This document shows positions 1 through 52,858 of a stretch of 52,858 nucleotides of DNA, piece by piece (within the stretch, counting starts at the first letter, position 1; each line of letters opens with the position of its first letter). The notes beneath the pieces are model-generated. The model was given only the letters and a program-made list of their open reading frames with translations. It had not been told where the DNA came from and made no database searches. The position numbers and the translations under genes are program-made. This stretch comes from an uncultured Verrucomicrobiales bacterium (lineage in GTDB: Bacteria > Verrucomicrobiota > Verrucomicrobiia > Verrucomicrobiales > DEV007): assembly GCA_937891465.1 (NCBI GenBank), contig CALAHF010000039.1, positions 1 through 52,858 of the forward strand. Reading direction: 5' to 3'.

Positions 1-144
1 CTGCAAGAAACGAGGGCTAACAAGCCGCGGATGATCAACTGCCTGCCCGCTCCGAGTTGAAATTCTTATGAACGTTCAAACCCTAACCCTGAAGTCGGAG
101 CGCGCTGTTGGCAGTCAGTGACATTGCTTTGACGTTGCTGAAAT

Positions 145-1842
145 CTAAATCTCCCCGTAACTCCGAAACTCTTCGGGGACGAAATCGAGGTCGCTGGCTT
201 CGCGGACGGCGAGACCGATTTGGAAATCCATGATGTCTTTGGGAATCGGATTTTGATACTCGTCGAGGCAGTCGCGCAGGGCTTCGATGGCGTCGACTTT
301 TTTCGTCTTCACAAGGCGATAAACTTTGATGGCGATGGATTGAGCTGCGCCGGGGGTGACGAGGGTGGGGATGAGATCATGCAGGATCTCGGGCATTTCT
401 TTCGGCAATTTCAGGTCGTGTTTTTTGCACAACGCGCGAATCAACCTATAGGCCTCGTCTTTTTCGTGAGCGGGGAACAGGGGGATTTTCACATCGACGC
501 GGCCGGGACGTTTCAAATCGACTTCGATCAAATCGGGGCGGCTCGAAGCAAGAATCCAGAGAATACGACCGCGGTTGCGGCCATCGGACATTTCTTTGGC
601 CATCATTCCATAAACGCGACCGGACACGCCGGAGTCGCCGGAGCCTGCGTCGCGTGACCCCAGCGCTTGATCGGCTTCGTCTACAAAGACGATGCAGCAT
701 CCAAGGGCGTGGAGAAGGTTAAAGATTTTTTCGAGATTTCCCTCAGTTGAACCGACCCAGCGATCGCGAAAATTCTTCATTTTCACCACCGGAACGCCGG
801 CTTCTCCAGCGAGGCATTCAACAATGTAGGTCTTTCCCGTTCCGACAGGGCCGCACAGCAGATACCCCATCGGCATGACTTCGAGGTCTCCCTGTTTCCA
901 CAGTTCGATATCCTGACGCACCCATTTTTTGATGGCGTCGTGCCCGTAAACGTCGTCGAGCGTTCGGGTGGGTTCGATGAACTCGATGAGCCCCTGGGAA
1001 TCCTGCTCAACGAGTTTTTTCTTCAAATCGGCGAGATCATCTTCGACGAGGGGGTCGTTCAAAAACTCCCGGGTTTTCAGCAAGCCTTCGACGGAGCCCA
1101 AGCTGGCGCCGGCGAGGCGTTGAGCGGGGAATTGTGGGTTTTCCGAAAAGTTGGCGAGTGATTTCGGATAGGTTTCTGCAAAATATCCGAAGGCTTCGGA
1201 AAGGTCATCCGCTCCCGGCATTTCGATTTCCAACTGGGCGGCTCGCTGATTCCCCGAGAGCAGGGGATGAAGATCGTTGAGGTTTTCGGTGACGAGAAAT
1301 ACGGCCAAATTCTGATCAAGGAAATGAGTTTCCTGAGACCAGGAGCGAACCACGGAGGCCATGGAACTGAGCTGGTAGTCGCGGGTTTGCCGTGACATTG
1401 GGAAAATCAAATCGGCTGCCAAAATGACAAATGCGATGTGATAATTTTTTCCGGCGATGGAGGGAGCTTCGTCGCCGGTGCGATCGGCTGGATTGATGTT
1501 CCGGAGATTCGCGCAGTATCGCAAGAAGTAGTCAAGATAGCCGATGCCCTTAACGGGGTCGTTTTTGGGAAGCTCGCGAGGATTCAGTTTCTTGAAGGTG
1601 TCGAACCCCGATTCGACCCGCAGTCCGGAACCGAGTTCGTAAGACAAAACGATATCAAATTTTTCCAGCTGATAGGCGACCAAATAATCTTTCAAATTCC
1701 CCACGCGGGCCTTCGAGGATTTGCCGGTCATGTCGGACTTATCGGCAGGCAACAGAAGCCGATCGTTCACATTTCCGTGAAGAATAAACTGGTTGTTGGC
1801 ACCTGAGAGATAGTTTGTGCGGATGGATTCGGACCAGGACAT
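145..1842 (-). CDS. AAA-family ATPase, cytosolic, function unknown
   Basis: The 565-residue protein has a complete AAA module in its C-terminal half: Walker A GPVGTGKT at about residues 331-338, Walker B ending in VDEAD at about 387-391, and a second region of homology with RPGR (about 445-448) that supplies arginine fingers. These are typical of hexameric AAA unfoldase or remodelling ATPases. Residues 1-290 match nothing I recognise; they are mixed alpha/beta without signal peptide or membrane segments and may be an inactive P-loop-like or adaptor domain. No protease domain follows, so it is not FtsH or Lon. It lies 103 bp downstream of the patatin gene on the same strand and may share its transcript. 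The ATPase call is firm; the substrate is unknown. Confidence 0.85.
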   Translation of the reverse strand: MSWSESIRTNYLSGANNQFILHGNVNDRLLLPADKSDMTGKSSKARVGNLKDYLVAYQLEKFDIVLSYELGSGLRVESGFDTFKKLNPRELPKNDPVKGIGYLDYFLRYCANLRNINPADRTGDEAPSIAGKNYHIAFVILAADLIFPMSRQTRDYQLSSMASVVRSWSQETHFLDQNLAVFLVTENLNDLHPLLSGNQRAAQLEIEMPGADDLSEAFGYFAETYPKSLANFSENPQFPAQRLAGASLGSVEGLLKTREFLNDPLVEDDLADLKKKLVEQDSQGLIEFIEPTRTLDDVYGHDAIKKWVRQDIELWKQGDLEVMPMGYLLCGPVGTGKTYIVECLAGEAGVPVVKMKNFRDRWVGSTEGNLEKIFNLLHALGCCIVFVDEADQALGSRDAGSGDSGVSGRVYGMMAKEMSDGRNRGRILWILASSRPDLIEVDLKRPGRVDVKIPLFPAHEKDEAYRLIRALCKKHDLKLPKEMPEILHDLIPTLVTPGAAQSIAIKVYRLVKTKKVDAIEALRDCLDEYQNPIPKDIMDFQIGLAVREASDLDFVPEEFRSYGEI

Positions 1843-1945
1843 GGGCAGATTCTATCGCACGACGCATTTTGATTCAACCGGCGGTTTGGGTTTGCAGCAG
1901 GGGCTCTTGGCCGAGGTTGTGGGTTTTAACCGTGGATTTTACGAA

Positions 1946-4171
1946 TCAAAAGGGCTGTCCTAAAAAGAGAAAGACGGATGGATCGAAGCCTTCGGTGAAG
2001 CCGGAACCGAGATACAACGAGCCCAGTCGGGTTTCCATTCCGATGAACGCACTTGCGCTCGGTAGAAGGGAATTAAACGCGATTTCAGAGGTGTCGGTGA
2101 AAACGTTGCCGAGTTCCAATGAGCCGCCGAGGTACCACCCTGTTCCGAGTCCGGGAGGCAGTTTCCCCATCTGCCGATAGATGAACAGGCCGCCATTGAT
2201 TCCATATTGATCCTGCAGCTGATCGACTTCGACGCCGGGCATTCTACCAAATCCACCGAGGGCCGCTTGATCATAAATCGGGAGCGGGCTGTCGCCAACA
2301 CGTCCCTCAGCAGTGGCAAAAGGTGCAACGGTGATGGCACCATGCGTGATCGGTTTTACGAAGGAGAACGTCGCTTTGTTGTAGGTTTCATCGGAGAAGA
2401 GCGCTTCGTCATTGTAGGTAAATGTGGTTTCCGTGCGCAGTCCCTTTCGAGGGAAATAGAGGCTGTCCATCGTATCGATCGTGAACGAACCGTGGAGATT
2501 CCCAGTATCAAATTGAGCAGAATTTCCGAGACCATCAATTCCGGAGAGCCGATCGACATCAATTGAACCTGCCGAGTAGCCGAATCGGATTTCGCCAATC
2601 GTTCCCAATCGCATACCCAGATCCGTGCCCCACATGGTTTCGTGTCCTCGAAATGCAAAGGCGTCGCCGTCTGCGCTTTGGCCGATGTCTTCAAAGCGTT
2701 TTCCGCCGGCGAATGGAGCGACAAAAAAGGTTCGGCTGTATTCGAGCGGCTGATAAAATTCACCGAAAATCGATTCGTCATCTCCAATTTGGGCGCGAGT
2801 TAGAAATTCGCCACCGAAGTCATTCAGCTCCCGCATTCGATACGAAAGCAGCGTCGTCATTTCGCTTTCGGATTTAAAATCGGTGTTAAAAACGAAACCG
2901 AATTTCAGATAGTTTGGCCCCCAGGACTTCTCGTGGGTATCGATTAGAAGCCCCCATTCGCCGTCTTCTTCGACAATCCGTCCGTCAACGAGCGAGTAAT
3001 TCTGGAATTGCTTGATGGCGCCCAAATTAAGCGCCAGCTGATCGAAATCGAGCGGTTCGCCTGCTTTGGATTTGATCCGTCGGCGAACGGTTTTCTCGGG
3101 AATTCGGCCAGTATCAGTGAAGCGGATGAAATCGAGGGTGATATCGCGTTCGCGAATTTTTCGCTGTTTGGAAACCTCATTAGAATGAAGCTCAGATGAA
3201 ACCGAGAGCTGAGAGAACTGGTCTCGCATCGCCATCACTGATTCATAGCCCAGTTCAATAAATGACGCTGAGTGGACAAAATCGGTCGAAAGGGCTCCCT
3301 TCAAATCAACCGCAACGTAGACATCACCTTCCTCTAACAGCGCTTTTTCGCGCGTATCATTTGCCGAGCCCATAATCCGCATCATTTGAGCGGTTATATC
3401 GAGGGCTGAAGAGTTCTGCTGAATGGGGACGACAGGCTCCGCGACATCGATGGCAATAATGATATCTACGCCCATTTTTTTTGCCGTCGAAATGGGCAAG
3501 TTCGAAACCACCAATCCATCAACAAGGAGGCGCCCGTCGTAAGTGATTGGAGTGAATGCGCCGGGGACCGACATGCTGGCGCGCATCGCCAGCGGCAGAT
3601 CTCCTTTGTCGAGGACGACCAACTCACCGGTATTGATGTCCGTCGCGATTGCTTTGAAAGGAACTCCGAGATCGTCAAAATTGTTGATGTGGGCGACGGG
3701 CAGGGCAAAACGACGCAAGGTGGCGAGCAGTTTATCTCCGGAAACCAATCCAGCGGCGAGTTTGATTTTTTTAGGCGAAATCCCGACCTCGAAATTTTGG
3801 ATCAAATTGAGCTCTTCCGCTTTTGAGCGAAAAGCTTGTTTACTGCGGGCGGGGCGATCATCGAAAAGATCATACCAGTCTGCGGTTTCGAACCAGTGCT
3901 CGATCTCGTCCGGCGGCATTCCGGCGGAATAAAGCCCACCAATGATGGCTCCCATGCTGTTCCCCACGATCGCATCGATCGGGATATTCAGTTCTTCGAG
4001 AGCCTTGAGAGCGCCGACATGGGCCGTTCCGCGGGCTGCACCACCGCTCAGCACGAGGCCGATTTTAGGGCGCGATTTTTCGGTCTGGGCGAAGATAGTT
4101 GGACACGTTGGCAGGCCTATCAAAAAAGACAGAGCCGCCACGAAAAAAGAGAAGCGTGGGCTTCGAATCAT
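1946..4171 (-). CDS. Patatin-like phospholipase with outer-membrane beta-barrel (PlpD/RssA-type)
   Basis: The 741-residue protein starts with a signal peptide (about 1-29, ending in IFAQ). A patatin domain follows: oxyanion motif GGAARG (43-48), nucleophile elbow GNSMG with Ser72, and the catalytic Asp-Gly at about 218-219. Residues 330-400 resemble one POTRA-like domain, and from about 400 to the C-terminal phenylalanine the alternating aromatic/polar pattern fits a bacterial surface antigen (Omp85/BamA-like) barrel. This architecture is the type Vd autotransporter/PlpD family, in which a lipase is displayed or released through its own barrel. The protein should act at the outer membrane or cell surface. 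It is divergent from moaC with about 110 bp between them. The patatin assignment is very safe; secretion of the lipase domain is inferred from the family. Confidence 0.9.
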
Positions 4172-4283
4172 AGAAATGTGTGTGTTTGTGTTGCTGATTC
4201 ATAACCTGCGGTGCGTGATTTGGGCAAGCGAAACTCCGTTTTCGAGTAGATCGGAAGCCGTTTTTGAATTACTCAGAGATCTC

Positions 4284-4757
4284 ATGTCAGATTCAGACTC
4301 CCAAAAACTCACTCACCTTCGCGAAGATGGTTCCGCTGCGATGGTTGATGTCGGCGATAAACCGGTAATTCGGCGAGAGGCGACGGCTTCAGGAAAAATT
4401 CTGCTTCAATCTGAAACGGTCGCTGCAATTACTGAAGGTGACGTCCCGAAAGGAGATGTGCTCGCGGTGGCTCGGGTTGCCGGGATTCAGGCTGCGAAAC
4501 GCACGGCTGATTTGATTCCGCTGTGTCATCAATTGCCACTTACGAAAGTTGCGGTGGATTTTGAAACGCTGCCGGAGAGTCAGGGAATCGGAATCCGTGC
4601 GACGGTGCGAACTGATGCAAAAACCGGGGTCGAAATGGAGGCTCTCACGGCCGTTAGCATCGCAGCGCTGACAATTTACGACATGTGCAAAGCGATCGAT
4701 AAAACGATGGCGATTAGCGAAATCACTCTCGTGGAGAAGACTAAGGCGGCGATTTAG
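4284..4757 (+). CDS. moaC: Cyclic pyranopterin monophosphate synthase MoaC
   Basis: MoaC converts the MoaA product 3',8-cyclo-7,8-dihydro-GTP to cyclic pyranopterin monophosphate in molybdenum-cofactor synthesis. The 157-residue length is standard. The sequence has [11 protein letters not shown] (active-site and substrate-binding stretch) and the [10 protein letters not shown]...YDMCKA block near the C-terminus, both diagnostic of MoaC. I chose the ATG at 4284 because it gives the usual N-terminus just before the conserved LTHL segment; a longer frame is open upstream but would overlap the divergent patatin gene. No other moa or moe gene is nearby, so it stands alone. A hairpin terminator follows about 107 bp downstream. 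No molybdenum-cofactor riboswitch was recognised in the short leader. Confidence 0.95.
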
Positions 4758-4863
4758 ATCAGGAGTCAGGAACCGTAACAGTCTCTGCGCCTTCGCGCCT
4801 CTGCATGCGGCATTTCACTAACACCCGCGAGAAAGTTAAGAATGCAGGGTTTCGGCCAGACAC

Positions 4864-4897
4864 AAAAAAACACGAGCCGTGAAGCTCGTGTTTTTTC
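4864..4897. terminator. Bidirectional intrinsic terminator between moaC and secDF
   Basis: A perfect 8-bp stem (ACACGAGC at 4870-4877 with GCTCGTGT at 4884-4891) has a 6-nt loop. It is preceded by a run of A (4864-4870) and followed by a run of T (4891-4896), so it can stop transcription from either strand. It lies between the convergent moaC and secDF genes. Confidence 0.9.
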
Positions 4898-4930
4898 GGT
4901 TTTGAAATAAATCAATTCGGGCTGAGAAAT

Positions 4931-7528
4931 TTACGCAGCATTCATTGGATCGATCTTCGACTGCTCGGTGTCGAGGACTTCACGGCGGAGATTGATTCCA
5001 TTCTTCCGTGCCCACCAGAGAACGATCGGCGACGCGATGAAAATCGAGGAATACGTTCCGATCATAACACCGATGATCAGTACCAATGCAAAGTTACGCA
5101 GGGCAGGACCACCGAACAAATACAACACGATGACGATGAACAAGGTCGTCACCGAAGTGAGCAATGTCCGGGCAAGGGTTGCGTTCAGGCAGTAGTTCAT
5201 GACGTCTTTTACATCACCACGCTTCGTGGCGAGACCTTCGCGAACCCGGTCGAAAACAACAATGGTGTCATTGATCGAATAACCGGCAATCGTCAGAAGC
5301 GCACCGATCGAAATCAGAGACATTTCCTGACCTAGTAGTGTCGTGACACCGGCCGTGATGATCAAGTCATGGAGCAACGCAGCAATTGCGCCGAGTGCAA
5401 AAGCGAACTCGAATCGCAATGTCACATAGAGCAAAACTGCGATGAGGCCAATTCCAAGAGCGAGCGCGGAGTTTATCAGCATTGATTTACCAACGGACGA
5501 ACCAACCGAACTGCTCTGGGAGCCGTCGAGGGTAAGTCCGTCGATGTTTGCCATAAGATGTTCCTGAATTTGCTCAGACGTGTGCTCACCTGAGCGGACG
5601 AGGAAGAAACTACTTCCGCCACCGACAGGAGTTTGCTTTTGAACGATCGGCTCCTTTTTCAGGAAATCAGCCGTTTCCAATGCTCCTTTGAGGGAATCTT
5701 CCGTTAGATTTGGCTCGGACTTAATGATGAGTGAGTCACCACCGGCCAGCTCAACTCCGCGAGGGTCGATTGCCGGGATTGCAATTACCGAAATCAGCAA
5801 AAGCACAGCTGAAACGAGGAACGCCTTCTTCCGCATACTGAGGAAGTCGATCACTTTTTCAGGCACCAGATTCATGAAGCTCAGCTTCTTAACCATGCCT
5901 GTCTCTGTCGCCCAGTTGAAGCAAACCCTGGTAACGAGAAGTGCGGAAAAGAGAGTCGCGAGAATACCGATCATCAGCGTTACGGCGAAACCTTTGACGG
6001 TTCCGACTGCAACAGCGAACAAGATAATTGCGGTAATCAATGTCGTGATATTCGCATCAATAATCGCTGAAAACGCTTTTTCGTAAGCAGTCTTGATTGC
6101 GGATGGCAGCGATTTGCCTCCGGCCATTTCCTCTCGCAATCGCTCGTAAATCAGAACGTTCGCATCAATCGCAATACCAATCGTCAGGATGATTCCGGCA
6201 ATACCCGGCAGCGTGAGAGTGAAGCCGAAAAGCGCCATCATTCCGAAGATGATCGAGATACTGACACACATGCCAATCATCGCGATGACTCCGGCCACGC
6301 GGTAGTAAATGACGATGAAAATTAGAGTCAAAATCAAACCGGCAATACCCGCGAGCATCCCTTGTTTAACCGTTTCAGCGCCCATCGAAGGGGTGATGTA
6401 GTTTGAGTATTCAACGATCAGTGGGTTTTTCAGCGGGTTGTTCAGTGCTGAAGCCAGTTCAAAAGCCTCGTCTTGCGTGAAGCTTCCGGTAATCCGGCAA
6501 CCGTCGCTGAAAGGCTCGTTGATGTTTGGCGCAGAAATAATGACGTCATCGAGAATGATCGCGAGCGGTTGATCTTTATTCTCCGCCGTTAATGGGCCCA
6601 TGATCTTGCTGCCTTCACTTGTGAACGAGACGCTGATTTCCCAGCCCTGATCACCAAAACGAGGCGAAGCGCTCTTCACTGAATCACCGGACAATTCGCG
6701 TTGCGGCTTAATTTTTACGATCCCGTAACCGCGATCGATTTCGTTTCCTTTTTTATCCAATTCCTTTTTGTAAGGAAGGGCAACGCTACCTGCAATGACG
6801 TCGTCAAGTGCGTGAACCGCGCGCGCCCGGCTTTGAACCGAACGATCTAAAACGGTGAATTCGAGTCGAGCCACTTTCTCGAGAATTGCCTTAATTTCCT
6901 CAAGCTTATCTTTTCCAAGCCCCGGAATTTGAAGGAAAACCATGTCGCTGCCCTGTTTTGTCAGCACCACTTCCTTCGTCGAAATTGCGTTGAAGCGATT
7001 CATCAACACTTTGATTGCCTCTTCCTGCAGAGCCGGTGTCACCTTTTCGCCATCATTGGGGACGATCCGGATATCCATGGAAACACCACCCTGAATCTCA
7101 ATGCCCATCTCCATTTTTTTCTCCACGAAAAACCAGATGCTCATGGCAGTCACTGCGATGGCCAAAATACTTCCCACGATTCGCTTCCGCTTGGCGATTT
7201 CAGTCGAGAAATACCAGATGAACAGCGCGAGCATACTCACACCCAAAAGGAAGACCATCTGGCCGCTGTTCTTCTCCTTTTCAACGGGAACTGGCGTTAC
7301 GGCGGGATCGCCGATGCCTTCATTCGCGTTGTCGAGGGTCTCAGTAAGTTTTGCTTTAGCAGCGTCGAGCTCTTTGATGGCATCTTCAATCGGAATTGGA
7401 GCCGGGGCGTCCACTTTTGGAGCCGGAGCGGTGGCTGGAGGCGGAGTTACTTTTCCAGCCGGTGAATCGGATGCCTCGACTTTTACCTCGGTGGCTGCTG
7501 GTTTGTCCTGTGCGTTTTGGTTTTGCAT
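4931..7528 (-). CDS. secDF: Fused protein-export membrane protein SecDF
   Basis: SecDF uses the proton gradient to help pull exported proteins through SecYEG. At 865 residues SecD and SecF are joined in one chain. Residues 1-85 form a Pro/Ala/Glu-rich extension, followed by an additional membrane helix (about 90-108) and the first SecD helix (about 118-135). The GGVSMDIRI motif begins the periplasmic P1 region. The SecD helix bundle (about 385-540) carries TIGIAIDANVLIYERLREE, and a second set with GYSINDTIVVFDRVRE marks the SecF half. Gene order tgt-yajC-secDF on the minus strand is the usual bacterial arrangement. The yajC-secDF gap is enlarged by dispersed repeats. The N-terminal extension with an extra helix is unusual compared with E. 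coli; I have seen similar extensions in this phylum but cannot verify that here. Confidence 0.96.
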   Translation of the reverse strand: MQNQNAQDKPAATEVKVEASDSPAGKVTPPPATAPAPKVDAPAPIPIEDAIKELDAAKAKLTETLDNANEGIGDPAVTPVPVEKEKNSGQMVFLLGVSMLALFIWYFSTEIAKRKRIVGSILAIAVTAMSIWFFVEKKMEMGIEIQGGVSMDIRIVPNDGEKVTPALQEEAIKVLMNRFNAISTKEVVLTKQGSDMVFLQIPGLGKDKLEEIKAILEKVARLEFTVLDRSVQSRARAVHALDDVIAGSVALPYKKELDKKGNEIDRGYGIVKIKPQRELSGDSVKSASPRFGDQGWEISVSFTSEGSKIMGPLTAENKDQPLAIILDDVIISAPNINEPFSDGCRITGSFTQDEAFELASALNNPLKNPLIVEYSNYITPSMGAETVKQGMLAGIAGLILTLIFIVIYYRVAGVIAMIGMCVSISIIFGMMALFGFTLTLPGIAGIILTIGIAIDANVLIYERLREEMAGGKSLPSAIKTAYEKAFSAIIDANITTLITAIILFAVAVGTVKGFAVTLMIGILATLFSALLVTRVCFNWATETGMVKKLSFMNLVPEKVIDFLSMRKKAFLVSAVLLLISVIAIPAIDPRGVELAGGDSLIIKSEPNLTEDSLKGALETADFLKKEPIVQKQTPVGGGSSFFLVRSGEHTSEQIQEHLMANIDGLTLDGSQSSSVGSSVGKSMLINSALALGIGLIAVLLYVTLRFEFAFALGAIAALLHDLIITAGVTTLLGQEMSLISIGALLTIAGYSINDTIVVFDRVREGLATKRGDVKDVMNYCLNATLARTLLTSVTTLFIVIVLYLFGGPALRNFALVLIIGVMIGTYSSIFIASPIVLWWARKNGINLRREVLDTEQSKIDPMNAA

Positions 7529-7556
7529 GGAGGCGTGTATTTAAAAAGGTTTTTTA

Positions 7557-7664
7557 CGATCCAATAGGGTTGGTTCGATGAATCAACAGGGTTGATTCGT
7601 GGGGCGGAAAATGACCGCTACGATCGGATAGGGTTGGTTCGTCGAATCAATAGGGTCGGTTCGT
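7557..7664. repeat. Dispersed palindromic repeat, locus 1 (two dimers, intergenic)
   Basis: Two copies of a ~45-bp dimer, starting at 7557 and 7621, are separated by about 19 bp. Each dimer is two half-units with the core ATAGGGTTGGTTCG or ACAGGGTTGATTCG, joined by TGAATC or CGAATC. The same cores occur at 12783-12952, 19128-19222, 42094-42193 and 48810-48930. Here they fill the space between yajC and secDF, inside what is normally one operon. Confidence 0.8.
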
Positions 7665-7689
7665 GAAGAGAGAAAAATCGTGCCGCAAA

Positions 7690-8091
7690 TTATTTTACGG
7701 CGCTGTGAGATTCTTCGCTTTCGTCATCGCCTTCTTCGTCAGGAAGATCTTCCGAGGCAACGCCGTCACCTTTGCTGGAAACGACGGTTGCGATACTTGA
7801 ACGATCAAACTTCATCGACAAGCCATCCGAAACTTTAACGGAAACGGTCGTTTTGGACTGACCGGAAATGATTCCATGAATCCCGCCAGCGGTGACGACT
7901 TTGTCACCAACGCCGAGGTTATTTCGCATTGCTTCAGCCGCTTTCGCCTGTTTTCGCTGGGGGCGAATCAGGATGAAGTAGAACATCACCATGATCAGAA
8001 TCATGGGAGCAAACATTCCCATACCCCCGCCTGGTTTTGGAGCTGCGCCACCTTCTTGCGCGAGAATCGTGATAAAATCTTGGAAAATCAT
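7690..8091 (-). CDS. yajC: Preprotein translocase accessory subunit YajC
   Basis: The 133-residue protein has the YajC layout: a short N-terminus, a Gly/Met-rich stretch, one membrane helix (about 27-44) ending in FILIRPQRKQ, then the cytosolic domain with GVGDKVVTAGGIHG, the family signature. The last 25 residues are strongly acidic (EDLPDEEGDDESEE), longer than in E. coli. YajC associates with SecDF, and the gene sits between tgt and secDF as in most bacteria. It begins 14 bp after the tgt stop codon, so the two are probably cotranscribed. Confidence 0.95.
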   Translation of the reverse strand: MIFQDFITILAQEGGAAPKPGGGMGMFAPMILIMVMFYFILIRPQRKQAKAAEAMRNNLGVGDKVVTAGGIHGIISGQSKTTVSVKVSDGLSMKFDRSSIATVVSSKGDGVASEDLPDEEGDDESEESHSAVK

Positions 8092-8105
8092 TGATTATTA
8101 GTAAG

Positions 8106-9245
8106 TTATGAGGTCCCGCGGTAGCGATCAATAAAATCGTTCTTAAACGCGGAAAACGAGCCGCTGTCTATAGCACGGCGGACTTGTTTCATCAAGTTCA
8201 GATAAAAGAACACATTGTGGAGGCTGAGAAGGCGTAATCCGAGGATTTCTTCGTTTTTGATAAGATGCCGAATGTAAGCACGGCTGAAGCCTTCGCAAAG
8301 CGGGTGGGTTTCGCCCGGAAGGCCAAGCGGAGTCGGGTCGTGCTCCCATTTGGCGTTTCTCAAATTCAGGGTTCCGTCGGCGGTGTAAGCGGTTCCATTT
8401 CGAGCCACGCGAGTCGGCAAAACGCAGTCGAACATGTCGATTCCCCGAGCGACAAGTTCGAGAAGTTGATCGGGCTGGCCAAGTCCCATCGCGTAGCGCG
8501 GTTTGTTCTCGGGCAAAACCGGTGCGGCAACGTCGGCGGCTTTCATCATTTCGGGAATGGGTTCGCCAACGGAAAGTCCTCCAATTGCATAGCCATCGAA
8601 ATCGAGATCGACGAGATCACGCGCTGCTTTTTCACGAAGATCGCCGTAGCAGCCACCCTGAACGATTCCGAAATAACGCTGCCGGGCTCCGTTTTCACGG
8701 GTCAGACCGTTTTTCTCAATCCACTCGCGAGCGCGGACCGCCCAACGCTGGGTGAGGTCGAGCGACTTGGACACGTATTCCTTTTCTGCCGGATACGGGG
8801 GGCATTCGTCGAGGATCATGCAAATGTCGCTACCGATTGATCGCTGAGTTTGCAGGACGGATTCAGGCGTGAGCTCAAGCGCTGAGCCATCGAGGTGACT
8901 TTTGAATTTCACGCCGTTCTCACTGATCTCGCGGAGTTTTGAGAGCGAAAAAACCTGATATCCACCGGAATCAGTCAGAATCGGGCGATCCCACTGCATG
9001 AAATTGTGCAGTCCGCCGAAGGTATCGAGCACGTCCGTGCCGGGGCGGATGAAAAGGTGATACGTGTTCCCAAGAATAATCTGGGCATCAAGCGCGGGAT
9101 CCGTCAGCTCTGTCGGGTGGACAGATTTCACCGTGCCTTTTGTCCCAACGGGCATGAACACAGGCGTCTCGACCGGTCCGTGGGCGAGCTGGAGCGTTCC
9201 CCGTCGGGCGGCGGTTTCGGTATCGGTTTTGTGAAGCGTGAACAT
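8106..9245 (-). CDS. tgt: Queuine tRNA-ribosyltransferase (tRNA-guanine transglycosylase)
   Basis: Tgt exchanges guanine 34 of Asn/Asp/His/Tyr tRNAs for the queuosine precursor preQ1. The ATG at 9245 gives 379 residues beginning MFTLHKTD, the usual N-terminus; upstream ATGs at 9266 and 9299 are possible but have no family support. The barrel motifs are present: ARRGTLQLAHGPVETPVFMP, GNTYHL, LTDSGGYQVFSL with the general-base Asp, DECPPYP, GLSVGEP and CVLPTRVARNGTA. The structural zinc site is altered: where the family has C-x-C-x2-C, this protein has E-x-H-x2-C before GFSRAY, while the distal His in SLHN is kept. Zinc could still bind through His-Cys-His with another ligand. Cotranscribed with yajC-secDF. 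Confidence 0.95.
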   Translation of the reverse strand: MFTLHKTDTETAARRGTLQLAHGPVETPVFMPVGTKGTVKSVHPTELTDPALDAQIILGNTYHLFIRPGTDVLDTFGGLHNFMQWDRPILTDSGGYQVFSLSKLREISENGVKFKSHLDGSALELTPESVLQTQRSIGSDICMILDECPPYPAEKEYVSKSLDLTQRWAVRAREWIEKNGLTRENGARQRYFGIVQGGCYGDLREKAARDLVDLDFDGYAIGGLSVGEPIPEMMKAADVAAPVLPENKPRYAMGLGQPDQLLELVARGIDMFDCVLPTRVARNGTAYTADGTLNLRNAKWEHDPTPLGLPGETHPLCEGFSRAYIRHLIKNEEILGLRLLSLHNVFFYLNLMKQVRRAIDSGSFSAFKNDFIDRYRGTS

Positions 9246-9378
9246 GAGAGCGTGCGGGCATTCCATACTCGGAAATCCGAATTTCGCCACTCTAACCAAT
9301 TATTGCAGAAAGCACCGTTTTCCTGTATAAATACCCCAAAACAAACACGCGATGAGCATGGAAATGGAATTTGGGGCG

Positions 9379-10500
9379 ATGAGAAAGCCAGTGCTGGCAA
9401 TTTTAGCAATGGGAATGGGCACGGCTTTTTCCCAGGAAAATACTGCGCAGCAGTCAACCAGTAAATCGATTGCGCCGACGATGCCGGTGCCGAAGCTGCC
9501 GTATAATATGCCTTCGACGCGAGTGAATGCGGCTCGTTACGACGCTGAAATGAGCCGTTCGGTGAACAGCGCTCGTGAACAACGGGAGGTCATGGAACAG
9601 GCAACCGCGGCCAACCGGATTGCAAAACCGGAAATGAAACGCAGTGAATATTTAAAGTGGAGTGAGACGGAAAATACCCTTCACGTGACGGTTAAAGAAG
9701 GCGAGGGCGGTCGTGGCCTGGCGAATGAGGGTAGCCAGCCTGTTGGTGCTTTATTGGGTGCGCGGGCTGAAGATTTAATTCCGTCAGCCAGCGTTTCCCG
9801 GGTTTCTCAAGATTCCGGTCCGGCAACTGCTTCGGCAAAACCAATTGTTCAGGCGGTTGGCCCTGCGCCGATCGCGCCAGCTCCTCCGCAATATGGTCAG
9901 CCGCCTGTTGGGGGAATTGGAACCTCAATTCCACAGCCCGTTACAGGTGTCTCGGGGCCGATTCCGCAGCCGGATATGTTTATCAAAGACGCCGGTGGAA
10001 TACCACAGCGGTTCGAGCCGCCTCCAGCTCCTGAATTGCCGCAAGGAGTTGAAGTGGCTCCGGCAACTGTTCCTGCCACGCCTCAACCAACGACTGCGAC
10101 GACAGACAGAAAACGAGGCTTTTTCGGCAAAATATTCGGTAGAAAACGTCAGCGAAATGAAACGCCACCGGTAGATACTTCGAATTACATCACGACGGGA
10201 CCTGAAATCACGGCACCCGTTGCACCGGGGGTTGCAGCAACTGCTGCGGATGAATCGAAAAAGGAATTTGTCATCGTAAAAGCCGAGCAGGGCACGCAAT
10301 TTGTGATCGCAGGTGATACTGCCAATGGGCAATCTGGAATTTTGGTTCCACCGGGGACGGTTCTTCAGCGGCTTGGCTTGAATGGGCAATGGACTACGGT
10401 GAAATCGCCGAACGGCACGACCGGAAGCGTTCAGAATGTGGACATTCGGGATGCGAATTTTGACGAAGCGATTCGGTTTATTTCGTCGTCGGCTCAGTAA
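9379..10500 (+). CDS. Secreted proline-rich protein with C-terminal SH3-like domain
   Basis: The 373-residue protein begins with a signal peptide (MRKPVLAILAMGMG..AFSQ). An ATG at 9352 would add nine residues, but 9379 gives a cleaner signal sequence. Residues 30-130 are polar with many Arg/Glu. Residues 130-240 are rich in Pro, Ala and Gln with repeated PAP, PQP and GIP segments, probably an extended linker. The last 75 residues contain EFVIVKAEQGTQFVIAGD and GTVLQRLGLNGQWTTVKS, a pattern like bacterial SH3 (SH3b) domains that bind cell-wall peptides. A basic patch, KRGFFGKIFGRKRQR, separates linker and domain. Its role may be in envelope binding; no enzyme motif is visible. It is divergent from tgt and convergent with deoB. 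Confidence 0.8.
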   Translation: MRKPVLAILAMGMGTAFSQENTAQQSTSKSIAPTMPVPKLPYNMPSTRVNAARYDAEMSRSVNSAREQREVMEQATAANRIAKPEMKRSEYLKWSETENTLHVTVKEGEGGRGLANEGSQPVGALLGARAEDLIPSASVSRVSQDSGPATASAKPIVQAVGPAPIAPAPPQYGQPPVGGIGTSIPQPVTGVSGPIPQPDMFIKDAGGIPQRFEPPPAPELPQGVEVAPATVPATPQPTTATTDRKRGFFGKIFGRKRQRNETPPVDTSNYITTGPEITAPVAPGVAATAADESKKEFVIVKAEQGTQFVIAGDTANGQSGILVPPGTVLQRLGLNGQWTTVKSPNGTTGSVQNVDIRDANFDEAIRFISSSAQ

Positions 10501-10513
10501 TTTTTTTGTGGGC

Positions 10514-11674
10514 TCATCCCAGAAAACTTTGGCCCGTCGTCCAGTCTTCCATTTCGAAAAAATCAGCGAGTGACGCAGCGATATCGGCGAAAGTTTCGCG
10601 CTCACCGACTGAATCTCCCTTTGTTTCGCCACCTTTTACAAGAAGCGGGACTTTTTCCCGTGTATGATCCGTTCCTCGCCACGTCGGATCATTTCCGTGA
10701 TCTGCCGTGATCATCAACAAGTCTTCCGGCGCGAGCTTTGGCAAAAAATCCGCAAACCAGGAATCAAATTCAGAAAGGCAATTGGCGTAGCCCTCAGGAT
10801 CGCGGCGATGTCCGTAAAGCGAGTCGAAATCAACCAAATTCGCGAAGATGAGCGCTTCGTGCGCAGCGTCGGCATAGGTCGCTTCAATTGCCGCCATCCC
10901 CGCCGCATTTGACTTTGTCGAGTGAGAAATCGAAATGCCTTTTCCGGCAAAAATGTCGCTGATTTTGCCAATCCCGATCACGGGAATACCGGTGTCATTC
11001 AGGGCATCGAGGATCATTCGCGGCGGGATCATCGAGAAATCTTTCCGATTGGTGGTGCGCTGAAAACTGGCTGCAGACTCGCCCAGAAATGGCCGCGCGA
11101 TGACCCGTCCTATCCGCTCACGATCCGCGATTTTCCGACAGGCGATGCAGATTTCGTAAAGTCGCTCCAGTGGAATCAACGATTCGTGGGCAGCAATTTG
11201 GATGACCGAATCTGCACTCGTGTATAAAATGGGATTCCCCGTGCGAACATGTTCCTCGCCTAGTTTTTCGAGAATAACCGTGCCTGATTCCGCGACATTT
11301 CCGATGAACGTCACTCCGCTGGCGACTTCCATTTCGACGACCAATTCCGGCGGAAACGATTCAAAAGTCGCGAACGGTTCATCCATCGGTGCCCCCGCGA
11401 TTTCCCAATGCCCCGTCGTCGTGTCCTTTCCCGAAGACACTTCGTTGAGACAGCCGTAGGCCATTTCGCGCGGCGCGTTTTTATCGTGTTTTGTGCCACT
11501 GGCGATGGCGCGCGCCTCGTTCAGCCCGCATTTTTCCAGAAACGACAGCCGCCAATCCGGAAATGCTTCGGCGATGTGACCGATCGTATTCGAGCCTTCA
11601 TCCCCAAAAGCCGCAGCATCGTGGGCATGACCGATTCCAACAGAATCCAAGACGATGAGAATGGCACGTGGCAT
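10514..11674 (-). CDS. deoB: Phosphopentomutase
   Basis: DeoB interconverts ribose-1-phosphate and ribose-5-phosphate (and the deoxy forms), linking nucleoside breakdown to the pentose phosphate pathway. The sequence shows the alkaline-phosphatase-superfamily metal motifs: ILIVLDSVGIG at the N-terminus, GKDTTTGHWE with the phosphorylated Thr, DFDSLYGHRRDPEGY, and ITADHGNDPTWRGTDHTRE near the end. Starting at 11674 (MPRAILIV) gives 386 residues, as expected; the ATG at 11689 adds five residues. It is not next to other deo genes. It converges with the secreted SH3 gene, whose stop codon is 13 bp away. Confidence 0.95.
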   Translation of the reverse strand: MPRAILIVLDSVGIGHAHDAAAFGDEGSNTIGHIAEAFPDWRLSFLEKCGLNEARAIASGTKHDKNAPREMAYGCLNEVSSGKDTTTGHWEIAGAPMDEPFATFESFPPELVVEMEVASGVTFIGNVAESGTVILEKLGEEHVRTGNPILYTSADSVIQIAAHESLIPLERLYEICIACRKIADRERIGRVIARPFLGESAASFQRTTNRKDFSMIPPRMILDALNDTGIPVIGIGKISDIFAGKGISISHSTKSNAAGMAAIEATYADAAHEALIFANLVDFDSLYGHRRDPEGYANCLSEFDSWFADFLPKLAPEDLLMITADHGNDPTWRGTDHTREKVPLLVKGGETKGDSVGERETFADIAASLADFFEMEDWTTGQSFLG

Positions 11675-11704
11675 GCGGGATGGTAACACAAAGCTACGAA
11701 AATT

Positions 11705-11950
11705 TTAACCATGGATTGCATGGAGGACTTGGATTTTTCCTTTCCGTTCGAATATCAGTTTTTTATCGGAAAACTTCAAGGTGGTTCCAACGTTGAAAGG
11801 ATTGACTGAGGGATTGCAAGGAGTGAATGCGAGAATCTCAATGCAATCCAAATGTCAATCCATTGCCGTGATTCAGCCCCTTTACTCTCTCGGATAAAAA
11901 ACATCCCCGCCCAGAAATTTATCCATGTCCTCCATGCAATTCATGGTTAA
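11705..11950. repeat. 246-bp inverted-repeat element (MITE-like) between deoB and the PVC dehydrogenase
   Basis: A 24-bp arm at 11705-11728 (TTAACCATGGATTGCATGG...) returns as its reverse complement at 11927-11950 with one mismatch. Similarity continues inward: TGGAT close to each arm and TTTTTTATC(G/C)G about 35-40 bp inside. About 150 bp of unrelated sequence lie between. No coding frame of note is inside. It fills nearly the whole gap between two genes on the same strand. This is either a non-autonomous transposable element or two opposed copies of an intergenic repeat. Confidence 0.6.
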
Positions 11951-11954
11951 GAAT

Positions 11955-14426
11955 TCATTGCTTCGGTCCTTCCGCCCGCAGATACCCGATCAGATCCATT
12001 ATTTCGTTCTTCTCCAAAAGGTTGATTAGCCCCGGTGGCATGGTGGAAATATTGGGACCGGAGGGGTTTCGGTACTTGTCGCCGATGACGCGGTTGGGAT
12101 GAATCATTGATTCCAACATGTCGGACGGGCCGAATCGGGCACCGATTTGACTGAGGTCGGGGCCGAAAAAGGCGCGTTCGCTTGCGGCGTTGCCAGCTTT
12201 TTTGTGGCACACCGCGCACTGGGCTTTCACGTAAACGGCCGCCCCGCGTTTTACGTCTCGTTCTTTGGAAAAGTCCGTGTCGGCGAAATCTTCCATCGTC
12301 CAGTTTTTTACGAATTTTGCGGGATCAAGCTCTGCGATGATCGGGGGTTCTACTTTCGGCTGCTGAGGCGGAGTCAGAGCTGCGAATTGGATTTTTTCGT
12401 CGTCAGAAAGCCGCGCGACGAATTCCTTTCGCAAATCTTCGCCCGTGCGAATCCACCAACGGCCGCCCGCAAAGGAATCGAATTTTTTGAGACCGCCGAG
12501 ATAGCGTCGCCGATCGTCGGTCGTCCACATTTCGTCTTCGAGATACCGCAGAAAAACGAGGTAATGCGACCAATCCCGCGTGTCGTCGGATTCCTCGATC
12601 AACGTTAGCGTCGGCTGCAAAACTTTGTCCGATCGAAAATAAACCAGCATCTCGCACAGTTCGTGATTCACATTCTGCAGCGCGTGCGGGTAGAGCGGTT
12701 CCAGCGCATCGCGGAGCATTTGTTTTTCATCTTCCGTCGGAGGGCCTTGTCGGATGCAGGCGAGCTGAATCGCGCGCAAACGAGTCAATAGGGTCTGTTC
12801 ATCGAACGTACCCTGTTTATTTGGAGAAGGACTATCTTTCGGTTCCGCTGTCGCAGAATCCTCAGATCGCTGGCGAGCCAGCTTGCCGCCCTGTTTTGTT
12901 TCGTCTTTTCGAACAGACCCTGTTGGTTCATCGAACAGACCCTGTTCGATCGTTTCGGAGAGAATTTTTAGAATCGGTCCGCGATCTGATTTTCCGCCAA
13001 CACGGGCCAGCGCCATGAGCGCCCATGGATTTTGAGAATGTAGAATCGCCCCTTTCCAGCCCTCGATGTGATTCTCAATTGAAATTCGATTACTAAAACG
13101 AGAAACACGGTCTTGATGAAAAATTGAATTGAGGTAATCAGCATCATCCTTAACGGACGGCTTTCCCACATACGGCCCCGAAAAACCTTCTGGGCGCGGC
13201 AACTTTTTAGGCGAAGATTTTGGTTTCTCTCCCGTCCAACTCACCCGATATAGTGCACTCTGCGTCCGCCTTCCGCCCGTCGTGAACCACATCGCGCCAT
13301 CTGGGCCAAATACAAAATCGGTTAGGTTTAGTGGGCGACCAGACAGGAAATGCCGTGCTTCGGTTCCTTTGTAACTGGCTCCGTCGGGCTGAATATCGAC
13401 GGCCAGAATCCGGCCGTAGCTCCAGTCGGCGATCATGAAACTTGATCGCCACGGTTCGGGGAAATTGGATTTGTAGGCGAAGCCGACGCCGGTGGGACTG
13501 CCGAGGCCGACGTCGTAAACCGACGGCAAACTGTCTTCGTAATAGGCGGGCCACTTGCCGGTGCCGCGCCGCCAGCCGTATTCGCCGCCGGGGATGATGT
13601 GGAGAATTCGGGTCGGTTTATACCAAGCTAGACCGGCGTCCCACTCGCTGTCGGCATCATAGACGAAGGGCTCGCCATCGAGGTTGAAATCGATATCGAG
13701 CGGATTTCGCAAGCCGCCGCAAATGGCTTCGAATTTGGTGCCGTCTTTGTCGGTGCGGAGAATTTGGCCGGCGGGAACGGGGAGGCGATTCCATGAATCA
13801 TCCCACGGATTGGGAATGAGCTGGTCTTCGCCGTAGTTTTTGAACGGGGAATCAGGCGACGGATTTGCGAGTTTGGGATCGTTTCCATGAACGATGTAGA
13901 TCATGCCATCGGGGCCGAGTCGGAGATGGTTTCGCCCATGTCCCACCCCGCCACCGGTTAGGAGAAGCAACTTTTCCTCATCAAAAACGTCGTCTCCAGT
14001 CGTATCGCGGAGCCGGAAAAATCCTTTCGAATCGTTCGCGTTTACATACAGTGAATCGTAAGCCCAGAGCAGTCCGCGGGGCTCCCCGAGGTGATCGTTG
14101 ACGACTTTTACATCGACGACATCGGTTTTGTCTTCGCCGGAAAACGTGAGGCGCAAAATGCCTTTGTCCTCCATTCCGAGAAAGAGCCGGTCTTCGTCAT
14201 CGAAGCAGAGCGAAATCCACGAATCTTCTTCCTCGGCGGCAACACGGATGAGTTCGACTTTGAATCCCTCAGGCGCTTGAATTTCGGTTGGAGGCGGAAC
14301 CATTGCGGTGTTGCCGTCTTTTCGCCCCGCCATTTTCCACGAATCGTAGGCCGTTTTGTTGGGGACGTCTTGAGCTCTGGATGCGAGTGGAAAACAGAGA
14401 ATGAGAGCGAGGAGGTGCGATTTCAT
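11955..14426 (-). CDS. PVC-type secreted sugar-dehydrogenase-like beta-propeller with cytochrome c domain
   Basis: After a signal peptide (MKSHLLALILCFPLASRAQ; ATG at 14426, with 14444 as a longer alternative) comes a six-bladed PQQ/sorbosone-dehydrogenase-like propeller (about 40-410) with GHGRNHLRLGPDGMIY, GGLRNPLDIDFNLDG and PGGEYGWRRG. A helical repeat region follows (about 430-700). The C-terminus holds a single c-type haem site, CAVCHKKAGN, with FGPDLSQIGAR and a probable axial Met in NISTMPPGL. Proteins with this order are abundant in planctomycetes and verrucomicrobia; most have no proven substrate. About 50 residues in the helical region (roughly 490-550) come from an inserted dispersed repeat that keeps the frame open. 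A homologue without the insert would be expected to run directly from LSETI to TLLTRLRAIQLA. Confidence 0.88.
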   Translation of the reverse strand: MKSHLLALILCFPLASRAQDVPNKTAYDSWKMAGRKDGNTAMVPPPTEIQAPEGFKVELIRVAAEEEDSWISLCFDDEDRLFLGMEDKGILRLTFSGEDKTDVVDVKVVNDHLGEPRGLLWAYDSLYVNANDSKGFFRLRDTTGDDVFDEEKLLLLTGGGVGHGRNHLRLGPDGMIYIVHGNDPKLANPSPDSPFKNYGEDQLIPNPWDDSWNRLPVPAGQILRTDKDGTKFEAICGGLRNPLDIDFNLDGEPFVYDADSEWDAGLAWYKPTRILHIIPGGEYGWRRGTGKWPAYYEDSLPSVYDVGLGSPTGVGFAYKSNFPEPWRSSFMIADWSYGRILAVDIQPDGASYKGTEARHFLSGRPLNLTDFVFGPDGAMWFTTGGRRTQSALYRVSWTGEKPKSSPKKLPRPEGFSGPYVGKPSVKDDADYLNSIFHQDRVSRFSNRISIENHIEGWKGAILHSQNPWALMALARVGGKSDRGPILKILSETIEQGLFDEPTGSVRKDETKQGGKLARQRSEDSATAEPKDSPSPNKQGTFDEQTLLTRLRAIQLACIRQGPPTEDEKQMLRDALEPLYPHALQNVNHELCEMLVYFRSDKVLQPTLTLIEESDDTRDWSHYLVFLRYLEDEMWTTDDRRRYLGGLKKFDSFAGGRWWIRTGEDLRKEFVARLSDDEKIQFAALTPPQQPKVEPPIIAELDPAKFVKNWTMEDFADTDFSKERDVKRGAAVYVKAQCAVCHKKAGNAASERAFFGPDLSQIGARFGPSDMLESMIHPNRVIGDKYRNPSGPNISTMPPGLINLLEKNEIMDLIGYLRAEGPKQ
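12783..12952. repeat. Dispersed palindromic repeat, locus 2 (long form, inside the PVC dehydrogenase gene)
   Basis: The element starts with AATAGGGTCTGTTCATCGAA and ends with two copies of GAACAGACCCTGTT in the opposite orientation, so the ends form an inverted repeat. Between them lies TCAGATCGCTGGCGAGCCAG, almost identical to 48890-48910 inside phnE (there TCAGACCGCGGGCGAGCCAG). Read on the gene strand the element encodes KLARQRSED and GTFDEQTLLTR and contains no stop codon. Confidence 0.85.
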
Positions 14427-14538
14427 CGCTGATGATTGGACCACAAATTACGAGTCGAGGGAAGGGTTTTGGTAGCTTGATTTGCGGAGTCCAAGTTGAA
14501 GAATTGTTTCGCAACCTGAATCAGAGTAATATCCGTTG

Positions 14539-14781
14539 ATGTATGAAATCCTAGTAGGAATCGGAACTGTGGCTGCGCTCATTTTTGCGGGATATGCGGT
14601 TGGCTGCTGTTGGCGGGAGGAAGGGCGCCCGTTTTTGGCGAAGATTTTCTACACGGTGTTTATTTTGCTTGTTCCGGTAGGCGGGGCGCTGGTTTATTTC
14701 CGGATTCGAGTTCAGGAGGCTGAATTAGTGAGTGAATTGGGAAACCGAAAAGGACGAAGAGGACGGCGACGTTACGCTTGA
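14539..14781 (+). CDS. Small two-helix membrane protein, function unknown
   Basis: An 80-residue protein with two hydrophobic segments, about 5-25 (LVGIGTVAALIFAGYAVGCC) and about 36-55 (FYTVFILLVPVGGALVYF), separated by a short charged loop (WREEGRP) and followed by a very basic tail (GNRKGRRGRRRYA). A TTG three bases before the ATG could also serve as start. The fold resembles small PLDc_N-type or hairpin membrane proteins, but I do not recognise a family. It lies 31 bp before the following secreted protein gene and may be cotranscribed with it. Confidence 0.6.
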   Translation: MYEILVGIGTVAALIFAGYAVGCCWREEGRPFLAKIFYTVFILLVPVGGALVYFRIRVQEAELVSELGNRKGRRGRRRYA

Positions 14782-14812
14782 TCGATTCCTGGAATCCCGA
14801 TACGATTTGGAC

Positions 14813-15646
14813 ATGAAATTTCTGAGCGTGTTAGTTTTAGTGGCAGCATTGAGCTGGAATGGGAGCGGAATTGCTCAGGACGAGAAAAAGCCGAAGCCGC
14901 CGGCGAAAGAGGAGAAAGGACCAGATCCGGAAGCGCTGAAAGCATTTGAGGAAAAAGCGAAGAAGCAAATGGCGGCACGGATGGTGAAAGAGGTGGAAGC
15001 TGAGGTCGCGGCGAGGGGAATGAATTTACCGACGCAGGTGCACGTGATTGTCGAAATGATCGAAGTTGAGCATGATGATTTTTCCGAGTGGATTCAGGAA
15101 AATCCGCTGACATCCGATGCAACTGAATTTCGGGCGAAAGTTCAAGGCTGGGTGAAGGCAAAACGGGGCAAGGTTCGCGAGACGATGGTGACGCTGGCCC
15201 GGAGTGGGCAGCGTGCGAAGACGGAATCGATCACGGAACTGATTTACCCAACGGAATATGATCCGGCGCAAGTATCGGGGAACGTAACGGTTAATGGTGA
15301 GGCAACGGTGCCTGTTACGGCGCCAAACCCGACAGCTTTTGAAACGCGAAATACGGGATGGACATTGGAGGTTGATCCGGTGATCGGAAATGATGGAACG
15401 ATTGATCTGAATCTAGCTCCGGAAATGGTATTTCATGTGGAAGATCGGATTACTGAAACCACTGTCGGCGACGTGAATCAGAAAGTGCCGCAACCGACGT
15501 TCCATGCCTGCAAAGTCACGACTCAGGTCGCGCTAGTGAAAGGCGGATACGCATTTTTGGGGACGTCGCGGTTGCCTGATTCGGAAAAAGGAGAGCTGTT
15601 CGAGGACTCGCTCATCCTGATGTTTGTTCGGGCCGATTGTCAGTGA
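14813..15646 (+). CDS. Secreted secretin-domain-like protein A (paralogue of the next gene)
   Basis: A 277-residue protein with a signal peptide (MKFLSVLVLVAALSWNGSGIAQ); ATG at 14813 chosen because upstream codons would precede the signal. A Lys/Pro/Glu-rich segment follows. The core contains EMIEVEHDDFSEWI, ARSGQRAKTESITELIYPTE and AFETRNTGWTLEVDPVIGND. The pair 'SGQ-x-A' followed by 'G-x-TLEVDP-x-x-G' resembles the start of the outer-membrane secretin domain (GspD/PilQ), but the chain ends soon after, so it cannot form a normal secretin channel. The neighbouring gene has the same architecture at moderate identity, so the two arose by tandem duplication. Function unknown; possibly an envelope protein derived from a secretin. 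Confidence 0.75.
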   Translation: MKFLSVLVLVAALSWNGSGIAQDEKKPKPPAKEEKGPDPEALKAFEEKAKKQMAARMVKEVEAEVAARGMNLPTQVHVIVEMIEVEHDDFSEWIQENPLTSDATEFRAKVQGWVKAKRGKVRETMVTLARSGQRAKTESITELIYPTEYDPAQVSGNVTVNGEATVPVTAPNPTAFETRNTGWTLEVDPVIGNDGTIDLNLAPEMVFHVEDRITETTVGDVNQKVPQPTFHACKVTTQVALVKGGYAFLGTSRLPDSEKGELFEDSLILMFVRADCQ

Positions 15647-15671
15647 AACCGGGAGTTTGAAAAATTTAGCC

Positions 15672-16682
15672 ATGAAACGAATTTCATATTTTATAGCGAT
15701 CACTGCACTGGTTTTTGCGCAGACTCTTATCGGGCAGGACGAATTGAAGACGAGAGTTTACGATTTTGGCGGGGAAAATCCGTTTTCGTTTTGGAAGGCT
15801 GACGATCTTGAACCAGAGCCATTCGCTGATCCGGTTGTTGAGGGAAAAAAGCCCGCAAAAAGACAAGTGACTGCTGAAAGCGTTCTTACGACGGCGGGTT
15901 TAAATTTTGGGATTGGTTCCTCGGCAGGTTTCGACCCTGCGACGATGCAGCTCACGATCACTACGTCCGCAGCAGAGTTGACTCTGGCTGAGGCTTTTTT
16001 CGATGAATTCTGGAAGGGGCAATCGCAAAAATCTCTGAACTGCATTTTTGAAATGATTGAAGTGGATCACGATGAATTTAGCGATTGGTTGTTTGAAAAT
16101 CGGTTGATCGGTGACGACACGCCGCTTCGAAATGAGATTCAGAAATGGGTAAAAGAGAAACGGGCGACGATTATTGAAACGGCGCAGATTCGGGCTCGAA
16201 GTGGTCAGCGGGCGAAAATTGAAGGGGTTGAGGAATTTATCTATCCAACGGAAATGGACCCGCCGGAAATTCCCAATCAGGTGACGCTTTCGGGAGGGGC
16301 TATTTCGCCGATAACGGCGGGCACTGCGACCGCGTTTGAAACTCGAAACATGGGGATGACTTTGGAAGTCGATCCTGTATTGGGCGCAGACAATGTAACG
16401 GTCGATCTAAATCTGTCGCCGGAATTGGTGAAGCTGAACGGCTACAGTGAGTGGGGGCCGGCTGTTCAGGATGGTTTTTTTATCGTCAAAATGCCTACTT
16501 TTAAGACAATTAGAACCACCACTCAAATCGCGGTAATCGATGGACGATACACGCTTATAAGCTCTGCGAGACCGATGGAGCCGAGTGATCCTAAACGAAC
16601 CAATCCGCTGGTGCTGAGTTTCTTCCGTGCCGATGTGACGTATGCTCAAAAATGGTCTCGCGTCGTCCAACCAGCGAAATAA
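15672..16682 (+). CDS. Secreted secretin-domain-like protein B (paralogue of the previous gene)
   Basis: A 336-residue protein starting at the ATG at 15672 with a signal peptide (MKRISYFIAITALVFAQTLI). It shares with the preceding protein FEMIEVDHDEFSDWL, ARSGQRAKIEGVEEFIYPTE and AFETRNMGMTLEVDPVLG. It differs by a 100-residue N-terminal region containing LTITTSAAELTLAEAFFDEFW, which looks like a secretin N-domain (KH-like) repeat; this supports a secretin origin for the pair. The final 60 residues are a beta-rich FKTIRTTTQIAVIDGRYTLI segment that also has a counterpart in protein A. The two genes are 25 bp apart on one strand and probably cotranscribed. Confidence 0.75.
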   Translation: MKRISYFIAITALVFAQTLIGQDELKTRVYDFGGENPFSFWKADDLEPEPFADPVVEGKKPAKRQVTAESVLTTAGLNFGIGSSAGFDPATMQLTITTSAAELTLAEAFFDEFWKGQSQKSLNCIFEMIEVDHDEFSDWLFENRLIGDDTPLRNEIQKWVKEKRATIIETAQIRARSGQRAKIEGVEEFIYPTEMDPPEIPNQVTLSGGAISPITAGTATAFETRNMGMTLEVDPVLGADNVTVDLNLSPELVKLNGYSEWGPAVQDGFFIVKMPTFKTIRTTTQIAVIDGRYTLISSARPMEPSDPKRTNPLVLSFFRADVTYAQKWSRVVQPAK

Positions 16683-16778
16683 TGGCACGGGCTTGAACAT
16701 TCACAGTTTGCTCTGCATAGTGAGACGAAGGTTCGCAATTTCGTTGCGAACCTAAATTCCTCTTTTTACTTTTTTGTC

Positions 16779-17312
16779 ATGAGTCAGCTGCACCAGATGC
16801 AATTCACCTATGCCCCGATCGAAGATCGGATTCTTTTTCGTATGAATACGAAGGCGAGGCAGGAATTTCGATTCTGGATGACGCGGCGGTATGTGCAGGT
16901 GTTGTGGAACACGATTTTGCAGATTTTGAAGAAAAAGGTCTCGCCGCCGGCGGCTGAAATGCTCGATGACAAACCGCTCTCCGAGCCGATGAAGGAGGCA
17001 AAAATGCAGGTCGATCATAAAGCGGCGGTTGAGAATTCAGATTTCAAAACTCAGTATGAGGAAAGCACCTATCTCCCGCTGGGTGAGGCTCCCACATTGC
17101 TTTTCAGTGTCGGTGTGAAGCCGGGGCCGAATAACAATGCGCTGCTGGTGCTTTCGCCCGAAAAAGGGCAGGGGATCGAACTTGCGTTGAATGATCAAAT
17201 CGTGCATTCGCTTTGCAAATTGCTTTCGGAAACATCACAAAAAGCGAAATGGGAATTGAATCTCGATTTTGCTCAAGCCAGCAAACTCATGCCGGAGCAG
17301 GGCTTGAACTGA
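16779..17312 (+). CDS. Conserved hypothetical protein, cytosolic
   Basis: A 177-residue soluble protein without signal peptide. It opens with YAPIEDRILFRMNTKARQEF, then RFWMTRRYVQVLW, and ends with a hydrophilic segment after LNDQIVHSLCKLLSETSQKA. From memory, proteins with this 'EDR-LFR-NT...FWLTRR' opening occur as uncharacterised families in several proteobacteria, but I cannot name one. The N-terminal half looks like a small beta-barrel followed by a helix. No catalytic motif is visible. It stands alone between the secretin-like pair and the monooxygenase-like gene, 33 bp before the latter. Confidence 0.7.
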   Translation: MSQLHQMQFTYAPIEDRILFRMNTKARQEFRFWMTRRYVQVLWNTILQILKKKVSPPAAEMLDDKPLSEPMKEAKMQVDHKAAVENSDFKTQYEESTYLPLGEAPTLLFSVGVKPGPNNNALLVLSPEKGQGIELALNDQIVHSLCKLLSETSQKAKWELNLDFAQASKLMPEQGLN

Positions 17313-17345
17313 GCGGTTTCCGTGTCATCATTCCGTTGAAAAATC

Positions 17346-17657
17346 ATGGTCGCGATTGTTGTTACATTTGAAATTCACCCCGGAAAAGAAGCTGAAATCA
17401 TTGCAGCTTTGAAAGGAAACGCCACCGGTTCCCGTTCGGAGCCAGGTTGTTACAAATGGGAATGGTCACGTCATCTTGAGGATCCGTTGAAATTTGCGAT
17501 CTACGAACTTTATGAGAATAAAGAGGCGATCAAAGCCCACAAGGCGAGCGTCCATTTTGCGGAATGGTTGGGTCAGATTGATGGCGTCATCGCCAGTAAA
17601 TCTGCCGGTCAGTATGATGTGACCGGAGCGGATCCGCAGCCAGTTCCAGCGGTGTAA
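17346..17657 (+). CDS. Antibiotic biosynthesis monooxygenase (ABM/YgiN-like) domain protein
   Basis: A 103-residue single-domain protein with the dimeric alpha/beta-barrel ABM fold pattern: VAIVVTFEIHPGKEAEIIAAL, then SRSEPGCYKWEWSRHLEDP, FAIYELYENKEAIKAHKAS, and HFAEWLGQ. The spacing of EPGC..YE-Y-NKEA-KAH-S-HF matches quinol monooxygenase YgiN and relatives, which act without cofactors. The role here could be quinone or small-metabolite oxidation; genomic context gives no further hint. It is the last complete gene before a degenerate glycosyltransferase. Confidence 0.85.
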   Translation: MVAIVVTFEIHPGKEAEIIAALKGNATGSRSEPGCYKWEWSRHLEDPLKFAIYELYENKEAIKAHKASVHFAEWLGQIDGVIASKSAGQYDVTGADPQPVPAV

Positions 17658-17702
17658 GGCCACGCGGAAACGCGAAGGATTGGCGAAGAGCAGCTCATTA
17701 GC

Positions 17703-18359
17703 GGGTTTGGATTTTCTGAGTCTCCTATTCTCTATCCGCCGGTCCTGTTGCCTGATTTGATTCCTGAAGTCGAAAAACGACCGCTCTCATTTGTTTGTCT
17801 TGGTCGTGTTTCTCCTGAAAAAGAGATCGAAAAAATCATCGAGATTTTGAACCGGGTTCGTGACGCTCACGGACATGATGTGAGGCTCACACTTATCGGA
17901 AAGCTCGACGAATCCGATTACAGCCAGAAAATCGAAAAGCTGATAGCGAAAAACAGTCAGTGGATTACCCCCGCGGGTTTTCTCACGGCGGACGCAAAGC
18001 AAAATCTGCTCGCCGAACAGCAGTTCGCAATTCATGCCTGCCGCATTGAAGTATTTGGAATCGCCGTTGCCGAAATGGCGTCGCTCGGTTGTCTTCCGGT
18101 GGTTCCGAAAACGGGTGGCACGTGTGAAATCGTTGAGTCTGAGAAGCTGCCATACGAATCAGTTGATCAAGCAGTCGAAAAGATTCTGAAACTGATCGAG
18201 AATCCTGAGCAGGCAGAGACGTTTCGGAAGCATCTTAAAACATCCGTTCATCGATTTGGTCCGACGGCGTTTTCCAGCGAACTTCGCCAATTGGTGGGCT
18301 CGCAGATCGCAGCTCCAAAAGTAGCTGAAAAAAAACGGGAATCCCGATTCGTAAAATAG
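17703..18359 (+). pseudogene. 5'-truncated GT4 glycosyltransferase (C-terminal domain only)
   Basis: The frame encodes only the C-terminal Rossmann domain of a GT-B retaining glycosyltransferase: ILYPPV, FVCLGRVSPEKEIE (start of the nucleotide-sugar domain), the substitution WITPAGFL, then IEVFGIAVAEMASLGCLPVV with the E-x7-E donor-binding motif. The homologous frame begins about 45 bases before the TTG at 17748 (GFSESPILYPPV), runs back only to a TAA at 17655-17657, and has no good start; the acceptor-binding half of about 180 residues is missing. The junction falls at a GC-rich stretch (17659-17680) that looks like an intergenic repeat. At 18328-18335 eight A residues would let a -1 slip join this frame to the PIG-L frame that follows. 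Probably a gene remnant. Confidence 0.7.
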
Positions 18360-19135
18360 CTCAGCGCCTTTCTGATCCTGTTTTTTACAATCGGCGTTGG
18401 TCAATCCTAACCAACAGATTTAAGAGCAACGATGTTCGCGAACGGAGCCTCGACGAAATCTCTCATCAGCGGGTCATCGTTGTTGTCGCCCATCCGGATG
18501 ACGAAGTTTTTTGCTCGGGAATCATTTGCGAACTTGCCGAAAAACCGGACGTTGAGGTTCGTGTATTGTGCATGACTCGAGGAGAGGGCGGACCCCTTCC
18601 CCGTGGAATGTCACGCACTGAACTTGGAGTTAGGCGAGAAACGGAAATGCACAAGGCGTGCAATATTCTGGGCGTCTCCCGACTCAGTTTCCTCGATCAC
18701 AAAGACCCAGTGGGTGATGAATTTAGGACCTATCCACCTAACGTGTCGAAAAGGGAACTTACGGCTCAGTTGTTACATTATTTCCGTAAATTTGATACGG
18801 ATTTAATTCTCACACATGGCAGCTGGGGAGAGTATTGGCACCCCGCTCACCTCCTTCTGCATTCAGCGGTGATGCGTGCCGCCAAAGGCAGAAACGTTCT
18901 TACTTTTCAAGCCGAGAAAAAAGATCCAACCATTCCGGAAATCAACAACTCAGCTGATCCAGCTCATTTGAAATTCGATTTCTCGCATCATTTCAACACG
19001 CGATTGGAGGCTCTGGAAGCTCACGAATCTCAAATCGAGTTGTTTGGCCAGTTTGCGAACGGAACGCATGTGGGCTTTGTGAAGAAGACGGCGCGCGAGA
19101 ACCTTTCGATCAAATCGCTGGTCACGAAGCGATAG
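18329..19135 (+). CDS. PIG-L (LmbE-like) deacetylase frame lacking a normal start codon
   Basis: The frame carries the PIG-L signature VVVAHPDDEVFCSG (zinc ligands His-x-x-Asp-Glu) at about 18479-18520, then CMTRGEGG, SFLDHKD and a late His in SWGEYWHPAH. The family removes N-acetyl groups from GlcNAc conjugates. The frame is open from 18329, after a TGA at 18326-18328, but I find no ATG, GTG or TTG before the zinc motif; the first is a TTG at 18566, which would delete the active site. Read from the overlapping glycosyltransferase, a -1 slip on A-AAA-AAA (18329-18335) would give a glycosyltransferase-deacetylase fusion. Options are programmed frameshifting, a one-base mutation, or a rare start codon. 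The stop codon lies inside a dispersed repeat. Confidence 0.65.
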   Translation, partial: KKTGIPIRKIAQRLSDPVFYNRRWSILTNRFKSNDVRERSLDEISHQRVIVVVAHPDDEVFCSGIICELAEKPDVEVRVLCMTRGEGGPLPRGMSRTELGVRRETEMHKACNILGVSRLSFLDHKDPVGDEFRTYPPNVSKRELTAQLLHYFRKFDTDLILTHGSWGEYWHPAHLLLHSAVMRAAKGRNVLTFQAEKKDPTIPEINNSADPAHLKFDFSHHFNTRLEALEAHESQIELFGQFANGTHVGFVKKTARENLSIKSLVTKR

Positions 19136-19222
19136 GGTATGTTTATCGAACAGACCCTGTTGGATCGAAATCGCTCCACGATCAAGCAGGGTTGATTCGA
19201 CGAATCAAAAGGGTTGGTTCGT
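19128..19222. repeat. Dispersed palindromic repeat, locus 3 (between PIG-L and SGNH genes)
   Basis: Contains GATAGGGTATGTTTATCGAA, then the inverted unit ACAGACCCTGTTGGATCG, then AGCAGGGTTGATTCGACGAA and AAAAGGGTTGGTTCG. The TAG stop codon of the PIG-L frame (19133-19135) is part of the first ATAGGGT core, and the last unit ends a few bases before the next gene's ATG at 19226. The repeat therefore supplies both the end of one gene and the leader of the next. Confidence 0.8.
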
Positions 19223-19225
19223 AGT

Positions 19226-20308
19226 ATGATTCGATTGGCATTCACTTTCGCATTTCTCGCGATCACCCACCTTCCGGCTGCTGAGCTGGTTTTGCCGAAA
19301 GTGATTTATGCTGTGCCAGGTGTGCCCGTAAGTATCGTCTTTCGAAACGCGGCGTTGATTGAGCCTGAATCTTCGATTTCGTTTTCATGCGAGTGCAAAA
19401 TCGGTGAGGTGATTGATAACGAAAGGTGGACCTTAACCGCGACGGACAATCAGGTGGGGGATCACCTTTTGAAGCTGAAATCGAACGGAACTGAAGAATC
19501 TACAACCATTCGAGTAGTGCCAAAAAGTGCCGGTTCTGGTCGAAAAATCGAGCTGCTAATCGTTGGAGACAGCCTGACCAATGCATCCAAATATCCGAAT
19601 GAAATATCGCGCCTTTTTTCCCGAAAAGACAATCCGGAACTGAAAATGCTCGGAACCCATCAACCAAAGAGTGCTGCTGAAAATGTGTTTCACGAAGGCT
19701 ACGGGGGCTGGACTTGGAATCGATTCAATACCCGCTGGGAGCCGAAAGAACCTCAAGTCGGGAAATTGGGCAGTAGCCCGTTTTTGGTTTTGAAAGATGG
19801 CGAACCCTCATTGGATGTTCACAAATATATCGAACAGAACTGCGATGGGCGAAAGCCAGATTTCGCGACGTTTCTCCTCGGAATCAACGACTGCTTTCAC
19901 GCCGATCCGGATAATCCTGAGGCGATCACTGCAAAAATTGATGCCATGATCTCCGAGGCAGAAACCCTGCTTGCGGCATTTCGGAAAGCGTCGCCGGAAA
20001 CGGAAATTGGGATCTGTCTGACGCCAGCGGCGAATGATCGAGACGGTGCTTTTTACGCGAATTACAAAGATAGATACACACGCTGGGGCTGGCGTCGGAT
20101 TCAATTCGAATTGGTGAAGCGGCAGCTCGACCACTTTGGAAATCGGGAGGCAGAGAACATTTTTGTCGTGCCCACGTCAGTCGGGATTGATCCTATTGCC
20201 GGCTATCCGCATAACAATGGCGTTCATCCAAACGAAGCTGGATACAACGAAATTGGAGCCGAAATCTTCGGTTGGCTGAAGTGGCGTTTGGCCGAAAAAG
20301 CGCAGTGA
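19226..20308 (+). CDS. Secreted SGNH/GDSL-family esterase-like hydrolase
   Basis: A 360-residue protein with signal peptide (MIRLAFTFAFLAITHLPAAE). Residues 20-110 form a beta-sandwich-like N-terminal domain; the SGNH hydrolase domain follows with block I VGDSLTNAS (nucleophile Ser), a Gly in GYGGWTW, block III GINDCF with the oxyanion Asn, and block V NGVHPNEAGY with the catalytic His. The usual Asp of the D-x-x-H block is Asn here, as in the dyad-type members of the superfamily. Likely targets are acetyl or other acyl esters on polysaccharides, acting outside the cytoplasm. The alternative start at 19214 lies within the repeat and adds four residues. Converges with the lactonase gene 4 bp away. 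Confidence 0.85.
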   Translation: MIRLAFTFAFLAITHLPAAELVLPKVIYAVPGVPVSIVFRNAALIEPESSISFSCECKIGEVIDNERWTLTATDNQVGDHLLKLKSNGTEESTTIRVVPKSAGSGRKIELLIVGDSLTNASKYPNEISRLFSRKDNPELKMLGTHQPKSAAENVFHEGYGGWTWNRFNTRWEPKEPQVGKLGSSPFLVLKDGEPSLDVHKYIEQNCDGRKPDFATFLLGINDCFHADPDNPEAITAKIDAMISEAETLLAAFRKASPETEIGICLTPAANDRDGAFYANYKDRYTRWGWRRIQFELVKRQLDHFGNREAENIFVVPTSVGIDPIAGYPHNNGVHPNEAGYNEIGAEIFGWLKWRLAEKAQ

Positions 20309-20312
20309 GAAA

Positions 20313-21425
20313 TTACATTTTCACACCCATTACCCAGGCCGGACTCTGGCCGCACGGATAGGTTTTTAGTTTTGTGAGCGCGCCCGTTTTTACGTCGCGT
20401 CGATAGACAACGAGTTCGCTTCCTTTCTGACCGGCGGCCACCATAAATGTTTCGGCGTTTTTCGAATGCCGCGCTTGTCCGGCTCTAATCGCAATGGTTT
20501 CACCATCTTCGATCAGATTGAAGGAGCGGGGTGTGTCAGCCGTTGGCGTTTGTCCAAGTGCGGTAAGTTTTCCGGTTTCTTGATCGATCGAAAACCCTGC
20601 GATGCTGTTATGGCCCCGATTCGAGGCGTAGACAAATTTTCCATCGCCACTGATTTCAATATCGGCGCAGGAGCCTTTTTGATCCCAGCCTTCGGGATGA
20701 GTTGAAAGTGTCTTGCGTTTGGTGAGAAGTCCCGTTGCTGAATCGTAATCACAGTGCGTCACGCTTTTATCCTGTTCATTAACCAGATAGGCCCATTTCT
20801 GATTGGGGTGAAATTGCATGTGACGCGGACCCGCACCTTCGGCTCCCTCGAGGTGGGATGGTTCATTCGATTCCAATTTTCCGGTGGTGGCATCGAATTT
20901 GTGTTGCTCAACTTTGTTCAGCTCGCCGGCATGTGGCGTGAAGACGAATTTATTGGCAGGGTCAGTCTGGATGCAGTGGGCTTTCTTTCCCGTTTCGATA
21001 ATCTGAATCGGCTCGCCGGTTACCGTTCCATCAACGATTTTACTGACGCTGATATTGCCTTCCCCGTAACTGGCCGCCAGCAGCCATTTCCCGGTTTTGT
21101 CAGGATAAATGTAAGCGGCACTGCCCGCCGCTGGAGCGACGGCGAGGCTTTTTAAGAGTCCCGTTTTAGGATCGATTTCAAGCGTTGCATATTCAGGGAC
21201 GGATCGAACTGAAGCATAGATTTTTTTCCGGTCAGGAGAAAGGGCAAGGCAGCCGGGAGCTCCGTTCATTTCGATTTCGCCAACGCGTGTCAGGTCGCCA
21301 TTTTTTTCATCGAGCGAGAACACGGCGATTTTTTTGTCTTTGCTCTCTGAAACATAAACGAAGGTCGCCGCATTGCTGAGAGCGGAGAGAAATACAAAAA
21401 GTGATGCGAGTGAAAACCATTTCAT
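20313..21425 (-). CDS. Secreted lactonase-family seven-bladed beta-propeller protein
   Basis: A 370-residue protein with a signal peptide (MKWFSLASLFVFLSALSNAA) and the repeating propeller pattern of the YbhE/6-phosphogluconolactonase family: FVYVSESKDKKIAVFSLD, LALSPDRKKIYASVRS, PRHMQFHPNQKWAYLVNE, DIEISGDGKFVYASNRGHNSI near the active-site Arg/His, and FNLIEDGE. E. coli Pgl is cytosolic; the signal peptide here makes a periplasmic or extracellular sugar-lactone hydrolase more likely, perhaps acting on lactones made by secreted sugar dehydrogenases such as the one at 11955-14426. That link is inference from co-occurrence only. Confidence 0.88.
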   Translation of the reverse strand: MKWFSLASLFVFLSALSNAATFVYVSESKDKKIAVFSLDEKNGDLTRVGEIEMNGAPGCLALSPDRKKIYASVRSVPEYATLEIDPKTGLLKSLAVAPAAGSAAYIYPDKTGKWLLAASYGEGNISVSKIVDGTVTGEPIQIIETGKKAHCIQTDPANKFVFTPHAGELNKVEQHKFDATTGKLESNEPSHLEGAEGAGPRHMQFHPNQKWAYLVNEQDKSVTHCDYDSATGLLTKRKTLSTHPEGWDQKGSCADIEISGDGKFVYASNRGHNSIAGFSIDQETGKLTALGQTPTADTPRSFNLIEDGETIAIRAGQARHSKNAETFMVAAGQKGSELVVYRRDVKTGALTKLKTYPCGQSPAWVMGVKM

Positions 21426-21530
21426 ACCTCAATCGTAGCACGAGTTTTCGGATGGAGGGAGACTCGATTGTGTGTCATCACATTGCTTTGGGCGTTGAAG
21501 ACTGGGGAGGCGCGTGGCATTGGTAAAGCC

Positions 21531-22616
21531 ATGGCCGATCTGACTGATATCCAAATTTCGCCTCTCGACTCACGTCACCGCGAACTCGGGGCGCGAATGC
21601 TGCCGTTTGCGGGTTGGGAGATGCCAATTCAATATGAAGGCATCGTCGCGGAGCACAACGCCGTTCGAAATTCGTTGGGCATTTTTGACATCTCACACAT
21701 GGGTCAGGTTGAAATTTCGGGCGTCGATTCTGAAAAATGGCTCAATGGGTTGCTGACCAACGACGTTTCCGCGCTTGAGGACAACGGGGGCCAATACACG
21801 CTCATGTTGAATGAAGGTGGCGGGGTGATCGATGATCTGATTCTTTATCGCGAAGCTGCGGATCGATTTTTTCTGGTCGTGAATGCATCGAAAATTGATG
21901 AGGACGTCGCCTGGTTAACGCAGAATTTGACGGAAGGAATTGAACTGAAAAATTACAGCGATGATTTCGGCGCGTTTGCAATTCAAGGCCCTGCCGCGGA
22001 ATCTGCCTGGGAAAAAGTGACTGCGGAATGGGGAGCGTTGCCGCCACGAAATGGAATTGTCCGTCTTGAGAACGGAAGAATTATCGCGTGTCGAACTGGT
22101 TATACCGGCGAAGACGGTTTCGAATTTTTCGCGCCTAACGCGGAGATAGGAAAATGGTGGGATGCTTTTGTATCCGCCGGAGCAAAGCCGTGTGGTCTGG
22201 GATCAAGGGATTCGTTACGTCTTGAGAAATGTTATCCCCTGAACGGTTCTGATCTGGACCCTGATCATTCTCCTCTTGAAGCAGGACTGGGATTTTTTGT
22301 GAAGCTGGAAAAAGGCTGCGAATTCACCGGCAGCGATGTTTTGAAAAAACAGAAAACGGAAGGGCTTTCGCAACGGCTTGTAGCGATCCAGGTCATCGGA
22401 AAAGCGCCGCCGCCTCGTCATGGATACGGTGTAGCCGATCCGGCAACAGGCGAACAAATCAGCGAGCTGACAAGCGGTGGATTATCGCCAACGCTTGGAA
22501 AAGGAATAGGTTTGACTTATGTCCCCGTTGGGCTCACCAAAATCGGGACTCAACTCGAAATTGATGTGCGCGGTCGGAGATTTCCCTGTGAGGTGGTGAA
22601 AAAGCCGATGGTTTAG
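21531..22616 (+). CDS. gcvT: Aminomethyltransferase, glycine cleavage T protein
   Basis: GcvT transfers the methylene group from the aminomethyl-lipoyl H protein to tetrahydrofolate, releasing ammonia. The 361-residue protein shows FAGWEMPIQYEG, FDISHMGQVEISG, LTNDVSALEDNGGQYT (folate-site region with GGG-IDDL), CRTGYTGEDGFEFF, GLGSRDSLRLEKCYPL and the C-terminal GLSPTLGKGIGLTYV. ATG at 21531 gives the usual N-terminus; the frame is open further upstream but without homology. The gcvH and gcvP genes are not in this window, so it is an isolated gcvT. I looked for a glycine riboswitch in the ~100-bp leader and saw none. The gene converges with gatA with 3 bp between stops. Confidence 0.95.
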   Translation: MADLTDIQISPLDSRHRELGARMLPFAGWEMPIQYEGIVAEHNAVRNSLGIFDISHMGQVEISGVDSEKWLNGLLTNDVSALEDNGGQYTLMLNEGGGVIDDLILYREAADRFFLVVNASKIDEDVAWLTQNLTEGIELKNYSDDFGAFAIQGPAAESAWEKVTAEWGALPPRNGIVRLENGRIIACRTGYTGEDGFEFFAPNAEIGKWWDAFVSAGAKPCGLGSRDSLRLEKCYPLNGSDLDPDHSPLEAGLGFFVKLEKGCEFTGSDVLKKQKTEGLSQRLVAIQVIGKAPPPRHGYGVADPATGEQISELTSGGLSPTLGKGIGLTYVPVGLTKIGTQLEIDVRGRRFPCEVVKKPMV

Positions 22617-22619
22617 TGG

Positions 22620-24068
22620 TTAGCTTTTTTGACCAGCTTCAACCACTGCGCCTACCTTTAGAATATCGGCTTCGCCAAGCGGCTTGCCGAGAAGCTGGAG
22701 CCCAACGGGAAGATCACTGCCGTCTTCGGACACGGTTCCGCAGGGAACGCTGATTCCGCAAATGCCGGCGAGGTTCGTCGAGATCGTATAGATATCGGCC
22801 AAATACATCGCCAGTGGATCGGTTGATTTTTCCCCGACCTTGAAGGCCGGAGTTGGCGCGACAGGGGAGGCGATGACATCGACTTGCTCAAATGCATTGC
22901 TGAAATCATCACGAATCAACGTCCGCACTTTTTGAGCTCGCTTGTAATACTCATCAGCGTAACCGGAGCTCAGCACGTAAGTTCCAAGAAGAATCCGGCG
23001 CTTCACTTCGTCACCAAATCCCTCGGCGCGCGAGTGTTTGTAATGATAAATCAGTTTGTTGTCTTCGGGATCCTGCGGTGATTCGCTCGTGCGATGACCA
23101 TAGCGAACCCCATCAAATCGAGCGAGGTTTGCGGAGGCTTCCGCAGTAGCAATAATGTAATACGTCGCAACAGCGTGCTCCGTGTTCGGCAGTGAAATCT
23201 CTACCGTCTCAGCACCCTGCGATTCGAGGTATTGAATTGCTTTTTCAACGCGCTCTTTTACGAGGGGATGGAGACCTTCTGCAAAATACTCCTTCGGCAA
23301 TCCGACTTTGAGTCCTTTGATATCCTGACCCACAAACTCGGAATATTTTGGCACCGGTTCGTCGAGGCAGGTTGAATCTTTGGCATCAGAACCAGCAATG
23401 ACTTCCAGCAACAGCGCGGCGTCTTCGACTGATTTTGTGAGCGGCCCGATTTGATCAAGCGACGACGCAAATGCGACCAATCCGTAACGTGAAACCCTTC
23501 CGTAGGTTGGCTTTAATCCAACAACCCCACAGTGGCTCGCAGGTTGGCGAATCGAGCCGCCTGTATCCGATCCCAGCGCGGCGATCGCCGTATTGGCTGC
23601 AACAACGGCAGCGGATCCACCGGACGATCCTCCTGGAATCCGATTCAAATCGTGTGGGTTTTTGCAGGGCTTGATGCCCGAGTTCTCATTCGAAGAACCC
23701 ATCGCAAATTCATCCATGTTTGCGCGACCAAAAGGAATGGCTCCTGCTTCGCGGAGTTTCCGAATCACTGTCGCGTCATAGGGAGCGGTGTATTTCCCGT
23801 CTAAAATTTTTGAAGCACACGAAGCTGGGTGGCCTTTCACGTTGATCAAATCCTTGATCGCAATGGGAACTCCACCCAGGGGCAACGAAATGTCTGCCGC
23901 AGCAGCTTCGGCCAGTGCCGTTTCCGTATCATAGGAAAGGTAGCCACCGATCGCGTCGTCTTTTGCAACAATCGCCTCTGTGAGAGAATTGATTGCGTCA
24001 GCGGGATTCAGATCGCCGCTTTGATACGCCGCACGGAGTTGAGAAATAGAAAGTTCTGCCGGATTCAT
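22620..24068 (-). CDS. gatA: Glutamyl-tRNA(Gln) amidotransferase subunit A
   Basis: GatA is the glutaminase/amidase subunit of the GatCAB complex that converts Glu-tRNA(Gln) (and often Asp-tRNA(Asn)) to the amidated form. At 482 residues it is standard length. The amidase catalytic triad is visible: Lys72 in PIAIKDL, cis-Ser148 in PGGSSGGSAA and nucleophile Ser172 in GSDTGGSIRQPAS. ATSP-like motifs such as CGVVGLKPTYGRVSRYGL are diagnostic for GatA. It follows gatC by 30 bp on the same strand. gatB is not in the window, so it must lie elsewhere. Confidence 0.97.
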   Translation of the reverse strand: MNPAELSISQLRAAYQSGDLNPADAINSLTEAIVAKDDAIGGYLSYDTETALAEAAAADISLPLGGVPIAIKDLINVKGHPASCASKILDGKYTAPYDATVIRKLREAGAIPFGRANMDEFAMGSSNENSGIKPCKNPHDLNRIPGGSSGGSAAVVAANTAIAALGSDTGGSIRQPASHCGVVGLKPTYGRVSRYGLVAFASSLDQIGPLTKSVEDAALLLEVIAGSDAKDSTCLDEPVPKYSEFVGQDIKGLKVGLPKEYFAEGLHPLVKERVEKAIQYLESQGAETVEISLPNTEHAVATYYIIATAEASANLARFDGVRYGHRTSESPQDPEDNKLIYHYKHSRAEGFGDEVKRRILLGTYVLSSGYADEYYKRAQKVRTLIRDDFSNAFEQVDVIASPVAPTPAFKVGEKSTDPLAMYLADIYTISTNLAGICGISVPCGTVSEDGSDLPVGLQLLGKPLGEADILKVGAVVEAGQKS

Positions 24069-24098
24069 CGGAAAAAAGTTGAGAGCTACACGCGGGTT

Positions 24099-24374
24099 TT
24101 ATTCGACCACCTTCGGCATTTTTATCTGCCCTTGCACGACGGCAGGGGCGTTCGCTAACGCCTCTTCCTGCGTGAAACTTTCACCGTGAGTGACATCTTC
24201 GCGGATCACGTCAAAGATGGGAGTCGCATGCGCCGTAGGCTCAATACCTTCGATGTTGACCTTCTTCAGCTGCTCGACATGGTGCAGAATCTGCTCGAGC
24301 TGCGGTTCGTAGCGCGCAGCCTCGTCATCGGTCAATTCGAGACGGGCGAGATTGGCAATTTTCCTGATGTCCAT
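24099..24374 (-). CDS. gatC: Glutamyl-tRNA(Gln) amidotransferase subunit C
   Basis: GatC wraps around GatA and GatB and stabilises the amidotransferase. The 91-residue protein has the family pattern IRKIANLARLELTDDEA, then a coiled helix LEQILHHVEQLKKVNIEGIEPTAH, and the extended tail ending VVQGQIKMPKVVE. Placed directly before gatA as in most bacteria; the two are surely cotranscribed. Confidence 0.95.
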   Translation of the reverse strand: MDIRKIANLARLELTDDEAARYEPQLEQILHHVEQLKKVNIEGIEPTAHATPIFDVIREDVTHGESFTQEEALANAPAVVQGQIKMPKVVE

Positions 24375-24453
24375 AGATCGTGGTGAAAATCCGCCAATGT
24401 GTCTGTTGTAGGCGAAAATTCAACCGACGATGAACACAGGGCAGGAATCCCCG

Positions 24454-24753
24454 TTATCGTAACTCGTGCTTACGCTTCGCCTGTCTGTACGCCTGAATGG
24501 CAGACAAAATGTGGAAAATCCATCCAATAAAACCGCCGCTACCGATCCAGAGTCCGGGAGTGATGATGAACCAAATGATGGCCCAAATAAAGTGACCATT
24601 ATAGACCTGGCCAATTCCCGGGAGGATGGCGCTGAGCACTGCAGCAGTGCCCGGCGAGTGTGTTTTCGCTTCTGAGCTCATATTAATACTTGTGCTGATT
24701 TCGTTCTCTTTCATGTTGGTGAAAGTATCTTTCGATACGGGATTATTCACCAT
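24454..24753 (-). CDS. Small TM2-domain-like membrane protein
   Basis: Up to 99 residues. The N-terminal 35 are polar, followed by TAAVLSAILPGIGQVYNGHF, then the hydrophobic IWAIIWFIITPGLWI and GWIFHILSAIQAYRQAKR. The order 'A-x-LS-x-LPG-GQ-YNG' then two helices and a basic tail is that of TM2-type two-helix proteins found in many bacteria. Later ATGs at 24714 and 24681 would give shorter forms of 86 and 75 residues that keep the whole domain; I cannot decide between them since none has a clear ribosome site. Function unknown. Confidence 0.7.
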   Translation of the reverse strand: MVNNPVSKDTFTNMKENEISTSINMSSEAKTHSPGTAAVLSAILPGIGQVYNGHFIWAIIWFIITPGLWIGSGGFIGWIFHILSAIQAYRQAKRKHELR

Positions 24754-24813
24754 TACAAAGCAGATGTCGCTTTATAAGACTAACGGTTCGGAGAAACATT
24801 ACCAAAAATCAAT

Positions 24814-25998
24814 TTAAAGGGCCTTGCGGTAAATTTCCGCCAAATCTGCAGCCGTCACTTCGACAGGATTGAATTGCGCTGTCCATTGTGTAGCTGCTTC
24901 TTCGCCGAGCTGTTCAATTTTATCTGCGGTAACCCCGAGTGAAGAAATATCTGTCTTCATCCCAGCGAGACTCAGCAATTCCTCGATTCGTGCATCCAAT
25001 TCGGATCCGCCGAACTCCTCGTAAATGGCGGCAGATTCTGCATCCTGGCGATTAAAACGGATCGTGTGGGGCAGCATCACGCCAACCGCTTGACCGTGAA
25101 CGGTTCCAAAATTTGCCGTCAGCGGATTTGCACAGGAATGAGCAATTCCCAGCATTGAGTTTTCGATCGCTGTCCCTGCAAAAGCCGATCCGAGCAGCAT
25201 TTGTGCACGGGCCTGAATACAATCCGGTTTCTCCAACACGCGCTCAAATCCCTCGTTCAAAAGCTTCCAGGCTGCTTTTGAATAAGCCACTGAAGTCGGC
25301 GTTCGTTTTCGGCAAACGGCGGTTTCCAGCGAATGCGAAATTGCATCGATCCCCGTGTGAACCGTTACGGATCGGGGTTGAGTCAGCGTCAATTCCGGAT
25401 CTAAAATTGCGACCACTGCTGCCGCTTTTTTGTCGCCGCAGGCCATTTTGGCGTGGGTTTCGGAATCAGCAATCAGGGCAAAACTCTGGCATTCGCTGCC
25501 CGTTCCTGAAGTCGTCGGAACGGCAATCATTTGCAGCATGGGCTTTTCAGCTTTTCCGACGCCCCAATAGTCCCGCATTTTTCCGCCGTTTGTCAGGATG
25601 AAATTCGCGCCTTTCGCGGTATCCATCGATGAACCACCGCCGAGCCCGACCAGAAAATCCGCACCAAATTCTTTGGCAACTTCTACACAGCGATAAACAT
25701 CCGTTGTTTCGGGGTTTTCGTGGACTTCGGAGAAAATTTTAACGTCCAGGCCGGCTTCGCGAATCGATTCCGCCGCCCGTTCAGGATGACCCGTTGCGAG
25801 AATCCCGTTATCGGACACGATCAGCACCCGCGTTCCTCCATGGGCCGCTGCTTTCGCTCCGATTTGCAGCAAGGTTCCGCTGCCAAATACCACTTCGCCG
25901 CCCGGAACATCCGTGAAATTCAAAACACTTTCCGGAAGATCAAGACCTGCGCAGAGGCTGTTGATCGTGGGTTGAGTTCCGGACACGGGAAGAGACAT
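24814..25998 (-). CDS. Iron-containing (group III) alcohol dehydrogenase
   Basis: A 394-residue protein of the Fe-ADH family. NAD-binding GGGSSMDTAKG is at about 119-129, followed by AVPTTSGTGSE, and the metal-site region has Asp and His in HTGIDAISHSLE, the signature AHSCANPLTANFGTVHGQAVG with two His, and a later His in MLPHTIRFN. These enzymes oxidise or reduce short-chain alcohols, lactaldehyde or 1,3-propanediol; the exact substrate cannot be told. It has no signal peptide and is cytosolic. Monocistronic as far as can be seen; upstream lies a sulfatase remnant. Confidence 0.9.
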   Translation of the reverse strand: MSLPVSGTQPTINSLCAGLDLPESVLNFTDVPGGEVVFGSGTLLQIGAKAAAHGGTRVLIVSDNGILATGHPERAAESIREAGLDVKIFSEVHENPETTDVYRCVEVAKEFGADFLVGLGGGSSMDTAKGANFILTNGGKMRDYWGVGKAEKPMLQMIAVPTTSGTGSECQSFALIADSETHAKMACGDKKAAAVVAILDPELTLTQPRSVTVHTGIDAISHSLETAVCRKRTPTSVAYSKAAWKLLNEGFERVLEKPDCIQARAQMLLGSAFAGTAIENSMLGIAHSCANPLTANFGTVHGQAVGVMLPHTIRFNRQDAESAAIYEEFGGSELDARIEELLSLAGMKTDISSLGVTADKIEQLGEEAATQWTAQFNPVEVTAADLAEIYRKAL

Positions 25999-26064
25999 GC
26001 GGGGACGGTATGCGGTTTTTTCGAGACGACAAGTGCCTTGTTAAAGCGACTCTGCATCGACGTT

Positions 26065-26355
26065 TCAGCGACGTGGAGACCAGACCGAGTCAATCATTTG
26101 CGAGTTGATCTTTTCCCATGCGGTTAGCATTTCCGATAGCTTTTCGGGCTTTTCAGCCGCGAGATCTTTTGATTCAGAAATGTCTTCCGCCAAATTATAG
26201 AGCTGCCACTCTTTATTCGTGTTTCGAGCTGGGTTTTTCAGGAGTTTCCAGTCGCCGAGGCGATATGCAGTTCTCGATCCCAGCCGCCAATAGAGGTCTT
26301 TGTGAGGCTCCGCGTCTGTTTCTCCTGTCAGAAACGGAACTCGAAGCCCACTCGG
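26065..26355 (-). pseudogene. C-terminal fragment of a sulfatase (gene remnant)
   Basis: Reading the minus strand from 26355 to the TGA at 26065-26067 gives about 96 codons that match the end of type I sulfatases: VPFLTGETDAEPHKDLYWR, RTAYRLGDWKLLKNP, EWQLYNLAEDISESKDLA and AEKPEKLSEMLTAWE. In the same frame a TAA lies at 26356-26358, and there is no start codon or catalytic Cys-x-Pro-x-Arg domain. The intact sulfatase at 34150-35727 belongs to a different subfamily, so this is not its duplicate. The fragment directly abuts the 3' end of the sugar regulator gene (26366), so its N-terminal part was probably removed when that locus was inserted or rearranged. Confidence 0.75.
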
Positions 26356-26365
26356 TTAACGCTCA

Positions 26366-27553
26366 TTACCCGTCTTTTTTTAGATTTTTCTTCCGGAGTC
26401 CTCCGGGCGTGATTCCAAAATGAGCTTTGAACACGGAGCCGAGGTATTCCTGATGTTTAAAGCCACAGCGTTCGGCGATGTCAGCAAGGGTGAAATCGGA
26501 TTCGGTGATCAATTTCCGGGCGCGGGCCAGGCGTTGTTTGATGAGGTAATCGCGGATGGTGACTCCCATTTCGTTGAGAAACCGCTTCTGAAAAGTGGTT
26601 CTGGAGACTCCGGCCGATCGAGCGATGAGATCGTTTGAAAGTGGGTTTGCCAAATTTTGATGAATGAAATTCACACTGACGGCGACCGCTGAGTCGTTGA
26701 TCGCATGGGTGTCTGAAGATCCCCGGGTCACGATTCCCGTTGGAGGAACGAGGATTCGATTCGGTGGTGGTTCGCCACCGCCACCGCCTATGATTGAATC
26801 GAGCAACTTGGCGGCTTTATATCCAACGGGGAAATGTCCGGCTCGAATGCTGGTTAAAGCGGGAGATCCGATTTCGCAAAGCGGCAAATCGTTGTCGACG
26901 CCGACGACGGCGATTTGTTCAGGAACAGGGACTTTCAGAGAGCGACAGGCCTCTAACACGGCAAGCCCGCATTGGTCGGTGCAAACCATGATTCCGATGG
27001 GGCGAGGGAGAGATGTGATCCAGGCTTCGAGCGACGCTCGGGCTTGTGCGGTGCTCTCATCAGTATTCCGTGAGGTGGAGTAGTCATGAAATGATTGGGC
27101 GTCACTGCAATTCTCCCGGAAGGCTTCGCGGCGTCTTTCGGACCAGTTTTCTCCAACAAATCCGTAAAATCCGAAATGTCTGAAGTCTCGCCTTAGAAAA
27201 TGATCGGCCACTGCTTTGGCGATGGCGGCATCATCGACATGGACGAGGGGAAAGTCCGAATTGAGAACCAAGCCGAGAACGTCGACGACTGGAATATTGA
27301 ATTTTTGTAAGGCTGAGAGTTTTTCGGAGCTTTCAATTCGAGCGATAATGCCGTCACCCTGCCAGTCGTTCAGCCAGTTGGGTAGGTTATCTCCGAGGGC
27401 GTGCGGGGCATGGAAGATCTCCCAGTTGTTGATTTGGTGGGCGTATTTGGCGACGCCGCGAAGAATTTCCCGCCCAGAGCTGAGGGAGGTTTCGACAATC
27501 AACGCGATGCGTTTCCGGTTGGAATGATTGAGTGACTGGCTGTGTGTTTTCAA
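26366..27553 (-). CDS. XylR-like transcriptional regulator (LacI-type sugar-binding plus AraC DNA-binding domain)
   Basis: The 395-residue protein combines a periplasmic-binding-protein-like effector domain (about 15-285: RKRIALIVETSLSSGREIL, DGIIARIESSEKL, IGIMVCTDQCGLAVLEACR, AVVGVDNDLPLCEIGSPALTS) with a C-terminal AraC/XylS double helix-turn-helix (about 295-390: LIARSAGVSRTTFQKRF, LADIAERCGFKHQEYLGSVFK). E. coli XylR has this layout and binds xylose. Verrucomicrobia have many such regulators beside glycan operons. It is divergent from galK with a 78-bp gap and most likely controls the galK-to-37903 operon in response to a sugar, plausibly galactose or arabinose (inference). Confidence 0.92.
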   Translation of the reverse strand: MKTHSQSLNHSNRKRIALIVETSLSSGREILRGVAKYAHQINNWEIFHAPHALGDNLPNWLNDWQGDGIIARIESSEKLSALQKFNIPVVDVLGLVLNSDFPLVHVDDAAIAKAVADHFLRRDFRHFGFYGFVGENWSERRREAFRENCSDAQSFHDYSTSRNTDESTAQARASLEAWITSLPRPIGIMVCTDQCGLAVLEACRSLKVPVPEQIAVVGVDNDLPLCEIGSPALTSIRAGHFPVGYKAAKLLDSIIGGGGGEPPPNRILVPPTGIVTRGSSDTHAINDSAVAVSVNFIHQNLANPLSNDLIARSAGVSRTTFQKRFLNEMGVTIRDYLIKQRLARARKLITESDFTLADIAERCGFKHQEYLGSVFKAHFGITPGGLRKKNLKKDG

Positions 27554-27587
27554 ATTTTGATTCGTCCGATTTCTACAAAACTACATC

Positions 27588-27620
27588 TGTTTTCTAAAAG
27601 CAGAGTGCTTTTCATAAAAG
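27588..27620. promoter_or_regulatory. Candidate operator pair between the XylR-like regulator and galK
   Basis: Two short near-palindromes, TTTTCTAAAAG (27590-27600) and TTTTCATAAAAG (27609-27620), start 19 bp apart, close to two helical turns, in the intergenic region shared by the divergent regulator and galK. Paired sites of this kind suit an AraC-type dimer. This is only a sequence pattern. Confidence 0.35.
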
Positions 27621-27631
27621 AAAAAAGAGTG

Positions 27632-28798
27632 ATGTTCGAAATGAAAATGTCGAACTCTGAGACAGTTGAATTATTTGCCGAACGCTTTGGGTGCAAGCCC
27701 GAATGGCTGGTTCAGGCGCCGGGGCGTATCAATCTGATTGGGGAACATATCGATTATCTCAATGGATTGGTGATGCCGGCGGCGATCGATCGATACGTAA
27801 GAATGGCGGTTCGGGAAAATGGGACGGAGCGGATTACTGTTTGGAGTGACGGGAAATCAGGGAGCTTCGGATGGCAGGATCTGAAGCCTTTTAAAGGTGC
27901 TGATTATTGGATGAATTATATCGGCGGCGTTGTTGAGATGTATCGACGGGAAGGTATCGAGGTGAGGGGATTTGATGCGGTTATTACGGCTGATCTTCCC
28001 GTGGGCGCTGGATTGAGCAGTAGTGCGGCTTTGGAAACGGCGACAGCCTTTGCCGTGGAAACAGTTGCTGGTGTGAAGGTTGATCCGACTCGGCGAGCTG
28101 AATTATGCCGTGCGGCTGAGCACGAATTTGCAGGGGTGCCGTGTGGGATCATGGATCAGATCGCGGTTGGCTTTGGCCAAAAGGATCATGCGCTGATGGT
28201 CGATTGCTCGGATGCCTCAATTTCCCCAGTGAAAATTCCGGCGGGGATTTCACTGCTTGTTTCGGATACGCGGGTCAGTCATGCGCTCGGGGATGGGGAA
28301 TATCGAAAGCGTAGTGAGAGCTGCGATGAAGCGTTACTGATTTTGGAAAAACCGGGCTGGCGCGAGGTTTCTAGAGAGGATTTGTCTAAGAAAGAATCTG
28401 AGCTAGGATCCTCGCTTTTCCGCCGCGCACGGCATGTGATCTCTGAATTAAACCGGGTGCCCGCAATGAAAGACGCACTGGTCAAAGGTGATTTAGAATC
28501 CGTTTCTGAAATCATGAAGTCCGGTCATGAATCGCTGCGGGACGATTACGAAGTCAGTTGCCGGGAGCTGGATCTGTTGGTGAAGGCTGCTTATGAATTT
28601 GGATTTGAAAATGGCCGTGTCGGTTCGCGGATGACAGGCGGGGGCTTCGGCGGATCGACCGTAACTCTCGTTCGCGAGGATTCGGCTGAGGCTTTGAAAG
28701 CTCATCTGGAAAGTCGTTTTCGAGCTGAGTTTGGCTCGGAACCCAATTGTTTTATCACCCCAATTGCCGACGGCGCATCCGTTAATTCTATTCACTAA
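27632..28798 (+). CDS. galK: Galactokinase
   Basis: GalK phosphorylates alpha-D-galactose to galactose-1-phosphate, entering the Leloir pathway. The three GHMP-kinase motifs are present: PGRINLIGEHIDYLNG (galactokinase signature, Ile in place of the common Thr), PVGAGLSSSAALETA (phosphate-binding loop) and GSRMTGGGFGGSTV. Length of 388 residues fits. I chose the ATG at 27632; in-frame ATGs at 27641 and 27647 are also possible, and a longer frame upstream would overlap the operator region. First gene of the sugar operon; galT and galE are not in the window, so the pathway must be completed elsewhere. Confidence 0.93.
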   Translation: MFEMKMSNSETVELFAERFGCKPEWLVQAPGRINLIGEHIDYLNGLVMPAAIDRYVRMAVRENGTERITVWSDGKSGSFGWQDLKPFKGADYWMNYIGGVVEMYRREGIEVRGFDAVITADLPVGAGLSSSAALETATAFAVETVAGVKVDPTRRAELCRAAEHEFAGVPCGIMDQIAVGFGQKDHALMVDCSDASISPVKIPAGISLLVSDTRVSHALGDGEYRKRSESCDEALLILEKPGWREVSREDLSKKESELGSSLFRRARHVISELNRVPAMKDALVKGDLESVSEIMKSGHESLRDDYEVSCRELDLLVKAAYEFGFENGRVGSRMTGGGFGGSTVTLVREDSAEALKAHLESRFRAEFGSEPNCFITPIADGASVNSIH

Positions 28799-28809
28799 AC
28801 GACAACGAA

Positions 28810-29937
28810 ATGAAGACATCTATCCTTAAAATCCTAATTGCAGCTACCCTTATGTTTGGAGTTACTCAGGCGGAAGAATCTATATTTGGAAAATTGCCGG
28901 ATGGTCAGGAAGTGAAGATTTTCGTTTTGACGAATGCTTCGGGGATGACAGTAAAGGTAACGGAGTACGGGGCAATCCTTGTATCGATCGAAGCTGCAGA
29001 CCGAAACGGAAAATTCGCGGACCTCTCTCACGGATACGACACTCTTGAGGGATGGCTGACGAACACGTCTTATTTTGGTTCGACGGTGGGCCGGTTTGGT
29101 AATCGGATTGCCGACGGGAAATTTTCTCTGGATGGAAAAACGTATGAACTGGCGACCAACAATGATCCGGGTGGAATTCACTGCCATTTGCACGGCGGGT
29201 TGAAAGGATACGACAAGGTGCTTTGGAAAGGGGAGACGTTCGAGAAAAAAAACTCGAGCGGCGTAATATTTACCTACACGAGCAAGGATGGAGATGAGGG
29301 GTATCCTGGGAATTTGTCGATGGAGGTCACTTATACCCTGAATAATAACAATGAGCTGATTTGGGAGGCTAAAGCGACAACCGATGCACCTACTGTTTTG
29401 AATCTGGTTCACCATTCTTATTGGAATCTAAGCGGCGATGCAGAGACTTCGATTAATGATCATGAGCTGACTCTGTTTGCCGACCATTACCTACCAACCA
29501 ATAAAGGGTTAATCCCTACGGGTGATAAAGCTCCGGTAGCGGGTACACCAATGGATTTCACCAAACCTCATTTGATCGGAGAGCGAGTCGGAGATCAGTT
29601 CGAAGCGCTGAAATTCGGTGGAGGCTACGACCACGCCTGGGTTTTGAGTGGGCAAAAAGAAGGGGAACTAACTCGTGCTGCCAAACTGCGTGATCCTAAG
29701 ACGGGACGTACGATGGAGATTTTAACCAATCAACCGGCAATCCAATTTTACGGAGGAAATTTCCTTGATGGAACCGTCACGGGTAAAGGCGAGATCACCT
29801 ACGAACACAGAACGGCCCTCTGCTTGGAAACTGAAGGATGGCCGGATGCTCCAAATAACCCAAAGGCTCCAAGCGCGATCTTGCGTCCTGGCGAAACATA
29901 CTCGCACAAAATGGTTCACCGCTTTTCTGCGGAATAA
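28810..29937 (+). CDS. galM: Secreted aldose 1-epimerase (mutarotase)
   Basis: Interconverts the alpha and beta anomers of galactose and related aldoses. The 375-residue protein has a signal peptide (MKTSILKILIAATLMFGVTQ), so unlike E. coli GalM it acts in the periplasm. Motifs: TVGRFGNRIADGKFSLDG, HGGLKGYDK (first conserved His), LNLVHHSYWNLSG (catalytic His), GGGYDHAWVL and ALCLETEGWPDAPN with the catalytic base Glu. It starts 11 bp after galK. Producing the correct anomer outside the cytoplasmic membrane would feed the symporter encoded next. Confidence 0.92.
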   Translation: MKTSILKILIAATLMFGVTQAEESIFGKLPDGQEVKIFVLTNASGMTVKVTEYGAILVSIEAADRNGKFADLSHGYDTLEGWLTNTSYFGSTVGRFGNRIADGKFSLDGKTYELATNNDPGGIHCHLHGGLKGYDKVLWKGETFEKKNSSGVIFTYTSKDGDEGYPGNLSMEVTYTLNNNNELIWEAKATTDAPTVLNLVHHSYWNLSGDAETSINDHELTLFADHYLPTNKGLIPTGDKAPVAGTPMDFTKPHLIGERVGDQFEALKFGGGYDHAWVLSGQKEGELTRAAKLRDPKTGRTMEILTNQPAIQFYGGNFLDGTVTGKGEITYEHRTALCLETEGWPDAPNNPKAPSAILRPGETYSHKMVHRFSAE

Positions 29938-29958
29938 CGTCTTTGCTCGCATAAATTC

Positions 29959-31587
29959 ATGACAACGATTCTTACATTTCTTTTGTTCACAGCTGCCGTC
30001 GCTTTGCTGACTTGGTGGATTACTCGGGGAAAAGGCACAGATACTGAAGAAGGGTTCTTTCTCGCCGGGCGCAGTCTGACGGGGCTTGTCATCGCCGGAT
30101 CTTTACTTCTCACGAATTTGTCCACTGAGCAATTGGTCGGGCTCAACGGCGGAGCGTTTAAAGAAGGGCTTTCGGTAATGGCATGGGAAGTTGTCGCCGG
30201 AGTATCACTGGTGGTGCTTGCCTTGTTCTTCCTTCCTCGGTATTTGAAAAGCGGTATTGCCACCATTCCGCAATTTCTTGAGGAAAGGTATGGATCCGGT
30301 GTGCGAGCTTTGACGACTGGCGTATTTATTGTCGCCTATATGTTTATATTGCTGCCCTTCGTGCTCTACAGTGCGGCAAAAGCACTTTCAGCGATGCTGA
30401 ATCTTCCGGAGTTGCTCGGGATGAGTCAGTTTGGCACAATTTGGGTAATTGTTGCCTTCGTGGCAATCGTTGGTTCTGGTTACGCGATCTTTGGAGGGTT
30501 ACGTGCCGTGGCCGTTTCCGATACCTTCAACGGGTTGGGACTACTTATCGGTGGACTTTTGATTACCTATTTTACCCTGAGTCATGTCGGAGGCGATGAA
30601 TCGTTTCTGTCAGCGTTTAGCAAGATAAGTGAAGCCAATCCAGATGCATTCAATTCGATTAGTCGCGAAGGCGAGGATATTAACGGGTGGGCACCTCTTT
30701 TTACCGGGGTGCTTTTACTGAATTTTTTCTATTGGTGTACGAATCAACAAATTATCCAGAGAACCTTTGGAGCGAAGAATCTAGCAGAAGGACAGAAAGG
30801 TGTTCTCCTGGCAGCTTTTTTCAAAATTCTCGCCCCCTTAATCCTTGTGGTTCCGGGAATCGCAGCTTTTTACATTGCCAATTCGGATGAAGGTTTCAAG
30901 GCGACACTCTTGAATGACGCGGGGGAGGTTGACGGGGGAAACGTCTATGGATCGCTGGTGCGCCTGGTCCTTCCCGGGCCACTTACCGGATTCTTCGCAG
31001 CGGTTGTGATGGGGTCGATCCTCTCTACTTTTAATTCTGTATTGAACTCCAGTGCCACTTTATTCTCGCTCGGAGTCTACAAAAAGGCCATCAACCCGAG
31101 TGCCAGCCACAAGCAGGTTGTGCGTTCCGGTCAAGTTTGCAGCGGGGTGGTCGCTTTGCTTTCTGCGATTGCTGCTCCACTGGTTTTTGATGGACAGGAG
31201 GGGATTTTTGAATTCTTCCAGAGTTTGAATGCTGTCTATTTCATTCCTCTGCTGGCGATAATTCTCGTGGGAATGTTCACCAAATGGGCCGACGGCAATT
31301 CGGCGATTATCACCGCCGTCACTGGTTTGCTGATCATGATTTGGGGAACCTTCCTCGGCGGTGATATCGTGACGAAGACCTTTGGCTCCGGTTATCATTT
31401 TATGGGTGCGGTTTTTGCGGTGCTTGTATTTCTCCAACTGCTACTCGCCCAATTTATGAAGCGGGAAACAGCATATGTGCAGGTTGATGCCAAAGTAGTC
31501 GATCTCACCCCCTGGAAGCACGCGCCTTTGGTTGGCGGATGTTTGATTGTCACGGTTCTCATCATCTATGCCATACTCTCAAAGTGA
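29959..31587 (+). CDS. Sodium/galactose symporter, SSS family (vSGLT-like)
   Basis: A 542-residue protein with about 14 hydrophobic helices and the sodium:solute symporter pattern. Compared from memory with the Vibrio parahaemolyticus galactose transporter vSGLT, the sugar-site residues are kept at matching spacing: Asn53 and Gln58 (TNLSTEQ), Glu77 (MAWE), Asn255 and Tyr258 (NFFYW), Lys289 (AAFFK), and the Gln of FFQSLNAVY. The shared stretch FYWCTNQQIIQRTFGAKNLAEGQKG-like segment (about 257-281) is diagnostic for the SGLT branch. It therefore probably imports galactose with sodium, which fits its place between galM and the glycosidase. It starts 21 bp after galM. Confidence 0.92.
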   Translation: MTTILTFLLFTAAVALLTWWITRGKGTDTEEGFFLAGRSLTGLVIAGSLLLTNLSTEQLVGLNGGAFKEGLSVMAWEVVAGVSLVVLALFFLPRYLKSGIATIPQFLEERYGSGVRALTTGVFIVAYMFILLPFVLYSAAKALSAMLNLPELLGMSQFGTIWVIVAFVAIVGSGYAIFGGLRAVAVSDTFNGLGLLIGGLLITYFTLSHVGGDESFLSAFSKISEANPDAFNSISREGEDINGWAPLFTGVLLLNFFYWCTNQQIIQRTFGAKNLAEGQKGVLLAAFFKILAPLILVVPGIAAFYIANSDEGFKATLLNDAGEVDGGNVYGSLVRLVLPGPLTGFFAAVVMGSILSTFNSVLNSSATLFSLGVYKKAINPSASHKQVVRSGQVCSGVVALLSAIAAPLVFDGQEGIFEFFQSLNAVYFIPLLAIILVGMFTKWADGNSAIITAVTGLLIMIWGTFLGGDIVTKTFGSGYHFMGAVFAVLVFLQLLLAQFMKRETAYVQVDAKVVDLTPWKHAPLVGGCLIVTVLIIYAILSK

Positions 31588-31633
31588 TTCAAAGCTTCTC
31601 CCGAGTGACTCTTAAAAATAAAAATTAGCTATC

Positions 31634-34123
31634 ATGAAAACAAACTGCCTGTTACTATTTGCGTGCATCGCGACAATCTTCCCTGTAAGGGCTGGCTCAG
31701 CAGCTGATTACCCGCTCAAACCAGTTCCTTACTATGAGGTCGAAATGACTTCGGATTTTTGGCGACCGCGAATGATTACTCAGCGGGAGACGCTGGTTCC
31801 GTGGGCTTTTGAGAGAACGGAAAAAGGCGTGGAACACCTTCAGGCTGCAGGAGATTTCTTGAAAGGAAAAGAGGTCATTGATCATAAAGCGCATCGATTT
31901 ATCGACTCCGATCTCTACAAAGTGATGGAAGGCGCGGCGTATCTGCTTCAGCTCGAGCGCGATCCTGAACTGGAGGCGAAGATGGATAAAATCATCGCCG
32001 TGATCGGTGAGGCGCAGGAGCCAAATGGCTATCTATATCCGTCTCATACGACAAAAGTCGGCACGGAAAAGAACATGATGGGCGACCGGCCCTATTCGTT
32101 CGTGGTGCACAGTCACGAACTCTACAACATGGGGCATCTCTATGAAGCAGCTGTCGCTTATTTTGAAACGACGGGGAAGGACGCGTTGTTGAAAATTGCT
32201 GAAAAAAATGCTCAGCACATCAACAAGGTGTTCTTCGAAGGTGATCCGAAATACAATGCAGGAAAAGCGATTCGTCAGGCGCCGGGGCATCAGGAGCCTG
32301 AGTTGGCGTTAGTGAAATTGTATCGTGTTACGGGGAAGCAACTCTATCTCGATATGGCTCGAAAGTTTCTCGAAATCCGCGGAGTGACTTACGTTCCGGG
32401 TGGCGAAGGCGTAATGTCGCCAACTTACGCGCAGCAGCATAAGCCGGTCAAAGAGCAGAGCGAAGCGGTAGGGCATGCGGTGAGAGCGACGTATCTTTAC
32501 GCGGCGATGGCCGATGTAGGAACACTCACTGGGGACGAGGATTACACTAAAGCGCTGGATCGGATTTGGGGAAACATCACGGACACCCGCATGCACATCA
32601 CGGGTGGGCTCGGTGCGGTTCATGGCATCGAAGGGTTTGGGCCAAAATATGAATTACCGAATGCTCACGCCTTCAACGAAACCTGCGCGGCGGTCGGAAA
32701 TGTCCTTCTCAATCACCGGATGTTTCTCATGAAAAAAGATGCCAAATACATCGATATCGCGGAGGTGGCGTTGCTCAACAATGTGCTCGCGGCGGTGAAT
32801 TTGGAGGGGAATAAATTTTTCTATGTGAACCCGCTCGATGCGGATGGGAAATATCCGTTTAATCACGGAACAGCCGGTCGCGCGCCCTGGTTTGGAACGG
32901 CTTGTTGTCCTTCGAACATCGCTCGTCTCATCCCGCAGGTGCCGGGAATGCTCTACGCGCATGATGAGGAAAATCTATATCTAACTTTCTACGCGAAAAA
33001 TCAGACCGAAATCAAAATGGGCGAAACTGCTGTGAAACTTGTGCAGGAAACGGCTTACCCAAATGACGGTGCGATCAAGGTAACTATAGATCCTGCTTCA
33101 GAAAAGAGCTTCAAACTCCACGTTCGGATTCCAACGTGGGCCCAGGGCGAGCAGTTTGTTCCAGGTGATCTCTACGATTTCCCTGAGCCTGTCGAGGCTG
33201 CGTGGGCGCTCGCGGTGAATGGCGAAAAGGTTGAAGGAGCGAAAATGGAAAATGGATTTGCAGTCGTCGAGCGGGTTTGGAAGGCAGGTGACGTCATCGA
33301 TTTGGATTTGCCGATGCCGATCCGATTGAATACCTGCCACGAAGAAGTTCAAGAGAACCAAGGGCGGGTCGCGTTCACTCGTGGGCCTTTTGTGATGTGC
33401 GCCGAGGGGATTGACAACGGAGGAGCCACACAGCGTTTTTTCTTTTCAACAACGCCAGACGTTTCCAAGTCGAAAAACGCAGTCAAAGAGATTGAGCATG
33501 GAAAGTTCATTCAATCTACGGTTCATGCGGATGCCATCAAAGAAGATGGAACGACGGCGGCGAAAATTCCGCTTCAACTCACGCCTTACTATGCCTGGAA
33601 CAATCGCGGTGCCAGTTCGATGACGGTTTGGTTTCCGACTGAAAAAGAAATGGCGATCTTTGATCCGCTCGCTTTGCCGAAAGAAAGTGTCTTCACGGAA
33701 ATTACCGCTTCTCACACGTCTGACGAAGACACGGTGACTGCTATAGGAGACGGCGAGGTGGATAAAAATTCGAGCGGAAACAAGGTGCTTCGATGGACCA
33801 GTCGCGGGCAGCCCGGAAAAGAACAATGGGTCACGGGGCGCTTCGCGAGAACGCAGAACATCCGGAGCGTCGGAGTTTTCTGGATGAATCGCTGGCAGGC
33901 TGATGTGAAATTCCCCAAAGAATGGTCGCTCGAAGTCGAGCAAAATGGCGAATGGAAACCGTTCGAGTTGTATACCACTGACAAATATGATCAGCAGGCG
34001 AATCAGTTCAATTTGGTGCATCCGGCTGCGCCGACCAAGTGCGACGCGATTCGGATCAATATGACTCCGCAGGAAGAAACCGCAGTGGGGATTATTGAGG
34101 TGCAGGTCGAATTCGAAAAATAG
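31634..34123 (+). CDS. Secreted GH127-family glycoside hydrolase (beta-L-arabinofuranosidase type)
   Basis: An 829-residue protein with signal peptide (MKTNCLLLFACIATIFPVRAG). Residues about 30-430 form the (alpha/alpha)6 barrel of GH127 (formerly DUF1680), followed by beta-sandwich domains and a C-terminal region of about 120 residues with a discoidin-like look (NIRSVGVFWMNRW). The Cys-zinc active site known from Bifidobacterium HypBA1 is complete by spacing: Glu333, Glu349 and Cys351 (GIEGFG, NETC) and Cys424-Cys425 (TACCPSN), corresponding to E322, E338, C340, C417 and C418. This favours beta-L-arabinofuranosidase chemistry. Some GH127 members instead act on 3,6-anhydrogalactose of carrageenan, but from memory they lack the zinc site. 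Located in the galactose operon before the sulfatase. Confidence 0.9.
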   Translation: MKTNCLLLFACIATIFPVRAGSAADYPLKPVPYYEVEMTSDFWRPRMITQRETLVPWAFERTEKGVEHLQAAGDFLKGKEVIDHKAHRFIDSDLYKVMEGAAYLLQLERDPELEAKMDKIIAVIGEAQEPNGYLYPSHTTKVGTEKNMMGDRPYSFVVHSHELYNMGHLYEAAVAYFETTGKDALLKIAEKNAQHINKVFFEGDPKYNAGKAIRQAPGHQEPELALVKLYRVTGKQLYLDMARKFLEIRGVTYVPGGEGVMSPTYAQQHKPVKEQSEAVGHAVRATYLYAAMADVGTLTGDEDYTKALDRIWGNITDTRMHITGGLGAVHGIEGFGPKYELPNAHAFNETCAAVGNVLLNHRMFLMKKDAKYIDIAEVALLNNVLAAVNLEGNKFFYVNPLDADGKYPFNHGTAGRAPWFGTACCPSNIARLIPQVPGMLYAHDEENLYLTFYAKNQTEIKMGETAVKLVQETAYPNDGAIKVTIDPASEKSFKLHVRIPTWAQGEQFVPGDLYDFPEPVEAAWALAVNGEKVEGAKMENGFAVVERVWKAGDVIDLDLPMPIRLNTCHEEVQENQGRVAFTRGPFVMCAEGIDNGGATQRFFFSTTPDVSKSKNAVKEIEHGKFIQSTVHADAIKEDGTTAAKIPLQLTPYYAWNNRGASSMTVWFPTEKEMAIFDPLALPKESVFTEITASHTSDEDTVTAIGDGEVDKNSSGNKVLRWTSRGQPGKEQWVTGRFARTQNIRSVGVFWMNRWQADVKFPKEWSLEVEQNGEWKPFELYTTDKYDQQANQFNLVHPAAPTKCDAIRINMTPQEETAVGIIEVQVEFEK

Positions 34124-34149
34124 AAACTTACGATTCGTTTTTTAGTATC

Positions 34150-35727
34150 ATGAAATTTTCCAGCATTTTTCTCACTTTAGCGACCTGTATCGGCTTGCAA
34201 AGCCATGCGGCTGATCGGCCGAATTTCATCATCGTTTATGTCGATGACCTCGGTTGGGCTGATACCTCGGTCCGTATGATGGATAGCGATCCGGAGTCAG
34301 CGAGCGATTTTCACCAGACGCCATATCTTGAAAAACTCGCGAGCCGGGGCATGAAATTTTCCAATGCCTACGCTCCGGCTCCGACCTGCACGCCTTCGCG
34401 AAAAAGCATTCAATTCGGAAAAACGCCGGGCCGCCTTGGCTACACGTTTGTGCATGATGTGTTGGCGCTTCAGCGCGAGCTTGAATGGAAGGACGAAACG
34501 TCGCTCGCGGATGTTTTGAAAGCAGCTGACGCCGAATACATCACGGCTCATTTTGGCAAGGGAATGGCGGGGGAGCGGATGAAAACGATCGGTTACGACG
34601 TCACGGACGAGTTCGACGGCAATGCAGACAACGGGAATTTTCACGGCGACTACATCGATTTGAAAAGCCGCAAAAAACTCCCACCAGAGAATCCCAAGCG
34701 GATGCCGGAATTGGAAAAACGCTCGGTAGATTTTATCGAAGAGCATGGCGGTGAGCGTCCGTTTTTCCTGATGGTTTCCCACTACGCGGTTCACGTTCCG
34801 CACGCGGCGCGCCCTGAATTGATTGAGAAATACCGAAACTTGCCTCGCGGTAAATATTGCAAAGACGCGGATTATTTACCGGTGGATGAAATTTCTGACG
34901 GCAAGAAAATCAGTTCATGGCGGCTTCAATACGCGGCGATGCTTGAGGAGGTGGATGAAGGGCTCGGAGCGATTGTTGAGGCTGTAGAAAAAACCGGCCA
35001 GCTTGAAAATACGTTCATTATTTTCACATCGGACAACGGCGGCGGCCTCACTCCAAACGGCGCGTTGAAAGGCGGAAAAGCGAACCTTTACGAAGGCGGT
35101 TTACGGATTCCGTTTGTCGTTGCCGGGCCGGGAGTCAAAGGGGACGCGCAATGTGACGTTCCGATTGTTCAATGGGATCTCCTTTCAACCTTGCATGACC
35201 ATTCTGGAAGCGAAGAAAAACTGCCGGACGATCTCGACGGTGGCAGCTTACGGAGTGTTTTTAAAAATGGAAATGCCGGTACGGTCACGCGGCCGGTCGA
35301 GGGATTCGTTTTCCATTATCCGTGTTACTTCGCCCCACCGGTGAGCGTGATTCGAATGGGCGACTACAAACTGATGGAGCACCTTCTGACCGGCGAGCAA
35401 AAGCTTTTCAATATCGTGACTGATTACAAAGAAGAAAAAAATCTCGTTTACGAAGAACCGAAAAAAGCGTTGGAGCTGAAAGCAATCATGTCGGACTACC
35501 TCGATTCAATTGATGCGGAAGACATTCAGGACGTTTACAAGGCACGATTTGCTGAGCTGGATAAATTTGAGGCGCAGGCGAAAAAGGCTCACGCGCAAGC
35601 GATCGAACGAGCTGCTGGCGATGAGAAAAAAATTCAGGAAGCCGACGAGCGCTTGAAAAAGAATCAGGAGCGGTTTGAGAAGAATCGTGTCGAGACGCGG
35701 ACAAACATGGTTGGGACAAAGTTTTGA
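34150..35727 (+). CDS. Secreted type I (S1) sulfatase
   Basis: A 525-residue enzyme with signal peptide (MKFSSIFLTLATCIGLQSHA). The metal ligands lie in FIIVYVDDLGWAD (Asp32, Asp33), the formylglycine precursor Cys80 in CTPSRKSIQFGKTPGR, a Lys in AHFGKG, the second metal site in FTSDNGG and the C-terminal MGDYKLMEHLL strand. Residues about 440-525 are an unusual Lys/Glu/Ala-rich coiled-coil-like tail (FEAQAKKAHAQAIERA) not needed for catalysis. It would remove sulfate esters from a polysaccharide before or during glycosidase action. Maturation needs a formylglycine-generating or anaerobic sulfatase-maturing enzyme, not seen in this window. Its TGA stop is one base before the next gene's ATG. 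Confidence 0.92.
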   Translation: MKFSSIFLTLATCIGLQSHAADRPNFIIVYVDDLGWADTSVRMMDSDPESASDFHQTPYLEKLASRGMKFSNAYAPAPTCTPSRKSIQFGKTPGRLGYTFVHDVLALQRELEWKDETSLADVLKAADAEYITAHFGKGMAGERMKTIGYDVTDEFDGNADNGNFHGDYIDLKSRKKLPPENPKRMPELEKRSVDFIEEHGGERPFFLMVSHYAVHVPHAARPELIEKYRNLPRGKYCKDADYLPVDEISDGKKISSWRLQYAAMLEEVDEGLGAIVEAVEKTGQLENTFIIFTSDNGGGLTPNGALKGGKANLYEGGLRIPFVVAGPGVKGDAQCDVPIVQWDLLSTLHDHSGSEEKLPDDLDGGSLRSVFKNGNAGTVTRPVEGFVFHYPCYFAPPVSVIRMGDYKLMEHLLTGEQKLFNIVTDYKEEKNLVYEEPKKALELKAIMSDYLDSIDAEDIQDVYKARFAELDKFEAQAKKAHAQAIERAAGDEKKIQEADERLKKNQERFEKNRVETRTNMVGTKF

Positions 35728-35728
35728 G

Positions 35729-37903
35729 ATGAAGGAAAAAGGAAAAAATCTCATGCTGAAGTGGTGGGCTACTTTCGCCGCGGTTGTTGTCGGAGCGATT
35801 GTTGATGCCAGCGAAAAACCGCCCTTCACAGATTATTGCGAAAGGCTCGAACAGGAAATTCAGGGCCGGAAACATGGCTTTCTCGCGGGGAATCTGACGT
35901 ATTACGTCGGCGGATTTCATGCGAGCTGGAATTTGATTGAAGACGAAACGATTGGGCTGACGCATCCGTTTCATCACGACCTGCGGAGCCGTGGAGTTGG
36001 CTTGCTCGACAGTGAAATTTCGGGAACGGAGAACACTGGGAAAGGAAACGATTACAACGGCTGGGAGTTTTACAAAGATACCAAAGTTCTCTACGGCAGC
36101 GTGATTGTTGATGGCACGACGTATAAAAATCCCAAGCCGACGAGCATGCAATGGCGGCCGGATAAAATGATCTGCGAATACGAAGTGGGTGGGGTGACGA
36201 TTCGTGAGGAAAAGTTCATCGCAGCGAATGACGCGGCGGCATCGGTGATTACGTCGTCGAAACCGGTGACGTTGGAGTTTTCGGGTCACAGTTTTTTCCA
36301 TCGGAACAGCGTTTCCTCGACGGCTTCGATACGATTTGATGCTGGGCAAAATGCGCTGGTGATCTCGGAAGGTGGCACGGTGAACTCGCGACCTGATCCC
36401 GATGCGAGCGAGCGAGTCGGGCCGTGTGTTTACGATGGGATGACAACGGTTTTGAGCGCATCGCGGGCGATTTCGGAATCGGTCACGACGGAGCAAGATG
36501 ATCGTGGCGTGCAGCTTTATTCGTTTCAAATACCTTGCGACGGGGATGCGACGACGGTTTCCTGGGCGATGGCGGATGAACCTGAAGCCGCGCTGAAATC
36601 GGCTCGCGAGATCCTCGAAAATTCCAAACCGTGGCTGGCGGCGAAGACAGCTGAGATGAACCGGCAGCTCAACGAGGAAATTCCCTATTTCCGCTGCCCG
36701 GATGAGAAATTCGTCGATATTTATTATTACCTTTGGTCGCTCTATCTCATGTATTACATGGAGGTCGGTGAGGGCTGGGAGATGGAAAATCATACGCAAA
36801 CGGCGGTGAATAATTTCCTCGGGATTCACCGTTACGACGCGGCGTTTCAGATCAAGGTCGGCGCGTGGACGACTGACAAACCCAAATTCGCCTACGGCAA
36901 TGTCCTGACCTGGAAACATCTCACGGAAAACGATCGCTTCCGCGAATTGCCGGATGGCTTGCGAATGATTGCCGACAACAAAGGAATCGGCTGGCACAGC
37001 GGAGCCTACGGGGCGGAGACTTCCGAGCATGTCCTCGGGGCGTGGCAGATTTATGAGCACACTGGAGATGTGAGTTTTCTCAAAGACTGCTACGAAGACC
37101 ATTTTCGAAAACTCTACTGGAAGCGGCTCTCCAATTTCGCGATGAATGAGTTCGAGCTTGCCGAAACGTTGGAGAAAATGGCTCGGCTCACGGGAAATGA
37201 GGCGGATGTGGAGCACTGGCAAACGATCATCAGGCGCGATCCTGAGCATATCCGGCTGATGTTTGACCAGCGCTGGGAAATGAATGACGCGCCGAATTAT
37301 TTTGCAGCACCCAATAACGGAATGCTGATGACCAATGCTTTTTGGGCGATGCGGTCACGCCATTTTCCCAATGAATATGCCCGGAAAATGGTCAATGCCT
37401 GGGCGCTCGATCGAGAGAAGGGATTTTACGGAGAATTTTTCCCGCTCGCGATGTCGAAGCAATCCATGAAGGCCTTTGCAACCGACGTGGATCATTCATT
37501 CGGCTACACGCCTGACACGGCGTATTTCACGCTCGATGGCATGTTTTGTCAGTGTTTGGTGAAACCCGCGACCGAGTTAACGCTGAACCATCTCGCCAAT
37601 TACAATTTTCACGACGAATGGCAGATCCCCGTCGCACCGGAAGCATACCGGCGGAACCTCATGCTTTTCGGAGATCAGTATTCGAATTTCAATGCCGGCA
37701 AAATCTTGCTGTATCTCGAAGGATTTGCCGGATTGAAGATCTCCGTTCCTGAGAAAAAACTGACAATTCACCCAGCGTTGCCCGAAGCGTGGGAATGGAT
37801 GGAATTCCGACTGCCGATTGCGGATCAATGGACCAAAATTCGCTACACCAAAGATGATGTAAAAGTGAGCGGCAGCCCGTTTGAGGTAGAGATCGTTCGC
37901 TAG
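35729..37903 (+). CDS. Secreted six-hairpin glycosidase-like protein of unknown family
   Basis: The ATG at 35729 lies one base after the sulfatase stop, so translation is probably coupled; the resulting 724-residue protein has a signal-like N-terminus (LMLKWWATFAAVVVGAIVDA). Residues about 30-290 are a beta-sandwich domain (GFLAGNLTYYVGGFHASW, TVSWAMADEPEAALK) and about 310-660 an alpha-helical toroid (YYYLWSLYLMYYMEVGEGWE, HSGAYGAETSEHVLGAWQIY, GYTPDTAYFTLDGMF), ending with a short beta domain (KKLTIHPALPEAWEWMEF). This order is typical of (alpha/alpha)6 glycosidases and phosphorylases such as GH65, GH95 and alpha-L-rhamnosidases, but I cannot place it in one family. Conserved acids such as Glu in GAETSEH and Asp in TDVDHSFGY are catalytic candidates. 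Last gene of the operon. Confidence 0.75.
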   Translation: MKEKGKNLMLKWWATFAAVVVGAIVDASEKPPFTDYCERLEQEIQGRKHGFLAGNLTYYVGGFHASWNLIEDETIGLTHPFHHDLRSRGVGLLDSEISGTENTGKGNDYNGWEFYKDTKVLYGSVIVDGTTYKNPKPTSMQWRPDKMICEYEVGGVTIREEKFIAANDAAASVITSSKPVTLEFSGHSFFHRNSVSSTASIRFDAGQNALVISEGGTVNSRPDPDASERVGPCVYDGMTTVLSASRAISESVTTEQDDRGVQLYSFQIPCDGDATTVSWAMADEPEAALKSAREILENSKPWLAAKTAEMNRQLNEEIPYFRCPDEKFVDIYYYLWSLYLMYYMEVGEGWEMENHTQTAVNNFLGIHRYDAAFQIKVGAWTTDKPKFAYGNVLTWKHLTENDRFRELPDGLRMIADNKGIGWHSGAYGAETSEHVLGAWQIYEHTGDVSFLKDCYEDHFRKLYWKRLSNFAMNEFELAETLEKMARLTGNEADVEHWQTIIRRDPEHIRLMFDQRWEMNDAPNYFAAPNNGMLMTNAFWAMRSRHFPNEYARKMVNAWALDREKGFYGEFFPLAMSKQSMKAFATDVDHSFGYTPDTAYFTLDGMFCQCLVKPATELTLNHLANYNFHDEWQIPVAPEAYRRNLMLFGDQYSNFNAGKILLYLEGFAGLKISVPEKKLTIHPALPEAWEWMEFRLPIADQWTKIRYTKDDVKVSGSPFEVEIVR

Positions 37904-37906
37904 AAC

Positions 37907-38638
37907 TTACTTCCGGCTCTTTGGCGATTCATCAGGATCATTCCGCTTCGCCTGCTCAAGCTCGCGGCTGTTCATCGGGCGAAAGCTCCCTTCAGGAAGA
38001 TTGATATCCATGAAACAACCAATGCGAATGCGCTCGAGATCACGCACTTTGTAACCCATCCGCGAAAACATGCGGCGAATCTGGCGGTTGTAGCCCTGAG
38101 CCAACACCATGTGGCAGCGCTTTCGGGAAAAAAAATCGACTGAAACGGCTTTGGCGAGGCCTTCCGTGATAGGAATTCCATCGATAAAAGCCTTGGTGTG
38201 GGCAGGATCGAACGCGCGATCGAGATAGACCTCGTATTCTTTATGAACGTGATATCGCGGATGCGTCAGCAATTCGTTCAGCTCGCCGGAGTTGGTGAGA
38301 ATCAACAGGCCGGAACTCTGTATATCGAGTCGGCCCACGTAATTGAGATGCTGGAATTTCTTCGGCAGCAGCTCGTAAATCGTTTTGCGCCCCTCAGGAT
38401 CGTGGCGCGTGCACACGTATCCCATGGGTTTGTTCAAAATAATCGTCATCTCAGATTCCTGAGACAACCGGCGCCCGTCGAACTTTACGTGGTCGGTAGG
38501 CAGAACTTTGGTGCCGAGCTCAATGACAATTTTGCCATTGATCTCTACGTGACCCTCAGCAATGAGGTCGTCACATTTCCTGCGCGACGCAACGCCACAG
38601 GAAGCCAGGAACTTGTTGAGTCGAATACCCTCAGGCAT
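37907..38638 (-). CDS. Ribosomal large-subunit pseudouridine synthase, RluB/RsuA family
   Basis: The 243-residue protein has an N-terminal S4 RNA-binding domain (RLNKFLASCGVASRRKCDDLI) and the RsuA/RluB catalytic domain with Asp105 in VGRLDIQSSGLLILTN, NKPMGYVCTRHDPEG and QGYNRQIRRMF. It isomerises a uridine in rRNA (RluB, RluE and RluF types differ in site; the exact site cannot be told). The start at 38638 (MPEGIRLNKFL) is supported by an 8-base overlap, ATGCCTGA, with the stop of the preceding small basic protein gene; a longer frame to 38692 would overlap that gene extensively. It has a basic, polar tail. Confidence 0.92.
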   Translation of the reverse strand: MPEGIRLNKFLASCGVASRRKCDDLIAEGHVEINGKIVIELGTKVLPTDHVKFDGRRLSQESEMTIILNKPMGYVCTRHDPEGRKTIYELLPKKFQHLNYVGRLDIQSSGLLILTNSGELNELLTHPRYHVHKEYEVYLDRAFDPAHTKAFIDGIPITEGLAKAVSVDFFSRKRCHMVLAQGYNRQIRRMFSRMGYKVRDLERIRIGCFMDINLPEGSFRPMNSRELEQAKRNDPDESPKSRK

Positions 38639-38786
38639 CTGGCTTTGTTTTCGGCAGACCCAATGGGCTCGCGCCGTCTTTCCATTCACCACGCTTACGG
38701 AGCAATTTAATACGCTCGAATCGCTTTAAAACGGAACGTTTAGAGCCGACATTTTTGGATCTTTTGAGAGTAGCGTGTTGTGACAT
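38631..38786 (-). CDS. Small basic protein (Chlamydiae/Verrucomicrobia/Planctomycetes family)
   Basis: A 51-residue, very basic protein. It starts MSQHATLKRSKNVGSKRSVL, continues KRFERIKLLRKRGEWKDG and ends LGLPKTKPDA. This matches the small basic protein family restricted to the PVC superphylum (signature 'S-x-x-K-x-x-N-V-L-x-R-x-E-R-I-x-x-L-x-x-x-x-x-W' and 'GLPKTK'), which I recall as possibly ribosome- or rRNA-associated. It overlaps the pseudouridine synthase start by 8 bases, consistent with a ribosome-related role for both. It is too short for ordinary gene finding and would be easy to miss. It is the strongest phylogenetic marker in the window. Confidence 0.85.
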   Translation of the reverse strand: MSQHATLKRSKNVGSKRSVLKRFERIKLLRKRGEWKDGASPLGLPKTKPDA

Positions 38787-38887
38787 GACTGAAAATGGGT
38801 TTCGAATTTTTCGAAGGGCGGGAATGTAGGCACAATTCTCACCGATGCAAATGGTTTTGCCTCGATAGCGTCAGCAAAGTCGGCGAT

Positions 38888-39550
38888 TTACAGCTTCTTC
38901 ACCCGAATGTTCCGAACGGTGAACGGCAATCCGTGATCCTGAATGCAAATTTTGCCGGTTTTAGCCAACTTCAGATCCTTTGGCTTCTTCTCGCGAAGGT
39001 TGAAATCCTGAATGAGATGGCCGTTCAAAACAACGGTCAGCTGGTCGCCTTTCATGGTGACGGTCATTTGGTTCCACTCTCCGGGAGCAATCGATGCATT
39101 TTTCAACGCACCCTGAGTTTTGATAACGCCGCCCATGTCGTGATGGCCGAGCTCTTTTTCTACGCCAAAGGAATCGAGGATCTGAACTTCAAATCCGGAT
39201 GCGGTTGGATCGATGTTGTCCGCGCAGCGAAAATAGAGACCGGAATTGCCGCCTTTGGTGTATTTGAACTCAAAATCAAAGGTGAAATTCTCGTAATCGT
39301 CTTTCAACCAAAGGTAAGAGCTGTAACGCTTCCAGCCTTTCTCTCCTTCGCGCGGAGTCAGGTGAAGCGAGCCGTCGTCCTGAATTTCCCAATTTCCCTT
39401 GGTCTCGATTTTGGAAAGGTCTTTACCATCAAAAATGGTTTCAAAACCTGGCGCACCAGCAGCCGGATGTTTCTTTGAATCAGAATCTTTCGCCACAACA
39501 GCAGTGGCAGAGAGAAGCGCGGCAACAAGAGCGAGGCGGGAAATTATCAT
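38888..39550 (-). CDS. Secreted DUF1080 (3-keto-disaccharide hydrolase-like) protein
   Basis: A 220-residue protein with signal peptide (MIISRLALVAALLSATAVVA), then FETIFDGKDLSKIETKGNWEIQDDG-type opening (about residues 34-58), GGNSGLYFRCADN, SGFEVQILDSFG, GEWNQMTVTMKGDQLTVVLNG and GKICIQDHGLPFTVRNIRVK at the end. This is the concanavalin-like DUF1080 domain, very numerous in planctomycetes and verrucomicrobia; some members cleave 3-keto-glucosides. ATG at 39550 is chosen for the signal peptide. It is divergent from the P-loop gene at 39778 and downstream of no obvious partner. Confidence 0.88.
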   Translation of the reverse strand: MIISRLALVAALLSATAVVAKDSDSKKHPAAGAPGFETIFDGKDLSKIETKGNWEIQDDGSLHLTPREGEKGWKRYSSYLWLKDDYENFTFDFEFKYTKGGNSGLYFRCADNIDPTASGFEVQILDSFGVEKELGHHDMGGVIKTQGALKNASIAPGEWNQMTVTMKGDQLTVVLNGHLIQDFNLREKKPKDLKLAKTGKICIQDHGLPFTVRNIRVKKL

Positions 39551-39679
39551 ATCCAAATTAAAAGCGGGAACGTTTTTGGAAACAAGCCGAAAGGATAACG
39601 GGATCGGGGGGGCGCGGTTCACTTCGCGTCCCGCAAGAAACTTAACTTAGTTTAAAAATTTCCATAAAAACCAGTTCTG

Positions 39680-39708
39680 TTGACTTTTATTTTTCTCATT
39701 ATTATAAA
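39680..39708 (+). promoter_or_regulatory. Near-consensus sigma-70-type promoter upstream of the P-loop gene
   Basis: TTGACT (39680-39685) is followed after exactly 17 bases by TATAAA (39703-39708), a near-perfect housekeeping promoter, in an AT-rich tract. Transcription would start near 39715, about 60 bases before the ATG at 39778. It is the clearest promoter seen in the window. Confidence 0.7.
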
Positions 39709-39777
39709 AAACTTGAATAAGTGAGTCTCGTATTGTAAAAATACCCTCCGAAACTTAAACACACCTGCCTTTTTAGA

Positions 39778-42084
39778 ATGAGAAACCTCTCAGACGCCTA
39801 TCCTGAATCGGATCGTTCCCCCGCGAATCCATTCATTGACGACACGTTCGTCGACAACGCAACACCCGTTCCCGGCGTTGCCGAAATTCACACGGGTGTG
39901 ATGTCGCAATGCGTCCGCCTTTTTGAAAATCTCGTTCGTGATGGCGAGCGCGGACAGCATTGGGGAAACTCAGGCCGCACGATTTTAATTGCATCGCCAC
40001 GCGCTGGTTACGGGAAAACGCATCTCGTAGGGCGTCTTCGTAGCGTCACCGAAAGTCTCGTCGCAGCGATCAATCTTCCGTTTGATCCGTCACGTTCGAT
40101 CAGTTGGCCGGCGATGTTGTCGTCGATTATACGTCAGTATCAGGATGCGCGTTGTCCTCAGCACGTGGGCTGTTCGCTGATGGATGAAACCGCGCGGTTT
40201 TTCATATCGAACATTGTTCAAGCTGCCCTTTCCGAAGGCGCGATTCAAGAACGTGACCTCCCCGAAACCGAAGTGGCGTTGCGGACTCAGTTTCGCGATG
40301 TCATGGCGCCAGATTCCGGCACAAAAATGCTGCCGTGGATCCGCAAGCGTCTTCCAGAACTTTCTGCTGCAGCGGGCTGCCGGATGGGGCAGCGCTGGAA
40401 ATTGACTCAGCGAGCCATTGCTTTTTGGGGCGGAGTTTTCCTCGATCAAATCGAGCAACACAACGACGCGCTCGAGCCACTTCGGGGACTTCCCAATGGC
40501 GAAGCCCGCGAACGATTGCTTCAATATTTGCGCATCTCGACCGAATGTCGTCCCGCGGCATTTGTGGCCGATCACCTTGATGGATTTTTTGGATCTGACA
40601 CCGCAGGCATGGCCATGGCGGAAGTTCTCACCAGCATCCGTGGCGAAGTGCCCCGCTCAATTTCGTTGTTATGTTTGAGCGAAGACGTCTGGGATTCAGT
40701 TTTTGAAAAACAATTGCCTTCCGCCTGGTTGGATCGGCTCACTGGCGAGCTTGCCACCCTCGGTGGAATTGGCCTTGAGTCCGCCGTGGCTCTGATTTCC
40801 GCACGGATGCAAGCCGCGGGAATTTCACGTGAAACCGCCCAGCGATTTGCCAATTACGTTCGTGTTGAAGAACGTTGGGAAGACCCTGAAACCCCGTCGC
40901 TGTTTCCTCGCGACATCATTCGTTGCGCCCGCAAACAGTGGGAATGCGTGGGATCTCGGTTCATGCAGAACCAGAATGGAACCAAGCCGGCAACGGCGCC
41001 TATTCCGGCCGCGGCACCGGCACCGGCACCGGCACCCGTGGAATACACTCAGCCGATTCCATTTCCGCAGACTGCACCACAGCAGCCGCAAGCTCCGGCT
41101 CAGCCTCAGCCAGCTCCGGCAGCGTCATTTCAGAATCCTGTTCCGCCCTCGTTTGCTCCATCTCCTGGCGAGCCCGCGCCGAATCCGATTGCCAGCCAAA
41201 TTCGCCAGCAGGCCGATGAAGCGATTCGTCAGCAGCAGGGCTATCAGCCGCAACAACCGCCGGTTCAGCATCCACCGATGCAGCCGCTTCCTTATGAGCA
41301 GCCATCGCCGGCTCGGAATCTCACCGGAATCGAATCCATCATCGATGAAATCCGCGTTGCCGGAGGTCGTTCCGTTAGCGATACCGGATCCGTTCCTCAG
41401 CAACAGCATCCTCAGTCCCCGCCGACGCATCAACAGCAGCCACCATCGATTCCAAGTCAGTTTCAGGCCGGATCGTTGAATGTTCAAAGCACGCGCCCGC
41501 AGCCCGAAGCCAGTCCGGCCAATCCATTCACCGCGCTCGATCCGGAGCAGCGATTGCAGGATTTGGAAATGGAATTGCTCACGTCCGACATCGCTCGCGT
41601 TCAATGGGATTTGCGTCGCGTAGAAACCTTGATTCGAACCGTGGGCCGCAGCTATGAAGCCGTCGGCCAGGTCGAAGAAGCCGTTCCCGGTAGCGAAAAA
41701 GGTTGCCTTCGTTGGTTAGTGAAAGGCCAGACCGTAATTCTCGGATTCGAGCCGCCGCAGAACGCATATTTTTGGAATACCCTTCTCAAACGAGCTGTCG
41801 CCTCAACTGATCCGGCAAAACTCACCGTGTTGTCGAACATTGCTGAGCCGTTCGATTCCCGCACGCTTGCAAGCTTCGGGATCGATCAAGCCACCGCAAT
41901 GCGCTACATCGACGTCGTCGAAGTCAGCGAAGGCGACATGGCCTTGCTCTATGCGTCCGAGCGATTTCTGGAAGAATCCGAAGCCGCCGGAAAAGCCGCA
42001 GCGGCTATCCGAATCATTGCCCGCCGCCTAGATCCATTCTGGCGTCGCCTGACACGCAGCTTGTCTGCTCCGGTTGCTGAGTGA
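39778..42084 (+). CDS. Large P-loop protein with Pro/Gln-rich linker, function unknown
   Basis: A 768-residue cytosolic protein. Residues 60-390 look like a STAND/AAA-type ATPase: a P-loop IASPRAGYGKTHLV (Lys80) with Pro instead of the first Gly, a Walker-B-like AAFVADHLDGFF, and an arginine-rich LPSAWLDRLTGELATLGGI. Residues about 405-590 are a low-complexity linker of Pro, Gln and Ala (APAPAP and PQQPQAP runs). The C-terminal 170 residues are a folded alpha/beta domain (RLQDLEMELLTSDIARVQWD, LRWLVKGQTVILGFEPPQNA). I know no named family with this order. The linker suggests a scaffold or signalling protein. The gene has a strong promoter of its own and ends just before a dispersed repeat. 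Confidence 0.75.
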   Translation: MRNLSDAYPESDRSPANPFIDDTFVDNATPVPGVAEIHTGVMSQCVRLFENLVRDGERGQHWGNSGRTILIASPRAGYGKTHLVGRLRSVTESLVAAINLPFDPSRSISWPAMLSSIIRQYQDARCPQHVGCSLMDETARFFISNIVQAALSEGAIQERDLPETEVALRTQFRDVMAPDSGTKMLPWIRKRLPELSAAAGCRMGQRWKLTQRAIAFWGGVFLDQIEQHNDALEPLRGLPNGEARERLLQYLRISTECRPAAFVADHLDGFFGSDTAGMAMAEVLTSIRGEVPRSISLLCLSEDVWDSVFEKQLPSAWLDRLTGELATLGGIGLESAVALISARMQAAGISRETAQRFANYVRVEERWEDPETPSLFPRDIIRCARKQWECVGSRFMQNQNGTKPATAPIPAAAPAPAPAPVEYTQPIPFPQTAPQQPQAPAQPQPAPAASFQNPVPPSFAPSPGEPAPNPIASQIRQQADEAIRQQQGYQPQQPPVQHPPMQPLPYEQPSPARNLTGIESIIDEIRVAGGRSVSDTGSVPQQQHPQSPPTHQQQPPSIPSQFQAGSLNVQSTRPQPEASPANPFTALDPEQRLQDLEMELLTSDIARVQWDLRRVETLIRTVGRSYEAVGQVEEAVPGSEKGCLRWLVKGQTVILGFEPPQNAYFWNTLLKRAVASTDPAKLTVLSNIAEPFDSRTLASFGIDQATAMRYIDVVEVSEGDMALLYASERFLEESEAAGKAAAAIRIIARRLDPFWRRLTRSLSAPVAE

Positions 42085-42093
42085 TGCCTTTTT

Positions 42094-42193
42094 ACGAACC
42101 AATAGGGTGTGTTCAACGAACATACCCTGTTGCTTCGAAACGGCTTTTCGATCGAATAGGGTTGATTCGTTGAACGAACCCTGTTGATTCGTG
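42094..42193. repeat. Dispersed palindromic repeat, locus 4 (between P-loop and YggU-like genes)
   Basis: Contains ACGAACCAATAGGGTGTGTT, inverted unit GAACATACCCTGTT, then CGATCGAATAGGGTTGATTC, inverted GAACGAACCCTGTT and a final GATTCGTG. Two dimers of opposite-facing units in about 100 bp. The last unit ends about 10 bases before the start codon at 42203, as at locus 3. Confidence 0.8.
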
Positions 42194-42202
42194 AACGCAA
42201 TA

Positions 42203-42490
42203 ATGGCAGTCCTGCTCAATTTTAAAATCACCCCCAACGCGAAACAAAGCGCGTTTTCGGAGTGGATTGTCGATGACAAGGGCGCGCCGGTATTGAAAGT
42301 GAAACTCGCCGCGCCGCCGGTGGATGGAAAAGCCAACAAGGCGTTGATCGCGTTTTTGGCAAAATCGTTGGGCTTTTCGAAATCAGAAATCTCGATCATA
42401 CGCGGCGAGAAAAATCGATCCAAGGTCGTCGAATTTTCTGGATGCGAAAACGAGGCTGAACTGCGAGATCGAATCGATTCGCTGATTTAA
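42203..42490 (+). CDS. YggU/DUF167-family protein
   Basis: A 95-residue protein matching the DUF167/UPF0235 family: LLNFKITPNAKQSAF, then VLKVKLAAPPVDGKANKALI, AFLAKSLGFSKSEISIIRGEKNRSKVVEF. The PVDGKAN and G-x-x-SR-K pattern is diagnostic. Biochemical function is unknown in the family; a role in RNA or ribosome-related processes has been proposed. A GTG at 42191 lies within the repeat; the ATG at 42203 gives the usual N-terminus. Confidence 0.9.
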   Translation: MAVLLNFKITPNAKQSAFSEWIVDDKGAPVLKVKLAAPPVDGKANKALIAFLAKSLGFSKSEISIIRGEKNRSKVVEFSGCENEAELRDRIDSLI

Positions 42491-42554
42491 GCATCGATAT
42501 TTGCGCGAAACTTCGGAATTCCATTTTTCCGACACCGCGCTAAAATACTTAACT

Positions 42555-43976
42555 ATGCTTAATTGGATTTGGCTTGCCCTCGTTGTTATCGGAGTAGTCC
42601 TTGGCGGACTTTTTGGTCGTCTCGGAGGAGAAGAGGGGGTTGTGGAGTCAGCCTTCGCGATGGCGAAAACGGCCGTGTTCGGCATCGTGCTTCCGCTGAC
42701 GGGATTTTGGATGATGTGGCTGGGATTTATGCGCCTGGCGGAAAAGGCGGGGTTGATCGATCTGTTGGCTAAATTTCTCGCACCGCTGATGCGATTGCTT
42801 TTCCCTGACGTGCCGCGCGAGCATCCAGCGATGGGCGCGATGATCATGAATATGTCCGCGAATATTCTCGGGCTGGGAAATTCGGCGACGCCTTTTGGAC
42901 TGAAGGCAATGGAGCACCTCGAAACGCTCAATCCGCAAAAAGGCACCGCGACGAATGCGATGTGCACGTTTTTGGCGATCAATACGAGTTCAGTCACGCT
43001 GATTCCAGCAACAGCGATCGGATTGCTCAGTATTAATGGCATCGCGAATCCCTACGCGATTGTCGGAACGGCGATCGGGGCAACGCTGTGTTCAACGATG
43101 GTCGCGATTCTTGCGGTGAAGTTTTTTGAGAAACTGCCGTTCTTTCGAGTTCGGGAGAATGAAAATGCCGTTGTCGATGAAGCAGAAAAATCCAATAATA
43201 AAAAAGCGAAGGTTAAAATGACGCCGATTCGAATCGGGCTGGCGATTGCGATGGTGGTTGTGATTGCGGTGATTGGTTGGTTCGAGTTCCGCCCTGCGCA
43301 TCGTGAAGCTGTATTGGAAACGTTTGGCATTGCGGGATTGGTTGAACCCACCGGAGGCGATCATTCAACTGCTGATGAACCGGCTGCAGCTTCCGTGGCC
43401 GAACCGACAACTGATCCCGTTGCTGAAGTTGTTCCCGAGTGGCGGAAAGTGATCAATGCGATTTCGATCATCGCGATTCCTTTTGTGTTCCTCTTTTTCA
43501 CGGGATACGCCGCGCTTAAAAAAGTTCCGGTTTACGAGGAATTTGTCGAAGGAGCCAAAGACGGGTGGGCCGTGGCTATTCGAGTCATGCCGTTTCTCGT
43601 GGGAATGCTCGTCGCGCTCGGAATTTTCCGTGCGTCCGGTGCGCTCGATTTGATGGGGCGTGCCTTGTCGCCCATTCTGAAACCGCTCGGTTTTGATACC
43701 GAATTGCTTCCGATGGCTTTGATCCGTCCGCTTTCCGGCGGGGGCAGCCAGGGCGTGCTGGTTGAGATTCTGGCGAACCCTGAAATCAGCGAAACCATCA
43801 AATACACCGCTGCCACGATGTTCGGTTCGACGGAAACCACGTTTTACGTCCTAGCGGTTTACTTCGGCTCGGTCGCGATTCGCAAAACGCGTCACGCGCT
43901 TGCAGCCGGTCTGCTGGCTGACTTGGCGGGCGTGATCGCTGCGGTCACAATCTGTCGTTTGGTCTTCGGTGCGTGA
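42555..43976 (+). CDS. SpmA-SpmB fusion, nucleoside-recognition (Gate) domain membrane protein
   Basis: A 473-residue membrane protein. The first half is SpmA-like (MLNWIWLALVVIGVVLGG, TAVFGIVLPLTGFWMMWLG, MNMSANILGLGNSATPFGLKAME, FLAINTSSVTLIPAT); the second half is SpmB-like (KKVPVYEEFVEGAKDGW, FRASGALDLMGRALSPILK, ALIRPLSGGGSQGVLVEIL, FGSTETTFYVLAVYFG). In Bacillus these are separate spore maturation proteins; fused forms occur in non-sporulating bacteria, where they are presumed transporters. A hydrophilic acidic segment (about 215-310) joins the halves. ATG at 42555 is chosen because the helix begins there. A strong terminator follows the stop codon. Confidence 0.9.
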   Translation: MLNWIWLALVVIGVVLGGLFGRLGGEEGVVESAFAMAKTAVFGIVLPLTGFWMMWLGFMRLAEKAGLIDLLAKFLAPLMRLLFPDVPREHPAMGAMIMNMSANILGLGNSATPFGLKAMEHLETLNPQKGTATNAMCTFLAINTSSVTLIPATAIGLLSINGIANPYAIVGTAIGATLCSTMVAILAVKFFEKLPFFRVRENENAVVDEAEKSNNKKAKVKMTPIRIGLAIAMVVVIAVIGWFEFRPAHREAVLETFGIAGLVEPTGGDHSTADEPAAASVAEPTTDPVAEVVPEWRKVINAISIIAIPFVFLFFTGYAALKKVPVYEEFVEGAKDGWAVAIRVMPFLVGMLVALGIFRASGALDLMGRALSPILKPLGFDTELLPMALIRPLSGGGSQGVLVEILANPEISETIKYTAATMFGSTETTFYVLAVYFGSVAIRKTRHALAAGLLADLAGVIAAVTICRLVFGA

Positions 43977-43986
43977 TTCTGGAAAA

Positions 43987-44018
43987 CAAAAAAGGCGACC
44001 TGAATTGGTCGCCTTTTT
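43987..44018. terminator. Bidirectional intrinsic terminator after the SpmAB fusion gene
   Basis: AAAGGCGACC (43991-44000) pairs perfectly with GGTCGCCTTT (44007-44016) around a 6-base loop, with a preceding A run and following T run. It serves both the plus-strand SpmAB gene and the minus-strand gene ending at 44051. Confidence 0.92.
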
Positions 44019-44050
44019 CGAAATGTAAAGTTGCTGCGATTTCTCAAAAA

Positions 44051-44347
44051 TTACGCATACCGAGTGTAGGTCCGGCTGCTTCCGTTTGAGTAGATGCTGC
44101 GGTAAGTGATGATTGTCACGTGGCGGTAAACTGGAGTTCCGCAAGGGCGGTAGTAGCTCACAACGCGTTCGCAGCGGCGGCATACTTCGATGGTGCGGAC
44201 AATGTAAGGAGCGCGTTTGCAACCGTGGCCGTGACCACCGTGGCCTCCGCCGATTTGAACGCTGAATCGAGGACCGGCTTCGGCTTCAGGTGCGGTGATG
44301 AAAAGGCCGGTGAGAGTGACTGCTGCTGCGATGATGAATTTTTTCAT
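44051..44347 (-). CDS. Small secreted Gly/His- and Cys-containing protein, function unknown
   Basis: A 98-residue protein starting at ATG 44347 with a signal peptide (MKKFIIAAAVTLTGLFITAP, then EAEA). The mature part has a GGGHGGHGHGC stretch that could bind metal, CRRCERVVSYYRPCG with three Cys, and a Tyr/Thr/Ser-rich end (YRSIYSNGSSRTYTRYA). I do not recognise the family. The upstream frame is open to 44521 but would run into the terminator hairpin at 44507-44538, so the later start is right. Confidence 0.7.
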   Translation of the reverse strand: MKKFIIAAAVTLTGLFITAPEAEAGPRFSVQIGGGHGGHGHGCKRAPYIVRTIEVCRRCERVVSYYRPCGTPVYRHVTIITYRSIYSNGSSRTYTRYA

Positions 44348-44506
44348 GAGATTTGGTAGGCTGGTTGAGGTGGTGTTTTGAATGGTTTTTGAGGTGGTTT
44401 TTGCTTCTGCTTGATTGACGGCTGGCGATTTTGATTTATGCAAAAACCTTACAAAAAAGTTTGCAGCTCGATCCTGAATTTGCTTTTTCCAGCCGCATGG
44501 ACACAA

Positions 44507-44538
44507 AAAAAGCGCCCTCAATTATGAGGACGCTTTTT
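44507..44538 (-). terminator. Intrinsic terminator downstream of the SHD1-like gene with in-frame TGA
   Basis: AAAAAGCG-C-CCTCA (44507-44520) pairs with TGAGG-A-CGCTTTTT (44525-44538) with one mismatch and a 4-base loop, flanked by A and T runs. It lies 33 bp beyond the TAA at 44571-44573 that ends the frame after the TGA, consistent with the transcript extending through the TGA to this point. Confidence 0.85.
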
Positions 44539-44570
44539 CAAAAATGTAAGTTAGATCGATTCAGCTACCT

Positions 44571-45317
44571 TTACGATTTAGCAGCATCTTCATCCCACTC
44601 TTTGGTTAAATTCGAAGGAAACTTCACTTCGCTGACGACTTTGCCGTCCATTGTCATTCTAACGATAACACCTTCCATCTCGTCGATCCGCGAACCGCGG
44701 AACGTTGTTGCAGGAGTGCTTCATGTCCCACCCACACATTGTGATTTGGGTAACCGTTTTATCGTCGTCATCGGAACCGTTTCGGTCGAAATTTCTATTT
44801 CGTTTCGCGGGGAAAGGGCATCAAAAAGGGCGGTGCCGTATTTTATCTGATCGGTCTTTGCCGGGCGATCCTGAAAGGGATCGAGATAGACGGAGGTGAA
44901 AATCTGATATTCAGCTTTCAGGCCATTGAAGACTGACTTCCCGTTGTTGCGAACCTTCACTTCGAAACCATTTGATTGTTTGAGCGTTTGGTAACCATTA
45001 GTGGGATTACGTTTCTCGCTTACGAGGTTTTCGACATCCTCGAATTCTACCCGGAGATTTCGACCAGCTTCGAGAAGGACCGCTGCTTTTTCGATATATT
45101 CCTGCCCTTCTTTGGAAAATGCAGTCGCAGGAGAGGTAATACGTTTTTTGTTGGCGAGCTTGAGATTGACCTGCTTGGTCTCGGCATCGTAGCCCATCAC
45201 CTCGGCCCACATTGTTTTCTTTCCATCGGCGCTTTTGAACTCGTGCATCTCAGCAAGGCAGAGAGGCGAAAACAAAATCGCAGCGAAGATTTGAGATATA
45301 AGTAATCTTTTCATCAT
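44571..45317 (-). CDS. Secreted SHD1-domain-like protein with in-frame TGA (selenocysteine candidate or nonsense mutant)
   Basis: From ATG 45317 a signal peptide (MMKRLLISQIFAAILFSPL) is followed by an SHD1-like domain (MHEFKSADGKKTMWAEVMGY, SPATAFSKEGQEYIEKAA), common in secreted verrucomicrobial proteins, then a beta-rich domain. The frame meets TGA at 44721-44723 after KSQCVGGT, but the same frame continues 49 more codons: STPATTFRGSRIDEMEGVIV, then RMTMDGKVVSEVKFPSNLTK, up to TAA at 44571-44573. The continuation resembles the C-terminal 'GV-VR-...DGK-V-E...PS-L' strand pair of related proteins, so it is coding-like rather than random. A hairpin follows the TGA and selB is 1 kb away. Either TGA is decoded (Sec) or a codon such as TGG or TGC mutated recently. 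Confidence 0.6.
44687..44701 (-). other. Possible SECIS hairpin after the TGA of the SHD1-like gene
   Basis: In the minus-strand transcript UCCGCG-GUU-CGCGGA forms a perfect 6-bp stem with a GUU loop. Two more C-G pairs can form outside one A-A mismatch. The stem begins 19 bases after the TGA and the loop lies 25 bases after it. Bacterial SECIS elements, as I recall the published consensus, need a small apical loop with G in the first positions, 16-37 bases after the UGA, which this satisfies. Such hairpins are not rare by chance. Confidence 0.25.
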
Positions 45318-45456
45318 CAGTAGTTAGATACAAACCTAAATAGTCAATAGCCTTGTTACCTTTTCGTCAAGACGCGACTTTTGAGGTTTCGTCATAAAAA
45401 ATAGTCAACTTTTGCGATTGTCTTCCCTTCAAGATTAGGCTATCTCCACTGTAAAA

Positions 45457-46272
45457 ATGAAAGTTTTTCCATTCACAGCCGCCTTGTTTTTGGCCTCGCC
45501 GATGCTCTTTTCGCAAACCGAGGAGGCGCCCGCAGCAGCTCCAGATACGGGTGAACGCGTCCGCCCGGCAGCTGAAGTTCCGGCCTGAGTAATGTGACCA
45601 GGCGAAGGCGGCACCGTGAGTGCTCGCTCCAAAAAACCAAGAAAGAAGGCCACGTCATCGTCGAGCCAAGGCAGTTCTGCATCCTCGTCATCTGGTTCCG
45701 AAGAAGAAATCGAACCGTCAGCCCATGAGTGGGGCCTGAGTTCCATTTTAACATGGCCGGAGGAAACCCACGGATTTTTGTTCACGTCGCGGTGGATTCC
45801 CGAAAAACCCGATCACGGTAAATGGTATCTCAATGTCAATTATCAGCTCCTCGACAACGTTCGCGTGGGGATGGATTATCGCCCGCTGACCAACGATGCC
45901 AGCATCCTCGCAAACTGGCGTGTCTTTTCCGAAAAGGGAAAATGGCGTCCCGCATTGATTGTGGGAACAAGCAACGACGATTTCGGTGGCTTCAACAGCC
46001 AAAGCTACTACGCGACTTTTGCAAAAGCCCTGCACACCACGAAAGGCGGCACCACGTTTTCGCTTTATGGCGGGGCGACTCATATCGTCGAATTGGAAGA
46101 AACGCGTCCTGTAGGCGGCCTGCATGTTCGACACGAGCAGTGGTCGGCACTCTTCATGTATTCAGGCATTCAAGAGCACTTTTCGCTGTCACACGACATC
46201 GGACATCACACGATTTCTTTCGTATTGTTTGATCTGGAGCTGCCCGGCGTTTCGTATTCGCGGCGGTTTTGA
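45457..46272 (+). CDS. Secreted beta-rich protein whose frame holds two TGA codons near the N-terminus
   Basis: The ATG at 45457 begins a good signal peptide (MKVFPFTAALFLASPMLFSQ), then EEAPAAAPDTGERVRPAAEV. TGA codons follow at 45586-45588 and 45595-45597, giving VPA-TGA-VM-TGA-PGEGG. In the same frame the sequence continues without a break through a Ser/Lys/Glu-rich linker to a 190-residue beta-rich domain (HEWGLSSILTWPEETHGFLF, GMDYRPLTNDASILANWRVF) that looks like an outer-membrane or secreted beta-barrel and ends with Phe. The domain has no signal peptide without the upstream part; GTG at 45616 could only start a cytosolic form. Alternatives are a selenoprotein with a U-x-x-U pair, stop readthrough, or a recent pseudogene by two TGG-to-TGA or TGC/TGT-to-TGA changes. 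Confidence 0.55.
45608..45627 (+). other. Possible SECIS hairpin after the two TGA codons
   Basis: GCG-GCAC (45608-45614) pairs with GTGC-(T)-CGC (45620-45627), leaving one bulged U and a CGUGA apical loop. The loop lies 17 bases after the second TGA and 26 after the first, so both fall within the usual bacterial SECIS range. The call is by eye only. Confidence 0.22.
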
Positions 46273-46298
46273 AGTGAGAGGCGAACGCTTTGTTTCCC

Positions 46299-48242
46299 TC
46301 ACTTCAACGTTCGGAAATCCCCATTCCGAACAGTCACTTCCTGTTCATCGAGCAGTTCCAAAATTGGCATCATAAATCGCCGCGAGGTGCCTGCTGCATC
46401 TTTCAAGTCGCTCGCCGTCGCTTGTCCGTTTGCTTCAAGGCAGCCCACAACAGCACTGCGGATCGTTTCAAAACCGGTCGAGGAAATCACTGTCTTTTGA
46501 TCCAGCTCAACGACTTCTCCGACATTGATCAAAAACCGCATCGCTTTCCGATCGGCATCACCGGGCGCTAAATCGCCGCGGTTCGGAGGCGAAATCGGGT
46601 TTTCCGCCAGCATTCCGCGAATTCGATCGCCCGCTCGAACGAGATCGGTGGGCAGTTTCGGTTGGTGAGCCAAACTCCGAATCGCCGGACCTGCTTTTGC
46701 AAAATCCGAAGCCATGAGTCCTTCCAAAATCATGTCGAACAACTTCGGGAACGGCAGTTCCGGCACCACCATCGGCTCCAGTTCCTTGATCGACATCCCC
46801 GGTAAATCGGGATTGTTCTGATGGAATTCATTGATCTTATCGCCAGTGAAAGCCGAAATCTTCGACCACCAGACGGCATCGAAAATCCAGTTCCCGCTCC
46901 GCGATAGCTTTTTCGCAGCGACCAGTTCATCGACTTTCGTCGAAATCTCAGTCGCTGAAAATCGGGTCTTCGCCAACAATGCACTGGCCGCCATCGTTCG
47001 GTCCCGATTCATCTGCGAAACGATCAGCGATTCCAAATCGTCGAAATTATCCCGTCGTGCTTCCAGAAACGCCGCCTGAAACGGCTTTCGAAAGGCTCGT
47101 CGATTGGCATCTTCATCAAGGACAATTCCACCCGCCAGCGTCGTTCCGGCCGAGGCATTTCGCAGCACGAAACGATCACCAACAAACACATACACCGGCT
47201 CGCGAAACCGCAGCTCCGCTAAAACTGCGCCACCCGGTTCGAGCATGTTTTCTTTCCCGCCGAGAATGTGCATTCGCGCCGCGTAGCTGGCGCTTCCGTA
47301 GTGAAACAGCACCTCGCGTCCTGACTTCACCGGCTTTGTCGAATTCCGTTGACCCCGCACTTCTCGATCACTTTTTTCCAAAAGCACATCGATCGCGGTG
47401 ACCGCATCGCCCAGTTTCGGATCGGTGATTACATTGCCCTTCGCAATTCCCTCAACTCCGCGTGATGCCACGCTGATTCCAGTCAAATTCGCCGCTGTCC
47501 GCGTTCCCGGAAACACCGTGTTCTCATCATTTTTATGAGACTGCACGTTCCGAATGTGTGCTTTTAAGCCCGATGGCTGAACCACCAAATCCGAACCGGA
47601 TTCAATTCTTCCATCGATCAAGGTGCCCGTCACCACGGTTCCAACGCCCTTGATCGAAAATGCCCGATCGACTGGCAAACGCGGCTTTTCGGAATCCCGA
47701 ACCGTTGGAGACTTTGAAAGTATCTCCGCGATTTTTGATTTCAGGTCTTCAATTCCCGCTCCCGTGTGAGACGAAGTCGGGACGATTTGAATATTCTCCC
47801 ACGGCCCACCCGCGAGATTTTCCTCCAAATCCATCAGCACCAAATCGAGATCATCTACCAAATCTAATTTTGTCAGCGCCACGATCGCATTTGGCACCTT
47901 CAGATAATTCAAAATCTGATAATGCTCCTCCGTCTGAGGCATCCACCCGTCATCCGCGGCCACGACAAAAACCGCGATATCGATCGATCCGACACCTGCG
48001 ACCATGTTTTTCACAAAATCCGAATGACCCGGCACATCGACAATCCCGAGATTCAATTCATCGCCCGAATCATCTGTCGCAGGCAGCGCTAGATTCGCAA
48101 AGCCCAGTTCAATCGTCATTCCCCGCGCTTTCTCCTCCGGAAGTCGATCCGGATCGGTCCCCGTCAACGCCTTCACGAGCGAGCTTTTTCCGTGGTCAAT
48201 ATGACCGGCAGTTCCGAGGATAAAATGGCGGGTTTCAGACAT
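46299..48242 (-). CDS. selB: Selenocysteine-specific translation elongation factor SelB
   Basis: SelB delivers Sec-tRNA(Sec) to ribosomes at UGA codons bearing a SECIS hairpin. The 647-residue protein has the EF-Tu-like GTPase domain: [19 protein letters not shown] (G1, residues 10-28), the SelB-specific [29 protein letters not shown] (G3) and LTKLDLVD (G4), then beta-barrel domains and winged-helix repeats at the C-terminus ending with [20 protein letters not shown], the SECIS-binding end. Its presence shows that the organism uses selenocysteine. selA, selD and the Sec tRNA are not seen in the window. It converges with the TGA-containing gene at 45457-46272, whose stop is 26 bp away. Upstream is the phn operon. 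Confidence 0.95.
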
Positions 48243-48298
48243 GGGTTTTCAGATACCAGTAACTAGCGTTGCGACTATCAAATCAAGTCTTTCCATGT

Positions 48299-49345
48299 TC
48301 ATCGGCGCAATCGTTGCCGAATCCAAGTCGACAGCAAATCGCCGACCATGATGACTGATGAGCCGAGGAGCACGTAAAACAGCATTCGATCCCAGAAAAA
48401 GCCCTTCGTCATCATCATCAAGTGTCCCAGCGTCAGGACACCGAGCATTCCGAGAACTGTTGCGTCTTTCACGCAGGTTTCCCAGCGGTAGAAAAAGTAG
48501 ATCAAAAAGCGATTGAAGACCGCGGGGAAAATTACGAGGCCAAACACCTTTTTCCGGCCGAATCCATTTGCGAATGCCTGTTCAGCGGCGCGGGTGTCGG
48601 CATTCTCCACGACCTCGCCGAACAACCGTCCCAGAATGCCAAAATTATGAATCGCCAGTGCCAAAACTAGCGGCCAGAACTGCAAGCCCAGTAGCGAAAT
48701 CAGCAAAAATGCCAAAATATATTCAGGAATCGCCCGTGCCAGGACGAATAGAAACCGAGTCGCTGGTCCAAGAATGAGGCCACGAAAATCAAAGCTGGAA
48801 GGCGATTTTCGATCCAATAGGGTTGGTTCGTCGAACTTACCCTCTATGTTCGTAACAGGGACATCTTGCGATTGCAGGTTCCTGCCATCTTCAGACCGCG
48901 GGCGAGCCAGCTTTTGTCCCTGTTGGTTCGTTTTTTTGCCGGAGAATATTCCAAACGGATCGCGACGGCCCAGCTGCCGGCTTGCCAATGGTAAAAACGG
49001 AAGCACGAAAATCGTCGACAAAATGATCGCGGCACAGGCAATTCCGATCGTGATAGCGAGTGCCGTAAATCCCTTATCGGTGAATAAATCCCACGCCCAC
49101 GGAATCGATTCGCTCCAATCGCCAGATTTTCGAACAGGGGATGGAGTCAGGTCGCCGAGGAAATTCAGGAAATTTTGCCAACGCCGCGCGAACGGCAGGC
49201 GGCCGGTTAATTTTCCGGCTGAAAGCCACGCCCAAACGGTGAGTCCGAGCATCAGAAGCGCGCTTCCTTCGACAAATCGGGAACGCGATCGGCCTCGTCG
49301 GAGGACGTCGATTCGAGCCTGGCGATCTGGAGAAGAATGGGTCAT
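48299..49345 (-). CDS. phnE: Phosphonate-type ABC transporter permease PhnE (second copy), with in-frame repeat insertion
   Basis: A 348-residue inner-membrane permease. After a cytosolic N-terminus come membrane segments (SALLMLGLTVWAWLSAGKL, AITIGIACAAIILSTIFVLP, FLFVLARAIPEYILAFLLIS) and the EAA-type loop AAEQAFANGFGRKKVFGLVI that contacts the ATPase, as in PhnE. Aligned with its neighbour at 49342-50223, it contains about 45 extra residues (roughly 135-182) in the loop between GIFSG and FDFRGLILGP; these derive from a dispersed repeat (KLARPRSED, KFDEPTLLDRK). The start overlaps the stop of the first phnE by 4 bases (ATGA), so translation is coupled. Last gene of the phnD-C-E-E operon. 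Confidence 0.88.
   Translation of the reverse strand: MTHSSPDRQARIDVLRRGRSRSRFVEGSALLMLGLTVWAWLSAGKLTGRLPFARRWQNFLNFLGDLTPSPVRKSGDWSESIPWAWDLFTDKGFTALAITIGIACAAIILSTIFVLPFLPLASRQLGRRDPFGIFSGKKTNQQGQKLARPRSEDGRNLQSQDVPVTNIEGKFDEPTLLDRKSPSSFDFRGLILGPATRFLFVLARAIPEYILAFLLISLLGLQFWPLVLALAIHNFGILGRLFGEVVENADTRAAEQAFANGFGRKKVFGLVIFPAVFNRFLIYFFYRWETCVKDATVLGMLGVLTLGHLMMMTKGFFWDRMLFYVLLGSSVIMVGDLLSTWIRQRLRR
48810..48930. repeat. Dispersed palindromic repeat, locus 5 (long form, inside phnE)
   Basis: Begins CGATCCAATAGGGTTGGTTC, GTCGAACTTACCC, and ends GTCCCTGTTGGTTCG, so the ends are inverted copies. The internal TTCAGACCGCGGGCGAGCCA block is shared with locus 2. It adds an uninterrupted peptide to the permease in a loop between membrane helices. 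Confidence 0.85.
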
Positions 49346-50223
49346 GCGTGAGTCGGGTTGAGTCGTCTTCGAAGGCCCGCGCCCCAGAGATCAACGACGA
49401 CAATCATCGCTAACAGGAGATAAAAGTAGGTCCACACCTCGTGGTAATAAAATTCTTCATGGGACAGCTGAATGTAGAGTCCGATGGTTTCAATGCCGAC
49501 GAACCCAAGCACGGCCGAAGCTCGCAGCGCGCATTCGAATCGATAAAACGAATACGTGATCAAATCGGGGATGGCACGTGGGAAGATTCCGACGAGAAAC
49601 GTTTGCACAGGACGATGGCCGATCGCTTTCAAAGCAGATGCCGAATCGCGTGCTTCTTCATCGATGATTTCGGAGAATACTTTTCCCAGGGTTCCAGCAA
49701 ACGGGATCGCCAGTGAAACCATTCCAGCCAGGGGAGAAACGCCAAGCGCGGACAAAATCAGAAGGGCCCAAATCAATTCGTGGATCGATCGCGCAAACGA
49801 CATCACGAATCGGGAGACGACAAAAACCGTGCGAAGGACGAATTTTAAACCGCGACCGCAGGGTTCCGGCCACCAGGCTGATGAGCCGAAGAAGCCAAGG
49901 ATCAGCGCAGTGGGAACCGCCATGCTCATTGCTGCAACAGCGAATCGAAGCGTGTAGAAAAGCCCTTTGACGCCTTTCACCCAAATGTGATCAGCGGTAT
50001 CAGGAACGGAATCGTCCTGATAATCCATCGCCGGCGAAATGGCGGCAGAAAAGAATTTCCCTGCGCGATCCCAGCGCAGCGAATCTGGCGGAATTAATCC
50101 CGAAGGCGTGAGTTTGAGAAAGTAAGCACAGACCAGGAAAATAATCGCAGCGCCCAAGAACACCCAGCGACGTCGGCCGGGGAAAATGGGTGGCTTTACT
50201 GCGATTTTTTTCGAATCACGCAT
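49342..50223 (-). CDS. phnE: Phosphonate-type ABC transporter permease PhnE (first copy)
   Basis: A 293-residue permease with about six hydrophobic helices (RRRWVFLGAAIIFLVCAYFL, LRFAVAAMSMAVPTALILGF, ELIWALLILSALGVSPLAGM) and the EAA loop DSASALKAIGHRPVQTFLVG followed by FPRAIPDLITYSFYRFE, the PhnE pattern. It partners with the second PhnE, forming a heterodimeric channel for the PhnC ATPase. It overlaps phnC by 8 bases and the next phnE by 4, so the genes are translationally coupled. Substrate may be phosphonate, phosphite or phosphate; no C-P lyase or phosphonatase gene is in view. Confidence 0.92.
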   Translation of the reverse strand: MRDSKKIAVKPPIFPGRRRWVFLGAAIIFLVCAYFLKLTPSGLIPPDSLRWDRAGKFFSAAISPAMDYQDDSVPDTADHIWVKGVKGLFYTLRFAVAAMSMAVPTALILGFFGSSAWWPEPCGRGLKFVLRTVFVVSRFVMSFARSIHELIWALLILSALGVSPLAGMVSLAIPFAGTLGKVFSEIIDEEARDSASALKAIGHRPVQTFLVGIFPRAIPDLITYSFYRFECALRASAVLGFVGIETIGLYIQLSHEEFYYHEVWTYFYLLLAMIVVVDLWGAGLRRRLNPTHA

Positions 50224-50989
50224 CAGTCATCATTTCAGATTCGGTCAGTTCGTAGAGTGCCTTCATGTCCGATTCGGGAATCGTTTCAGGGGCTGCGTCG
50301 ACGACGATTTTGCCAGAACGCAATCCGACAAGTCGCGGGAAAAATTCGCGGGCGAGTTCGAGGTTATGCAAACTGACGACGAGCGTAAAATTTTCCTCTT
50401 TGGACAAGGTTGAAAGCAGCTGGACGGTGTCGCGCGCTCGGGCGGGATCGACGGCGGAGACCGGTTCGTCGGCGAGAATAGCCTCGGGTTTTTGAAATAA
50501 GGCCCGTGCAATGGCAACGCGCTGTTGTTGGCCGCCGGAAAGTTGATCGGTTCGGGCGTAGAGTTTTTCTTCGATCCCAACGCGATCTAAAATTTCGTGA
50601 ATTTCGCGAACGTCTTCTTTCGACGGGAAAATCATGTCCCTCAAGGAACGCAGAGTGCTGCGTTTTCCGCCCCGTCCGAGGATGACATTTTGTAAAACGG
50701 AGATGTTGGGGACCAGCCCGAGATGCTGGGGAATAAAGGCAATTCGGGATCGAAGCTTTCGTAAATCCCTGGCTCCGAATTGTAGAACAGAGTCTCCAAA
50801 AAGGGAGACGGTTCCGGATACGGGCGCACGCATCGTGTTTAACGTGCGAAGCAGCGTCGTCTTTCCGCTTCCGCTGGGGCCAATTAGCGCAACGCGTTCG
50901 CCTTCGGAAATTTCGAGCGACACGTCATCAACTGCGGCGAGTTCTCCGAACCGGCAGGTGATATTTTCGACTTGGAAAGCGCGGGGCAT
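50216..50989 (-). CDS. phnC: Phosphonate-type ABC transporter ATP-binding protein PhnC
   Basis: A 257-residue ABC ATPase with Walker A GPSGSGKTTLL, Q-loop IPQHLGLVPNISVLQNVILG, signature LSGGQQQRVAIARAL, Walker B AILADEPVSAVD and switch His in VVSLHNLELAREF. IAFIPQHLGLVPN, with the SLR DMIFP segment that follows, is the usual PhnC context. It energises the two PhnE permeases encoded downstream. A hairpin between phnD and phnC may lower its expression relative to phnD. Confidence 0.93.
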   Translation of the reverse strand: MPRAFQVENITCRFGELAAVDDVSLEISEGERVALIGPSGSGKTTLLRTLNTMRAPVSGTVSLFGDSVLQFGARDLRKLRSRIAFIPQHLGLVPNISVLQNVILGRGGKRSTLRSLRDMIFPSKEDVREIHEILDRVGIEEKLYARTDQLSGGQQQRVAIARALFQKPEAILADEPVSAVDPARARDTVQLLSTLSKEENFTLVVSLHNLELAREFFPRLVGLRSGKIVVDAAPETIPESDMKALYELTESEMMTDA

Positions 50990-51001
50990 TCAGAGAGAAT
51001 A

Positions 51002-51037
51002 AAGCAGGGCCGACGATTTTCACCGCCGACCCCGCTT
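51002..51037 (-). terminator. Hairpin between phnD and phnC (possible attenuator)
   Basis: On the minus strand AAGCGGGGTCG (51037-51027) pairs with CGGCCCTGCTT (51012-51002) over 11 bp with two G-U pairs and a 14-base loop, followed by TATTCTC, only weakly U-rich. It sits between phnD and phnC, where partial termination or RNA protection would let the binding protein be made in excess over the ATPase and permeases, as is usual for ABC importers. Confidence 0.55.
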
Positions 51038-51066
51038 AAATTTAGAATTTTAGCGAAGCGTGAGGC

Positions 51067-52011
51067 TTATTCTTCGATGAGCCCAACTTTCACTGCGACA
51101 TCTTTGATGCCGTCGAATTCTTCGTTCCTCGCAGGAACGATTCCACTGCGATTGATCGCTTCAAGAACGCCGTCGCCTTCCTGAGCAGCAACAAGTGCGT
51201 CCTGCGCTTTTGCAAAGAAGCTATCGCCGAATGCAGCCTTGGCATCCGGATGAATCGTCCAGTTGTAGTCCGCGTAGTAGGGCGTCGTCCAAATGATCTT
51301 GGTGTTGTTTTTCACCTTCTCATTCGTCGCGACTTCCTTGTCGTAGGCTTTGTAGCTGAGTGCTCCTACCTGGAACGTTCCGTCTGCAACTGAGTTTGCA
51401 GTCGCAACGTGACCGCCTGATGCCTGGAAGTTCTCGCCTTTGGTGAACCAATCGCCGGGAAGTTTGCCAGTGTTTTTCAGAATGAAATATGAAGGCATGA
51501 GACGACCCGAAGTGGAACCAGTGGAACCAAACGTGAAGTTCAAATCTTTGATTGCTTCAGGAAATTCATCGCCCGGCTCGATCGCTACGTCTTTGTGAGC
51601 GATGAAGTAAGACTTGTATTTTGGATCTTCAACACCTTGCGCGATGGCTTCAGCGCCTGGCACGGCCATGCGAGCCTGAACTCCCGATAAACCACCAAAC
51701 CAGACAAGATGGGCTTCGCCATTCTTGAATTTTTGAATCGCGTCGGAGTAGTCTTTTGAAAATTGAAACTCAGCTTTGACTCCCAGCTTACTGCTGAGAT
51801 ATGCCGCTACCTTGTCGAATTTCGGTTTCTGATCCGTGATCTTTTCATCCGGGATCGCCGAGATGACAAGAACCGCTTCTGAAGATACATCCCCTGATGA
51901 TTGAGGATTTTCTGTTGCTGTGGTCGAACTGCCCTCTTTATCGCCGCAGCTGATGAGAGAAATTGACGTTACCGCTGCCAGACCGACGCGTGAAATAAGT
52001 GATTTCAGCAT
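51067..52011 (-). CDS. phnD: Phosphonate-type ABC transporter substrate-binding lipoprotein PhnD
   Basis: A 314-residue binding protein. The N-terminus MLKSLISRVGLAAVTSISLI ends in a lipobox (LISC, Cys22), so it is anchored as a lipoprotein rather than free in the periplasm like E. coli PhnD. The mature part carries VLVISAIPDEKITDQKP, LVWFGGLSGVQAR and FTFGSTGSTSGRLMPSYF, where the Ser/Thr-rich turn binds the phosphonate or phosphate oxyanion in the family. A strong ribosome site, AGGAGGG, lies 11 bases before the ATG on the minus strand. First gene of the phn operon; regulation by phosphate is likely from the family, but I could not identify a clear Pho box. Confidence 0.92.
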   Translation of the reverse strand: MLKSLISRVGLAAVTSISLISCGDKEGSSTTATENPQSSGDVSSEAVLVISAIPDEKITDQKPKFDKVAAYLSSKLGVKAEFQFSKDYSDAIQKFKNGEAHLVWFGGLSGVQARMAVPGAEAIAQGVEDPKYKSYFIAHKDVAIEPGDEFPEAIKDLNFTFGSTGSTSGRLMPSYFILKNTGKLPGDWFTKGENFQASGGHVATANSVADGTFQVGALSYKAYDKEVATNEKVKNNTKIIWTTPYYADYNWTIHPDAKAAFGDSFFAKAQDALVAAQEGDGVLEAINRSGIVPARNEEFDGIKDVAVKVGLIEE

Positions 52012-52187
52012 GGTGATGGCAGCCCTCCTTTTTGAGTTAGGCTAGTATTCATAATGAACTCCGTCGTAGACGGGGTGAAAGTGGAACCTTTCAGCTTTTT
52101 TCCAGAAACGCGAGTAAATTTTTAAGCGGAGAAATGTGATGCCTCTGAACGGCTCTTCGGTTGAATAGAGGATACTTTTTTCCGAAA

Positions 52188-52858
52188 TCAGGTCGTGTCG
52201 CTGACCCGTGTTTTGATGACCTTCAAATCGATCTGTTTATCACGGTATTGAATTTCAAAAATCGTTCCTTCTTCGGTAGTTAAGGTATCTTGAGCATTCG
52301 TGAAGCGGCCCGAAATTGAGCTTGCTTCGATCAGTGAAAGTATCTGATTTGTTTGGAATGTAGCGTGTTTGGACACTGAAATTTTCAATTTACCCGAAAG
52401 GTGAGATTCGCCATCAACTAGTAGCGGGGCCGATTCTTCACCTGTGATTTCGATGGCGAGGATTGCACCTTCGGACTGGTGAAAATTGCGACTGACGTGA
52501 AGGACTGGTGATTTTCCTGATTTTGTGGCGGCCACCGAAACGGTTCCTTTGTTGTAAACGACGGCGTCGATTTTTCCAGATCCCTTGATGGTTGCGCCTT
52601 CGTGAACATCAATCCAGCGAAGGGATGAAATCGTGCCGCCATCAACGGTGATAACAGCATTGTCCTTCAGCCGAATTTCATTTCGGCCAGTGAGATTGAT
52701 ATTCGATCCAAGGGCGAGTTCGATTGGCACCGTCCCCCAGATTTCCAGTCCGAGAAATCCGAGATTTTTGTCAGCGGTAATTTTTGCAGGTGTTTTGTCG
52801 CGATGTTCGATTGTTGCTGTCCACGAAAGTTGAGGGCCGCCTTTTTCTTCGATGTAGG
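52188..52858 (-). CDS. C-terminal part of a secreted surface protein, beta-solenoid type (cut by window edge)
   Basis: The frame is open from the window edge to the TGA at 52188 and covers about 222 residues; the start is outside the window. The visible part shows repeated short strands with Gly and Asn turns (NINLTGRNEIRLKDNAVITV, then WIDVHEGATIKGSGKIDAVV, NKGTVSVAATKSGKSPVLHV) and an end domain (GKLKISVSKHATFQTNQILS). The order 'GSGKI-x-x-x-V-N-KGTV' then 'SP-L-V-x-x-x-x-Q-x-x-G' resembles the last domain of autotransporter-like or planctomycete/verrucomicrobial cell-surface beta-helix proteins. No anchor or barrel is seen. It would be secreted, but the signal peptide lies outside. Confidence 0.6.
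   Translation of the reverse strand, partial: YIEEKGGPQLSWTATIEHRDKTPAKITADKNLGFLGLEIWGTVPIELALGSNINLTGRNEIRLKDNAVITVDGGTISSLRWIDVHEGATIKGSGKIDAVVYNKGTVSVAATKSGKSPVLHVSRNFHQSEGAILAIEITGEESAPLLVDGESHLSGKLKISVSKHATFQTNQILSLIEASSISGRFTNAQDTLTTEEGTIFEIQYRDKQIDLKVIKTRVSDTT

Follow-up and report, generated by a model that had tools for sequence, protein, structure and literature searches.

Dispersed palindromic repeats lie in frame within unrelated protein genes of one verrucomicrobial family

The window, i.e., the whole stretch of 52,858 nucleotides that was analysed, comes from contig CALAHF010000039.1 of an uncultured Verrucomicrobiales bacterium (GenBank assembly GCA_937891465.1; the genome is referred to as G000 below). 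Copies of a palindromic repeat are present in this window within two protein genes, P0001 and P0002, and between genes (Table 1). Named homologues of P0001 all belong to Verrucomicrobiota and are 49-57% identical to it, in agreement with the phylum guessed in the initial annotation. The composite repeat in P0001 spans window positions 12779-12952, with half-sites A[CT]AGGGTNNGTTC at 12788-12800 (+), 12804-12816 (-), 12911-12923 (-) and 12933-12945 (-). The sequence of the P0001 segment is EQGLFDEPTGSVRKDETKQGGKLARQRSEDSATAEPKDSPSPN-KQGTFDEQTLLTR, and QRSEDSATAEPK is an example of a peptide from within the element-encoded segment. In P0002, which contains TNQQGQKLARPRSEDGRNLQSQDVPVTNIEGKFDEPTLLDR, the half-site A[CT]AGGGTNNGTTC lies at 48817-48829 (+). 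The covariance model R1 was built from 29 copies that included both of these, so that their matches to it arise by construction; independent evidence for the window copies is provided by the DNA search. As the initial annotation had stated, both copies have the same strand and frame and lack stop codons, both genes being open through the element. The permease copy, which had been described as the longer one, is in fact 125 nt long vs 127 nt for the equivalent P0001 element; the P0001 stretch noted at the time owes its greater length only to a second, directly repeated unit joined to it at 12904-12952. An Rfam scan of the window gave no known RNA family, and this possibility was rejected. Immediately downstream of the P0001 gene (11700-11955) there is a 255-bp imperfect palindrome, whose 35-nt arms are 89% complementary and whose whole stretch is 67% self-complementary; no second copy of it was found in 848 kb.

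Table 1. Host genes and repeat copies in the window
Feature	Coordinates	Strand	Basis or remarks
P0001 host gene	11955..14444	-	Open frame of 829 aa; DUF7133 (PF23500), HEAT-like helical region, C-terminal cytochrome c (PF00034)
Long element in frame in P0001: terminal half-unit, two-hairpin core and complete palindrome	12779..12905	-	Covariance model R1, 125 bits, model positions 1-125; also DNA search
31-bp palindrome in P0001, AATAGGGT-N15-ACCCTGTT	12787..12817	.	
43 extra codons of P0001, residues 501-543, EQGLFDEPTG...SPSPN	12816..12944	-	Alignments
Second pair of directly repeated units, fused to the P0001 long element	12904..12952	-	Half-sites 12911-12923, 12933-12945
P0002 host gene, ABC transporter permease	48299..49345	-	BPD_transp_1 (Pfam PF00528)
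Long element in frame in P0002, TNQQGQKLARPRSED...NIEGKFDEPTLLDR	48808..48932	-	R1, 116 bits
Two intergenic inverted-unit copies, tandem	7555..7665	.	Repeat family D1
Two copies, mainly intergenic	19124..19223	.	Repeat families D1-D3
Two intergenic copies	42093..42193	.	Repeat families D1-D3

The basic unit of the repeat, ACGAWSCAAYAGGGTNNGTTCGNCGAACNNACCCTRTTGSWTCGT, spans 45 nt and consists of two 22-nt half-sites in inverted, head-to-head orientation. The consensus symmetrised over 83 palindromes is ACGAWSCAAYAGGGTNNGTTCGN followed by its mirror, T-rich outside, with ACGAWSCAAYAGGG as the terminal inverted-repeat end. Units also occur singly or as direct dimers 22 nt apart, and a long form of ~125 nt contains an extra two-hairpin core. 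Constraint along the 45-mer is irregular: CGA, AA, AGGGT and TC are strong, and neighbouring positions are two-state. A 31-bp frame, AACAGGGT-N4-TC-N3-GA-N4-ACCCTGTT, is common to three genera, and the inner bases differ. Beyond one weak position (z 2.3), no positive covariation was detected between variable positions of the two arms of the 45-mer or between potential stem positions inside units. There is thus no visible sign that the 45-mer is maintained as a hairpin, and a stem-loop under structural selection was rejected for it. In the outer stem of the long-form core, pairing-preserving double changes were seen at two pairs (3 and 2 changes; for example, AGGGC/GCCCT vs AGAGA/TCTCT), and the third hairpin of the core varies in sequence while most copies can still fold (mean z -1.7, 26 distinct sequences). 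Position frequencies of the 83 palindromes with 27-nt flanks, which also served to look for sequence tags, revealed that direct repeats in the flanks are not clearly enriched at any offset of 4-12 and length of 2-9; with no target-site duplication, a classic MITE was rejected.

The initial annotation had proposed that P0001 carries a dispersed palindromic repeat in frame, and the genome-wide search that it suggested bore this out, many more copies being found inside and outside genes. In the 5.97 Mb genome there are 924 exact half-sites vs one match to a reversed-pattern control, and G000 contains 265 copies of the full palindrome AAYAGGGT-N-ACCCTRTT vs 0 for the control. With up to three mismatches, 107 palindromes were counted in 848 kb of G000, which extrapolates to ~750 genome-wide. 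The long form (at least 70 bits) has 53 copies in G000 and 10 in G001, a genome of the same genus. Counts of the full palindrome were 525 in G001, 27-148 in four genomes from genus g12 and 7-92 in five out of six sampled from genus g2; the sixth g2 genome and nine genomes from eight other genera had none. A search of 384 genomes across the class with a stricter palindrome pattern retrieved matches in the family of G000 only. The repeat is restricted to three genera of one verrucomicrobial family. Neither the full palindrome pattern in IMG/VR nor the long consensus in phages and plasmids gave a match, on which grounds a phage or plasmid origin was rejected.

Location and reading frame were determined in 848 kb of G000. 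Intergenic positions hold 123 of the 145 half-sites (85%), although coding sequence makes up 87% of the sampled bases, as called by a simple codon-usage caller made for this analysis, whose start positions are approximate. The density of palindromes is ~50-fold lower in genes than between them; between convergent genes it is only slightly above that elsewhere, which does not suggest a pure terminator role. Of ten palindromes that lie deep within called genes, 60 or more residues away from the start, one or two may be chance matches given the three mismatches permitted; eight of the ten are in the QQGxFDEPTLLDR phase and two in another. This phase is open in 46% of intergenic copies vs 67% and 56% for the other two, so that 27% would be expected from openness (binomial ~7e-4, or ~6e-3 when both window copies are left out, each calculated by hand). 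The preferred peptide of copies in genes is (N)QQGxFDEPTLLDR / KLARQRSEDSREAEPEDSP.

In-frame copies were found in eleven proteins: the cytochrome-type dehydrogenase, the permease, AsmA/DUF748-like, FG-GAP, GSDH and ParA proteins, a penicillin-binding protein (PBP) with transglycosylase/transpeptidase domains, a squalene-hopene cyclase-like protein, MobA-FdhD, a BlaR1/M56 peptidase and NuoH (domains by Pfam; NuoH was named from its sequence). By extrapolation, there are roughly 50 in-frame host genes per genome. The BlaR1/M56 gene (L129 1679-1803) has two palindrome units ~30 residues apart in the same frame. MobA and FdhD form one fused open reading frame in several genera (L127 1961-3379; L171; L162-L165), and in genera g1 and g12 the palindrome is located in the linker between the two domains. 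Copies lying just past a plausible start codon at L006/L063, L128 and L030/L087 would lengthen the n-region of a signal peptide, the true starts being uncertain.

We compared occupied sites with those of homologues. The gap that the initial annotation had suggested looking for in P0001 orthologues was found at residues 501-543, which are missing in homologues outside the genus. The stretch between flanking anchors is 36-37 residues long in many homologues, 56 in G001 and 80 in G000, i.e., a gain of 19 and 43 residues, respectively. The corresponding stretch of P0002 has 31 residues in G004, 47 in G001 and 79 in G000; G001 has a short palindrome only at this site and G000 has the long form. Likewise, the ParA stretch grows from 21-23 residues in homologues to 40 in G001, where a short palindrome is present, and to 77 in G000, where a long composite is present. 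The intergenic comparison uses the rpoB-rpoC spacer, most other gene order being too rearranged relative to G001: this spacer contains a palindrome in G000 and G001 and none in the g12 genomes G029 and G035, and is ~40-45 nt longer with the palindrome. In an AlphaFold model of P0001 (mean pLDDT 72), the helices 485-504 and 549-565 score ~90, and residues 507-544 score below 50, which is partly expected, since the alignment held no other sequences for this segment. Residues 507-544 are thus predicted to form a disordered loop between two confident helices, and the modelled location of the segment in the turn between them is independent of its low score.

Older sites behave differently. G000, G001 and most g12 genomes share the position of a palindrome in the transpeptidase-type PBP, the cyclase-like protein and MobA-FdhD, and the 31-bp palindrome of P0001 is also present in the P0001 homologues of another genus. 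At three such sites (in pbpC, in the cyclase and at the primary site of P0001) there is no net change in length vs palindrome-free outgroups: carriers and outgroups have, respectively, 37-42 vs 39-40 residues in the PBP, 26-33 vs 26-35 in the cyclase (the G000 protein is longer because it has two units) and 37 vs 36 in P0001, where the conserved D and LL are retained and overlain by the palindrome. Simple insertion does not account for these sites. Possible explanations are insertion followed by trimming, a preference for similar sequence as a target, replacement at equal length, or selection of the site. Spread achieved partly by overwriting host sequence of equal length instead of inserting, for instance if a single strand templates the replacement or if an inverted repeat that binds a protein is selected in place, would explain the same-site, length-unchanged palindromes of the cytochrome-dehydrogenase, PBP and cyclase in two genera, but we think it rather improbable. 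In L306, a relative's gene that we take to encode a PSD1-type cytochrome, the right arm of the palindrome coincides with an NPVD motif conserved in that protein family, which is another hint of in-place origin.

We observed high copy number, intergenic and frame biases, and copies that lie in frame in genes unrelated to one another; some sites are occupied in more than one species, and some are empty in other genera. The explanation that we favour, and consider likely, is that these are non-autonomous dispersed palindromic repeats that have proliferated in genomes belonging to a single verrucomicrobial family. Copies would arrive by insertion with the aid of an enzyme acting in trans; those that break genes would be lost, and those that survive in genes would lie in loops or at termini, in a frame encoding a tolerated peptide. 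The core module may have come later, inside or beside existing palindromes, which would have given rise to loops of 43 residues in P0001 and 41 residues in the permease. Judged by its open frames, the segment would be translated, and the peptide is probably neutral. The claim of the initial annotation that the element is mobile or spreading agrees, as far as mobility can be deduced, with the copy number and the empty sites; no transposase or other mobilising enzyme was found and no target-site duplication was seen, and, together with the three length-neutral sites, these points weigh against our explanation. That the element adds a peptide holds for the sites of in-frame added length, while most copies are intergenic and some old sites are length-neutral.

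Alternatively, the half-site could be the recognition sequence of a host DNA-binding protein (a nucleoid, segregation or recombination factor), in which case copies at selected positions would be retained or would form anew after loss, and intragenic ones would be tolerated in loops. Such a protein would fit the constraint, which base pairing does not explain, since there is no covariation between arms or inside the unit, as well as its irregular pattern, the 31-bp frame common to three genera despite different inner bases and the same-position palindromes of g1 and g12 with unchanged length. However, absent covariation is also expected if a few masters seeded the copies, and the lower density in genes, a copy number that ranges from 0 to 525 inside one family and the lack of an excess of lone AAYAGGGT half-sites all argue against it; we regard this explanation as unlikely.

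The occurrence of single units, head-to-head and direct dimers, the intergenic bias and intragenic copies resembling REPs (PMC3733652) would suit an ordinary BIME-like system, i.e., REPs whose mobility depends on a RAYT (Y1 transposase). Yet the consensus is without a GTAG or CGTC tag, and the numbers of Y1_Tnp matches do not track those of palindromes: G001 has 525 palindromes vs one weak match and G072 has 86 vs none, while G004 and G026 have 0 vs 36 and 0 vs 17, respectively. The sole Y1_Tnp copy of G000 has an internal stop and is flanked by another palindrome. RAYT-driven mobilisation, rejected on the Y1_Tnp counts, is in our view very unlikely. The Y1_Tnp remnant (L120 1380-1470 and 1930-2030) has a CCGGAGGTTGAGCGAAGCGACACCTCCGG-type palindrome at its flanks, which is apparently a second, true REP family. 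Least probable of all would be a DNA-uptake-like signal evolving in place via point mutation and molecular drive. It could produce length-neutral gene copies at the same positions and one preferred frame, but 45 nt is a considerable length for a signal of this kind, clear insertions are seen at several sites, and lone half-sites, on which this candidate was rejected, are not in excess (43 vs ~52 expected by chance, calculated by hand for two 8-mers in 848 kb).

Protein-coding palindromes are mainly known from Rickettsia, and the carriers of the palindrome described here are, to our knowledge, not known to be intracellular. A second system, with relatives that have and lack the repeat, allows one to follow how such repeats spread and how frame and site are filtered, and to ask whether palindromic repeats create new protein loops and linkers. 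The composite core and the length-neutral sites provide leads towards a mobiliser.

The initial annotation knew of no counterpart in Verrucomicrobiota. Di Nocera et al. (2013), however, described intragenic GTAG palindromes in Opitutus terrae (Verrucomicrobia), as well as the CGTC repeats RPE-4 and RPE-6 in Rickettsia conorii (PMC3733652); although the Opitutus repeats are a different family, the phenomenon is thus not new in principle in Verrucomicrobia. Like these GTAG/CGTC REPs, which are known in Verrucomicrobia, our repeats are short palindromes occurring as singles and dimers, mostly intergenic and sometimes in genes; unlike them, they show no tag, no stem covariation and no link to a Y1 transposase, and have a composite long form. 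PARCELs are also palindromic DNA coding for peptide, but are tandem 25-residue repeats in open reading frames without assigned function (PMC2996958). The copies studied here, in contrast, are inserted singly and scattered over conserved genes that are unrelated to each other. Like our repeats, DNA uptake sequences form inverted pairs and also occur within genes, where their positions are fixed and a single frame is preferred; compared with them, our unit is much longer and lone half-sites are not in excess. The comparison with Rickettsia palindromic elements (RPEs; Ogata et al. 2000) made in the initial annotation is the right one in principle, both being in-frame palindromes that add peptides. 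RPEs are summarised in PMC10969869 as palindromic repeats of ~100-150 bp, in frame in unrelated genes, with a conserved peptide compatible with host protein folding. The two systems share the in-frame placement of a palindromic element in protein genes that are unrelated, as well as one conserved peptide frame; ours differs in the group of organisms, in its 45-nt inverted unit with hundreds of mainly intergenic copies and in its composite long form with a separate core. In behaviour, RPEs are the systems nearest to ours. We class the repeat as a variant of protein-coding palindromic repeats, outside both the REPs and, judging by their description, the RPEs.

Follow-up and report, generated by a model that had tools for sequence, protein, structure and literature searches.

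A two-module palindromic repeat family in a Verrucomicrobiales bacterium and its in-frame copy in an ABC permease loop

Related palindromic elements and their relation to the permease insert

Palindromic repeats that are read in frame as part of a protein are best known from Rickettsia. The Rickettsia palindromic elements (RPEs) are small palindromic elements fused in frame inside genes of this host, with enzymatic activity kept in one tested case, according to the parts of the two sources that treat them (PMC2229807, PMC10969869). The DNA analyzed here (the window, a stretch of 52,858 nucleotides that forms contig C39 of a 5.97 Mb genome assembled in 229 contigs) carries an element of similar behavior inside an ABC permease gene, and units of the same family elsewhere:

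48299-49345, reverse strand: ABC permease gene of the PhnE/TIGR01097 type that carries the insert; intact ORF of 348 aa
48810-48933, reverse strand: full repeat copy (modules A and B) in the permease gene, 132.7 bits with the R1 covariance model
48853-48930, reverse strand: module A, 78 nt or 26 codons, with an outer stem (CAACAGGGACA/TGTCCCTGTT) and two inner hairpins; absent from the orthologue in the same-genus genome G001
48810-48852, reverse strand: module B, a 43-nt palindrome that encodes part of NIEGKFDEPTLLDR; the orthologous B is present in G001
12781-12906, reverse strand: second full copy (A and B), in frame in the gene for a PVC-type heme-binding protein (11955-14444)
12910-12952, reverse strand: further B-type half units directly beside the second full copy, in the same heme-protein gene (EQGLFDEPTGSVR)
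7555-7665, forward strand: two tandem B units between two genes that, from their ORF sequences, we take to be secDF-like and yajC-like
19124-19222, forward strand: two B units, between or at the ends of two genes
42095-42137, forward strand: intergenic B unit
42149-42191, forward strand: B unit in tandem with the preceding one, across an 11-nt linker

The element shares with RPEs a length of about 100-150 nt, terminal inverted repeats and strong stem-loops, as well as in-frame fusion in unrelated protein genes alongside intergenic copies, as these traits are given in the relevant parts of PMC2229807 and PMC10969869. At 124 nt, it falls within the roughly 105-146 nt of RPE palindromes with terminal inverted repeats, and five full copies in the middle of genes, from two species, are in frame, with flanks that align to relatives lacking the segment. 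In contrast to RPEs, its carrier belongs to the Verrucomicrobiales, in another phylum, and the element consists of two nested modules, of which the smaller is far more numerous and apparently older, and is mostly intergenic. We regard it as RPE-like in behavior and do not file it as an RPE.

Other described repeats share part of this architecture. The BOX elements of Streptococcus pneumoniae are likewise modular, with tandem units, a variable number of the middle unit and occasional ORF formation, in the part of PMC3049150 devoted to them; the comparison is one of architecture, and host, module order and stand-alone use differ, with A lying inside or before B here and B also occurring alone. 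Short palindromes at high copy and dimers in inverted orientation are common to the present family and to REP/BIME sequences with their RAYT genes (GTAG and CGTC super-families), and the avoidance of complementary inner dinucleotides in B (2 of 59 units against 10.7 expected) resembles the heterodimer preference that PMC3733652 describes for REP/BIME. Unlike in REP/RAYT systems, the B ends carry no GTAG or CGTC tag in the consensus (CGA...TCG), and the lone RAYT gene found is unflanked by A or B. GTAG repeats are mentioned for the PVC superphylum in a part of that source (PMC3733652), and the elements here are not those. With ERIC and other MITEs (Correia/NEMIS, RUP, YPAL), finally, there is agreement in size, terminal inverted repeats, intergenic bias and occasional in-frame ORF fusion, as outlined in part of PMC2229807, whereas neither a parent insertion sequence nor a target-site duplication was found here. 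Search listings brought up no publication that describes repeats of this kind in Verrucomicrobiota.

The element shows the MITE traits of small size, many copies, inverted repeats at its ends and no transposase encoded within it. A search for Y1_Tnp alone returned no parent insertion sequence and, as candidate mobiliser, a single RAYT gene on contig C171 with no A or B hit in its locus; a RAYT-driven REP was rejected on these grounds. This RAYT-like gene (L173, 1320-2040) seemingly has its own unrelated palindromes around it. The check for a target-site duplication covered flank composition and made none legible, the nearest relative being too diverged to serve as an empty site. The end sequence to match in any mobiliser gene is CGAWCCAAYAGGG.

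The host permease gene and its transporter

A sequence-only reading of the window had described an extra in-frame segment in the second PhnE gene of an operon, and the intact 348-aa reading frame bears this out. The gene has dN 0.20 and dS 1.42 against its orthologue in the same-genus genome G001 (316 codons), and the neighboring permease gives dN 0.11 and dS 2.41 in a comparison of the same kind. Purifying selection acts on the permease gene. By hydropathy, the insert, with the peptide stretches TNQQGQKLARPRSED and FDEPTLLDRK, is placed in the loop between the hydrophobic segments 90-125 and 197-243. An AlphaFold model of the permease, calculated without an alignment, reached a mean pLDDT of 50.8 and is too poor for use; its lowest scores (about 31-39) fall on the insert region, which lacks secondary structure there. 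This fits a disordered loop but proves nothing. A sequence search returned no solved homologue of the permease.

The 'Phn' ABC operon (46299-48242 and 48299-52011) directly adjoins selB (TIGR00475, 295.5 bits against a cut-off of 242.25), and the score of its binding protein for TIGR04553 (putative selenate) lies above the threshold, at 253.1 against 250 bits. Based on these two observations, the phosphonate label may be wrong, and the transporter is probably a selenium uptake system. The description of the permease as an 'essential-type' transport protein is not supported, as the annotation points to an accessory uptake system.

Copies, structure and placement of the repeat family

The reported sharing of DNA with a second locus was verified over 38 nt (12858-12895) at 82% identity, with GGCGAGCCAGCTT exact at both sites. 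The two peptides align as proposed (KLARPRSED/KLARQRSED, followed by FDEPTLLDR/FDEQTLLTR), with 17 residues in between instead of about 14. The sharing goes far beyond chance: a search of the own genome (G000) with the segment gave 47 BLAST matches, and with the covariance model R1, 49 hits reached at least 90 bits and a further nine scored from 56 to 76. R1 was built from 28 copies, the second copy in each of L030, L034 and L037 (3 of 31 candidates) having been left out of its alignment (A1), and was scored on the best 150 candidates of the own genome, so that the B counts obtained there are floors. The full element spans about 124 nt, has the ends CGAACCAACAGGG and CCCTATTGGATCG, and folds with z-scores of -3.97 as DNA and -3.78 as RNA. 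The observation made in the sequence-only reading was confirmed, but the palindromic module at 48810-48852, which also belongs to the element, had been left unseparated.

Module A forms a three-way junction in which an outer stem closes two inner hairpins. Across the 28 copies, 91.3% of its paired cells hold standard pairs, compared with 81.6% in shuffled alignments; both sides change in 10 of the 22 pairs, double changes occupy 52 cells against 20.1 in shuffles, and pairing is much worse in every register slid by 1-3 columns. G-T pairs outnumber A-C pairs on the element strand by 46 to 12 (26 to 12 without column pair 42-76), a hint that structure matters on one strand, be it as RNA or as single-stranded DNA. 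No Rfam family was matched in a permissive search of 48600-49100 or in a gathering-threshold search of six sources, and neither the phage nor the plasmid collection gave a match that would speak for such an origin.

Module B has the consensus CGAWCCAAYAGGGTnnRTTCGnYGAACnnACCCTRTTGGWTCG, beginning with CGA and ending with TCG, and occurs alone as well as in tandem, with linkers of 11 nt in 18 of 20 cases. In a 453 kb sample made up of the window and parts of three contigs (C80 1-220,000, C97 1-160,000 and C164 1-20,000), we counted 116 B units, distributed over 72 loci, but zero in reversed control sequence, which extrapolates to roughly 1,500 in the whole genome. The facing inner dinucleotides of B are complementary in the 2 of 59 units mentioned above (permutation, p = 0.0003); perfect palindromes seem to be avoided, either purged or never made. 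The 7-nt core of B is found in both directions (ACCCTRT, ACAGGGT) between the same arms, as in 7555-7665 versus 42095-42137. Such a swap exchanges TLL for TGS in the peptide and looks like the product of small inversions. Close to where the heme-protein gene ends, there is a different inverted repeat of 35 nt (11700-11734 and 11921-11955), whose arms are 89% complementary and 186 nt apart, and one of the CACGGGTTTTTCAACCCGTG type lies beside an A and B copy in the Verrucomicrobiales MAG SS_bin_30 (L051, 4425-4500).

Placement mostly between genes is usual for REP- and MITE-like repeats. In the sample, which is 90% coding, 76 of the 116 B units fall between genes, 22 extend across a gene end and 18 are within called genes, as judged with a simple home-made gene caller that is unreliable at starts. 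The 72 loci comprise 36 tandem, 15 convergent and 9 divergent gaps, 11 positions in genes and one at an edge, while the 189 available gaps of at least 60 nt comprise 105 tandem, 31 convergent and 53 divergent ones; B is depleted from genes and from divergent gaps. The tracts that flank B are rich in T ahead of it and in A behind it, opposite to the order in an intrinsic terminator, a role that was rejected. At L021 (2010-2132) and L028 (2075-2194), elements encode the C-terminal end of one gene product, stop codon included, and may also provide the start of another gene, presumably RluA-like.

Reading frame, orthologous sites and possible origins of the insert

Within the fetched loci, 55 full or near-full copies were located, and figures on frame and length are from the 44 that reach both ends of the model. 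Four full copies in the own genome lie in the middle of genes, with both flanks aligned to relatives: those of the permease and the PVC-type heme protein in the window, a PQQ/GSDH-type dehydrogenase (L011) and a ParA-like ATPase (L036). A fifth is found in G001 (L062), in a gene presumably encoding a DUF1592-like protein. All five, from two species, share frame and orientation (ACG AAC CAA CAG GGN), giving the peptide TNQQG..KLAR.RSED and close variants. This 5/5 leaves aside five N-terminal cases. Two of them, L103 and L107, are called partial by the gene caller but look real: the element, in the same frame, separates the start codon from the hydrophobic core of a signal peptide, with an ATG upstream, a signal-peptide or lipobox core downstream and, in L107, a Shine-Dalgarno-like stretch. 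L019 and L101, among six mid-gene calls, are probably start errors of the gene caller; L108 is an ambiguous, reverse-oriented gene-start case, and the other gene-start cases are ambiguous as well, some of them reversed.

The sequence-only reading is supported insofar as a single repeat family has inserted in frame into proteins unrelated to one another, at loops and linkers. Its further suggestion, selection for or design of an element translatable in one frame, is not borne out. Most copies lie outside genes; 13 of the 44 full copies have frame-shifting lengths, the other 31 keeping the register; only 15 of the 44 leave the used frame open, compared with 23 for another frame, so that frame conservation across copies in general was rejected; and B units in other genes (L122, L123 and a presumably DnaE-like gene in L051) are read in other frames. 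Among the six frames, hydrophilicity is highest in the used one (mean GRAVY -0.99), and the middle of its peptide varies freely across copies. If open frames were sampled independently, five of five in one frame would have a chance of about 0.001 by hand arithmetic from frame openness, a figure that assumes an independence the permease and PQQ-dehydrogenase copies may not have. The bias exceeds what open frames alone predict, leaving room for something beyond stop-codon filtering.

Absence from the operon neighbor, the comparison drawn originally, is weak evidence, and orthologues proper are more telling. Neither module is present in any of the 14 aligned permease orthologues from other genera (of 17 other genomes with a hit, G003, G006 and G039 were left out of the alignment). 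The G001 orthologue (L073) has a shorter piece: B alone, at exactly the same place and in frame (GKETNQQGAFAKPTLLDR), 78 nt or 26 codons shorter. The ParA-like and heme-protein genes also show B-type DNA in G001 and A and B in G000, and the more distant relatives compared lack the segment, with one ParA-like alignment (L153) failing to span the site; at the ParA-like gene, the extra DNA in G000 is longer than one module A, in contrast to the exact 26-codon step at the permease. The reverse is seen in the DUF1592-like gene, where G001 has the in-frame full copy and G000 no recognizable module, being 26 codons shorter.

R1 matched 3 of 57 genomes; full A and B copies are confined to G000 and G001, the latter with 14 hits of at least 57 bits, and G012 has the B part alone. 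A class-wide sample gave an R1 match in one of 286 genomes, the own one. B is found in 22 of 58 family genomes and 4 of 18 genera, patchily between related genomes. As L056 of G001 and L051 of SS_bin_30 carry the same A and B copy, G001 is very probably that MAG. From this distribution, B would be the older module, common to several genera of the family, and A a younger one, found only in this genus. B entered the permease loop in a common ancestor, and A most likely entered B later. The permease and PQQ-dehydrogenase copies are close in the A core (distance 0.105, compared with a mean of 0.28 for all pairs) but not in B (0.31), which fits the entry of A into resident B units. Distances correlate at 0.14 between the halves of B, 0.13 between A and B, and 0.50 between the halves of A; the shortness and noise of B preclude a firm history of A versus B. 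That A is a separate mobile structured unit homing into resident B palindromes, in a two-step repeat-in-repeat expansion of proteins, we offer tentatively, as a possible but doubtful account.

Taken together, we think it very likely that the permease insert belongs to a non-autonomous palindromic repeat family of high copy number, similar to MITEs or RPEs, whose in-gene copies are those that pass a survival filter. Before the two sampled species diverged, B would have inserted into the permease loop that follows the second hydrophobic segment and precedes the third, and A would then have inserted into B in this species, adding exactly 26 codons. Insertions that shift the frame, strike folded regions or bring in stop codons would be lost, and those yielding a hydrophilic, flexible loop at surface positions would survive. 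For the permease segment, translation into a disordered loop of little consequence is the likeliest outcome. The frame bias can be accounted for by a filter that admits hydrophilic, stop-free loop insertions in register, without peptide selection, and such a filter on a selfish element explains it better. Retention of the element for a useful charged peptide, serving as a loop, interaction or proteolytic site, appears quite improbable: the common frame and orientation of the five mid-gene copies and two N-terminal fusions, the purifying selection on the host gene and the persistence of in-gene B in two diverged species agree with it, but the host proteins are unrelated, and the mostly extragenic copies, the frame open in 15 of 44, the variable peptide middle and the B units read in other frames all argue against it.

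The covarying three-way junction and the G-T excess would also suit a repeat that serves the host chiefly as a structural signal in RNA or DNA (an mRNA end, a protein-binding or a nucleoid site), with in-gene copies as by-products, as would the 15 of 72 sampled loci in convergent gaps, a class that makes up 31 of the 189 gaps. However, the family matches nothing in Rfam and is patchy between related genomes, and purging of selfish repeats also results in placement downstream of genes; we consider such a host signal unlikely. Somewhat less unlikely, yet still not favored, is that A was ancestral at the permease site and was lost in G001 instead of gained in G000. The full copies elsewhere in G001 indicate that A existed in the genus, but at 3/3 compared sites the loss would have to fall in the same lineage, and the A cores of the permease and PQQ-dehydrogenase copies are recent relatives. 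An assembly artefact or a pseudogene can practically be dismissed: assemblies do fail at repeats and this one has 229 contigs, but the insert lies in the interior of a 53 kb contig, the reading frame is unbroken with dN well below dS, and B was found independently at the same site in another genome.

With the repeat-derived insert as the preferred explanation, the Verrucomicrobiota would provide a second, unrelated-looking case of in-frame coding palindromes. If A does home into B, then, since B already lies in a tolerated register in some genes, A could add 26-codon blocks repeatedly without breaking proteins; this would be a two-step, repeat-in-repeat route to protein expansion by a fixed block. 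For annotators, loops with KLARxRSED...FDExTLLxR in this lineage are to be read as repeat-derived. The same permease site with B only (ancestor-like) in one species and with A and B (derived) in the other allows a direct test of tolerated junk versus selected part.
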